A stretch of 38,241 nucleotides of DNA, taken from positions 1-38,241 of the forward strand of contig JANYEI010000126.1 of assembly GCA_025363205.1 (NCBI GenBank), given 5' to 3'. Source of the stretch: Frigoribacterium sp. GTDB taxonomy: Bacteria > Actinomycetota > Actinomycetes > Actinomycetales > Microbacteriaceae. Within the stretch, counting starts at the first letter, position 1, and every line of letters starts with the position of its first letter. Shown one piece after another: positions 1-38,241 of the stretch. Both the position numbers and the translations under genes were made by a program. The notes below the pieces were generated by a model. That model did no database searches and was not told where the DNA came from. It worked only from the letters and a program-made list of their open reading frames with translations.

Positions 1-1
1 C

Positions 2-637
2 GCCGTCGCCCGCGGTCTCCGCCTGACGTTCGCCGAACGGGACCACCTGCTTCTCTTGGCCGGCCATCAACCGCCTGCCCACCCCGGGTCCAGCATCCAT
101 GTCAGTCCGGGCCTGATGCGGATTCTTGACAGCCTCACCGACAGCCCTGCCCAGGTCATGGGGCCTCTTGGTGAAACACTCGCCCAGAACGCCACCGCCC
201 TCGCCCTCTTCGGCGACGAGACCCGTCACACCGGGCTGTCTCGAAGCGCCGTCTACCGTTGGTTCACCGACCCCAACTCGCGGTCCCTCTATCCCCCGGC
301 AGAGCAGGAAAGCCAGGGCAGGGTGCAGGTGTCCCTGCTTCGCGCCGGGACCGCCCGGCTCGGTTCCACTGCTACAGAGTCGATGGTTCGCCAACTCCGG
401 AAGCAGAGTACAGATTTTGCTCGCCTGTGGGATGCCGTCGAAATCGGGGTTCGCTACTCCGAGGAAAAACGGTTCCAGCATCCGGAAGTGGGAGGCCCCA
501 CTCTCTACTGTCAGATGGCCGTCGACCCCGACCAGCTGCAAACACTTCTGGTGTTCACCGCCACCCCCGGCACCGACAGTGCCGCAAAGCTGCGAATGCT
601 CACCGTCATCGGCTCCTACGACATCGCTTCACGCTAA
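2..637 (+). CDS. MmyB-type transcriptional regulator, C-terminal part (5' end outside window)
   Basis: The reading frame is open from base 2, so the N-terminal HTH (XRE-type in this family) lies upstream of the window. The visible part opens with the end of the HTH region (LRLTFAERDHLLLLAGHQPP). The MmyB-like ligand-binding domain follows, with recognisable family motifs: MRILDSL, a GETLAQNATALALFGD block, YRWFTDPNSRSLYPP, HPEVGGPTLYCQMA and the closing LLVFTATPGTDSAAKLRML. The C-terminal length is normal for the family. These proteins are usually autorepressors or regulators of a divergent neighbour such as an SDR or oxidoreductase; any such partner would be left of the window. It is not obviously linked to kup, since 328 bases separate them. 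Family assignment is strong; the ligand is unknown. Confidence 0.9.
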   Translation, partial: AVARGLRLTFAERDHLLLLAGHQPPAHPGSSIHVSPGLMRILDSLTDSPAQVMGPLGETLAQNATALALFGDETRHTGLSRSAVYRWFTDPNSRSLYPPAEQESQGRVQVSLLRAGTARLGSTATESMVRQLRKQSTDFARLWDAVEIGVRYSEEKRFQHPEVGGPTLYCQMAVDPDQLQTLLVFTATPGTDSAAKLRMLTVIGSYDIASR

Positions 638-713
638 CCCGCGAGGTGGCCGCACGGAACGCGAGGCCCGATCGCCCGGGTGGCGAAGTTCTTCGGGATC
701 TTGAGAATCCTGC

Positions 714-743
714 TTGCCACGCTGGGTGAAACTGACCGATATT
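714..743 (+). promoter_or_regulatory. weak candidate promoter upstream of kup
   Basis: TTGCCA at 714-719 and GATATT at 738-743 are separated by 18 bases, a rough housekeeping-type match. This would leave a leader of over 200 nt before kup. The 328-base gap 638-965 contains no other gene I can support. I looked for the conserved blocks of the c-di-AMP (ydaO) riboswitch that often precedes actinobacterial kup and did not find them. Confidence 0.25.
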
Positions 744-965
744 GAAGCAGGGATCTGTTTCCCAGGAGCTCATCCGTGGCGCCTAGGTGGAGGCTTCCAC
801 CGGCTGCGACGCAATCGTCAGTAGGGTCGGTCAACCTGTGTGCAGTTCGCTTTCGCCTGGCTACAGCCGGAGTGTTACTCCCATCATCGAAAGAATCCAA
901 GAGGGGGATGTTGGCAGCGACCTCGGTTAGGCTACGGCGACCCGTTGTGCATAGAGGAAATCCTG

Positions 966-2876
966 ATGAAATCTGAAAATTCAAGTGTTCGTAGCTCGAC
1001 ACTCGCCATTGGGCCTGTGATCGCGGCTATGGGAATTGTTTTCGGTGATATCGGGACGAGTCCTCTTTATGCAGCATCGACCACGTTCGGGGCCAGCGGC
1101 TCCCCTGCGTCGGGGCCGTCGTCCGAGTACGTCTATGGCTCGACAGCGACCATTATCTACTCGTTGACGCTGGTGGTCACTGTGCTGTACGTACGGTTTC
1201 TGATGCGTGCCGACAATCGGGGCGAGGGCGGACTGTTGGCTCTATTCGGGCTACTCCGGCGCAGCACCCTGAAAGCCCGAACCCTCGGGGTTTTGACTGT
1301 AGTTGCGATGTTCGGCGCGGCCATGTTCCTTGGCGACAGCGTAATTACTCCGGCAATCTCCGTTTTGTCAGCCGTCGAGGGTCTGGAAGTCATCCGGCCC
1401 GAGCTCTCGTCGCTGGTTGTTCCGATCGCCTTGGTCATCCTGGTGGGAGTGTTTGCCCTCCAGCGCTTTGGAACGAAAACGATCGGCCGGCTTTTCGGGC
1501 CGATCATGTTGCTATGGTTTGTCGTCCTTGCCGTGACCGGCGTTGGGTCGATTGTTCAGCATCCGGCAGTTCTACAAGCGTTATCCCCCCATTGGGTGAT
1601 TCTGTTCTTCGTGAATCAGCCTCGCATAGCATTCTTTGCCCTCGGCGCGATCGTGCTCGCCGTAACCGGCGCCGAAGCGCTCTACGCAGATTTAGGTCAC
1701 TTCGGCCGAAAAGCAATCACGCGAGCGTGGCTCTTCGTGGTCTTCCCTGCCCTCGTGTTGAATTACCTCGGCCAGGCCTCCCTTGCCGTTCGACACCCCG
1801 CTGGTGCTGCGTCTTCCTTTTTCGGGTTGGTACCGTCCTGGGCCCAATTGCCCATGGTCGTTCTCGCCACAATCGCAACAATTATCGCCTCACAGTCCGT
1901 GATTTCTGGCACCTATTCCGTTATCCATCAAGCCTGGCGTCTTGGCCTGTTCCCGCCGCTACGAGTTGTGCACACCTCCGCCGAAAAGGAGGGTCAGATC
2001 TACGTTCCGGCAATGAACGTGATCCTCGCTATTGCTGTGCTGGCAGTCACCCTTGGTTTTAGAAGTTCCGCGTCTTTGGCTTCTGCCTACGGGATCGCCG
2101 TGACAGCGACCATCTCCATAACGACGATCGTGTATCTCGCGTGGCTCTGGGCGCATTCGAAACGTCTGACCCCGGCAATCGTCGTCGTGGGCGGCATCCT
2201 CCTTATCGCCCTCGCGTTCCTTACGGCCAACCTTCCCAAGGCAGCCTCCGGTGGCTGGTTGCCCTTGGCAATCGGATCACTTGTCTTCATCGTGATGGCA
2301 ACCTGGTGGGTGGGGCAACGACGCATCAAGGCCGGACGGCGACAAGGCGAAGTTGGCATCGGAGAGTTGCAGAATATCCTCACCGGCGCCCAGAGGGATC
2401 TTCACCGCGTTCCCGGAGACGCTGTTTTCATCACCAGAAATTCGACCATCGTTCCGGTAGCTCTCATTACTATGGTGACTCAGAATCATGCGCTGCAAAA
2501 ACGCGCCATCTTGTTGAGCTGGTCAACCGTCGACGTTCCATCAACAGCCGGATCCAAGCACCGGATCACCGTGGAAAGCCTTCAATCGGGGGTCATCCGA
2601 GTTGTTGCGAAAATTGGTTTCCAAGAACACCCTCGCATGACAGAACTGCTCACCGAAGCCCGATCTGTCGATAAGGCTGCGCTCGCCGACTTTGCCGCAT
2701 CTCGGGCGACATTCTTCATCTCGACCCCGATTCCTCGCTACAACAGGAACAGCAAAATGCTTCGCTGGTCTCAAGTGCTGTTTCTCGCCATCGATCGTCT
2801 GGCACCAGATCCGGTGGATATCATCGAACTCCCCCGCGACCGAACGATTGTCCTCGGACGGGAAATCCCGCTCTAA
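966..2876 (+). CDS. kup: Kup-family low-affinity potassium uptake transporter
   Basis: A 636-residue membrane protein of the KUP/HAK/KT family, which imports K+ by proton symport. The N-terminus carries the family signature GDIGTSPLY after a first membrane helix. About twelve hydrophobic segments fill residues 12-450, and a hydrophilic C-terminal domain follows, as in E. coli Kup (about 620 residues). I chose ATG 966 rather than the in-frame codon at 840. AGAGGA lies about seven bases upstream, and translation from 966 puts the first helix at the usual place, whereas the longer version adds 42 residues with no family similarity. It appears to be monocistronic: a regulator ends 328 bases upstream and only decayed DNA lies downstream. 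No internal disruption is visible. Confidence 0.95.
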   Translation: MKSENSSVRSSTLAIGPVIAAMGIVFGDIGTSPLYAASTTFGASGSPASGPSSEYVYGSTATIIYSLTLVVTVLYVRFLMRADNRGEGGLLALFGLLRRSTLKARTLGVLTVVAMFGAAMFLGDSVITPAISVLSAVEGLEVIRPELSSLVVPIALVILVGVFALQRFGTKTIGRLFGPIMLLWFVVLAVTGVGSIVQHPAVLQALSPHWVILFFVNQPRIAFFALGAIVLAVTGAEALYADLGHFGRKAITRAWLFVVFPALVLNYLGQASLAVRHPAGAASSFFGLVPSWAQLPMVVLATIATIIASQSVISGTYSVIHQAWRLGLFPPLRVVHTSAEKEGQIYVPAMNVILAIAVLAVTLGFRSSASLASAYGIAVTATISITTIVYLAWLWAHSKRLTPAIVVVGGILLIALAFLTANLPKAASGGWLPLAIGSLVFIVMATWWVGQRRIKAGRRQGEVGIGELQNILTGAQRDLHRVPGDAVFITRNSTIVPVALITMVTQNHALQKRAILLSWSTVDVPSTAGSKHRITVESLQSGVIRVVAKIGFQEHPRMTELLTEARSVDKAALADFAASRATFFISTPIPRYNRNSKMLRWSQVLFLAIDRLAPDPVDIIELPRDRTIVLGREIPL

Positions 2877-3095
2877 GCGTGGAGCACAGGCGAGCCAGCC
2901 AACCAACCAACGCTTGGCACCAATACGTTTGAGTAGCGCAACACCGGATTGTCCCGAACTGCGCGAACCACGTCGCTGTTGAGAATGAACTCAACATGCG
3001 TCCCCGTAAAGTGCTCGGAAATCACTCCCCCGCAAAGCTTTTCGATGAAACAATATCGTCAGAAAATCAGACAGTGTTGCGCCGATGGCTAGAAC
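2877..3095. other. intergenic, no gene seen
   Basis: This stretch lies between kup and the remains of an alpha-mannosidase gene. Short frames exist but none has family resemblance or a ribosome binding site. A small CCAA tandem tract occurs near 2897-2911. It may be scar sequence left by the event that removed most of the mannosidase gene. Confidence 0.4.
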
Positions 3096-3134
3096 CCACC
3101 CTGGCGTTATTGGCCCTGTTTTCAGTCAGCATTA
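3096..3134 (-). repeat. 39-nt degenerate repeat, copy A (partner at 16674-16712)
   Basis: The sequence here matches the reverse complement of 16674-16712 at 33 of 39 positions, including a perfect 16-base core (GGCCCTGTTTTCAGTC). Copy B sits just ahead of an IS1634-type transposase remnant, and copy A sits exactly where the alpha-mannosidase homology stops. I infer that both are pieces of the same insertion-sequence family and that copy A marks the scar that truncated the mannosidase gene. Confidence 0.5.
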
Positions 3135-3590
3135 ACAGTGCGATATCCGGGTTGCTGGTCGCCTCGATCTACAGCTCAATGCTGTGCCCCGGTTCTGCAC
3201 CAAGAGTGCCCGCCCGATTGAGCGGCTCGATCGCTGAGATAACGTCACCGCCCGAAGTCCAAATGAGCACCTCCGCCTGAAAGCCCGGAATCCCGTCAAT
3301 GAAACCGAGGTCGACAACAAGCTCCACCCGGTCGCCTGACGGGATGTCCAGTGCGCCGGTACCGTGCCGGTGGCGTGAAATCAGACCGTACCCCATGGTT
3401 TGCCCCACGGCGCGCCGATGGCGAACTCTTCGAATTGCTGAACGACCGCCTCGGAGAAGGGCACCGGCTCACCCGGTACCTCCCAAGCCTCGATATGCAC
3501 CGCGACCTCAAGACCGTAGACCGCAGGGTCGGCTCGATCGCGCAGGAAGCGAACCAGCCGAGGCAGGATGAGACTAGAACGGTCATGCAG
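3135..3590 (-). pseudogene. alpha-mannosidase (GH38-type), decayed N-terminal fragment
   Basis: Reading leftward from 3590, one frame gives RLVRFLRDRADPAVYGLEV and then EAWEVPGEPVPFSEAV and IGAPWGKPWGTV. This is the typical start of an actinobacterial GH38 alpha-mannosidase. The frame then meets TGA where the family has Trp (GTxWFHATG). It continues as FHATGTVPAHW, shifts frame, and resumes as GDRVELVVDLGFIDGIPGFQAE down to HSIEL. There TAG replaces the Tyr codon, and IEATSNPDIA still follows. Homology ends near 3135, so only about 150 of roughly 1,000 residues survive. The initiation codon is now CTG (CTGCATGACC), although a GGAGA ribosome binding site remains. It lies 30 bases after the sugar permease gene and was presumably the last gene of that operon, hydrolysing imported alpha-mannosides. 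Damage seen: one start change, two nonsense codons, one frameshift and a 3' truncation. Confidence 0.85.
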
Positions 3591-3620
3591 GGGCTCTCCA
3601 GTATCGCGACGGGTGGATCC

Positions 3621-4442
3621 TCATTTCTCTGCCCCCGCCACCATACCCTTGATGAAATAGCGCTGCAGCACGAGGTAGGCCAGTAGGACGGGAACGACCG
3701 AGATGAGAGCTGCGGCGGCAGCGGCGCCGAGGTTGCTGCCCTGACTCGCGACAAAAGTGCTGATGGTGGGGGCGATGGTTCGCACATCGGGACTGCGGAG
3801 CACAAAGACACTCAACGCATACTCGTTCCAGATAGACACACTGGTAAGAATTATGACGGTTGCCGTCACCGGCTTGAGCATCGGAAAAACCACCTGGAAC
3901 AGCGTCTGGGTCGTGCTTGCCCCATCGACGGTGGCAGCCTCTTCGATGGCGATCGGCAGGCTCCTCATGAATGCCGCATAGAGGAAAACACTCAATGGCA
4001 ATTGAGTCACCACCATAATCACAATGGCGCCCCAGTACGTGTTGATTCCACCAAGCTGATTGAGCAGGCTGTAGAGCGGCACCAGAATGCTGAGCGGCGG
4101 GATCATGATGAGTCCGACGATTGCGCTGAAGACGACTCTGTTGCCGAGCGTGGTGCGTCTTGCCAACGGATACGCGGTGAGAGCACCCAGCAGACAGATG
4201 ATCGCCGTGCTGACAACAGTGATGAGAGCGCTATTGCCTATCGCCCGCAGAATGTGCCCGTCGGTGATAGCAGTCTGGAAGTTCGCCAAATAGAGCCCGG
4301 AGGTGGGGAACAACCACTGTGAGCTGAGATCCGTGCGCGGTTTGAGCGACGTGGTGAGGGCCACGTAAAACGGCACCAGCTGCACCACCACCATGATCAA
4401 AAGGCCCAGTGCGATTGCCCAACGGCCGAGACGACGAGTCAT
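3621..4442 (-). CDS. carbohydrate ABC transporter permease, MalG type
   Basis: A 273-residue inner-membrane permease of the MalG/CUT1 family, one half of the channel that moves a sugar handed over by the lipoprotein encoded upstream. It has six predicted membrane helices and the EAA loop near residues 180-200 (EEAATVDGAST, then FPMLKP), which contacts the ATPase. The start ATG overlaps the upstream permease stop by one base (TGATG), with GGAGG seven bases ahead inside that gene, so translation is coupled. A longer upstream reading exists in this frame, but it only shadows the neighbouring permease. No ATPase gene is in the cluster, so a shared MsiK/UgpC-type ATPase elsewhere is expected, as is common in actinobacteria. 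Its former downstream neighbour is a dead alpha-mannosidase. Confidence 0.93.
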   Translation of the reverse strand: MTRRLGRWAIALGLLIMVVVQLVPFYVALTTSLKPRTDLSSQWLFPTSGLYLANFQTAITDGHILRAIGNSALITVVSTAIICLLGALTAYPLARRTTLGNRVVFSAIVGLIMIPPLSILVPLYSLLNQLGGINTYWGAIVIMVVTQLPLSVFLYAAFMRSLPIAIEEAATVDGASTTQTLFQVVFPMLKPVTATVIILTSVSIWNEYALSVFVLRSPDVRTIAPTISTFVASQGSNLGAAAAAALISVVPVLLAYLVLQRYFIKGMVAGAEK

Positions 4443-5368
4443 CACAGGCCCTCCAGTCTGCGACGATTCAGCACCGTATTGAAGATGAGCGTCAGCACCG
4501 CAATGATGATGAATAAAACGATGCCCATGGCTGAGGCGTACCCGGCGCTCTGATTGTCGAAGTATGCCTTGCCGATCAACGTGGAAACCGAGTTTGTCGC
4601 GTATCCGGGACCGCCTCCGGTGAGAACCTGGATGACATCGAAGAGCTTCAGCCCACCAATGAGGTTCAGCACGACACTCGTCGCGAAGGCGGGCCGCAGC
4701 AAAGGCACCGTGATCTGCGTGAACTGCTGCCAGGCATCCGCACCATCTAGCTGGGATGCTTCGTAGTAGACCGTGGGGATCGATTGAAGCCCTGCAAGGT
4801 AGATCACCATGGAGATGCCCACAAACTGCACTGAGTTCACCAGCACGATGATGGCCACGGAGGTTCCCGCCTGGCTCAGCCACGCGATCTTGGAACCGCC
4901 CAGCGCGACAACGATGTCGTTCAATCCGCCGTTGTCATAGGAGAACAGAAGGTAGTACATGGTGCCCATCACCACGGGTGAGACTAGTACCGGCAAATAG
5001 ATGATGGCGCGGGCCACGTTGCGACCGCGAATTGCACGGTCGAGGGCCAGAGCAAGTGACAGCCCCAGAACCTGCTGCAGGATCGTGCTACCGAAGCCAT
5101 AAATGAAGGTGTTAATGAGGGTGTTGTGGAACACCGGGTCGCTCGCGAGGCGAAAGTAGTTGCCCAGGCCGATAAAACTGCGTGATGGGCTGTAACCGTT
5201 CCAGTTGCTCAGCGAGAGAATGAAGCCATTGACCAGCGGATAGATCGTAAAGCCCAGGAAGAGGAGGATCGCTGGCAAGTAGAGGAGATTGATCCTTCTG
5301 GCTGCAAACGGCGCGCCCGCCCGGCGTCTGACCTTCGTGCGAATGGCTGCCTTGGTTGTCCCGGTCAT
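4442..5368 (-). CDS. carbohydrate ABC transporter permease, MalF/UgpA type
   Basis: A 308-residue CUT1-family permease with a basic cytoplasmic N-terminus (about residues 1-25) and six hydrophobic segments. The typical EAA loop occurs around residues 200-230 (YEASQLDGADAWQQFTQITVPLL). It forms the transmembrane channel with the MalG-type protein it overlaps by one base. ATG 5368 is preceded by GGGAGAC at suitable spacing. The binding-protein gene ends 87 bases upstream on the same strand, a gap that commonly allows the binding protein to be made in excess. Substrate is inferred only from the decayed alpha-mannosidase: an alpha-mannoside or a related oligosaccharide. Confidence 0.93.
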   Translation of the reverse strand: MTGTTKAAIRTKVRRRAGAPFAARRINLLYLPAILLFLGFTIYPLVNGFILSLSNWNGYSPSRSFIGLGNYFRLASDPVFHNTLINTFIYGFGSTILQQVLGLSLALALDRAIRGRNVARAIIYLPVLVSPVVMGTMYYLLFSYDNGGLNDIVVALGGSKIAWLSQAGTSVAIIVLVNSVQFVGISMVIYLAGLQSIPTVYYEASQLDGADAWQQFTQITVPLLRPAFATSVVLNLIGGLKLFDVIQVLTGGGPGYATNSVSTLIGKAYFDNQSAGYASAMGIVLFIIIAVLTLIFNTVLNRRRLEGL

Positions 5369-5455
5369 CCGCGTCTCCCTGCTCAGCCGCTATCACCTCA
5401 TAATTGCGACGAATGGCCGCGGGTTCGGGTCCCCGCGACCGTTCGAGATTAGTTG

Positions 5456-6706
5456 TTACTGTCCGTAGAGCGTTCCAAACTGCTTTTTGACCTGCCCAAC
5501 AGACTCTGTAACGCCGGACTGCCCCGTCACCACTCCGGACGTAGTCGTGACCATCGTGTCCCACATGCCATTCGGCAGGTAGACCCGATCAAAGTACGGG
5601 TCGAGCGGGAAGGTGCCCGGCTTGACGAATTTCTCATAGCTGGCCTGAAGCACTCCAAGGTCGCTCTTCGCGTTAGTGAGGCCGGGGATGCCGCCGATCG
5701 CACTGGCGAGCTTGCCCAGATTGTCTGGCTGGGCCAGGAAGTCGATGTACTCCAACGCTTGGTCTTTGTGCTTGGACGTCTTGGAAACCCCATAAGCGTG
5801 TCCCTCGCCACCCACCAGATACGGCTTACCGTTCGCGCTGGGAATAGGAAAGTAGCCAAGTTCGGCATCGGGCACAAAGCCGAGGGCGCTGGCGACAACG
5901 TAGTTCTGCACGAAAATAAACGCCGTTTTTCCTTGGGCGAGCGACCGGGTGAGGTCATCTGTAGTTGCCGAAGAGAAGTCGGCATTGAAATAACCGGCTT
6001 TCTGCCAACTCTGAACTAAATCGAGCACCTTCGTGTACCCGCCAGAGGCGAAGTCTCCTTTGATTAGCCCCGCCTTTTCAGATTTATTGACGGCGCCCGA
6101 AGCGATGAAGTCTGCAATATTTCCTGCGAACCAGCTGTCTTTGCCCGAAGCAGAGATGGGCGTGACTCCCGCTGTCTTGAGCTTTGCCGCAGCCGCCGCG
6201 AAATCGTCCCAGGTGGTGAGAGTCGCTGGGTCGATGCCCGCGTCAGCCAGAACCTTCTTGTTGTAGACAATGCCCGCGACATCCGTGTCGGCGGGAAGAG
6301 CGAAGAACTCACCGCTCTTGTTCTCCATGGCCGGCGCGAGCGCTGGATTGAAGTTCTTTGCCCATGAACGCTTGTTGAGGGGTTCCAGGAAATCGCTATA
6401 ACGAAGCAGCGACCATCCGTGGGTGGCCCAAATGTCGGGGATATCGCTGCTGGCCAGCCGCACCTTCATGTCGGCCTCATAGGTGTTGGTCATCGGCACC
6501 AAGTTGATTGAGACATCCTTGTGTGTGCTCTCGAACTTCTGAGTCATCGTTGTGAGCGTTTTCAGGATCGGGTCGCTCGTGGCAAGGCCGGTTTGGAATT
6601 CAAGCTTCGCTGCGCCGCCCGAGCCCCCGGTACCGCCCGCACTGCAGCCGGTGAGCACGAGTCCAATCGCTGTCAGCGCTGCCGCCGCTTTCCATAAAGA
6701 CTTCAT
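5456..6706 (-). CDS. sugar ABC transporter substrate-binding lipoprotein (extracellular family 1)
   Basis: A 416-residue exported lipoprotein that captures the sugar and delivers it to the two permeases downstream. The N-terminus is a lipoprotein signal with lipobox LTGC (lipidated Cys21), followed by a Gly/Ser-rich linker. The mature part has typical family-1 binding-protein motifs (DIPDIWATHGW, FFALPADTDVAGIVYNKKVL, AQGKTAFIF, YPNG-like end). Two ATGs lie close together. GGAGG abuts the first (6712) but is six bases from the second (6706), so 6706 is the real start. It is the first gene of the leftward operon and has a clear promoter with an inverted repeat across its -10 region. Confidence 0.94.
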   Translation of the reverse strand: MKSLWKAAAALTAIGLVLTGCSAGGTGGSGGAAKLEFQTGLATSDPILKTLTTMTQKFESTHKDVSINLVPMTNTYEADMKVRLASSDIPDIWATHGWSLLRYSDFLEPLNKRSWAKNFNPALAPAMENKSGEFFALPADTDVAGIVYNKKVLADAGIDPATLTTWDDFAAAAAKLKTAGVTPISASGKDSWFAGNIADFIASGAVNKSEKAGLIKGDFASGGYTKVLDLVQSWQKAGYFNADFSSATTDDLTRSLAQGKTAFIFVQNYVVASALGFVPDAELGYFPIPSANGKPYLVGGEGHAYGVSKTSKHKDQALEYIDFLAQPDNLGKLASAIGGIPGLTNAKSDLGVLQASYEKFVKPGTFPLDPYFDRVYLPNGMWDTMVTTTSGVVTGQSGVTESVGQVKKQFGTLYGQ

Positions 6707-6740
6707 CGTCATCCTCCACTGTGAGTTTCTCTTTGGGCGT

Positions 6741-6782
6741 ACTGCACGTCCCGAATGCTCGACCTTGATTCACTGCACGTCC
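6741..6782. repeat. 11-bp direct repeat in the sugar operon leader
   Basis: ACTGCACGTCC occurs at 6741-6751 and again at 6772-6782, 31 bases apart, close to three helical turns. The second copy lies in the loop of the inverted repeat at 6767-6797. This could be a repeated protein-binding half-site in the leader of the binding-protein gene. The function is inferred from position only. Confidence 0.35.
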
Positions 6783-6797
6783 ACTGGCGAGTGAATC
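6767..6797. promoter_or_regulatory. inverted repeat, candidate operator of the LacI-type regulator
   Basis: GATTCACT and AGTGAATC form perfect 8-base arms separated by 15 bases. The right arm overlaps the -10 box (6794-6799) of the leftward promoter, and the repeat covers the expected transcription start. That is the classical position for a repressor. The best candidate regulator is the LacI-family protein encoded at 8275. The spacing is longer than the usual compact LacI-type palindrome, so a looped or paired arrangement is possible. Confidence 0.45.
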
Positions 6798-6822
6798 TAC
6801 GCGCATAGACCACGGATTGCAA
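6794..6822 (-). promoter_or_regulatory. promoter of the sugar-binding protein operon
   Basis: On the minus strand TTGCAA (6822-6817) and TAGATT (6799-6794) are separated by 17 bases. Each matches the housekeeping consensus at four of six positions. Transcription should begin near 6787, giving a leader of about 80 nt before the binding-protein start. Confidence 0.5.
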
Positions 6823-6982
6823 GGGAAACTATTCCGCCCGTTTTGAATGGAAAATTACCCATTTCTCTTTTATTGACGCGAGTAGATTTAGCTGCCAGTA
6901 TCCACACCTAGGAATACGGTTTGAGCGGTCGGCCCTCGATGGCGCAATTTTGAGGGTCGCAGAGGATGACAGGAAACTAACC

Positions 6983-8179
6983 ATGGCGTTTTCACTCGCA
7001 GTCGTCGGGGCGGGACAGTTCGCAGGACAGTTCGCAACCCTCTTCGATCACCATCCGGGAGTCGGCTCGGTTTTTGTCACCGACCTCATTCCTGACCGGG
7101 CCAAAACCCTCGCGTCGCTGGCTCGACTCGGTGGCACCTTCGATAGCTTCGAACACGCATTGGTATCGCCGCTTGTCGACGCTGTAGCGATCTTTACTCA
7201 ACGCTGGACGCACGGCCCCCTTGTCCTCAAAGCCCTCCGTGCAGGCAAGCACGTCTATTCCGCCGTCCCGATGGCCATGTCGGAGGACGAAATCCGCGAG
7301 ATCCTCGAGGTCGTCAAGGAGACCGGACTTACCTACATGATGGGTGAGACGAGCTACTACAACCCCGCGACGGTATTCGCACGAAGAAAAATAGCCGAGG
7401 GTGCGTTCGGCCGGCTCTTTTATGCGGAGGGCGACTATGTGCACGATATGGATCTGGGCTTTTATGAGGCTTACCAATACAGTGGCGGAGCTCAGTGGAA
7501 GCGCACAGCGAGCTTTCCCCCCCTGCATTACCCGACGCATTCCATCGGCGGTGTGCTCGGAGCATGGGATACGAGGGCCACTTCCGTCAGCGCGATCGGT
7601 GTCGCAGACCATCGGGGGGACGGAGTTTTTGACAAGGCCACCAGCCAGTTCGGCAATGATTTCTCGAACGCAACAGCCCTCTTCGAACTGTCCGGCGGAT
7701 CAATGAGAATTAACGAGTTTCGCCGAGTCGGGTACCCCTCTCACTTGCGAGAATCACGATTTCGCTATTTCGGTACGGAGGGAAGCTTTGAAGAAGTGGC
7801 TACTGCGGCGTATTGGTACACGAAGGACGGGGCTGAGGACGTCTCGGCCCAGGTCGAAACCTCAGCGTCTCTCCTGCCCGATGATCCCTCGCTCAAGAAC
7901 ATCGCCCCTGCACTGCGCGATGCGTTCGTTTCGGGATACGCGCGTGTGCACGACATAGACCGGATCCCGCCCGAACTTCGCGCGCTACCCAACGGCCACG
8001 AGGGCAGCCACCACTTTCTCGTCGATGACTTCGTCCGCGCCGTCAATGATTCCCGCGTTCCTCCGGTTAACGCCTGGACCGCTGCACGGTTCACTTTGCC
8101 TGGCATAATCGCCCATCAGTCGGCTCAGCGTGATGGGGAGCGTCTTCCCATTCCAGACCTCGGCAACGGACCAGCCTGA
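6983..8179 (+). CDS. Gfo/Idh/MocA-family NAD(P)-dependent oxidoreductase
   Basis: A 398-residue predicted cytoplasmic sugar or polyol dehydrogenase. The N-terminal Rossmann fold is clear (VVGAGQFAGQF, residues 7-17), followed by the usual alternation up to about residue 125 and then the C-terminal alpha/beta substrate domain (FPPLHYPTHSIGG near residue 180). The catalytic EKP motif expected near residues 94-96 reads AVP in GKHVYSAVPMAM, so the usual lysine is missing. Start ATG 6983 has AGGAAA upstream; an earlier in-frame TTG would add 11 residues. It diverges from the sugar ABC operon and is followed by the LacI regulator 95 bases on. It probably acts on the sugar brought in by that transporter; the exact substrate is unknown. 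Confidence 0.88.
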   Translation: MAFSLAVVGAGQFAGQFATLFDHHPGVGSVFVTDLIPDRAKTLASLARLGGTFDSFEHALVSPLVDAVAIFTQRWTHGPLVLKALRAGKHVYSAVPMAMSEDEIREILEVVKETGLTYMMGETSYYNPATVFARRKIAEGAFGRLFYAEGDYVHDMDLGFYEAYQYSGGAQWKRTASFPPLHYPTHSIGGVLGAWDTRATSVSAIGVADHRGDGVFDKATSQFGNDFSNATALFELSGGSMRINEFRRVGYPSHLRESRFRYFGTEGSFEEVATAAYWYTKDGAEDVSAQVETSASLLPDDPSLKNIAPALRDAFVSGYARVHDIDRIPPELRALPNGHEGSHHFLVDDFVRAVNDSRVPPVNAWTAARFTLPGIIAHQSAQRDGERLPIPDLGNGPA

Positions 8180-8274
8180 CGATTCACAGACACAGTTGTC
8201 ACTATTCTTCCTAGATATCCCCGCACGACCTCATCGCCAGCGAAAAGTCGCGCCTGGCTCGAAAGGAGCCACCG

Positions 8275-9261
8275 ATGACGGCTCAGAAATCGGTGACCAG
8301 AACCGATGTCGCTCGCTACGCGGGAGTGAGCAGCGCCGTGGTGAGTTACGTGCTCAACGACGGACCAAAGCGTGTAGCCCCTGCCACGCGGCAACGTGTT
8401 CTGGATGCGGTCGCCCTACTCGGATATCGTCCGAATGCGACCGCTCGCGCTCTCAGCCGGGGCAAGGTCGACATGATCGGCATGATCGTGCCCGACATCC
8501 GCAATCCCTATTTCAGCGAACTTGTTTACGCCGTCGACCTTGCCGCTCATGCCCGTGGCCGCAGTCTGTTGGTTATCAACTCGGATGTGCGCCGCTCGGC
8601 AGCACCGAATCACCTCAAAGGGCTTGTGTCCCAGCAGTTCGACGGTCTTGTTCTAGCAGACACGCTCAGTCCGGCCGAAACAGCGCTAATTGTGCGGCTG
8701 AACATCCCGATTGTGCTGATTAATCAGTTCAGAGGTGCCGAAGAATTCATGTCCATCGGAGTCGACTACTTCGATGGCGCGAGGGAGGCCACCGAGCATC
8801 TCATCAATCGAGGTCACAAAAAAATTGCATTCATCGGGGGAACGAATCCCGCTCTCGACCCGCGTGAGCATGGCTGGATGGAGGCTCTAACCGAAGCAGG
8901 CCTGCCACTCGGCCGACGGTACCGAGCCGAGTTCAGTTCGGCGGGCGGGTATGAAGCCGCGATGGAACTTGCACGCGAACCGGACCGCCCCACCGCGGTG
9001 TTCATCGCCTCTGACCAACTCGCGATCGCGGCTTCGGCTGCCTTCCACGCGGCGGGCCTGCGCATTCCTGAGGATATCGCCGTCGTCTCTTTCGACGGTA
9101 CGACGGAATCGAAATACAACTGGCCCCCACTTACAACAATGGTTCAGCCCGTGCAAGCGATGGCAGACGAAGCGATCAATCGTCTGATTGCGGGAACTCC
9201 CGAGCCGACGTTCGTCGAGTATCCGATGAAAATAGTCTTACGCGCGTCGTCCGGCGACTGA
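8275..9261 (+). CDS. LacI-family transcriptional regulator
   Basis: A 328-residue repressor-type protein. Residues 7-27 form the HTH (VTRTDVARYAGVSSAVVSYVL), with the hinge helix around RPNATARALS. The periplasmic-binding-protein-like sensor domain follows (IGMIVPDIRNPYFSELV; later GVDYFDGAREATEHLI and VVSFDGTTESKYNWPPLTTM). ATG 8275 has a strong AAGGAG ribosome binding site. It lies directly after the oxidoreductase and is the natural local regulator of the divergent sugar uptake operon. The inverted repeat at 6767-6797 is the best candidate target. The effector is presumably the transported sugar or a derivative. Confidence 0.94.
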   Translation: MTAQKSVTRTDVARYAGVSSAVVSYVLNDGPKRVAPATRQRVLDAVALLGYRPNATARALSRGKVDMIGMIVPDIRNPYFSELVYAVDLAAHARGRSLLVINSDVRRSAAPNHLKGLVSQQFDGLVLADTLSPAETALIVRLNIPIVLINQFRGAEEFMSIGVDYFDGAREATEHLINRGHKKIAFIGGTNPALDPREHGWMEALTEAGLPLGRRYRAEFSSAGGYEAAMELAREPDRPTAVFIASDQLAIAASAAFHAAGLRIPEDIAVVSFDGTTESKYNWPPLTTMVQPVQAMADEAINRLIAGTPEPTFVEYPMKIVLRASSGD

Positions 9262-9430
9262 GCCACGAGGTGGCGAGTCGTCTAGGGCGTGCCTCCTAAA
9301 TGCTGGTCCAGGTGATGCAGGAGACACCCCAAGTTGAAAACATACAGTTCGCAACTCACCCCAGATGGGCTGCGATTCGTGAGACCTCGACCGGTGACAT
9401 CGGCGATGAGGCGTAGGTCAGCCGACGAAT

Positions 9431-9467
9431 CTCCGTCAGATCCCGCCCGGCACAATTGCCGACGGAG
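9431..9467. terminator. stem-loop between convergent genes
   Basis: CTCCGTC (9431-9437) and GACGGAG (9461-9467) form a perfect 7-bp stem around a loop that itself contains GGCACAATTGCC. It lies between the LacI gene and the decayed gene that converges on it. It could terminate either transcript, but there is no clear U tract. A smaller GCCAC/GTGGC hairpin (9263-9275) directly follows the LacI stop. Confidence 0.35.
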
Positions 9468-9473
9468 GAACCT

Positions 9474-10012
9474 TCAGCGGGGCGGGCGTAGTGAGGTGTC
9501 CAGTGCCTTCATGAGATACGCGACTCGACCCTTGCCAGCTGGCGCGAGGGGATATCGGCTGAGTACAACTATCAGAGTGGGTGTTGCGCGTCGGCGGGCC
9601 CGCTCGATCAGCGCCTCACCTTCGGCTGGGTCATCGCCCGCGCTCAGTTCTGCTGCCCGCGCTGCACTCGCCGCAAAGCGCAGGATGTGTGCGACTTGCG
9701 TGGCGTTGGCCAGGGGGTGCAGATAAGCGGCGGCGGCAGCATCGCCAGCAGCCCGGGCAGCATGCCCCCCGGCTGTGCCAGCCACTTCTTTCGCCGCGCG
9801 ATGCGTGTCCAGGCAGTCACACGCTGCAAGCTCGTTCGTGCGGCACCGTGCCCAAACTACCACGCCGCCCCGATAGCCAAGCGCGGCCGCAAATCTTCCG
9901 ACTTGGCCTCCTCAAACAGGGGAAGCACTTCTTGTGCGCTCTCCACTGCGTATCGGGCGACAACTCGCAGCTCATCCATACTCAGCTCGAAGTCACTTTT
10001 CCCAATCGGCAT
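9474..10012 (-). pseudogene. Imm5-like putative immunity protein, broken
   Basis: Read leftward from ATG 10012, the frame gives MPIGKSDFELSMDELRVVARY and then SAQEVLPLFEEA, the normal start of the actinobacterial putative immunity (Imm5-like) family. It meets TAG right after AIGAAW. The same frame still reads FGHGAARTSLQRVTAW, then a one-base shift near 9800 leads to HRAAKEVAGTAGGHAARAAG, AYLHPLANATQVAHILRFAA and the normal end MKALDTSLRPP. All parts are present and in order, so one nonsense codon and one frameshift inactivate an otherwise full-length gene of about 180 residues. No toxin gene is visible beside it. Recent loss is likely because the similarity remains high throughout. Confidence 0.8.
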
Positions 10013-10280
10013 GTCTCTACTCTCGCTCACGACCGCTCGCAAGCCGGACGGCGAACGCGACAGAACCGGTGCCACACGACCCAACCGCCGACCAACTGAG
10101 TCCGCCAACGGCTTGCGGGACAAGGCAGGTTGTTGACTCAATTCTTGACTGGTGCCCGTGAGCCGGTGTCAGACGATGATGTGGGAAAAGAGTTCTCGCG
10201 CCCCTGGCAGCCCTAGGTAGAAAGCCCTCGCCTGCGACTCGCGGTTGCCCGGAAACGAGCCAAGCCTGTGTTGGTGGAGC

Positions 10281-10652
10281 TCAGCGGCTGATTTCTTGGA
10301 GTGCCCAGGAATTTCCGTCGGGATCGGTGAAGGAGGCGTACCGGACGCCCCCGCCCATGTCGTCGACCTCGGAGACCACTACCCCGCGACCGGTGAGTGT
10401 TCGGCGCGCAGCCTCGATGTCGTCTACGACAAGGTGGATACCCTGAACGGTTGCGGCCTGAGGATCGCTGATACCAACACCGATAACGATCGAGCACGCC
10501 GATCCGGGCGGGGTGAGCTGCACGATGCGCATCCCGTTGCCTGGCTCGACGTCGTGGTCCAGAACGAACCCGACCTGTTCGACATAAAACGCCTTGCTGC
10601 GGTCCACATCCGTCGTAGGAAGCGGAACCAGTTCCAGTCGCATATCCACCAT
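10281..10652 (-). CDS. VOC-superfamily (glyoxalase/bleomycin-resistance fold) protein
   Basis: A 123-residue single-domain protein of the vicinal oxygen chelate superfamily. The first beta-alpha-beta-beta-beta module starts LVPLPTTDVDRSKAFYVEQVG, and the second module holds VQGIHLVVDDIEAARRTL and YASFTDPDGNSWALQEI. Candidate metal ligands are His in GIHLVVDD and Glu in ALQEI. Homologues are dioxygenases, lyases or drug-binding proteins; the substrate cannot be told from sequence. GGAG lies close before ATG 10652, and the next in-frame starts (10649, 10643) are also possible. It diverges from an HxlR regulator across 55 bases that contain an inverted repeat, so co-regulation is likely. Confidence 0.88.
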   Translation of the reverse strand: MVDMRLELVPLPTTDVDRSKAFYVEQVGFVLDHDVEPGNGMRIVQLTPPGSACSIVIGVGISDPQAATVQGIHLVVDDIEAARRTLTGRGVVVSEVDDMGGGVRYASFTDPDGNSWALQEISR

Positions 10653-10661
10653 GTACTCCTA

Positions 10662-10701
10662 GTTTTACGCTGAGCGGCGCCGTAGATATTGGTAGTAAAA
10701 C
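10662..10701. promoter_or_regulatory. inverted repeat, candidate HxlR operator
   Basis: GTTTTAC (10662-10668) and GTAAAAC (10695-10701) are perfect 7-base arms 26 bases apart. They flank almost the whole 55-base space between the VOC gene and the HxlR gene. Both starts lie within ten bases of an arm, so a bound dimer or two dimers would block both promoters. HxlR-type regulators commonly control a divergent neighbour. Confidence 0.4.
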
Positions 10702-10707
10702 AAAACC

Positions 10708-11211
10708 ATGATTGTCGGTGTTATGCAACAAGAAGGTCTGCCGCCACGTGCTGTTCTCGATGAGAACGCGGTTCTGCGGTCATCGTGTCCGATTAACTAC
10801 ACACTCGAAATGGTTGGGGATACCTGGTCGTTGCTGATCGTGCGGGACATTGTCTACTTCGGGAAGAAGACGTTTGGTGAGTTCCGCACTTCTGGGGAAG
10901 GCATCGCCCGAAACATTCTCTCGAACCGACTGGCCCGTCTTGTTGAGCAAGGGATTCTGACCAGACGTCCCCACCCTGATGATGGACGAAAGGACCTGTA
11001 CGAGCTCACCGAAACAGGACTCGATCTCATCCCGATCCTGCTAGCAATGGCCGAATGGGGCGCCACTCACTTCGCAGAATCCGATGCGCCACCAGAGTGG
11101 ATTCAACTCGTGCGCTCTCGCCGGAACGAGATGACCACCCTCATCCGCGACACCGTGCGCAGCGGCGGCGCGATCTTCGCCGGCGAAAACAGCGTCGTCT
11201 CAAGGCCCTGA
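10708..11211 (+). CDS. HxlR-family winged-helix transcriptional regulator
   Basis: A 167-residue MarR-like DNA-binding protein. The HxlR domain runs from about residue 25 to 115. It shows the conserved Cys (SSCPINYTLEMVGDTWSLLI), then FGEFRTSGEGIARNILSNRL as the recognition region and the wing GILTRRPHPDDGRKDLYELTETG. The Cys near residue 30 suggests possible redox or electrophile sensing, as in several HxlR members. ATG 10708 is used; a second ATG at 10723 is equally plausible because neither has a strong ribosome binding site. It most likely represses the divergent VOC gene. Confidence 0.9.
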   Translation: MIVGVMQQEGLPPRAVLDENAVLRSSCPINYTLEMVGDTWSLLIVRDIVYFGKKTFGEFRTSGEGIARNILSNRLARLVEQGILTRRPHPDDGRKDLYELTETGLDLIPILLAMAEWGATHFAESDAPPEWIQLVRSRRNEMTTLIRDTVRSGGAIFAGENSVVSRP

Positions 11212-11646
11212 AATATGGCTCTTGTCGGAAAATGGAGGTGTCCTGCCGTCGCAGAATAGCGGTATCGCTGACCCGCACGGGAGAGGTTGAAAAGTAATTG
11301 GCAGGCTGGACTCGGTGAGCGTGGTTGCGGAATGGTCGCCGTGTCCGTATGACCCGCCCGCATAGAATCCCGCGTGCGTCTTACGCGACAACCGTTTGAG
11401 ACCTTGGCCGTCTTTCAACCTGGCCCATTTCCCATGGGATTCGAGGCGCCGAGGATACAAAACCCGTCAGCTTCTCGTTGAGCGAGCCAGTTGAGGAATT
11501 CCACTGGCTCAAAAAGCATGGGACCAGCTGCTGACCCCCAACGCGTATGCGGATCCATCACACCCACGGCAAAGGACAATGTGCGTGACGGCACAGATGC
11601 ATCGTGAAGGGGTTGCCGAAAGCCACACGTTGTTAGCATCAAAGCC
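11212..11646. other. intergenic, no gene supported
   Basis: This 435-base gap lies between the HxlR gene and a small membrane-protein gene. A minus-strand frame crosses it and runs on over the membrane-protein gene, but it lacks a ribosome binding site and family resemblance. No strong promoter, terminator or repeat stands out. Confidence 0.4.
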
Positions 11647-12021
11647 ATGACCGTCGTGACGAAAGAAGGGCATCGCCCGCTGACGATGCTTTTGCTTTTG
11701 CCGTTGTCGCTAACGGCCGTGGTCGCGATCCTCGGCATCACATCTATTTGGATACTGGCTGTTCCGTTCGGCCCAGAAGTGTGCGCGCTATCAATGCCGG
11801 GTCCTCGCAATTGCTTCGTGGCGGGCCGCGCTTCCGCAGCGCGTCCTGCGACCGTCGCCATCGCGCTGCTCGCAGCGGCAATCATGTTGACCGCCGTATT
11901 TTCCGCGCGATCAAGGCGCGCGATCGATTTCGTCGGTCCGATTGTCCTGCTGATTGCATCAGCCGCTGCCTACCTATCGGCGGCGTGGATCCCTGCCTGG
12001 GCATTCCCATGGTCGAACTGA
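11647..12021 (+). CDS. small hypothetical membrane protein
   Basis: A 124-residue protein I do not recognise. Three hydrophobic stretches are visible: residues about 14-42, 66-86 and 94-115. The second and third are separated by a short basic loop (SARSRRAID). The loop between the first two has two cysteines (CALSMPGPRNC) that could pair outside the membrane. The hydrophobic pattern and a plausible upstream purine stretch (GAAAGAAG region overlaps the start) support a real gene. It stands alone, with no clear operon partner. Confidence 0.6.
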   Translation: MTVVTKEGHRPLTMLLLLPLSLTAVVAILGITSIWILAVPFGPEVCALSMPGPRNCFVAGRASAARPATVAIALLAAAIMLTAVFSARSRRAIDFVGPIVLLIASAAAYLSAAWIPAWAFPWSN

Positions 12022-12345
12022 CGCGACACACAAAGGATGCTTCTCCACGCCGCTGACGATATTCAATCAACTGGTGATGCCGCCATTGTCACGCAAATGC
12101 CCGTGGTAGCTGCCAGGCGAAGTCTCCTGCGCGGGTGAGTCCGCCCACAACTCCCCCGGCCAGCTTTCGGTTCCGTGCCACCCCCGGTCCATCACAACCC
12201 TTCGGATACGAGGCGTCTTGACGATTGGGTGCGATCGTCCGTCGATGTCATTTTCCGAACTCGGCTGCATAAAGTTGCCCGACTTTACGGGGCTTGTGCA
12301 GACGAGTGTTGGTATCGAGCTGTCCGTACTCACCTGCACAAGGCG

Positions 12346-12576
12346 TCAGATTCGCTCCGCGGGCACAGGTTCTGCTGCTTGGAACGGAAGAAGCGCGTCG
12401 TAGTCTTCCAGGGACGCCAACGGGCGCTCATCGGCTGGCAGGGTGCTCAGTACCTGTTCCAGCTCAGTTTCGGCCTCCCCGCGGAGGTAGGCGTAAACGG
12501 TTGCCCAGCTCACGCCGAAGTCCCGCGCGAGAGCCGTCTTCGTCAGCCGACCGATGATCAATTCACCACGTCTCAC
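12346..12576 (-). CDS. small HTH protein or resolvase-like C-terminal fragment
   Basis: A possible 76-residue product starting at GTG 12576. Residues 8-33 (IGRLTKTALARDFGVSWATV) form a convincing helix-turn-helix like those at the end of resolvases or in small site-specific regulators. The rest (ETELEQVLSTLPADERPLAS) is acidic and unrecognised. No catalytic recombinase domain lies upstream, so it may be a truncated recombinase or an independent small DNA-binding protein. The surrounding DNA (12.0-12.9 kb) looks like scar sequence. Confidence 0.45.
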   Translation of the reverse strand: MRRGELIIGRLTKTALARDFGVSWATVYAYLRGEAETELEQVLSTLPADERPLASLEDYDALLPFQAAEPVPAERI

Positions 12577-12656
12577 GTCTCACGTCGCACGACTCGCGAC
12601 CGACACTCGGACGAGAGAATATACGGCACGACGAGCTGCCCAGGGCAAGGCCAAAA

Positions 12657-12860
12657 ATGAAATCATGCGCGGCGCCCTCAATCACCGACCTTCGCACCCT
12701 GCGCCTGGAACTTCACATCACCCTCCCAGACGCCGCCGGACACTTCAACACCTGGCCTGCCACCCTGTCCCGAATCGAACGAGGACTCTGCCGAGACGCC
12801 AACCTCGCAAGCCACGTGCGGGACTGGCTCCACGAGAAAAAAACCCGAAACAACAATTCG
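12657..12860 (+). pseudogene. XRE-like HTH fragment
   Basis: From ATG 12657 the frame reads ITDLRTLRLELHITLPDAAG and then HFNTWPATLSRIERG and LASHVRDWLHE. This is the pattern of small actinobacterial XRE-type HTH proteins (LRxLR, TLxDAAxxFxTWPxxLSRIExG). After about residue 60 the similarity stops. The frame then stays open to 13118, antisense to the ABC permease gene, which is not credible coding sequence. The gene has therefore probably lost its true end, or its stop has been mutated. Confidence 0.45.
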
Positions 12861-12914
12861 CAACTACAGGACCATCACGTACGGGCACGGCCGCACCACG
12901 CACGTCCGCCGCGT

Positions 12915-13844
12915 TCAGCTCGAGATGTCCTTGCGGCGGAACCACAAGACCGCCACAGTGGTGGAGAGCAGGGCGTAGATCAGGGCCGACAGCACGGAGT
13001 CGGCGATCGGGGCGTAGTCGATGCGGGCGTTGAAGAACTCGCGGAAGGCATCCGTGTTCCACGTGGGGAGGTAGTGGCGCACCTCCCCCAGATCCGGGAT
13101 GCGCTCGAGGATGCTTGACAGGATGGAGGTGATCACCACCCCTCCCGCCGCCGCGAGTGGGGCCTCCGCTAGAACGGTGAACATCGTTCCGAGTGCCGCC
13201 GCCCATGACAGGTGGAGGCAGATGATCGCGACCGCCGCCAGGATTCGCAGGAGGGATTCGCCCATCCCGAGCTGCGGTCCGACGGGGATCTGGATGCCGC
13301 CACCACCGTAGGAGATCGTTCCAACCAGCAGTGACATGCCGGTGAGCAGCAGGATGCCGACCACGAGAACGGTCCAAGACACCAGCACCTTCACGAACAG
13401 CAGTCGGGTGCGCCCCACGGGAATCGTGAGCAGGTACTTCAGCGTGGATCTCGACGCCTCGCCAGCGATCATGTCTCCGAAAAGCAGTGCCACGACGAGT
13501 GTCAGCAGGAATCCGGCGGTGATCACGAGGATGAACGCCGTGAACGTCGTGCCGCTTGCCTGCGCAAACGCGGCGAGATCGGTCCTTCCGGCCGCGGGAC
13601 CCCCGGCTCCACCGATGAGGAACGCGAGGCGCACAACCACCGGAAGCAGAGCGAAGATGATGAGCACGACCCGGACGCGCCACTGGCTGATCTGCCGGGC
13701 AAATTCGATCCGGATCGGCATAGTGCGGCGAACCGAGGCGGCGGTCCCGGGGATCGGGCCGGGGCTCCACGGAGATGACGTGCCAGCCGAGGTCGCCGCC
13801 GAAGCGGGAGCCGGGATCGAGGCCGGCACATCTGTCGTGCTCAT
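12915..13844 (-). CDS. ABC-2-type transporter permease
   Basis: A 309-residue membrane protein forming the channel of an ABC-2-type exporter. The N-terminal 50 residues are Ala/Pro/Ser-rich and probably cytoplasmic. Six hydrophobic segments follow, starting at about residue 59. The segment after the second helix (LFGDMIAGEASRSTLKYLLT) is typical of ABC-2 permeases working with a NatA-like ATPase, and the third region carries PVGRTRLLFVKVL. Its ATG overlaps the stop of the upstream fusion gene by one base (TAATG), so the two products are translationally coupled and surely form one complex. The cargo is unknown. Confidence 0.88.
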   Translation of the reverse strand: MSTTDVPASIPAPASAATSAGTSSPWSPGPIPGTAASVRRTMPIRIEFARQISQWRVRVVLIIFALLPVVVRLAFLIGGAGGPAAGRTDLAAFAQASGTTFTAFILVITAGFLLTLVVALLFGDMIAGEASRSTLKYLLTIPVGRTRLLFVKVLVSWTVLVVGILLLTGMSLLVGTISYGGGGIQIPVGPQLGMGESLLRILAAVAIICLHLSWAAALGTMFTVLAEAPLAAAGGVVITSILSSILERIPDLGEVRHYLPTWNTDAFREFFNARIDYAPIADSVLSALIYALLSTTVAVLWFRRKDISS

Positions 13845-16600
13845 TAAATGATCCCTTCCGTGCCCACCATCTCGAGGAAGGTCTCCTCGAGGTGCCGCCC
13901 GCGGGTGACCGAGCGGATGCCGATCCCGTTCTCCGTGATCGCGGCCACGACGGCCTCCGGGCCGTTCCCCGCCGGCAGCACGCGGATGGTACCGGGGGCG
14001 GTCATGAGCGCCTCAGCGCCATCGAGTCGATGGACGGCGTGCAGGGCGGCCTCGACATCCGTCACCTCGATGGTGAGCTCGCTTGATTCTCCGGCGAGTT
14101 CTGCGACAGGTCCCGCGGCGAGCAGGCGGCCGCGGGCCATCACCACGACGTCGGAGCAGGTCTGTTCGACCTCGCCGAGGAGGTGCGACGACACGATCAC
14201 GGTGCGTCCGGTCTCGGCGTAACGGCGGAGCACCCCGCGCAGGGCGAAGATCTGGGGCGGGTCGAGTCCGTTGGTCGGCTCGTCGAGGATGAGAAGTTCT
14301 GGCATCCCGAGCATCGCCTGAGCGATGGCCAGGCGCTGTTTCATGCCCTGGCTGTAGCCGCCGACGCGTCGATTCACCGCCGAGCCGAGGTCGGCGATGT
14401 CCAGCGCCTCGGCCAGGCGCGCGTCCGCGCGAGGACGCCCCGACGCGGCCCAGAACAGCTGGAGATTGCGTCGGCCGGAGAGGTGGGGAAGGAAGCCCGG
14501 CCCTTCGATGAAGCAGCCGACCCTCGTCAGCACCCGGGATCCCGGGGAGACCTTCTCGCCGAAGATCTCGATCTCGCCTGCGTCGGGTCGAAGCAGTCCG
14601 GTGACCATACGGAGCGCGGTGGTCTTGCCCGCCCCGTTTGGGCCGAGAAGGCCGAGCACCTGGCCCTGCTGCACCGTGAATGAGAGGTCGTCCACCGCGC
14701 GGAACCCGGCGCCATAGGTCTTGGTGAGGCCACGGATCGCCAGCGGAGGCGCGTCATCCGGTCGCCCAGCTGGTGGCCCAGCGACTGGCCCTGGGTGATC
14801 CCGGCGTCGATCGGCGATCGCCGCGATCGCCGCGAGCATGAGGCCGAGCAAGAGAACCATCGGGATGCCGATGAGCGCCGCCGCCGACGGCGCACCGCCA
14901 CCGACGGCAGGGTCCGCTGAGGCAACCGTTGGCAAGGAGAGGGCGCCCTCGGTGTTCACGACGAAGGTCGCGGATGTAGCGGAGCCCTGGTAGCCCGCAT
15001 CCGTCGTACGCAGCGAGAGGGCGATTTTGTCGCCGCGCTCGAAGCGCCAGGTCGTTGCCGGCAGGGTCAACCGCACCCGGGTCGCCGAGCCGTCCGCGGG
15101 GAGGGAAACGCGCATCGGCGCGACACCACCACCGACCGCGATGTCAGAGTCTCCCGAGGAGACCCGCAGCTGGGCGAACAGCAGCACCTCGACCGGGGCA
15201 CCGGATCGCGAGGAATCACGCACCTCTCCGCGGAAGCGCGGCAGCCGTACGTCGACCGTCACGGTCGGGGAGCCGGCGAGCACAAACGGAGTGCTAATAG
15301 ATCCGGTGGCGAATTTCGCCTGTTGTGCGGGTTGCGCGATAGGACCGGCGATTCCGCTGCCGCTGCCCCCAGTGCCCCCGATGACCGAGTCGACCGCACC
15401 GATTCCGGGCAGCGACGAGATCGTCGCAGGCAGCCCTCCCGGGGGATTTACGACGATGCCGAAGCGACCATTCAGCGGCAGCGTTCTGAGGCTGCCACCA
15501 TCCAGTCCCGGATACCGGGCGGCGACGCGGGTCTCGGCGAATCCGCGGGCCGAGGTCGGCACTGTGAATGAGAAGGGTTCTGACGAAGCGTGTCGAGGGG
15601 ACCTGCCACGCAGGTGGGCGAAGAGCCACTTGTCTACGACGCCGTCCGTGCCGGCCGTCTGGCCTCCGTCGTGCCCCCCGGCGAACCAGGACACCGTTAC
15701 CGGTGCGCCCGCCGCGGTGATCGCGCGCTCGTTCGCGTCGGATTGGTCGAGTCCGAAGAGCGTGTCCTGCCGGCCCTGCAGAAGCAGTGTTGGCGCGGTC
15801 ATGCCTGAGAGCACCGAGGCGGGAGAGGATGCCTCGAGGAGCGTGCGATCCGCGGCATCGAGCTGTCCGCCACCGACGAGTTTCGTATACAGGGTGCAGA
15901 GCTCGGCGGTGAAGCGCCCGCAGGCTCCATAGAACGGCGATGCCGCTGCGCCGAAAAGCTGGGTCGCCCAGGCCTGCTTGAAGACGCCGGGCGCTGGCGC
16001 CGCGCCATCCGCTGCCGCCGACTGGGGCACAAGCGCTTGCGCGAGGTCATTCCAGGTGATGGCCGCGACGACCGTGACAATGCGCGGGTCTGTCGCGCCG
16101 AGAATGAGCGCGAGCGCGCCCCCGTAGGAGGCTCCGACGACGCCGATGACCGGGTCGCCGTCTCGCGTCTCGACCTCAGGGCGGCTGGCCAACACATCGA
16201 CAAGCCGTTTCGCGTCGGCGACCTCGTAGTCGAGGGAGTCGAGGGAGATCCGTCCGCCGGAACGACCGAATCCGCGTGCGGAGTACGCCATTACGACATA
16301 GCCCTCGCGGCGCATCCGCTCGGCATCTTTCGCGACTGAACGCTTGGATCCGCCGAATCCGTGGGCAAGAAGCACAGCCGGGGCGGGTCGGGATGTCGCT
16401 GGCAGGTACAGGTCGACGTCCAGGCTGATGGTCGCAGCAGATCCCGGTGCCGATGGCACGTCGACGCGAAAGGTCTCCGACGGTCCCGTTGTTTCAGCGG
16501 CGGATGCGGGGGATGCGGCGGATGCGGGGGCGACCAGAACTGCGAACATCACCACCGCGCCGAGTGCCATCCGCCAGCCGCGGCCGTGTGAGCGGCTCAT
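13844..16600 (-). CDS. secreted-type alpha/beta hydrolase fused to an ABC ATPase
   Basis: A 918-residue two-part protein. Residues 1-35 look like a signal peptide. Residues 40-330 are an X-Pro dipeptidyl-peptidase/CocE-type alpha/beta hydrolase with Ser158 in GASYG, Asp279 in GRQD and His310 in GGHDGG. Residues 340-550 resemble the CocE C-terminal jelly-roll. A single membrane helix (about 574-596) leads to a cytoplasmic ABC ATPase (620-918) with Walker A GPNGAGKT (653-660), signature YSQGM (749-753), Walker B LLILDEP (769-775) and H-loop His806. The topology therefore puts the hydrolase outside and the ATPase inside, joined by one helix. ATG 16600 is chosen because AAGGA precedes it; the earlier ATG 16642 would spoil the signal peptide. 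The coupled permease completes an exporter. Role inferred: processing or releasing a peptide or ester cargo as it is exported. Confidence 0.9.
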   Translation of the reverse strand: MSRSHGRGWRMALGAVVMFAVLVAPASAASPASAAETTGPSETFRVDVPSAPGSAATISLDVDLYLPATSRPAPAVLLAHGFGGSKRSVAKDAERMRREGYVVMAYSARGFGRSGGRISLDSLDYEVADAKRLVDVLASRPEVETRDGDPVIGVVGASYGGALALILGATDPRIVTVVAAITWNDLAQALVPQSAAADGAAPAPGVFKQAWATQLFGAAASPFYGACGRFTAELCTLYTKLVGGGQLDAADRTLLEASSPASVLSGMTAPTLLLQGRQDTLFGLDQSDANERAITAAGAPVTVSWFAGGHDGGQTAGTDGVVDKWLFAHLRGRSPRHASSEPFSFTVPTSARGFAETRVAARYPGLDGGSLRTLPLNGRFGIVVNPPGGLPATISSLPGIGAVDSVIGGTGGSGSGIAGPIAQPAQQAKFATGSISTPFVLAGSPTVTVDVRLPRFRGEVRDSSRSGAPVEVLLFAQLRVSSGDSDIAVGGGVAPMRVSLPADGSATRVRLTLPATTWRFERGDKIALSLRTTDAGYQGSATSATFVVNTEGALSLPTVASADPAVGGGAPSAAALIGIPMVLLLGLMLAAIAAIADRRRDHPGPVAGPPAGRPDDAPPLAIRGLTKTYGAGFRAVDDLSFTVQQGQVLGLLGPNGAGKTTALRMVTGLLRPDAGEIEIFGEKVSPGSRVLTRVGCFIEGPGFLPHLSGRRNLQLFWAASGRPRADARLAEALDIADLGSAVNRRVGGYSQGMKQRLAIAQAMLGMPELLILDEPTNGLDPPQIFALRGVLRRYAETGRTVIVSSHLLGEVEQTCSDVVVMARGRLLAAGPVAELAGESSELTIEVTDVEAALHAVHRLDGAEALMTAPGTIRVLPAGNGPEAVVAAITENGIGIRSVTRGRHLEETFLEMVGTEGII

Positions 16601-16673
16601 GGAATTGTCCTTCGAGTGACAGGGTGATGGAGGCACGAGCATACGTGGTCGGGCCGAAAACTCGCCTTTGCCC

Positions 16674-16712
16674 TAACGCCGACTGAAAACAGGGCCGCTA
16701 CCGCCAAGGTGG
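16674..16712 (+). repeat. 39-nt degenerate repeat, copy B
   Basis: Partner of the sequence at 3096-3134, which is inverted relative to this copy; 33 of 39 positions agree and 16 consecutive bases are identical. It lies about 100 bases ahead of the recognisable transposase remnant and is probably part of the insertion sequence or its end. Confidence 0.5.
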
Positions 16713-16818
16713 ACTGGCTGACCCACCTGTAAGAAAGCATTGAGAAGAAACTCGCCGCCGTGCACTACCGGCCGCAAGCCAACCCGAACCGGTTGGCCCG
16801 TTCAACCTGTCCTCATCA

Positions 16819-17702
16819 TGCGTGACCTGGACACACTTCGAGCTGGCAGCACGCGGGTATTCCCGGGAGAGGAAGAAGGCTCAGTCATAGATCGAATACG
16901 GGCTACTGACCGACCCGAAAGGATGCCCGGTCGAGGTGCGGGTAATGCCAGGAACACGACCGATCCGACTGCGTTTGAGCAGATCGCGATCGAGATGAAA
17001 TCGATGTTCGCAGTTGACGACACGGTCATGGTTGGGGACGGGGGCATCATCACCTCTGCCCGGATCTGTCAGCTGCGGGAGTTGGGCGGTCCCGGCTGGG
17101 TGACCGCGCTGCGCTCGAACTCGATCGCTGGGCTTGTCGCCGATGGGTCGGTGCAGCAGTTCCTGTTCGATGAGGCCGACCTGGGGGTTATCGCCGCCGC
17201 GGTGACCACAGGCAGGCTCACGGCGGGCGGGGTTCGCTTCGAGAAGATCCTCGGCCTTCACAACATGGCCAAACAATTGACCTTGCGCGTCGCGGACGGG
17301 CAGTTCGCCTTGGCCCAGAAGCAGACGACTATCGATGCCAAAATGCGGATTCGCGCTCACATGGTTATCTGCATGCTCGCCGCCTACCTCGTCTGGCACC
17401 TGAGGAACGAGTGGGCACCGCTGACCTTCACCTACGAGCACCAGCCAGATGCCGCCGTTCCGGTCGCGCCCGCAAAACGTTCGACCGCGCCGTACTCACA
17501 GCGTCAACCCGCACCGAAACGGATGGCGAACCCGTCCGCAGCTTCACCACGCTGCTCGAGCGTCTCGCGAAGCTGACCTGCAATGACATCCGCGATAGCA
17601 CCGACCCGCAGACCCCTACAATTCCGATTCTCGCGACCCCGACCACCATCCAACGCCGAGTATTCGAACTCATCAACTGCCCCATCCCGACCAGACTGAA
17701 GT
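16819..17702 (+). pseudogene. IS1634-family transposase remnant
   Basis: Fragments in order read FELAARGYSRERKK, then after a TAG codon IEYGLLTDPKGCPVEVRV, then in another frame NTTDPTAFEQIAIEMKSMF, VMVGDGGIITSARI and GWVTALRSNSIAGL. They are followed by a jump across the missing centre to VIAAAVTTGRL, then RIRAHMVICMLAAYLVWHLR and WAPLTFTYEHQP. A further frameshift gives TRTETDGEPVRSFTTLLERL and the family's ending TTIQRRVFELINCPIPTRLK near 17702. This is a DDE transposase of the IS1634/IS1549 kind with an internal deletion, at least two frameshifts and a stop. In the VGDRG motif around a catalytic Asp, Gly replaces Arg. It is dead and old. It separates the hydrolase-ABC genes from the SigK module. 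Confidence 0.85.
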
Positions 17703-17889
17703 ACGCAGAACGACCACCCCCGAAACTCATGAAATCCCCGCAACCACAGGGATTACACGCTTCACAACCACGGCAACTTCGGCCTAAACCAAAGTCGGCC
17801 GCGAGGGGACGCGTAGCGTTCATTGTTCATGGAGGTCGAGACGTTTTCTCGAAGTGGCATGCTCACGCTTGTCGACTCGGATTGCGGCC

Positions 17890-18606
17890 TCAGCTCAGGA
17901 TGCCCTGCATCACCGAGGCGGGCTTTTGACCGGCGCCGGGATCGGTCGGCTGGTCGGAGACGCTGACATAGCGGTAGGTGCCGAGATCGACGCCGACCGG
18001 AATCTTGAATGATCCGGTCAGCCCGTCGAGCGTTCCCAGGCTCAGCGGGGCTGAAGACTCCGAAGACGTCAGCCAGACCTCGTGAACGTCGCTCAGGTGC
18101 GATGGCATCACGCTGGTGATGTGGACTACGCGGTCTCCGCTCGCCAGTATCTGCACGGTCGCGGTTCCGGATGCGCCCTCCCACGCAGGCAGCGGCTGCA
18201 GTCTCGCGATCGCAATGGTGCGCGGCGACTGGCTGGTTACAGCGGCGATTGAACCGATCACCCCAAAGAACACGACAAGAGCGGCCACGAGAAAAAATCG
18301 GATGACCCGTGCGCGCGGACGATGTCTTCGGCTCTCGAGACGTACCGGCGGGCCGGAGGCGACGAGTGGCGGGGTGGGCACTGCCGCGAAGCCGAGTTGG
18401 TTTGAAATGGACTGCCAGACCCGTTCGTCGGGCAGCAACAGGGCCACCTCGTTCATTGCACGTTTGGCGAATGCGGCTGTGAGTCTCAGTTCACGGAGTT
18501 GCTTGGCACACTCCGCACAGCCAAGCAGGTGGGTAAGGTCGGCATCTGTTGCGACTCCCTCACCCAGAGCGGTGAGGGCGAGCGTCTCGGGATCAGAGTG
18601 ATTCAC
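17890..18606 (-). CDS. anti-sigma factor, RskA-like
   Basis: A 238-residue single-pass membrane anti-sigma factor. The N-terminal cytoplasmic part carries a zinc-type anti-sigma motif HxxxCxxC (His26, Cys30, Cys33 in THLLGCAEC), which binds the sigma factor. A membrane helix spans about residues 101-123. The outer domain (130-238) is the RskA C-terminal fold (MPSHLSDVHEVWLTSSESSA, LGTLDGLTGSFKIPVGVDLG). The start overlaps the end of the sigma gene by 14 bases, the usual arrangement for a co-translated pair. In the characterised mycobacterial system RskA holds SigK at the membrane until it is cleaved. No truncation is seen. Confidence 0.92.
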   Translation of the reverse strand: MNHSDPETLALTALGEGVATDADLTHLLGCAECAKQLRELRLTAAFAKRAMNEVALLLPDERVWQSISNQLGFAAVPTPPLVASGPPVRLESRRHRPRARVIRFFLVAALVVFFGVIGSIAAVTSQSPRTIAIARLQPLPAWEGASGTATVQILASGDRVVHITSVMPSHLSDVHEVWLTSSESSAPLSLGTLDGLTGSFKIPVGVDLGTYRYVSVSDQPTDPGAGQKPASVMQGILS

Positions 18607-19165
18607 GGGACACCTCCAGATGGATGCGCATTCGGTCGAGACTACGTCGAATGTGACTTTTCACGGTACCTAGCGGAAGGCCGAGCCGCTCGGAGATCTG
18701 GGTGTGAGTGAGGTCGTCGTAGAAGGCGAGGCGCACCACCCGCTGGGCGTCAGGCTCGAGTCGGGCGATCTCGTCGGCGATCAAAAGCCTGTCAGCCAGG
18801 TCTATCTCTAGTCCGGCGTCGGCCAAAAAATCCGCCTTCGCCAGCTGCTCGTGCAACTGGCGGATGCGCTGGCGACCCTGGTGGGCGTCCGCGATAGCGT
18901 GACGGGTGATACCCACGAGCCAGCTGGCGAGGGGTGCCCGTGTCGGGTCATATCGAAGTCGTCCGTTCCATGCGTCGACGAAAACCTTCTGGGTCACGTC
19001 TTCTGCATCGGAAACGTTGTGAAGGGAACGGAACGCGAGGGTGTAAACGAGCGCGGACCAGCGATGATAAAGCTCCGCGAGCGCCGAGGGATCCCCCGCC
19101 GCGAAGGCGGCGATGATCGCTGCTTGTCCGTCGTCACTCGCAGACGTGCTCGAGATCGGGGTCAC
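18593..19165 (-). CDS. sigK: ECF RNA polymerase sigma factor, SigK-like
   Basis: A 190-residue group 4 sigma factor. Region 2 runs from about residue 15 to 85 (DPSALAELYHRWSALVYTLA, SDAEDVTQKVFVDAWNG). Region 4 lies from about 130 to 182 (LEPDAQRVVRLAFYDDLTHT, RLGLPLGTVKSHIRRSLDRM). I use GTG 19165, preceded by GAGGA at five bases. The pairing with an RskA-like anti-sigma factor immediately downstream supports SigK. The secreted DUF4397 gene upstream on the same strand is the likely target or operon mate. A CCATCC-N17-CGAGGA pattern just before the start resembles a SigK-type promoter. Confidence 0.9.
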   Translation of the reverse strand: MTPISSTSASDDGQAAIIAAFAAGDPSALAELYHRWSALVYTLAFRSLHNVSDAEDVTQKVFVDAWNGRLRYDPTRAPLASWLVGITRHAIADAHQGRQRIRQLHEQLAKADFLADAGLEIDLADRLLIADEIARLEPDAQRVVRLAFYDDLTHTQISERLGLPLGTVKSHIRRSLDRMRIHLEVSRESL

Positions 19166-19170
19166 AGAAA

Positions 19171-19199
19171 TCCTCGTGGTCCGAAAATCAAAGGGATGG
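19171..19199 (-). promoter_or_regulatory. possible SigK-type promoter of the sigma gene
   Basis: On the minus strand CCATCC (19199-19194) is followed after 17 bases by CGAGGA (19176-19171). The mycobacterial SigK -35 element is CCATCC as I recall, with a -10 near CGAATA. However, GAGGA is also the ribosome binding site, and transcription would begin almost at the GTG. It would therefore have to make a leaderless or nearly leaderless transcript, or the match is chance. Confidence 0.3.
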
Positions 19200-19237
19200 A
19201 AGAAGCGATAGAGAGTCGGTCGTTAGAGCGATCCAGA

Positions 19238-19282
19238 ACGGAGGGACCGAAGGCTGCAGTGGGCCGCACTTGGTCCCTCCGT
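19238..19282 (-). terminator. stem-loop after the DUF4397 gene
   Basis: ACGGAGGGACC (19238-19248) and GGTCCCTCCGT (19272-19282) form a perfect 11-bp stem, 16 bases past the DUF4397 stop codon. There is no long U tract. It probably ends or attenuates the abundant secreted-protein transcript before the sigma gene, or protects the 3' end of that message. Confidence 0.55.
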
Positions 19283-19297
19283 CATTTGGTTGATCTC

Positions 19298-19984
19298 CTA
19301 CCAGCGAAGCGGTACTGTCTGGACCGCGACGGCGAGAGTGCCATCTGTCGCACTGCCCCAGGCGTATACGATCGTGTCTTTACCCATCGGTACCGGCACG
19401 TTCGCCGGGCCGATCACCGGGGCGGTCGTTCCTGCGAGCGCAACTGCGAACGCATAGGTCGCCGATGGCAGGATCGCGATACTTTGGTGCGGATTCGTGA
19501 GGCCCCGCATGGCCGGGTTTCCGTTGACCAGGATGTCGACAGCCGGAGCCGCTGCGATGTGACGGACGATCACACGCCCGTCACCGTGCTTCACGGGAAG
19601 GGTTGTGTTCCTGAACAACGTCGCTGTCGGCACCCCGGCCGCGGTCAGGTGAGCCGCGATCGTATAGTTGCCCCGAGGCAGGAACGTGAGAGTTACCGGC
19701 CCGATCACCGGATGGGTGTCATCCGTCGCCGACGCCGCGGTAATCGAGACCGTATAGCGGCCCGGCTTCAGCGACAGCGGACCAGCGAAGCTTCCAGGCT
19801 GAAAGTTCGCGAGGACCTCCTTGTGATTGACGAACACGTTGACCGGTGTGTTCGGCACACCGTGGAATACCGAAACCTTCGCGTCCACGTGATGCAACCA
19901 GGTGGGGGAGGCCTGGGCTGGCGCCGCGAGACCGAGAGCAGCAATGACCCCGATCAGCGCACCAATGAATAGTTTCTTACGCAC
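19298..19984 (-). CDS. secreted DUF4397-domain protein
   Basis: A 228-residue exported protein. Residues 1-26 are a typical signal peptide (basic MRKK, hydrophobic core, APAQAS cleavage region). The mature protein is made of beta-rich DUF4397 units (AKVSVFHGVPNTPVNVFVNH; VDILVNGNPAMRGLTNPHQS). The start is GTG 19984 with AAGGAG well placed; the longer frame to 20170 has no signal peptide. DUF4397 proteins often sit beside SigK-type sigma genes in actinobacteria, comparable to the MPT70/MPT83 targets of mycobacterial SigK, so it is likely a cell-envelope protein controlled by the downstream sigma and anti-sigma pair. The biochemical function is unknown. Confidence 0.88.
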   Translation of the reverse strand: MRKKLFIGALIGVIAALGLAAPAQASPTWLHHVDAKVSVFHGVPNTPVNVFVNHKEVLANFQPGSFAGPLSLKPGRYTVSITAASATDDTHPVIGPVTLTFLPRGNYTIAAHLTAAGVPTATLFRNTTLPVKHGDGRVIVRHIAAAPAVDILVNGNPAMRGLTNPHQSIAILPSATYAFAVALAGTTAPVIGPANVPVPMGKDTIVYAWGSATDGTLAVAVQTVPLRW

Positions 19985-20644
19985 GTTTCTTCTCCTTGCG
20001 TTGGGGCAGGGGATTCTGCCCGTTATGAAGTACTTCCTTCGGGCAGCTCCATTTGGATGCAAGTAACGCACTAAACATTGTAAAAAGAGTGATCTTCGCA
20101 CTGACAGCCCGAGGTTACCTGCCCGGTAGGGGTCTGGTTTCGCTTCACCGTGCAGGGTCTGCAGTTGCAACCTAGGCGGCGATCATTTCGGGCACCAGCA
20201 TCGCCTCTTTGATTAAAACGGCTGCGTCGGTCGGTGGCTTCCCACTCGCACACTGCTCGACTAGTTCAGTCTTCCTCTGAGGGACGACTTGGGACTGCAG
20301 CCTCAAGCGCGCAGCCACGACTGGAGATCAGCGGGGGCGTGGCTTTGAGTATCTGGCAAACGCGTCCCTTTCGTGCCCCACCGAGCCGATTCAGAAGATG
20401 TTTGGAAAATCGTTCGACGGGCACCCATCTCGGAAAACAGGAGATGTCAAGGTGCCGGAGACGAATATCCCGTGCAAAACCGGCTGAGACCCCAACCATT
20501 CAGGTGTTCACCCGCACCCGTGTCGGCCGGCGGTCCAGCCCGTAGCCCCGGATCAGCAGCGGCGGCCGCAATACTGAGGTTTCTTCCACTGCCAGCCTAC
20601 GACAGACTGTAGTAGCGCCGTCGAAATCGCCCGAGGAGAACCCC
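19985..20644. other. 660-base divergent intergenic region
   Basis: It lies between the DUF4397 gene and the rightward reductase-amidase gene and should hold both promoters. On the minus strand GCATCC (20060-20055) is a weak SigK-like -35 candidate for the DUF4397 gene, without a convincing -10. Short frames on both strands (for example 20266-20499 minus, 20234-20545 plus) have no recognisable products. Nothing else is supported. Confidence 0.35.
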
Positions 20645-22738
20645 ATGAAGCTCACGATCATCGGCACCGGAGCAATTGGCTGCATCGTCGCAGCCCACCT
20701 CATTCGGAGCGGTCATGAGGTCTTGCTGTGCGACAGCGATGCTACACAGGTAGCTGCCATTAACGAATCAGGCCTCACTATCGAGGGCCCGATCGGCACG
20801 GTCACCGTGCAGGTTCGCGCAGTATCGCCAGACGACTTGCCGAAGACGCTCGGGGTGGTAGTCCTTACTGGCGCTGACCACTCCACGGCGGCAATCGCCG
20901 AGCTAGTAAGCGAGAGATTAGCCCCCGACGGATATCTGGTCTGTCTTAATCCCACACTGCACTCGGAACTTGTGACGACCGCCCTCGGTACCCAGCGAAT
21001 TGTCGCCGCGCTAGCCACAAATAACGCGGAACAGCTCAGTCCGGGGCGAATCCTTCAGAGAAGCACAGGGTCGCTGTTCGTGGGCGAAGTCGCGAGCACC
21101 GAGATCACTGGGCGGGTGGAGGCGCTCGCTGCCGCGCTGCCGTTTGGCCAGCCGACCCACAACATCCACGGCTACCTCTGGTCGTTTGCTGCCGAGCAGG
21201 CTGTGTTTCTTGCTGGCTCCACATCGGGCCTGTCGCCGGCAGCAACCCTCGAAGCGCTCGATTGGCGACCGTTTATGCGCGCGCTCGCCCGTGAAGTTCT
21301 CGAGCAGTGTCCGACCCGGGCGGAAGCATTCGACTACTTCAACCCGCTCGACCTCGACGCAACACTTAGCCGGATGAGAGACTCCCCTCGCACCATCGAG
21401 CCAGGAGCCGCGTTCATCCTCGGTGGTCTCGATGGCCCGCTAATGGTTCAGGTCAGCGAAATGGTGCGCTCCATCGAGCGCGGCGACCGCCCGAAAGACA
21501 TCACCAACCTCGATCTGCTGGCAACCTACGAGCGGACCGAACGGTTGGGGCGAGCGCTGAATGCTGTTGTTTCGATATTTCCCGCCCCGCACCGAGCTGC
21601 TGCCGGCCCGCTTCACGGCATTGCTATCGCGGTCAAAGATATTGTTGATATAGCGGGACATCCCCGAGGAAACGGTAACCCCGAGGCCATGCGGTCCCAG
21701 CCCGCGAGGAAGGATGCTCCCATTGTTGCTGCACTGCGCGCGGCCGGTGCGGACATTTTTGTTGCCACCTCACTTCTGGAATACGCCGCAGGGGCCCTGC
21801 ACCCTGACGTCCCGGAAGCGCTCAACCCGTTCGACCTGAACCGCACAGCAGGTGGTTCGAGCGGAGGGTCAGCGGCCCTGGTCGGCGTTGGTGCCTGCGA
21901 TGTCGCCTTGGGCACAGACACCGGTGGCTCGATCCGCATCCCGGCGCACTATTGCGCCACCGTCGGGTTCAAACCGAGCTACGGAGCGCTGTCGCTGGTC
22001 GGGGTTGAACCACTTGCGCCGAGCTTTGACCATGTTGGCTTCCTTGGGGCGACCGTCGCCGCGGTGCGTCAAGTCTTTACTGCAGTGCGCGGTGAAACGC
22101 CGAATCCCGAGGCCGGCCCGCTTCGCGTCGGCATCATTGCCGGTCAGCTTGATGTGGCAGTTCTTGACCCGGAGATCGCGGCCGCACTCCGGCATGCGAT
22201 TGCAACGCTGACTGAGTCCGGATGCTTGGTCATCGAACTCGATGGTTCGGCGCTCGACGCCGTCACCACGACCTTTGACGACATCTTGCTCTACGAGGCA
22301 TGGCAGGTTCATGGGGTGCGAATCGGCTCTGACCCGGATCACTATGGACCAGAAACTCTCCGGTTACTGCGTAGCGGCGCCGAGATTAGCGAGCAGCGTT
22401 ATGCCGATGCGCTCGCCCTACGGCTGAGGCTACTGCCTGCCGCCGCCGATATTTTCGCGCAAATCGACGTGCTTCTCACGCCGGCCGTTCCCTTTGTAGC
22501 TCCGGCAACCACACCTCCGATCGATACGCCGGAAGGCGCGGCCGAGGGACTCTTTTCCGGGGTTTTCAACGTCACCGGTGACCCGGCGATCGTGCTTCCC
22601 TGCGGTTGGAATTCCGCTGGATTACCGATCGGGCTGCAACTTGCGGCTCCGCTTGGGGCAGACCAAGCGTTGCTCTCAGCGGCTGCGTTTGTTGAAACTA
22701 TGCTGAAGTTTGAGAGACGGGTTGCAGCAGTGCACTAG
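20645..22738 (+). CDS. ketopantoate-reductase-like domain fused to amidase-signature domain
   Basis: One 697-residue frame holds two enzymes. Residues 1-290 follow the ketopantoate reductase (ApbA/PanE) plan: Rossmann motif GTGAIG (7-12), the nucleotide site around ADHSTAAIAE, and an all-alpha C-terminal half. The catalytic lysine usually found in the W-x-K segment is not evident (LWSFAAEQAVF), and the NG motif reads NP (102-103). Residues 310-697 are an amidase-signature enzyme with the Lys-cisSer-Ser triad Lys331 (AVKDIVD), Ser405 (GGSSGGS) and Ser429 (GTDTGGSIRIP). The ATG has GAGGAGAAC upstream. It converges on the rpiR-type gene two bases past its stop. The coupled activities suggest hydrolysis of an amide and redox conversion of the acid released, or the reverse. 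The natural substrate is unknown. I know of no described protein with this architecture. Confidence 0.88.
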   Translation: MKLTIIGTGAIGCIVAAHLIRSGHEVLLCDSDATQVAAINESGLTIEGPIGTVTVQVRAVSPDDLPKTLGVVVLTGADHSTAAIAELVSERLAPDGYLVCLNPTLHSELVTTALGTQRIVAALATNNAEQLSPGRILQRSTGSLFVGEVASTEITGRVEALAAALPFGQPTHNIHGYLWSFAAEQAVFLAGSTSGLSPAATLEALDWRPFMRALAREVLEQCPTRAEAFDYFNPLDLDATLSRMRDSPRTIEPGAAFILGGLDGPLMVQVSEMVRSIERGDRPKDITNLDLLATYERTERLGRALNAVVSIFPAPHRAAAGPLHGIAIAVKDIVDIAGHPRGNGNPEAMRSQPARKDAPIVAALRAAGADIFVATSLLEYAAGALHPDVPEALNPFDLNRTAGGSSGGSAALVGVGACDVALGTDTGGSIRIPAHYCATVGFKPSYGALSLVGVEPLAPSFDHVGFLGATVAAVRQVFTAVRGETPNPEAGPLRVGIIAGQLDVAVLDPEIAAALRHAIATLTESGCLVIELDGSALDAVTTTFDDILLYEAWQVHGVRIGSDPDHYGPETLRLLRSGAEISEQRYADALALRLRLLPAAADIFAQIDVLLTPAVPFVAPATTPPIDTPEGAAEGLFSGVFNVTGDPAIVLPCGWNSAGLPIGLQLAAPLGADQALLSAAAFVETMLKFERRVAAVH

Positions 22739-22740
22739 CG

Positions 22741-23604
22741 TCACGGGGCGTTGGTGTCTTTGAACGTCCGGTGAATCTGCACGGCATTTTCCCACTGGGT
22801 CATGCGCTCCAACCCCTTCTTGCCGACGCTGTGAAAAACCGCCTCAACGAGACACTCAGCTAAAACGACAAGTGCAGCAAATGAATCGAACGGAATCCCG
22901 CCGACCGGGATCGGAAGCACCAAGTCGGCATCTTCGGCGCACGGCGAAAGCTCTTCGTCGGTGATAACGATTACGGTCGCGCTCTGTTTCTTCGCCATCG
23001 CCGAAACTCGCTTGGACGACAGTTCGTACCGCCGAAGGTCGACGATGATCGCTACGGAGTCGCGCCGCAACTCGAGGTATTTCAGGGTGTCGTGACCGAG
23101 CGGGTCATCCGCGTATTCGACGTGCGGAATGATCTGCTCAAGCTGAAGTGCCAGAGTCTGCGCAAGTTGTTTCGAAAAGTAGCCCCCCGAGATGAGTACG
23201 TGGCGAGGCGAAGATGCCAACAACGCCACGACCTGGTCGAACTCGGTCGGGGGCACGATCGACAACATCCGCTCGATCAAGGCCATTCGATCGCGGGCCG
23301 CAGCCTCGAGGAATGAGCCGCCGTCTCGGTCAACCGTGCTGTGTGATGCACGGCTGACCGGGCTATTCGATTGATGGGTGATCTCATCTCGAAGCGACTT
23401 TTGGAAGTCCGGATAGCTGCCGAGGCCCAGTCGCTCCACCAGCCTTAACACCGTGGGAGTGCTGGTCCCGGCGAGCGACGCGAGCGACGAGGCTGAGACG
23501 AGTCCCGCGCTGGGATAGTCAGCCAGCAGCACCCGAGCCACTCTTTTCATAGCCGCGCTGAGTTCGTCCATTCTTGCGAAGATCTCGTCTTTAATCAGAA
23601 TCAT
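22741..23604 (-). CDS. RpiR/MurR-family regulator with SIS domain
   Basis: A 287-residue regulator. The N-terminal HTH_6 domain covers residues 1-77 (SASSLASLAGTSTPTVLRLV, GLGSYPDFQKSLRDEI). The C-terminal SIS domain spans about 120-255 (VLISGGYFSKQLAQTLALQL, VAIIVDLRRYELSSKRV), which in relatives binds a phosphosugar or related effector. ATG 23604 with GAGGGGAAA upstream is preferred over the 8-residue-longer version. It is the last gene of the apparent eight-gene importer and peptidase operon, 87 bases after the asparaginase gene, so it probably controls that operon. Palindromes of the TTTC/GAAA kind at 31102-31157 are candidate targets. Confidence 0.9.
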   Translation of the reverse strand: MILIKDEIFARMDELSAAMKRVARVLLADYPSAGLVSASSLASLAGTSTPTVLRLVERLGLGSYPDFQKSLRDEITHQSNSPVSRASHSTVDRDGGSFLEAAARDRMALIERMLSIVPPTEFDQVVALLASSPRHVLISGGYFSKQLAQTLALQLEQIIPHVEYADDPLGHDTLKYLELRRDSVAIIVDLRRYELSSKRVSAMAKKQSATVIVITDEELSPCAEDADLVLPIPVGGIPFDSFAALVVLAECLVEAVFHSVGKKGLERMTQWENAVQIHRTFKDTNAP

Positions 23605-23691
23605 CGTTTCCCCTCGAACAGGACGCAATCGGTTGGCCGAGCGGTGGGAGTTTCACCCGCGCGATAAAGATCGCTCCCCGGCCAGTTCGGA

Positions 23692-24630
23692 TCAGGTCAG
23701 AGTGACCAACGCACCGTCGACGCGATATGCCGCGAACATGGCCTCAGAATTGTATGCGACAACAACTCGGCCGGACGGATCAACGGCGATGATGCCACCG
23801 TTCGCCCCTCGACTGCCGAGCTCGTCCGCAATTGTGCCACTCACCGCGTCAGCGACGGTGACGCCAAGATAGCGCATGCGAGCCGAAATCTCGTGCGCAA
23901 CGACCCCCTCGATGAAGGACTCCCCCTCGCCGGTGCAGGAGACAGCAACAACGCCGTCCCTTGCGTAGTTCCCTGCCCCGATCACCGGGGTGTCTCCCAC
24001 CCGACCTTCACTCTGGTTGACCATTCCACCGGTGGATGTCGCGGCCGCGACGTGGCCATGCGAATCGACGGCGACCGCCCCGACGGTGCCGTGGCGCGTA
24101 GCGGCCATCAGCTCCGACTGGACGTTTCTGAGCTGGGACAGGCGTGCCTCTGTGACGAAGTAGTCCGGCTCGACGGTTTCGAGCCCCCAGCTTTCGATGA
24201 GCCCCTTGCTCGGGGACACCAGCAAAACATGCTCGGTTTCTTCCATCACCTTACGTGCAGCACCGATCGGGTTTTTGACGTGGCGAGACACCGCGATTGC
24301 GCCGGCCCGGCCAGCTCCGGTCATGACTGAGGCATCCAATTCAGCCTTGCCCGTTGCCGTCAGCGCCGCTCCGAATCCCGAGTTGAACAGCGGGTTGTCT
24401 TCGAGCGACTCGACGCTCGCACAGACGGCATCGAGCGCGCTCCCGCCGGCTACCAGGACGGCCTCGCCTGCCAAGTAGGCACCGGCGAGGCCAGCAGAAT
24501 AATTTCCGCGCTCGTCGAGAGACAGCTCCTGAATCTGACCGCCCGCACCGCCGTGAATTACCAGGGCAAACCCGGTCGTTGAGGGATCGAGGGAAATGAC
24601 ATTGATCGGAGGCTGGACAGCGTCAGACAT
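23692..24630 (-). CDS. isoaspartyl peptidase/L-asparaginase (Ntn hydrolase)
   Basis: A 312-residue plant-type asparaginase family protein. These are made as proenzymes that cut themselves before a Thr, which becomes the N-terminal nucleophile. Here it is Thr182 in RHGTVGAVAVDSHG, the right position. Other family marks are VIHGGAG (24-30), GGSALDAVCASVESLEDNPL (62-81), FNSGFGAALT, GRVGDTPVIGAGNYA and CTGEGE. Such enzymes release L-Asp from beta-aspartyl peptides or hydrolyse asparagine. The ATG overlaps the stop of the M55 peptidase gene by one base (TGATG), so the two are made together. No signal peptide, hence a cytoplasmic enzyme acting after uptake. All catalytic residues I can place are intact. 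Confidence 0.92.
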   Translation of the reverse strand: MSDAVQPPINVISLDPSTTGFALVIHGGAGGQIQELSLDERGNYSAGLAGAYLAGEAVLVAGGSALDAVCASVESLEDNPLFNSGFGAALTATGKAELDASVMTGAGRAGAIAVSRHVKNPIGAARKVMEETEHVLLVSPSKGLIESWGLETVEPDYFVTEARLSQLRNVQSELMAATRHGTVGAVAVDSHGHVAAATSTGGMVNQSEGRVGDTPVIGAGNYARDGVVAVSCTGEGESFIEGVVAHEISARMRYLGVTVADAVSGTIADELGSRGANGGIIAVDPSGRVVVAYNSEAMFAAYRVDGALVTLT

Positions 24631-25466
24631 CAGCGGCCACCGGCCTGACGCGTGATGTAGTTGACAGCAACGAATGACTCGAAAATATTCAACAAATTCT
24701 CTCCCTCTATTCGGACCTCACGGTCACTGATGCGCACGGCTCCGCGTGCCCAGGTGGCCACTTCGGCCATGTCTGCCGTTTGGAAGTCGAGATCCAACGC
24801 CGCAGGACTGGTGATGTTTGGGGTCGCTACGGCGCCTTCGGCGACTCGGCGGATCGCCAGCTCAGCGCCCGCCCGAATCGCAGCGCAGGACATCGCGGGG
24901 TGCAGATTCTTCGCGCTAAACCTGGTGATCGACTCCTTCGTCACCACTTCGACCGCGCCCGGGGCAAACGCTCGGGTCTCTCCATGCAGGACGGCATCAC
25001 CCGTTACCAGGGCGATCGGCACCCCGAAATGATCGGCCACAAGCGCGTTGATCCCGCTCTCCCCCACATATTGACCATTGATCCTGGCGCCAGAAATCAC
25101 CTCTGGGTTGTAGGTGTGCGACAGGGTCGACGGCTGCCCGGAGATCGATCCGTGATACCCGACGAAGAAAATCGCATCGAAGCTGGCATCGAGCCCCTGC
25201 ATCATGTACATGGGCTTATGTCGTCCGGAAATATATTGGGCATTTCCAGCGATCTTGCGGGGATCGAGATTCGCCATCGTGCTGTGCGAGTCATTCAGAA
25301 CGATCTCGGTCGCGCCACCGGCCAGAGCGCCCTCGATCGCCGCGTTGACCTCATCCTGAAGAAGCGCACAGCCCAGGGCGTACGGTGCGCCGCTCCCCGG
25401 CCGACACTGCTCCCAGTCGACTATTCCGGCGACGCCCTCCATATCGAAAGAGATCCAGACCTTCAC
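24630..25466 (-). CDS. M55-family D-aminopeptidase, DppA-like metallopeptidase
   Basis: A 278-residue cytoplasmic zinc peptidase like Bacillus DppA, which removes N-terminal D-amino acids (for example D-Ala-D-Ala). The N-terminal SxDxEG motif is present (SFDMEG, Asp8 and Glu10). His61 (NDSH), His105 (GYHG) and Glu136 (GESG) complete the expected zinc ligands, and His117 (LSHTYN) matches the proposed catalytic His. Start GTG 25466 has GGAGG four bases upstream. It lies 44 bases after the ATPase gene of the dipeptide importer and overlaps the isoaspartyl peptidase gene. Together they suggest that the imported peptides carry D- or isopeptide-linked residues. Confidence 0.92.
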   Translation of the reverse strand: MKVWISFDMEGVAGIVDWEQCRPGSGAPYALGCALLQDEVNAAIEGALAGGATEIVLNDSHSTMANLDPRKIAGNAQYISGRHKPMYMMQGLDASFDAIFFVGYHGSISGQPSTLSHTYNPEVISGARINGQYVGESGINALVADHFGVPIALVTGDAVLHGETRAFAPGAVEVVTKESITRFSAKNLHPAMSCAAIRAGAELAIRRVAEGAVATPNITSPAALDLDFQTADMAEVATWARGAVRISDREVRIEGENLLNIFESFVAVNYITRQAGGR

Positions 25467-25510
25467 AATTCCTCCTACTTTTAGGCTTCAAAAAGATGTA
25501 CAGCGTGTGA

Positions 25511-26524
25511 CTAAGACGTGGTGGCGGAGTAAAAAGGCGGCAATTCATTGGCGAGGAGACACGCGCTCTGGTGGTCACCTGCTATCGCGGTGAGCGCAGG
25601 ATCAATCTCTCGGCAGGCCGAAACAGCAACCGGACAGCGCGGGTGAAAGCGGCAACCACCGGGAATGTCGTACGGACTGGGCGGCTCACCCTCGAGCACC
25701 AGCTCGAGATTCACGCTCGACTCCGACATGCGCGGGATGGAGTCGATCAGTGCCCGCGTGTACGGGTGTCGGGGATTCGCAAAAAGCTCAGCGGTTTCGG
25801 CAACCTCGACGATGCGCCCCAGATACATGACGGCGACGCGCTGACTAAGGTGCTGCACCACGGCAAGATTGTGAGCCACGAACAGGATGCTGAGCCCCAG
25901 ATCCGCGCGCAACGTCGTGAACAGCTCAAGAATAGTGGCCTGCACCGACACATCGAGGGCAGATACCGGTTCGTCGGCGATGAGAACGTCCGGCCGCACC
26001 GCGATGGCTCGCGCGATAGCGATACGTTGACGCTGGCCCCCCGAGAACTGGCTGGGGTAGGCGTCGAGCGCGTCTTCTTCCATACCCACCAGGTTGAGCA
26101 GGCGAATACTTTCCGCCCGCACCTGGTTTCGCGGCACGATCTTGTGCAGCCTGAGAAGCTCTCCCAGAATCGCGCCGACCGTAATGCGCGGGTTGAGCGA
26201 GGAGTAGGGGTCTTGAAAGACCATCTGGATTCGCCGCGTGGCATCGCGGCTGCGCTTGGCCGGCACAGGACGTCCGCGATAGTCGAGCTTCCCTGCAGAG
26301 GCCTCGACGCTTCCGACCAGGATCTTGGCTAGGGTCGATTTACCCGAACCAGATTCGCCGACCAAGGCCAGGATCTCGCCGGCCCGCAATTCGAGATCGA
26401 TACCGTCGAGCGCCGTGAGGGAACCACGCTGTCGGGCACCCGGCTGCAGCTTGCTCAGAATAGGGCTCGGAACGTGATAGCTCTTCGAGATGTTGCTGAC
26501 TCTCAGCACAGCGGACGTTGTCAT
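25511..26524 (-). CDS. dipeptide/oligopeptide ABC transporter ATPase, DppF/OppF type
   Basis: A 337-residue ATPase that powers the peptide importer. It shows Walker A GESGSGKST, Q-loop FQDPYSSLNP, signature SGGQRQR, Walker B VLIADEP and switch His in FVAHNLAVV. The C-terminal oligopeptide-transporter extension follows, with the Cys cluster CRFHPRCPVAVSAC. The ATG overlaps the preceding ATPase gene by four bases (ATGA). An upstream in-frame start would only add 31 residues antisense to nothing known. It pairs with the DppD-type subunit. Confidence 0.94.
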   Translation of the reverse strand: MTTSAVLRVSNISKSYHVPSPILSKLQPGARQRGSLTALDGIDLELRAGEILALVGESGSGKSTLAKILVGSVEASAGKLDYRGRPVPAKRSRDATRRIQMVFQDPYSSLNPRITVGAILGELLRLHKIVPRNQVRAESIRLLNLVGMEEDALDAYPSQFSGGQRQRIAIARAIAVRPDVLIADEPVSALDVSVQATILELFTTLRADLGLSILFVAHNLAVVQHLSQRVAVMYLGRIVEVAETAELFANPRHPYTRALIDSIPRMSESSVNLELVLEGEPPSPYDIPGGCRFHPRCPVAVSACREIDPALTAIAGDHQSACLLANELPPFYSATTS

Positions 26525-27519
26525 GCCGGTACCCGTCGGAAGATTGAGTCGGATTCGAAGCAGGCCGCGGACCGTCCCGGTGCGAGCGGAACCAGCGGAG
26601 GCGATGCGACAAGGCAACCCGACTGCGCGTGACTGCAGCGAGGCGCAAACGCACAGCCGGGAGGCCGGTCGGCGAGGTTCGGGGGAAAGCCGGGAATCGG
26701 CACGAGCTCCCGATCCGGTTGATCGAAATCGGGGGCTGAGTCGAGAAGCCCGCGGGTGTACGGATGACGCGGGTCACGGAACACGTCTTTCACCGGTCCG
26801 GATTCCACGATGTGCCCCGCATACATCACGGCCAGGTTGTCACAGGTCTGGTTGACGACCGCCAGGTCGTGGGTCACGAAAATCAGCGCGGCATCGAAGT
26901 CATCGCACAGTTGCTCGAGGAGCCGAAGAACCTGGTGCTGTACGGTCACATCAAGCGCAGTGGTCGGCTCGTCGCACAGCAGCAGTTTCGGCCTGCACGA
27001 GAGCGCCATCGCGATCATGATGCGCTGCCGAAGCCCGCCAGAGAGTTCGTGCGGGAACGCTCGAGCGCGCTTAGCCGGGTCGGGGATACCGGTCTTCGCC
27101 ATCATCTCAATAGCAAGGGCCATCGCGGCTGCACGCGACAGTCCGAGGTGCCGTCGAGGGCCCTCCGCTATCTGGTCGCCCACCCGAATGACCGGGTTCA
27201 GCGCGGTCATCGGTTCCTGGAATACCATCGCGATCTCGGGCCCCATCAGCCTGCGACGGGCGGCCAGCGGGGTGCTGAGCAGGTCTCGCCCCTCGTAGCT
27301 CACCGACCCCGAAAGAACGTCGACTCCCACCGGCAATAGTCCCGCGATAGCGCGCAGGGTCAGTGATTTTCCGGAACCGGATTCACCAACGATTCCAAAC
27401 CGCTCACCCTTGGCGACAGCGAAGGACACATCATCGACGATCATGGTGGGCCGATGACCGGACCGAACGACTCCGAGGCTGAGGTTGTTGACGCTGAGGA
27501 GCGGAACCGGTGTCGTCAT
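26521..27519 (-). CDS. dipeptide/oligopeptide ABC transporter ATPase, DppD/OppD type
   Basis: A 332-residue ATPase, the partner of the DppF-type subunit. Walker A GESGSGKS, Q-loop FQEPMTALNP, signature LSGGLRQR, Walker B LLLCDEP and FVTHDLAVV are all present. The C-terminal CAFAPRCSHAQSGC extension is typical of the peptide-importer subgroup. Start and stop each overlap the neighbours by four bases, so the gene is embedded in a tightly coupled operon. Confidence 0.94.
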   Translation of the reverse strand: MTTPVPLLSVNNLSLGVVRSGHRPTMIVDDVSFAVAKGERFGIVGESGSGKSLTLRAIAGLLPVGVDVLSGSVSYEGRDLLSTPLAARRRLMGPEIAMVFQEPMTALNPVIRVGDQIAEGPRRHLGLSRAAAMALAIEMMAKTGIPDPAKRARAFPHELSGGLRQRIMIAMALSCRPKLLLCDEPTTALDVTVQHQVLRLLEQLCDDFDAALIFVTHDLAVVNQTCDNLAVMYAGHIVESGPVKDVFRDPRHPYTRGLLDSAPDFDQPDRELVPIPGFPPNLADRPPGCAFAPRCSHAQSGCLVASPPLVPLAPGRSAACFESDSIFRRVPA

Positions 27520-28400
27520 TTTCTTCTCTCCGGGCTGAGCAAATCAGATAACCCATCACCGATCCAGGACAGCCCGAGACTCGTGACCACAATGACCAGA
27601 CCAGGGATAGTGGCTTGCTGCCACTGGGTGGTGATGAACTCCTGGCCGTCGAGAATCATGCTTCCCCACTCCGCGGTGGGTGGCGCGACACCGAGGCCGA
27701 GATAGCCGAGCGTAACGATCGCCATGATGTCGAGAACGATGTCGCTCATGGCGTAAATGATCGCTTGCGACATGACGTTCGGGCCGATGTGACGCACAAT
27801 TACCCGACCGTGCGACATCCCTCCCAGACGCGCAGCGACGATGTAATCCTGCTTCTTGGCTACCAGTACCTCGCCCCGCACGATTTTGGCGTAGGCCACC
27901 CAGGAGATTGCCGAAATGGCGAGATAGATACTCACCTCACCGGCCCCGAGTACGAAGACCAGAACGATCACCATGACGTAGAACGGGAAAGCGAAGAAGA
28001 TATCGACGATCTGCATCACGATCGAGTCGAACCAACCGCCGAAATAGCCAGCGAGGGCGCCGACGACCGAGCCGAACACGAAGGGGATCAGCACAGCCAT
28101 AAACCCGATCCGCAGGTCGACCTGGGCGCCCCAGATCAGCCGGGACAGTACATCGCGCCCATATTTGTCGGTGCCGAGCACGTGTGCCCCACCGGGGGCC
28201 AACAGCGAGTTTTGCAGATCCTGCTTCACTGGGTCGAATGGCGCGATCACCGGCGCAAGCACCGCCACCAGCACCAGGGCCCCGACCACGATGAGGCCAG
28301 CAACCAGCGAGGGGTTGCGGTACCAAGCCTTGAGCGAGCGCGTACGCGTACTCCGACGCTTTTCCTGGGCGCGGAACAACAGCGCAGTGGGCGTGCTCAT
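27516..28400 (-). CDS. dipeptide ABC transporter permease, DppC type
   Basis: A 294-residue membrane protein with an N-terminal OppC_N segment, one helix near residue 35 and five more helices. The DppC motif LGTDKYGRDVLSRLIWG follows the first periplasmic loop. The EAA loop AARLGGMSHGRVIVRHIGPN sits near residue 195. It overlaps both neighbours by four bases. With the DppB-type protein it forms the channel. Confidence 0.94.
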   Translation of the reverse strand: MSTPTALLFRAQEKRRSTRTRSLKAWYRNPSLVAGLIVVGALVLVAVLAPVIAPFDPVKQDLQNSLLAPGGAHVLGTDKYGRDVLSRLIWGAQVDLRIGFMAVLIPFVFGSVVGALAGYFGGWFDSIVMQIVDIFFAFPFYVMVIVLVFVLGAGEVSIYLAISAISWVAYAKIVRGEVLVAKKQDYIVAARLGGMSHGRVIVRHIGPNVMSQAIIYAMSDIVLDIMAIVTLGYLGLGVAPPTAEWGSMILDGQEFITTQWQQATIPGLVIVVTSLGLSWIGDGLSDLLSPERRK

Positions 28401-29356
28401 GCTCGTTCCTTATTGCTGAAGTTGACCCGCGGATCAAGAAGGGTGTACACGACGTCTGTCAGAATTCCGACCGCGATGACGAAGAGAGCGATGAAGAGCG
28501 CCACCGCCTGAATCGTCGTAAAGTCACGCGCAAAAATTGCTGTGAGCATGAGTGATCCGAGGCCGGGGATGGCGAAGACCCTTTCGATGACAATGGAGCC
28601 GCCGACTAAGTAACCGAGGTTGACCCCGATGACAGAGATAGTCGGGATTGCCGCGTTCCGCAGCACGTGGTGAATGAACAGCCCGCTACCTCCGCTGCCC
28701 TTCGATCGCGCGGTTGCGACGTAGTCAGACCCGAGGGAGGCGATCGTTGACGCCCGGAGGCTTCGGATAATGGTGGGCGACATCGAGATCGCCAGCGTCA
28801 GCGCTGGCAGGAAAAGATAGTAAAAGTGGTCGGAATCTGTGAGTCCAAATCCGCCGACCGGAAACAGCCGAAGGTTAACCGAGACGAGCAAGATCAACAT
28901 GATTCCGACCCAGAACTGCGGCATTCCCTGACCGAGCAGGGTGAAGAGACGAACTCCGAGATCGCGGGCACCGTTCGGTCGCGTAGCCGCGATACCGGCA
29001 AGCGGGATGCTGATCACCAACGCCATCACCAGCGCGAAGAGCAGCAGGGTGAGAGTCACCGGCATTGCCTGGAAGAGCACCTCTGAGACGGGGCGTTGGT
29101 TGACCAGGCTGTTGCCGAGATCGCCGTGCAGAAGACGGCCAAGAAACGAGAAGTACTGCAGCCAGAGCGGCTGGTTGAGGCCGAGCTGTTCCCGCAGGGC
29201 AGCGATTCGTTGAGGGGTCCCCTTGTCGCCCAGAATCGCGATTGCCGGATCTCCCGGCAGCAGGTGCACCATCAGGAATACGACGATGGTGACTCCGAGC
29301 ACGACAGGGACAGCTCGAAGCAGTCGGCCAGGAATAAAACTCAGTCGATGCAGCAT
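28397..29356 (-). CDS. dipeptide ABC transporter permease, DppB type
   Basis: A 319-residue permease starting MLHRLSFIPGRLLRAVPVVL, with the DppB hallmark HLLPGDPAIA, six helices and the EAA loop TARSKGSGGSGLFIHHVLRN. The ATG lies 63 bases past the binding-protein stop, across a strong hairpin that probably lowers permease expression relative to the binding protein. It overlaps the DppC-type gene by four bases. Confidence 0.94.
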   Translation of the reverse strand: MLHRLSFIPGRLLRAVPVVLGVTIVVFLMVHLLPGDPAIAILGDKGTPQRIAALREQLGLNQPLWLQYFSFLGRLLHGDLGNSLVNQRPVSEVLFQAMPVTLTLLLFALVMALVISIPLAGIAATRPNGARDLGVRLFTLLGQGMPQFWVGIMLILLVSVNLRLFPVGGFGLTDSDHFYYLFLPALTLAISMSPTIIRSLRASTIASLGSDYVATARSKGSGGSGLFIHHVLRNAAIPTISVIGVNLGYLVGGSIVIERVFAIPGLGSLMLTAIFARDFTTIQAVALFIALFVIAVGILTDVVYTLLDPRVNFSNKERA

Positions 29357-29376
29357 CCGGAACTCCCTCCAGCTCG

Positions 29377-29410
29377 GAGAAGGGCGGCCGCCGAAGCGAC
29401 CGCCCTTCTC
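29377..29410 (-). terminator. hairpin between binding-protein and permease genes
   Basis: GAGAAGGGCGG (29377-29387) pairs perfectly with CCGCCCTTCTC (29400-29410), and inner bases extend the stem. It sits nine bases past the binding-protein stop. No U tract follows, so it is more likely an RNA-stabilising or partial-termination element, a common device for making more binding protein than channel. Confidence 0.55.
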
Positions 29411-29419
29411 AGGGGCGAA

Positions 29420-30985
29420 CTATTTGGTTTTATAGACGTTCTCGAGGTGGAAGGTGAGCAGCGGCGACACGTGGTAACCGCCAACCTTGTCTGTCGTAGC
29501 GAACGCATACGGCGAGTAGTACAGGTAGGCGAAGAATGCGTCATCACCTGTTATCTTCTGCAGCTCTTTGTAGATGACCTCACGCTTAGCTGGGTCAGTT
29601 TCCTGCTGGGCCTTCTTGTTGAGTGCATTCACGGCGGGGTTGTTGTAGAAGGTAAACGCCGAGTTGTTGCCACTTGTGGGATCGGTCGCGAAGGTCGTCC
29701 ACTCGTCTGGGTCCGGGATATCCATCGTCCAAGCCGAGAGGTTCATGTCGAACTCGGAGGTGAGGGAAGCCTTCTTGGCGGCCGTTGGGTCGAGCTGCTT
29801 GATCTCCATTGTGATACCGATGGCCTTGAGCTCGGACTGCATGATCTGAGCGACCGAACTCTGGTTGGCGTCGCCGGCCCGGATCAAAATCGAGGTCGAG
29901 AAGCCGTTCGGTTGGGTTGACATTGCGAGCTCGGCTTTCGCCTTGGCCACGTCGTAGGTCGGACCGGGGGCGTTCTTGTCGTAGAACGGCGTTCCGGGCG
30001 GGATGAGCGAGTTCGCTTCACTGCCGTTACCGAAGAGCACCGCCTTGACCAGTGCTTTGCGATCTATTGCAAATGCGATCGCACGGCGAACATGAATGTC
30101 GCTGAATGGCGCGCGATGTTGGTTGATCGCGACGTAATCGATCTGGGTCGAGGGGAAGGCGAAGACCTTCACCCCTGGGCTCGCCTTGAGCGAGGCGAAA
30201 CTCGCCCAGTCCGGCGTGTTGTCGATGTCGATCTGGCCACCCTGCAGTTGAAGCTTGCGGGTGTTGGCGTCGGGGACCACGCTGTAGGTCACGCTATTCA
30301 GAAGCGGCTTGCCCTTCTGCCAGTATTCCGGGTTCTTGACCAGCTTGAGGTACTGACCCTTCTTCCACTCGCCCCACTTGAAAGGGCCGGTACCGACAGG
30401 AGCATCGAAGAACTGCGTTGCAGTTCTGCCACCGTAGTTGTCTGGGATGATCGCGTTGCTGAACAGCGAGAGGTCGGCCAGGATCGGCGCCCACGGGTAT
30501 TTCAACTTGACGGTGACCGTGGCGTCGTCGACAACGGTGACTTGATCGATCGCTGCGTTGATGAAACCCCAGCCGGTGTCGGCAGTCTTGGTGTCCTGGT
30601 CGATCGAGAACTTCACGTCCTTTGCCGTGACGAGCTGACCGTTCGAGAACTGAACGCCCTTGCGGAGCGCAATCGTATAGGTGAGGTTGTCGCTCGATAC
30701 CGTGTATCCACTGGCTAGCCAGGGCTTGACGCTCTTGCCGTCGTCGGTGACAGTGAAGAGGGACTCGCCGATGTTCTGGTAAACCTCGATCGAATAGTTC
30801 TCGAATGATGCCGAGGTGCTGTCCATCGAGATTGCGTCGCTCGAGCGGGCGATCCTGAGGTCGCCGCCCGCAACGGGTGCGCCTGGTGTTGCCGTGGTGC
30901 TACCTGCCGCGTTGCTGCATCCGGTCAGAAGCATTGCGGTTACTGCAGCCAGACTAATGAAGATAGTCCGATGGTTTTTGTTCAT
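29420..30985 (-). CDS. ABC transporter substrate-binding lipoprotein, peptide/nickel type (SBP_bac_5)
   Basis: A 521-residue lipoprotein that binds the peptide outside the cell. The signal peptide ends in lipobox LLTGC (Cys23) followed by a Ser/Thr/Ala linker. Family 5 motifs are clear: LTYTIALRKGVQFSNGQLVT, AKDVKFSIDQD, VRRAIAFAIDRKALVKAV and LIPPGTPFYD. ATG 30985 is chosen because GAGAGGCAG precedes it and the longer frame (to 31063) would push the signal peptide 26 residues in. It is the first gene of the leftward operon, with a clear promoter upstream. Ligand class (di- or oligopeptide) is inferred from the family and the peptidases downstream. Confidence 0.94.
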   Translation of the reverse strand: MNKNHRTIFISLAAVTAMLLTGCSNAAGSTTATPGAPVAGGDLRIARSSDAISMDSTSASFENYSIEVYQNIGESLFTVTDDGKSVKPWLASGYTVSSDNLTYTIALRKGVQFSNGQLVTAKDVKFSIDQDTKTADTGWGFINAAIDQVTVVDDATVTVKLKYPWAPILADLSLFSNAIIPDNYGGRTATQFFDAPVGTGPFKWGEWKKGQYLKLVKNPEYWQKGKPLLNSVTYSVVPDANTRKLQLQGGQIDIDNTPDWASFASLKASPGVKVFAFPSTQIDYVAINQHRAPFSDIHVRRAIAFAIDRKALVKAVLFGNGSEANSLIPPGTPFYDKNAPGPTYDVAKAKAELAMSTQPNGFSTSILIRAGDANQSSVAQIMQSELKAIGITMEIKQLDPTAAKKASLTSEFDMNLSAWTMDIPDPDEWTTFATDPTSGNNSAFTFYNNPAVNALNKKAQQETDPAKREVIYKELQKITGDDAFFAYLYYSPYAFATTDKVGGYHVSPLLTFHLENVYKTK

Positions 30986-31083
30986 CAACTGCCTCTCTCT
31001 CTTCGCCATTTCTTGCTGTGATCGGCCTGTTTTCTCCTGTCGGTCCGTCACTGCCCACGTCACGACTGAAGAGTTGTCGTTAA

Positions 31084-31111
31084 CTTATAGCGAATGAGTC
31101 ATTTCTGTAAA
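31084..31111 (-). promoter_or_regulatory. promoter of the importer-peptidase operon
   Basis: On the minus strand TTTACA (31111-31106) and TATAAG (31089-31084) are spaced by 16 bases, a good housekeeping match. Transcription should start near 31077, giving a leader of about 90 nt. A TTTCT/AGAAA palindrome covers the -35 box. Confidence 0.6.
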
Positions 31112-31157
31112 GAAAATTACGGAAGTAATATTTTCCGATAAATTATTTCATTTGAAA
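31102..31157. promoter_or_regulatory. three TTTC/GAAA palindromes, candidate RpiR operators
   Basis: Three inverted repeats stand close together: TTTCT-GTAA-AGAAA (31102-31115), GAAAATTAC-GGAA-GTAATATTTTC (31112-31135, one bulged base) and TTTCA-TT-TGAAA (31146-31157). The first covers the -35 of the leftward operon; the third ends three bases before the -35 of the rightward one. RpiR-family proteins bind AT-rich palindromes as dimers or tetramers, and the operon encodes one, so joint control of both promoters is a reasonable inference. Confidence 0.5.
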
Positions 31158-31159
31158 CA

Positions 31160-31190
31160 TTGACTTGAAGGATTCGTTTTGGGCTAGGCT
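31160..31190 (+). promoter_or_regulatory. promoter of the SDR-hydrolase-SDR operon
   Basis: TTGACT (31160-31165) and TAGGCT (31185-31190), spacing 19, or GCTAGG at spacing 17. Transcription from here leaves a leader of about 290 nt before the first SDR gene. That leader contains a nested hairpin. Confidence 0.45.
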
Positions 31191-31231
31191 GCGATCACTG
31201 CACCCACCCGATCCAATAATCCGACCCGCCG

Positions 31232-31269
31232 ACCCGGTTTTCCGGGGTTTTCTTTTCCCCTGTCCGGGT
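31232..31269 (+). other. nested hairpin in the long leader
   Basis: ACCCGG (31232-31237) pairs with CCGGGT (31264-31269), and inside it GGGG (31244-31247) pairs with CCCC (31257-31260). It lies some 40 bases after the predicted transcription start. No known riboswitch is recognised. No gene is supported between 31064 and 31489; a frame starting upstream of the SDR start only adds a non-family extension. Confidence 0.35.
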
Positions 31270-31489
31270 TCGCCGATTCGCTCGAGCCGTCTTCCGGAAC
31301 CCCAGTGATCTCCGTCCCACGTTGGCTGTTACGAATGCAACAATGGCGCATTTCGGGCAGATCAATAAAGTGGCGGAAAAGATTTTCGTTATCGCTGCGA
31401 ACGGCGTCACAATCGTGACGATGCCGACGCTGTGGGCGCCGACAGTGGAGCGTCCGCCAGAATTCACCGATCAGAGGAGTATCCAAAAA

Positions 31490-32188
31490 GTGAAGAACCT
31501 AGACGGCATGGTCGCAATCGTCACCGGAACTGCTCAGGGAATTGGGCGGGCCATCGCAGACGACCTTGTCGAAGCTGGCGCAGTCGTTCACAGGGTCGAC
31601 CTGGATACCGTCGACCTCAGTGATGCAGCTGCCACCGAAAGCTTCTTCGCCAGCGTCGGACCCATCGATATCTTGGTCAACAATGCCGGTGGCGTTGTGG
31701 GCCAGACCCACACTCCGATTGACGAGGTCACAGATGATGCGTGGGATGCAGTCTTCGACGCCAACCTCCGAACGACCTTCAACTGCAGCCGCGCAGCCGC
31801 CCGCTCGATGAAAACGCACGGGTACGGCCGGATCGTCACTATTTCTTCAGGCGCGGGGCGAAGCGTGAGCCTAACCGGAATTCAGGCGTACGCAGCAGCG
31901 AAGTCCGCCCAGATCGCGTTCACACGCCAGCTCGCCCACGAGCTGGGCCAGTTCGGAATCACTGTCAACTGTGTCGCCCCCGGTTTCGTGCTGTCGAACC
32001 CCACCACCGAAGCCCAGTGGGAAAGCTATGGCGTCGACGGCCAGCAGGCCATGCTCGCGCAAATTGCGACGCGAAAAATCGGCTCAGCCGAAGACATTGC
32101 TCGCGGGGTGCGATTCTTCGTCTCGCCGGAAGCCGGCTGGGTGAGCGGGCAGACGCTCTCCATCGACGGCGGGCACTCTCTTTTCTAA
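31490..32188 (+). CDS. SDR-family NAD(P)-dependent oxidoreductase (first)
   Basis: A 232-residue classical short-chain dehydrogenase/reductase. The cofactor motif TGTAQGIG (12-19), NNAG (64-67), Ser120 and YAAAK (Tyr134, Lys138), and the C-terminal SGQTLSIDGG close match the family. The start is GTG 31490 with GAGGAG ten bases upstream. Longer readings back to 31322 or 31343 have no family support. It is slightly shorter than most SDRs because the second alpha/beta segment is compressed (HRVDLDTVDLSDAAATESFF). First gene of a three-gene rightward operon. It presumably oxidises or reduces a hydroxy compound released from the imported substrate. Confidence 0.9.
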   Translation: MKNLDGMVAIVTGTAQGIGRAIADDLVEAGAVVHRVDLDTVDLSDAAATESFFASVGPIDILVNNAGGVVGQTHTPIDEVTDDAWDAVFDANLRTTFNCSRAAARSMKTHGYGRIVTISSGAGRSVSLTGIQAYAAAKSAQIAFTRQLAHELGQFGITVNCVAPGFVLSNPTTEAQWESYGVDGQQAMLAQIATRKIGSAEDIARGVRFFVSPEAGWVSGQTLSIDGGHSLF

Positions 32189-32243
32189 GTCTTGAGCGGT
32201 TCGCTCGACTGTGCCACTTACCCCCAAGGAATAGGACGAAACC

Positions 32244-33107
32244 ATGGACTTAGTCGTGAACGGTTGTCGACTCAACGTCGAGGCATTCGGGCCAGAAAAC
32301 GGCCCGGTGCTTATCGCCCACCACGGTGGAGGAGGGATCGGGTCGCTGTCTGAGCCGCGCGAAACATTTGGTGGGTTGGCAGACCGGTTTCGCGTCATCG
32401 TGTTCGATGCACGCGGCTGCGGCCTGAGCGACGGGATTCCGCCTTACTCACACGAACAGTGGACCGCGGACGTAGACAGCCTCCGCCTCTGGGCCGGCGC
32501 CGAGCAAATCGTTGTCGCCGGTGGCTCCTACGGCGGATTTATCGCGATGGAGTACGCCGTCGCGCACCCCGAAAACGTTTCAGCGATGATCCTGCGCGAC
32601 ACGTCAGCAGATGGCAGTAACCTCAAGCTCGCCTTCGAGAACGCCCGGAACCAGGATCGGGTAGAAATCAACTGGGACAACTTCAACCGATACTGGTCCG
32701 GCAACATTCGGGACGATGCCGATCTGAAAGCCTGCTGGGCCGAAATGATCCCGCTCTACGACTTCGAGTACGACCCGGTGAAATCTGCCGCTGCTGTCGA
32801 GGCAGGCTACTACCGCCACGAGTCCCACAACTGGTGTTTTCAACACAACTGGTCCAACTACGACTTGACCGGCTCGTTAGGTGCCGTTCAGGCGCCCACC
32901 CTGGTCATGGTGGGTCGCGAAGACTGGATCACACCAGTCAGTTCAGCGCAGACCATCGCCCAGCTGCTGCCTAACGCCGAGCTGGTGATCTTCGAAGAAT
33001 CGGGCCATTCACCCCAGACCGAGGAGAGCGAGAAATTCAACCGGGTCGTTCGCGAATTCGTTGACCGCGTCGTACCGGCTTTGGCGACCAGCCCGAAAAC
33101 GAAGTAA
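32244..33107 (+). CDS. alpha/beta hydrolase, proline-iminopeptidase-like
   Basis: A 287-residue cytoplasmic hydrolase without a signal peptide. The nucleophile is Ser95 in GGSYGG, the acid Asp227 in VGREDWITP and the base His255 in SGHSPQTE. The oxyanion stretch HHGGGGIG (26-33) and the RGCGLSDG motif (57-64) are typical of the prolyl iminopeptidase/tricorn F1 group, although the family also has esterases and amidases. A GGAAT/AGGA site precedes ATG 32244. It lies 55 bases after the first SDR and 21 before the second. It could cleave a peptide, ester or amide intermediate in the same pathway as the importer and peptidases. Confidence 0.9.
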   Translation: MDLVVNGCRLNVEAFGPENGPVLIAHHGGGGIGSLSEPRETFGGLADRFRVIVFDARGCGLSDGIPPYSHEQWTADVDSLRLWAGAEQIVVAGGSYGGFIAMEYAVAHPENVSAMILRDTSADGSNLKLAFENARNQDRVEINWDNFNRYWSGNIRDDADLKACWAEMIPLYDFEYDPVKSAAAVEAGYYRHESHNWCFQHNWSNYDLTGSLGAVQAPTLVMVGREDWITPVSSAQTIAQLLPNAELVIFEESGHSPQTEESEKFNRVVREFVDRVVPALATSPKTK

Positions 33108-33128
33108 CCGAATCGAAAGGCGAAGAAC

Positions 33129-33932
33129 ATGTCAGCATTGCTCGGAAAAATTGCCGTCGTCACTGGATCTGGAAATGGTATTGGGCGCGCTATCGCCCTC
33201 GCCCTGGCCAAGGAGGGGGCGAGCGTTGCGGTCTCAGATGTCCTGGTCGAAGACGGGGAACGGACCGTTCGCGAAATCATCGCCCTGGGTGGGTCCGCAA
33301 TCTTTGTTCCAGCGGATATCTCGGTGGCAGCGCAGGCCCAGAACCTGATCGAGAACACGGTCGCTACTTTCGGCGGCATCGACATCCTTGTGAATAATGC
33401 CGGAATCGGCGGACCCTCTGCTCGACTTCATGAAATCGACCCGGATGACTTCGATCGCGTTCTCGATGTGAACCTGCGCGGCACTTTCTTATGCAGCAAA
33501 TTCGCACTCCCCTATTTTTTGGCGAAACGTGACGGGCGAATTATCAACATCGCGTCCACCTACGGACTGGTGGCCGCGCCGAAATCTGCTGCGTACTGCG
33601 CAACAAAGGCAGGAATCATCCATCTCACTCGTCAGCTTGCAGTCGATTACGGCCCCGACCAGATTCGTGTCAACGCAATCTGCCCCGGCTACATCGACAC
33701 CAGCCTGGGACGTCGCGCAGCTCTGCTCACTCCTCAGGAGCTCGTTGACGCCTCGGCCCGCCGAGAAAAAGCGGCCAGCATGCAGCCGCTGGGCCGACAG
33801 GCTCAGCCGAGCGAAGTCGCGAACGTTGCTGTCTTCCTCGCCGGAGACGGAGCATCGTTCATGACCGGATCGATCGTCACGGTTGACGGTGGGTGCACGA
33901 CAACCTTCAATTATGGCGAGGCCAGTAATTAG
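33129..33932 (+). CDS. SDR-family NAD(P)-dependent oxidoreductase (second)
   Basis: A 267-residue classical SDR: TGSGNGIG (12-19), NNAG (89-92), Ser143, Tyr156 and Lys160 (YCATK), PGYIDT and the ending GSIVTVDGG. It has a clear ribosome binding site (AAAGGCG region) and lies 21 bases after the hydrolase. Unlike the first SDR it has the usual spacing throughout. Two SDRs in one operon suggest consecutive redox steps, or two stereospecific steps that invert an alcohol through a ketone. Confidence 0.92.
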   Translation: MSALLGKIAVVTGSGNGIGRAIALALAKEGASVAVSDVLVEDGERTVREIIALGGSAIFVPADISVAAQAQNLIENTVATFGGIDILVNNAGIGGPSARLHEIDPDDFDRVLDVNLRGTFLCSKFALPYFLAKRDGRIINIASTYGLVAAPKSAAYCATKAGIIHLTRQLAVDYGPDQIRVNAICPGYIDTSLGRRAALLTPQELVDASARREKAASMQPLGRQAQPSEVANVAVFLAGDGASFMTGSIVTVDGGCTTTFNYGEASN

Positions 33933-34034
33933 AGGTGTGGTCCGATTGAGGTGACTTTATGGCGTCCCGGGCGATATCAAGCTGAAGCGCCCCAGGTTTA
34001 ATGCCGCATCCTTTTGAGTTGCAAGGATGAGCAC

Positions 34035-34262
34035 ATGCCTAAGAAGATTGAGCCCTAGGTCGGGGCCCGCGCGGTGCGCTGGGTGGCTGATTACCTCGGC
34101 GAGTACCCGTCGTTGACCGCGGCGTGAACTGCGGTCGCCAGGCAAGTCGGTGTCGACCATGAAACGGTCCGCCGGTGGGTCTTGCACTCCCAGGTCGATG
34201 GTGGCCAGCCTGGTGGTGTCGCGACCGAGGAGCTGGCTGAGATCAGAAAACTAAAGGCTCCG
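34035..34262 (+). pseudogene. IS3-family OrfA remnant (first)
   Basis: From ATG 34035 the frame reads MPKKIEP, stop, VGARAVRWVADYLGEYPSLT, AA, stop, TAVARQVGVDHETVRRWVLH and ATEELAEIRKLKA: an IS3 OrfA with HTH but two stop codons and no OrfB. The sequence TGAAGCGCCCCAGG at 33983 looks like the left IS end. It follows the second SDR by about 100 bases. Confidence 0.8.
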
Positions 34263-34331
34263 TTTCAGAGAGACGATAAAGGCGTGGGTGCACGAGCTCG
34301 CTTGGACGAAATCTCCTCGGTTGACTGAACT

Positions 34332-34545
34332 CGGTTAAGTCCCATCCGCCAGTGGATCGAGCCCGTGTTCGACACCCTCACGGGACAATTCGGCCTCGAC
34401 ACCACGGCGCCCGAATTATCGATGACGTCTACGCAAAGTTCGGAGCGAAGCTCCCCGCCCTCTCAGCCGCAATCTGGCACGTCTGACTGATCGGAGCATC
34501 CAGAAACTGCTCCCTCATCGTCTAAGACCATACAGAATCACTCAT
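34332..34545 (+). pseudogene. IS982/IS5-like transposase C-terminal remnant
   Basis: The frame at 34332 reads RLSPIRQWIEPVFDTLTGQF. After a frameshift it continues GARIIDDVYAKFGAKLPALS, AAIWHV, and with stops CSLIV and DHTE. This is the end of a DDE transposase of the type ending in IRQWIE..TLKGQL..AAIWHNW..RSLIAYDH. It is heavily damaged. The stop codon of the next gene on the other strand sits at its very edge. Confidence 0.65.
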
Positions 34546-34785
34546 CTACTGCTTAGGTTCTTCGGTTCGCGTGAACTTTCCGGCCCGCTCCGATGTATCC
34601 CGGTCCTGTTCGTGGCCCTCCACGTTCGTGAAATGGCCCTGCTCAACGGGGTCCGGTCCGTCGTGCGACTCCGACACGGTGTACTGGCCGTGCACCGTCC
34701 GCGGATTCGCCGTCTCCGGGTCCGCCTCCGTGTACCGCCCCTCGAGATGATCCCGGTCCGGAGTCGAAGGCTCCTTTTTTGCCAT
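34546..34785 (-). CDS. small acidic repeat protein, four G-x-(Y/F)-T units
   Basis: A 79-residue, strongly hydrophilic protein starting at ATG 34785 (GAAAGG upstream). It contains four units of about 18-20 residues, each opening with the same pattern: GRYTEADPE, GQYTVSESH, GHFTNVEGH and GKFTRTEE. The protein is rich in Asp, Glu, Pro, Thr and His and has no hydrophobic core or signal peptide, so it may be largely disordered. I do not recognise a described function. It lies downstream of the broken aquaporin on the same strand, and its 3' end touches an IS remnant. The last unit may therefore be shortened. Confidence 0.65.
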   Translation of the reverse strand: MAKKEPSTPDRDHLEGRYTEADPETANPRTVHGQYTVSESHDGPDPVEQGHFTNVEGHEQDRDTSERAGKFTRTEEPKQ

Positions 34786-34869
34786 GACTATGCCTTTCGT
34801 TGAAGAGTTTCCGGCTCCTGTGTGTGGGGCCGGGATGAGGTGCATGCGCGGCACCGCCGGGAAGCACCT

Positions 34870-35770
34870 GCGAACTTCTGGCGTGAATAATATCGCCGAT
34901 GAACAGATTGTAGACCAGCACGCCGATGACAGCGCCGATCAGCGGTCCGATGATCGGCACCCACAGGTACGCGGTGAACGACCCGGCGAGATTCCCTGGC
35001 ATGGCAAGATCCCCCTATCCACCAACCCAGGCCAAAAGCCTCGGGCCGAGATCACGGGCTGGATTGATCGCATATCCCGCATTGGCGCCGAAGGAGATAC
35101 CGATCGCCGCCACGGCGAGGCCGATGACCAGCGGCCCCATATTCGCTAACGGCGCGCTGTTCTGCAGGTCGATGATCGCCACCACGATCAGGACCAGGAA
35201 CATCGTGCCGACGATCTGGTCGATCAGCGGACCCCACATATTGCCCCGGAAGTACGGTGAAGGAAAAGTCGCGAAGATGGAGAACGTGGCCAGCGTGTGA
35301 CTGTTGACCTTCGGGCCTTTGCTCGCGGCATCGAACGCGGAGATCACGTCATTGTAAACGAGCAGCACAAGCGCGGCTCCGACGAAGGCGCCCAGCACCT
35401 GCGACGGCACGTACGGCAGAACCTTGTACCAGGCGAACCCGCGCCGCACAGCGAAGGCGAGGGTGATGGCCGGGTTCAGGTGCGCCCCGCTCACCCCTCC
35501 CGCGATGTAGACCGCGAACGCGACGGCGAATGCCCAGCCCCAGGCGATCAGCAGTCAGTCTCCCACGCCCTGGAAGAAGATGGTCGGGCCGGCCGTCCGG
35601 CCTGAGCCGGGCAGTGCAGCGACAGCCATGGCGACGACCCCGTCCCCGAAGGAAATCAGTACGAACGTGCCGTGGAATTCCGCGAGGCACTCGCCCCACA
35701 GCCCGCCTCTCAACTTCAGTCCGGATCCTCGTACGAGCAATGGAATGGTTTCGCTACTCAGTCCGCACAC
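34870..35770 (-). pseudogene. aquaglyceroporin (MIP/GlpF family), two nonsense mutations
   Basis: One continuous frame on the minus strand carries the whole family fold: AEFHGTFVLISFGDGVVA, first NPA box SGAHLNPAITLAF, second box GYAINPARDLGPR (the Asp after NPAR favours the glycerol-conducting subgroup) and the last helix YLWVPIIGPLIGAVIGVLVY. It is interrupted by TGA after FFQGVGD (about 35554), where LLIAWGWAFAV follows, and by TAG after LLAWVGG (about 35014), where GDLAMPGN follows. In relatives both positions are Trp (TGG). There is no frameshift. Similarity ends near IIHAR (34877), although the frame stays open to 34643 across the small repeat-protein gene. The start is uncertain (GTG 35770 or a few codons in). 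No glycerol kinase gene is nearby. Confidence 0.85.
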
Positions 35771-36003
35771 CTCCCTGTACTACCGCCCATGAATCGGGTC
35801 GATCACGGGAACACGGGGAGGTCGTCGGTGAGGCAATCAGCAGGCATTCGCCACAATCAATGAGCGAATTCCACTTCCATTATTGCGGGGGCACAACACC
35901 CTGCGGCGTATGAGGACTGACACGTTCGGCAGCCGGCCCGTCGGCGAAAAAAATCTCCTGCGTTTCCGGAGACTCTGAACCTTGGGAAGGGCGGATTTAT
36001 GTC
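35771..36003. other. intergenic between aquaporin remnant and IS3 remnant
   Basis: No gene is supported. A small TCTCC/GGAGA hairpin near 35955-35973 precedes the IS3 fragment and may belong to that element's end. Confidence 0.3.
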
Positions 36004-36338
36004 ATCGAATAGGTCGCGGAGGTGTCCGCCGGAGTTGCTTGGGTTCAAGCGCGCAGTACGGACGGTCACGGGAGTCGAGTTCGGATCACAGCTCGGAGTG
36101 GGAAACGATGGTCTCGGACGTGTCGAAGCCCGGCGTCGGATCGGTGGAGACGATCCGGGATCGGGCGCGGGCCGCGGAATCGGCGGGGAATCCGAAGGCG
36201 GTTGCTGAGACGGAGGAATCGATGGAGGCGCGAAAGTTTCCTGCTGAGGTTCGTGAGTTGAGGTCGGCGGACGACATCCTCAAAGCTTTAGCGCGTTTTT
36301 TCGTGGTCAAGCTCGACCGGTCACAACGGAACTTGTGA
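36004..36338 (+). pseudogene. IS3-family OrfA remnant (second, different subgroup)
   Basis: The frame with AGNPKAVAETEESMEARKF, then PAEVRELRSADDILKALARF and FVVKLDRSQRNL, is the coiled-coil end of an IS3 OrfA. Upstream, GVGSVETIRDRARAAES and SSEWETMVSDVSK fit the HTH half after a frameshift. The catalytic partner follows at once. Confidence 0.8.
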
Positions 36339-36740
36339 GGCTCATCGCGGATTACCTAGACCGGGTCGCAGTTGACGGGTTGAGGTGGGGAGTCGAGCCG
36401 ATCCACAGAGTGCTCACCGAGCACGGATCGCGAATCCTGGATCGCTCCCAGCACCTACGACGAGACCAAAGCCCGCACAGCGTCATGGAGCGAAGTCCGT
36501 AATGGATAGCTCAATCGCAATATCCTCAGAACTTATGCCGCGAATTGCGGCGTTTATGGGCCCCGACAGTGTGATTGCAGTTGCTCCGTGAAGGATCCAA
36601 TTCTGCCCGTTGCGTCATCGACCGCCTGATGCGCGGGCTCGGACTGAGCGGGGCGCACCGCGACAAACGCAACCGAATCCCGATCCCTGACCCGCAAGCG
36701 GCCCACACCACGGGCCTGGTGGAGCGACACTTCGGCCGCT
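36335..36740 (+). pseudogene. IS3-family OrfB remnant
   Basis: Pieces in order: RLIADYLDRVAVDGLRWGVE, PIHRVLTEHGSR, a shift to APSTYDETKARTASW, then TYAANCGVYGPRQ and QLLREGSNSARCVIDRLMRG with GLGLSGAHRDKR and GLVERHFG. All belong to the N-terminal third of an IS3 OrfB. The DDE catalytic core is missing. Together with the OrfA remnant this is one decayed IS3 element. The remaining 140 bases to 36880 hold nothing I recognise. Confidence 0.8.
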
Positions 36741-36880
36741 GAACTCGGGGGCAGTCCCAACTGACTTGGTTGTTTGCAGACGTGACCTCGTGACCCGCTA
36801 CCCGGACTGACGCCACCATAGGGCACCGGTCGGCAGGCGATGTTGGTCCACCGGCCGATGCGCCTGCATAGCGCTAGCCG

Positions 36881-38062
36881 TCAGCCAAGAGAGATTCTCA
36901 CCAACTGACCGGTTGGACCGCGGCCGTTGCTGGCGGGCATGATGCTCCAGTTGGAGACGTACACCGCGCCGTTGTCGTAGGCGAACCCCGAAGGGAAGAA
37001 CAGTTGGCCGGTGCCGAGCGTGGTGCGGGCGCCGTTTGGAGCCACCTTGATGACCGCGCCGGAGGGGTCTGGCCCGAACATGCCGTTGACCTGGAACTCG
37101 GTGGCGTAAAAGTTACCTACGTCGTCGAATCCACAGCCTTGTATGCCGGTGAAGCCTGTCCATTTGACCGTCGCCGTGCCGTCAGCAATACGCCACACCC
37201 GGGCATTGCCCGGGGCGTAGGATCCGCCGAGGAGCTCGCCGACGTAGAGGGAACCGTCCGGAGCTTTCGTGACGCAGGTCGGCACCGCATCCGTGATCGA
37301 CCCGTCGGGGACGCGGAGGTAAGCCAGCGTCGAGACGTGCCCGTGGTTGTCGACCTGCGCAATAAGGTTTGCGCCGGCGTCGGCCACGTACTGAGTGCGG
37401 CCACTGGTGGTTATACCGTTGGGATTCGCGTCAGGGAACTGGTCAGGCTGCAGGTCCCGGTGGTCCCCGGCCCACGCGTAGTCGGCGTCCCCAGTGCTCG
37501 CCAGCACATTCCATGACCCGTCGTTGTTGATGGTGATAGTCCGGCCAAGCTGAGCCCTTGCAGCGTCGATGACTGACCCCGATGATGTGCTTGCCGGGAT
37601 GCGGGCGCTGCTGGAAGACACCTGACCGTAAATACGATTGCCTTGGGTGGAGACCGCGTCGAGGCCCTCAGCGGCAGTACCAGTGGGCGATGCCACCGAG
37701 ATCAGGCCGTCAACCACCTTGGTGAGCTGACCGTGTGCCAGTTTGCTGATACCGCTGGTGAGTCCGGCGCACTGGGGCCCCTCTGGCCCATTGCCCAGGC
37801 AGAGGCTCCCGCCGTGACCTCCTTCGGCAATGTAGAGCTCGCCGTGTGGGCCGAAGGCCAGGCCTCGAGGATTATCGAGGTTGCGGGCGACGACAGTCAC
37901 CGTTCCCGCGGCATCGACGGTCGTCTGAGCGGCATGGACCGGGCCAGCAGCCATGAGGCTGCCGGCTGCGAAGAGACCGATGGCGGCGGCGACGCCGACG
38001 TTGCGGCTGCGCGACTTGGAGCGGGTGGGGAACGTCGTGCCGTACTCTGTCCTGGTTTTCAT
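36881..38062 (-). CDS. secreted ScyD/ScyE-family beta-propeller-like protein
   Basis: A 393-residue exported protein. The N-terminus has a basic twenty-residue lead, a hydrophobic core (about 22-40) and a likely cleavage after HAA (residue 45). The mature part has repeated propeller-type blades: VARNLDNPRGLAFGPHGELY, GNRIYGQVSS, PNGITTSGRTQYVADAGANL, VTKAPDGSLYVGEL and FPSGFAYDNGAVYVSNWS. This is the ScyD/ScyE arrangement; in cyanobacteria members belong to the scytonemin cluster, but bacterial homologues are widespread and of unknown role, so no pigment function is implied. GAGGAG precedes ATG 38062. A near-consensus promoter lies about 125 bases upstream. It stands alone. Confidence 0.9.
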   Translation of the reverse strand: MKTRTEYGTTFPTRSKSRSRNVGVAAAIGLFAAGSLMAAGPVHAAQTTVDAAGTVTVVARNLDNPRGLAFGPHGELYIAEGGHGGSLCLGNGPEGPQCAGLTSGISKLAHGQLTKVVDGLISVASPTGTAAEGLDAVSTQGNRIYGQVSSSSARIPASTSSGSVIDAARAQLGRTITINNDGSWNVLASTGDADYAWAGDHRDLQPDQFPDANPNGITTSGRTQYVADAGANLIAQVDNHGHVSTLAYLRVPDGSITDAVPTCVTKAPDGSLYVGELLGGSYAPGNARVWRIADGTATVKWTGFTGIQGCGFDDVGNFYATEFQVNGMFGPDPSGAVIKVAPNGARTTLGTGQLFFPSGFAYDNGAVYVSNWSIMPASNGRGPTGQLVRISLG

Positions 38063-38193
38063 CGAAACTCCTCATTAGGGTCGTCTGAGGTACCGATTGC
38101 CTGTTCACGAAAACACGAATGCCCAGAGGCATCAACCGCCGGGGAGACGACCGACAGGCGAGGCCCAGCGGTTTGGCCTAGGGGCTTTCTCGG

Positions 38194-38221
38194 AATATAG
38201 CGTTTTCCCGCAATTTGTCAA
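38194..38221 (-). promoter_or_regulatory. strong housekeeping-type promoter of the ScyD/ScyE-like gene
   Basis: On the minus strand TTGACA (38221-38216, perfect -35) and TATATT (38199-38194, five of six) are 16 bases apart. This is the best promoter match in the window. The transcript would start near 38187 and carry a leader of about 125 nt. Confidence 0.65.
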
Positions 38222-38241
38222 GCTAAATCGTGCGGCCGGCT

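Follow-up and report, generated by a model that had tools for sequence, protein, structure and literature searches.

A gene that joins a secreted-type hydrolase to an ABC ATPase forms, together with the ABC permease gene that follows it, a conserved two-gene unit of Actinomycetota. In the window, that is, the whole stretch of 38,241 nucleotides from Frigoribacterium sp. that was analysed, the fusion is encoded by a single open frame on the minus strand (13844-16642), which gives 932 amino acids counted from the first ATG; residue numbers given throughout start at 16642. The sequence-only reading had placed the start at 16600, and we regard this as the better choice because AAGGAC, a Shine-Dalgarno-like motif, lies directly before that ATG, from which the fusion has 918 amino acids. 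The features of the unit and its neighbour, with the evidence for each, are as follows.

12915..13844, minus strand: predicted ABC-2 (type V) permease, 309 aa (Pfam ABC2_membrane_4, model, fold match)
13844..16600, minus strand: fusion gene with signal peptide, CocE/S15-type hydrolase, membrane helix and ABC ATPase, in this order (frame, Pfam, AF2 model, Shine-Dalgarno-like motif)
16517..16600, minus strand: N-terminal hydrophobic segment, read as signal peptide, residues 15-42 (model helix, hydropathy in homologues)
14927..16480, minus strand: hydrolase domain and jelly-roll, residues 55-572, with triad S172, D293 and H324 and cysteines 241 and 249 (Pfam, fold match, conservation)
14804..14884, minus strand: single membrane helix, residues 587-613, ending in RRR (sequence, hydropathy, AF2 model)
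13859..14743, minus strand: ABC ATPase, residues 634-928, including a C-terminal regulatory domain, 856-914 (Pfam, NCBIfam, AF2 model, fold match)
16740..17576, plus strand: IS1634-type transposase remnant, neighbour of the operon (tblastn to plasmid records, several annotated as IS1634 family transposase)

Two Pfam domains score above their curated cut-offs, Peptidase_S15 at residues 72-211 and ABC_tran at 651-791. The AF2 model of the whole chain, built from a 35-row alignment, has a mean pLDDT of 83.5 and a pTM of 0.65 and divides into an N-terminal helix (21-42), the hydrolase with its jelly-roll (approximately 55-572), a helix (587-613) and the ATPase (634-928). Frame, domain calls, model and motifs confirm the earlier claim that a signal peptide, a hydrolase with a full triad, one membrane helix and a complete ABC ATPase are present in one chain. 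An artefact or frame error was considered and ruled out by the identical order in more than 100 loci, and the fusion is not a chance event, since the same order is seen in 127 loci, the window counted, and in five more, which all have the permease too.

The nucleophile S172 is found in a G-x-S-Y-x-G motif (GASYGG) and is accompanied by D293 and H324, as in S15/CocE-type enzymes. The PepX_C (jelly-roll) domain is called by Pfam in 33 of the 35 homologues of the fused alignment and not in the window protein, the model of which aligns with CocE over residues 49-575, jelly-roll included. Among solved folds the lipase PaL (8yzn; Z 31.7, 439 residues, 3.1 Å) comes closest, and the model also matches cocaine esterase (7f65; Z 25.9, 450 residues, 3.1 Å) and an X-Pro dipeptidyl peptidase (6nff; Z 25.9, 448 residues, 3.0 Å), with 15-20% identity to these three proteins. 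The label CocE-type, given previously, is right for the fold and domain as judged by Pfam and the model-based matches; a lipase is the closest of the proteins with a solved structure, and these matches do not disclose a substrate. The fusion shares the combination of hydrolase and jelly-roll with these S15 enzymes (439-454 residues aligned), none of which is known to carry a membrane helix and an ATPase.

The ATPase has a complete set of motifs, namely the Walker A sequence GPNGAGKT (K673), YSQGM, LDEP (E788) and H820. Its regulatory domain (856-914) is modelled with two helices and four strands, the same make-up as described for the ABCA1-type regulatory domain in section 10 of PMC11466899. 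The best PDB sequence matches of the ATPase are ABCA4, ABCA3, ABCA7 and ABCA1, followed by NosF. A role as a defence system was rejected, the PADLOC matches being partial and confined to the ATPase.

A profile search of genome contigs returned 347 relatives, the best 80 of which were analysed; phyla beyond Actinomycetota were covered only through these best 80. All 80 contain the hydrolase and 79 have ATPase sequence in the same frame; the contig of L034 stops before the ATPase, and in L078 and L096 the ATPase is cut by the contig end. When three further loci and the window are included, serine, aspartate and histidine of the triad are intact in 84/84, and the Walker A lysine (83/83) and the Walker B glutamate (81/81) are kept wherever the region is present. 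In a larger set of 127 fused loci, which are partly non-independent as some genomes were reached twice (e.g. L077 and L136, with contigs of equal length), D293, H324 and K673 are invariant and S172 is found in 126; Walker B, the signature serine and the H-loop are kept in all 125 loci that have the region. The serine exception is L164, in which the hydrolase is split over two frames; it was fetched alongside 29 likely fusions, every one of which proved to be fused and accompanied by the permease. These patterns suggest that both active sites are under constraint in the same chains. The sequence-only reading had proposed such a survey of homologues and had named the loss of either site in most of them as evidence against it; since both sites are conserved, that objection falls away.

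The permease gene comes after the fusion in 122 of the 127 fused loci, and in the other five (L068, L078, L096, L106 and L175) the available sequence stops at the fusion end or within about 250 bases of it. Stop and start codons overlap in 108 of the 122 loci. In the window, the stop codon TAA of the fusion shares its A with the ATG of the permease (TAATG), which is the one-base overlap described before.

With regard to topology, 82 of 84 proteins showed a hydrophobic stretch at the N-terminus in a simple hydropathy scan, the misses being L039 and L100, and all 83 proteins that have the region showed a hydrophobic helix preceding the ATPase. In 67 of the 83 the net charge is higher behind this helix than ahead of it, as expected for a crossing from outside to inside. 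The earlier proposal of an outward-facing hydrolase and an inward-facing ATPase is supported as a predicted topology, for which simple hydropathy is the only basis. Cysteines 241 and 249 are both kept in 125/127 fused and 12/12 standalone proteins, as a disulfide would be. Lipobox-like matches were seen in 8/127 fused loci, that of L150 being the most convincing by eye, and we do not claim a lipoprotein signal as general for the fusion proteins.

The permease, whose Pfam match to ABC2_membrane_4 is above the cut-off, was modelled with a pLDDT of 87.4. The model matches NosY with a Z score of 17.9 (228 residues, 3.4 Å) and, about one Z unit lower, ABCG2 (Z 16.8, 246 residues, 4.4 Å). A type V (ABC-2) fold is thus predicted, which makes the previous designation of the system as an exporter reasonable as a predicted identity. 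ATPase and permease match structures of NosY/NosF, ABCG2 and ABCA proteins.

We tentatively propose, as a possibility that we favour short of calling it probable, that the unit encodes a type V exporter and that its tethered hydrolase works on the cargo once this has reached the outer side of the membrane. For stoichiometry, direction, cargo, reaction and the coupling of export to cleavage, we infer the following steps. Two fusion chains and two permease chains would probably form the complex. The hydrolase would be secreted but remain attached to its ATPase through a single helix, and hence be positioned where the permease opens to the outside, so that export and cleavage may be physically linked, as the sequence-only reading suggested. 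The pump might then move or flip an ester- or amide-bearing, probably amphipathic molecule, which the hydrolase would cleave on arrival. Cleavage could make export one-way or free an active product. In favour of coupled export we counted the joint conservation of the active sites, the coupling to the permease gene, the separation of fused and standalone hydrolases by one branch (see below), the NosY, NosF, ABCG2 and ABCA matches and the PaL fold. The split hydrolase of L164, the absence of the fusion from most of the window's family, Foldseek matches that at E <= 0.001 are restricted to NosDFY, the lack of nameable neighbours pointing to a cargo and the unrooted state of the trees, which allow a loss of the ATPase as readily as a fusion, were counted against it.

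The NosDFY matches lead to the main rival of this proposal, in which nothing is transported and ATP-driven motion gates or extracts a lipid or envelope substrate for the outer hydrolase, in the manner of NosD on NosFY or of FtsEX, which drives cell-wall hydrolases. The solved structures closest to the permease, and some of those closest to the ATPase, come from the NosDFY complex (7o0y and others). In the PDB the permease sequence profile matched NosY alone, at a weak E value of 0.0077, and NosY is the best fold match of the permease as well; among the sequence matches of the ATPase, NosF ranks next behind the ABCA proteins, and all nine permease matches at a Foldseek E value of at most 0.001 are chains of NosDFY entries. 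NosDFY is not known to carry a substrate right across the membrane, and as the best permease matches are all of this type, even the export step is assumed. In NosDFY, the extracytoplasmic partner NosD is a protein of its own and no hydrolase. The outer domain of the window fusion is a fused alpha/beta hydrolase and hence not a NosD-type partner; in a NosDFY-like complex it would take the place of NosD. A precedent for energising without transport might be the binding and activation of RipC by FtsX described in PMC7761784, which we counted in support. Against this alternative, the true exporter ABCG2 scores nearly as high as NosY. Type VII folds (FtsEX/MacB-like, with an FtsX-like four-helix permease) are absent among the 50 permease fold matches listed, an absence that excludes nothing here. 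Overall, we consider an energised hydrolase without transport to be unlikely.

In a further alternative, simple tethering, the membrane would merely retain a secreted esterase or peptidase, whose expression goes along with that of a pump directed at the same class of toxic or signalling molecules; the two steps would be mechanically uncoupled, as in efflux plus detoxification. The linker behind the membrane helix is of low confidence in the AF2 model (residues 611-626 below 50), so that close coupling is not required. In addition, the closest models in NCBIfam are those of DrrA and of lantibiotic-protection ATPases, all below their cut-offs: DrrA, the best, reaches 184.4 bits against a cut-off of 312.45, and no curated NCBIfam family reaches its cut-off for this ATPase. 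The hydrolase-domain trees, both unrooted and with hand-chosen rows, argue the other way. In the first, 48 fused and 12 standalone rows are split by one branch with an SH-aLRT of 100, and in the second, 43 fused rows are split from 25 standalone rows with an SH-aLRT of 99. No fused row lies amid standalone rows in these 60- and 68-row trees, which indicates that the covalent link has been kept across the phylum, something mere co-expression would not need. We regard simple tethering as quite unlikely.

The trees support a single change between fused and standalone forms, which may equally be one fusion or one loss of the ATPase. Midpoint rooting, applied to draw the trees, nests the standalone rows within the fused ones, with fused copies from beyond the class as their neighbours, and this placement would mean one loss of the ATPase rather than one fusion. 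The standalone actinobacterial relatives (e.g. L031 and L165) have the same hydrolase domain, triad and cysteine pair; unlike the fusion, they lack the ATPase in the chain and have no such permease alongside. No such permease was found near the standalone genes of 12 and 15 loci within the stretch fetched. Four of these (L167, L171, L202 and L205) do have a frame for an ABC ATPase of some kind at another place in the fetched stretch, with no match to the permease profile.

The distribution of the unit is uneven. With the hydrolase profile at E <= 1e-20, 179 of 394 genomes of the class gave a match, standalone relatives included, and at E <= 1e-60 matches were obtained in 24 of 296 genomes across the phylum, fused copies from outside the class among them. 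At the same threshold, 49/61 genomes of family f37 were positive, 48 with a frame of at least 880 aa and one cut short, and all seven copies that were read further are fused. Family f44 gave 11/61, with genome sizes of 0.9-2.2 Mb. For the long frames in the class-wide, f37 and f44 counts, presence of the ATPase was checked for a part only. Four of 150 genomes of the window's own family were positive, three of them with full-length copies read as fused, and because the fusion is missing from most genomes there, it is dispensable in this family. Five of 13 genomes of the window's genus carry it, one copy being cut by the contig end. Some of the genomes that have retained the fusion are as small as 1.3-1.4 Mb (G083, G118 and G336).

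Carriers with genomes of 1-2 Mb could be taken to favour scavenging, in which the hydrolase would free a small product from an ester or peptide outside the cell and the ABC pair would take it up. S15 enzymes include cocaine esterases that enable bacteria to use cocaine as a carbon source, as reported in PMC11878206, and thus offer a precedent. Type V transporters are described as exporters in section 10 of PMC11466899, and the two-gene unit encodes no binding protein; both points speak against import, which we consider highly improbable.

The window copy itself was probably acquired by transfer, as suggested by its base composition, the adjoining IS1634-type remnant and its placement in the trees. 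The operon has a G+C content of 0.681, compared with 0.602 for the remaining sequence of the window, and the remnant at 16740-17576 has no Pfam match. In both trees the Microbacteriaceae copies adjoin Nocardiaceae copies (support 91 and 90, both below the 95 mark) and are not grouped with other copies of their order. Among the 25 largest neighbour clusters listed, those that could be named by eye are UvrB-like, CoaE-like, TerC-like and universal stress proteins, which look like housekeeping synteny in Mycobacteriales and Pseudonocardiales; most clusters are unnamed. Outside these groups the unit has other surroundings (14 loci). An attempt to deduce the cargo from the gene neighbourhood was abandoned, as the nameable flanking genes point to none. 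As separate observations, an esterase-like gene and a DUF305 gene lie near L154, and an ECF sigma/anti-sigma pair, considered as a possible regulator, lies beside the window unit with the IS remnant in between, a pair that was not recognised among the neighbour clusters listed.

No paper on such a fusion was found among the open-access literature listed, and the architecture may be catalogued in subscription papers or domain databases. The recent classification of alpha/beta hydrolases in PMC11878206 deals with added domains in its section 2.9 and does not mention a fusion to an ABC protein there. This agrees with the statement of the sequence-only reading that the function of such fusions is not established. 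The one annotated copy that was inspected, from Tsukamurella, is called an alpha/beta fold hydrolase with an ABC transporter permease beside it, a name that hides the ATPase.

Peptidase-containing ABC transporters (PCATs) have a cytoplasmic, N-terminal peptidase of the C39 type, which is joined to the membrane domain and the ATPase within a single chain. The window fusion is not a PCAT, as it has an S15 alpha/beta hydrolase, predicted to be outside, and a permease encoded by a separate gene. What is shared with PCATs such as PCAT1 (PMC6959990) is a hydrolytic domain and an ATPase in one processing-and-exporting machine, export being only proposed in our case. TagGH, the type V wall teichoic acid exporter of B. 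subtilis, has likewise an ATPase chain with one membrane helix and an extracellular domain; as described in PMC11466899, its order is ATPase, helix, outer domain, and the outer domain is SH3b-like and no enzyme, in contrast to the window fusion. One might speculate, although we regard the idea as doubtful, that the unit, which is widespread in Actinomycetota, represents a kind of ABC machine not described before. In such an inside-out PCAT, a single turn of the ATPase would hand a molecule straight to the hydrolase that the same motor chain carries on the opposite side of the membrane. As both active sites are conserved in one chain, two point mutations in this single gene could be used to examine whether hydrolysis is coupled to transport. 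If coupled export holds true, the fusion would be a vectorial enzyme, that is, a pump whose motor chain carries an enzyme acting on the far side of the membrane.

Four further features of the window were annotated, the first of which adjoins the hydrolase-ATPase fusion:

16740-17576, + strand: degenerate IS1634-type transposase remnant, immediately upstream of the fusion
17890-19165, - strand: ECF sigma factor and RskA-type anti-sigma
19298-20170: DUF4397 protein, upstream of the sigma/anti-sigma pair
36881-38062, - strand: ScyD/ScyE family protein, scoring above the curated cut-off

The sigma/anti-sigma and DUF4397 genes possibly represent a stress regulon adjoining the putatively acquired unit of fusion and permease genes. 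Separately, a single 697-aa frame (20645-22738, + strand) encodes an amidase preceded by an N-terminal part that resembles ketopantoate reductase, and is either a second unusual fusion or a frame that merits checking.

Among the fused loci seen in other genomes, only L164 (4248-8277, - strand) has a hydrolase broken across two frames, with the ATPase and permease remaining in frame; this split could reflect a sequencing error, decay or a real separation. At L150, which represents lineage f51, the N-terminus of the fusion (about 8130-8240, - strand) resembles a lipoprotein signal, with the motif LGAC, so its outer domain may additionally be lipid-anchored.
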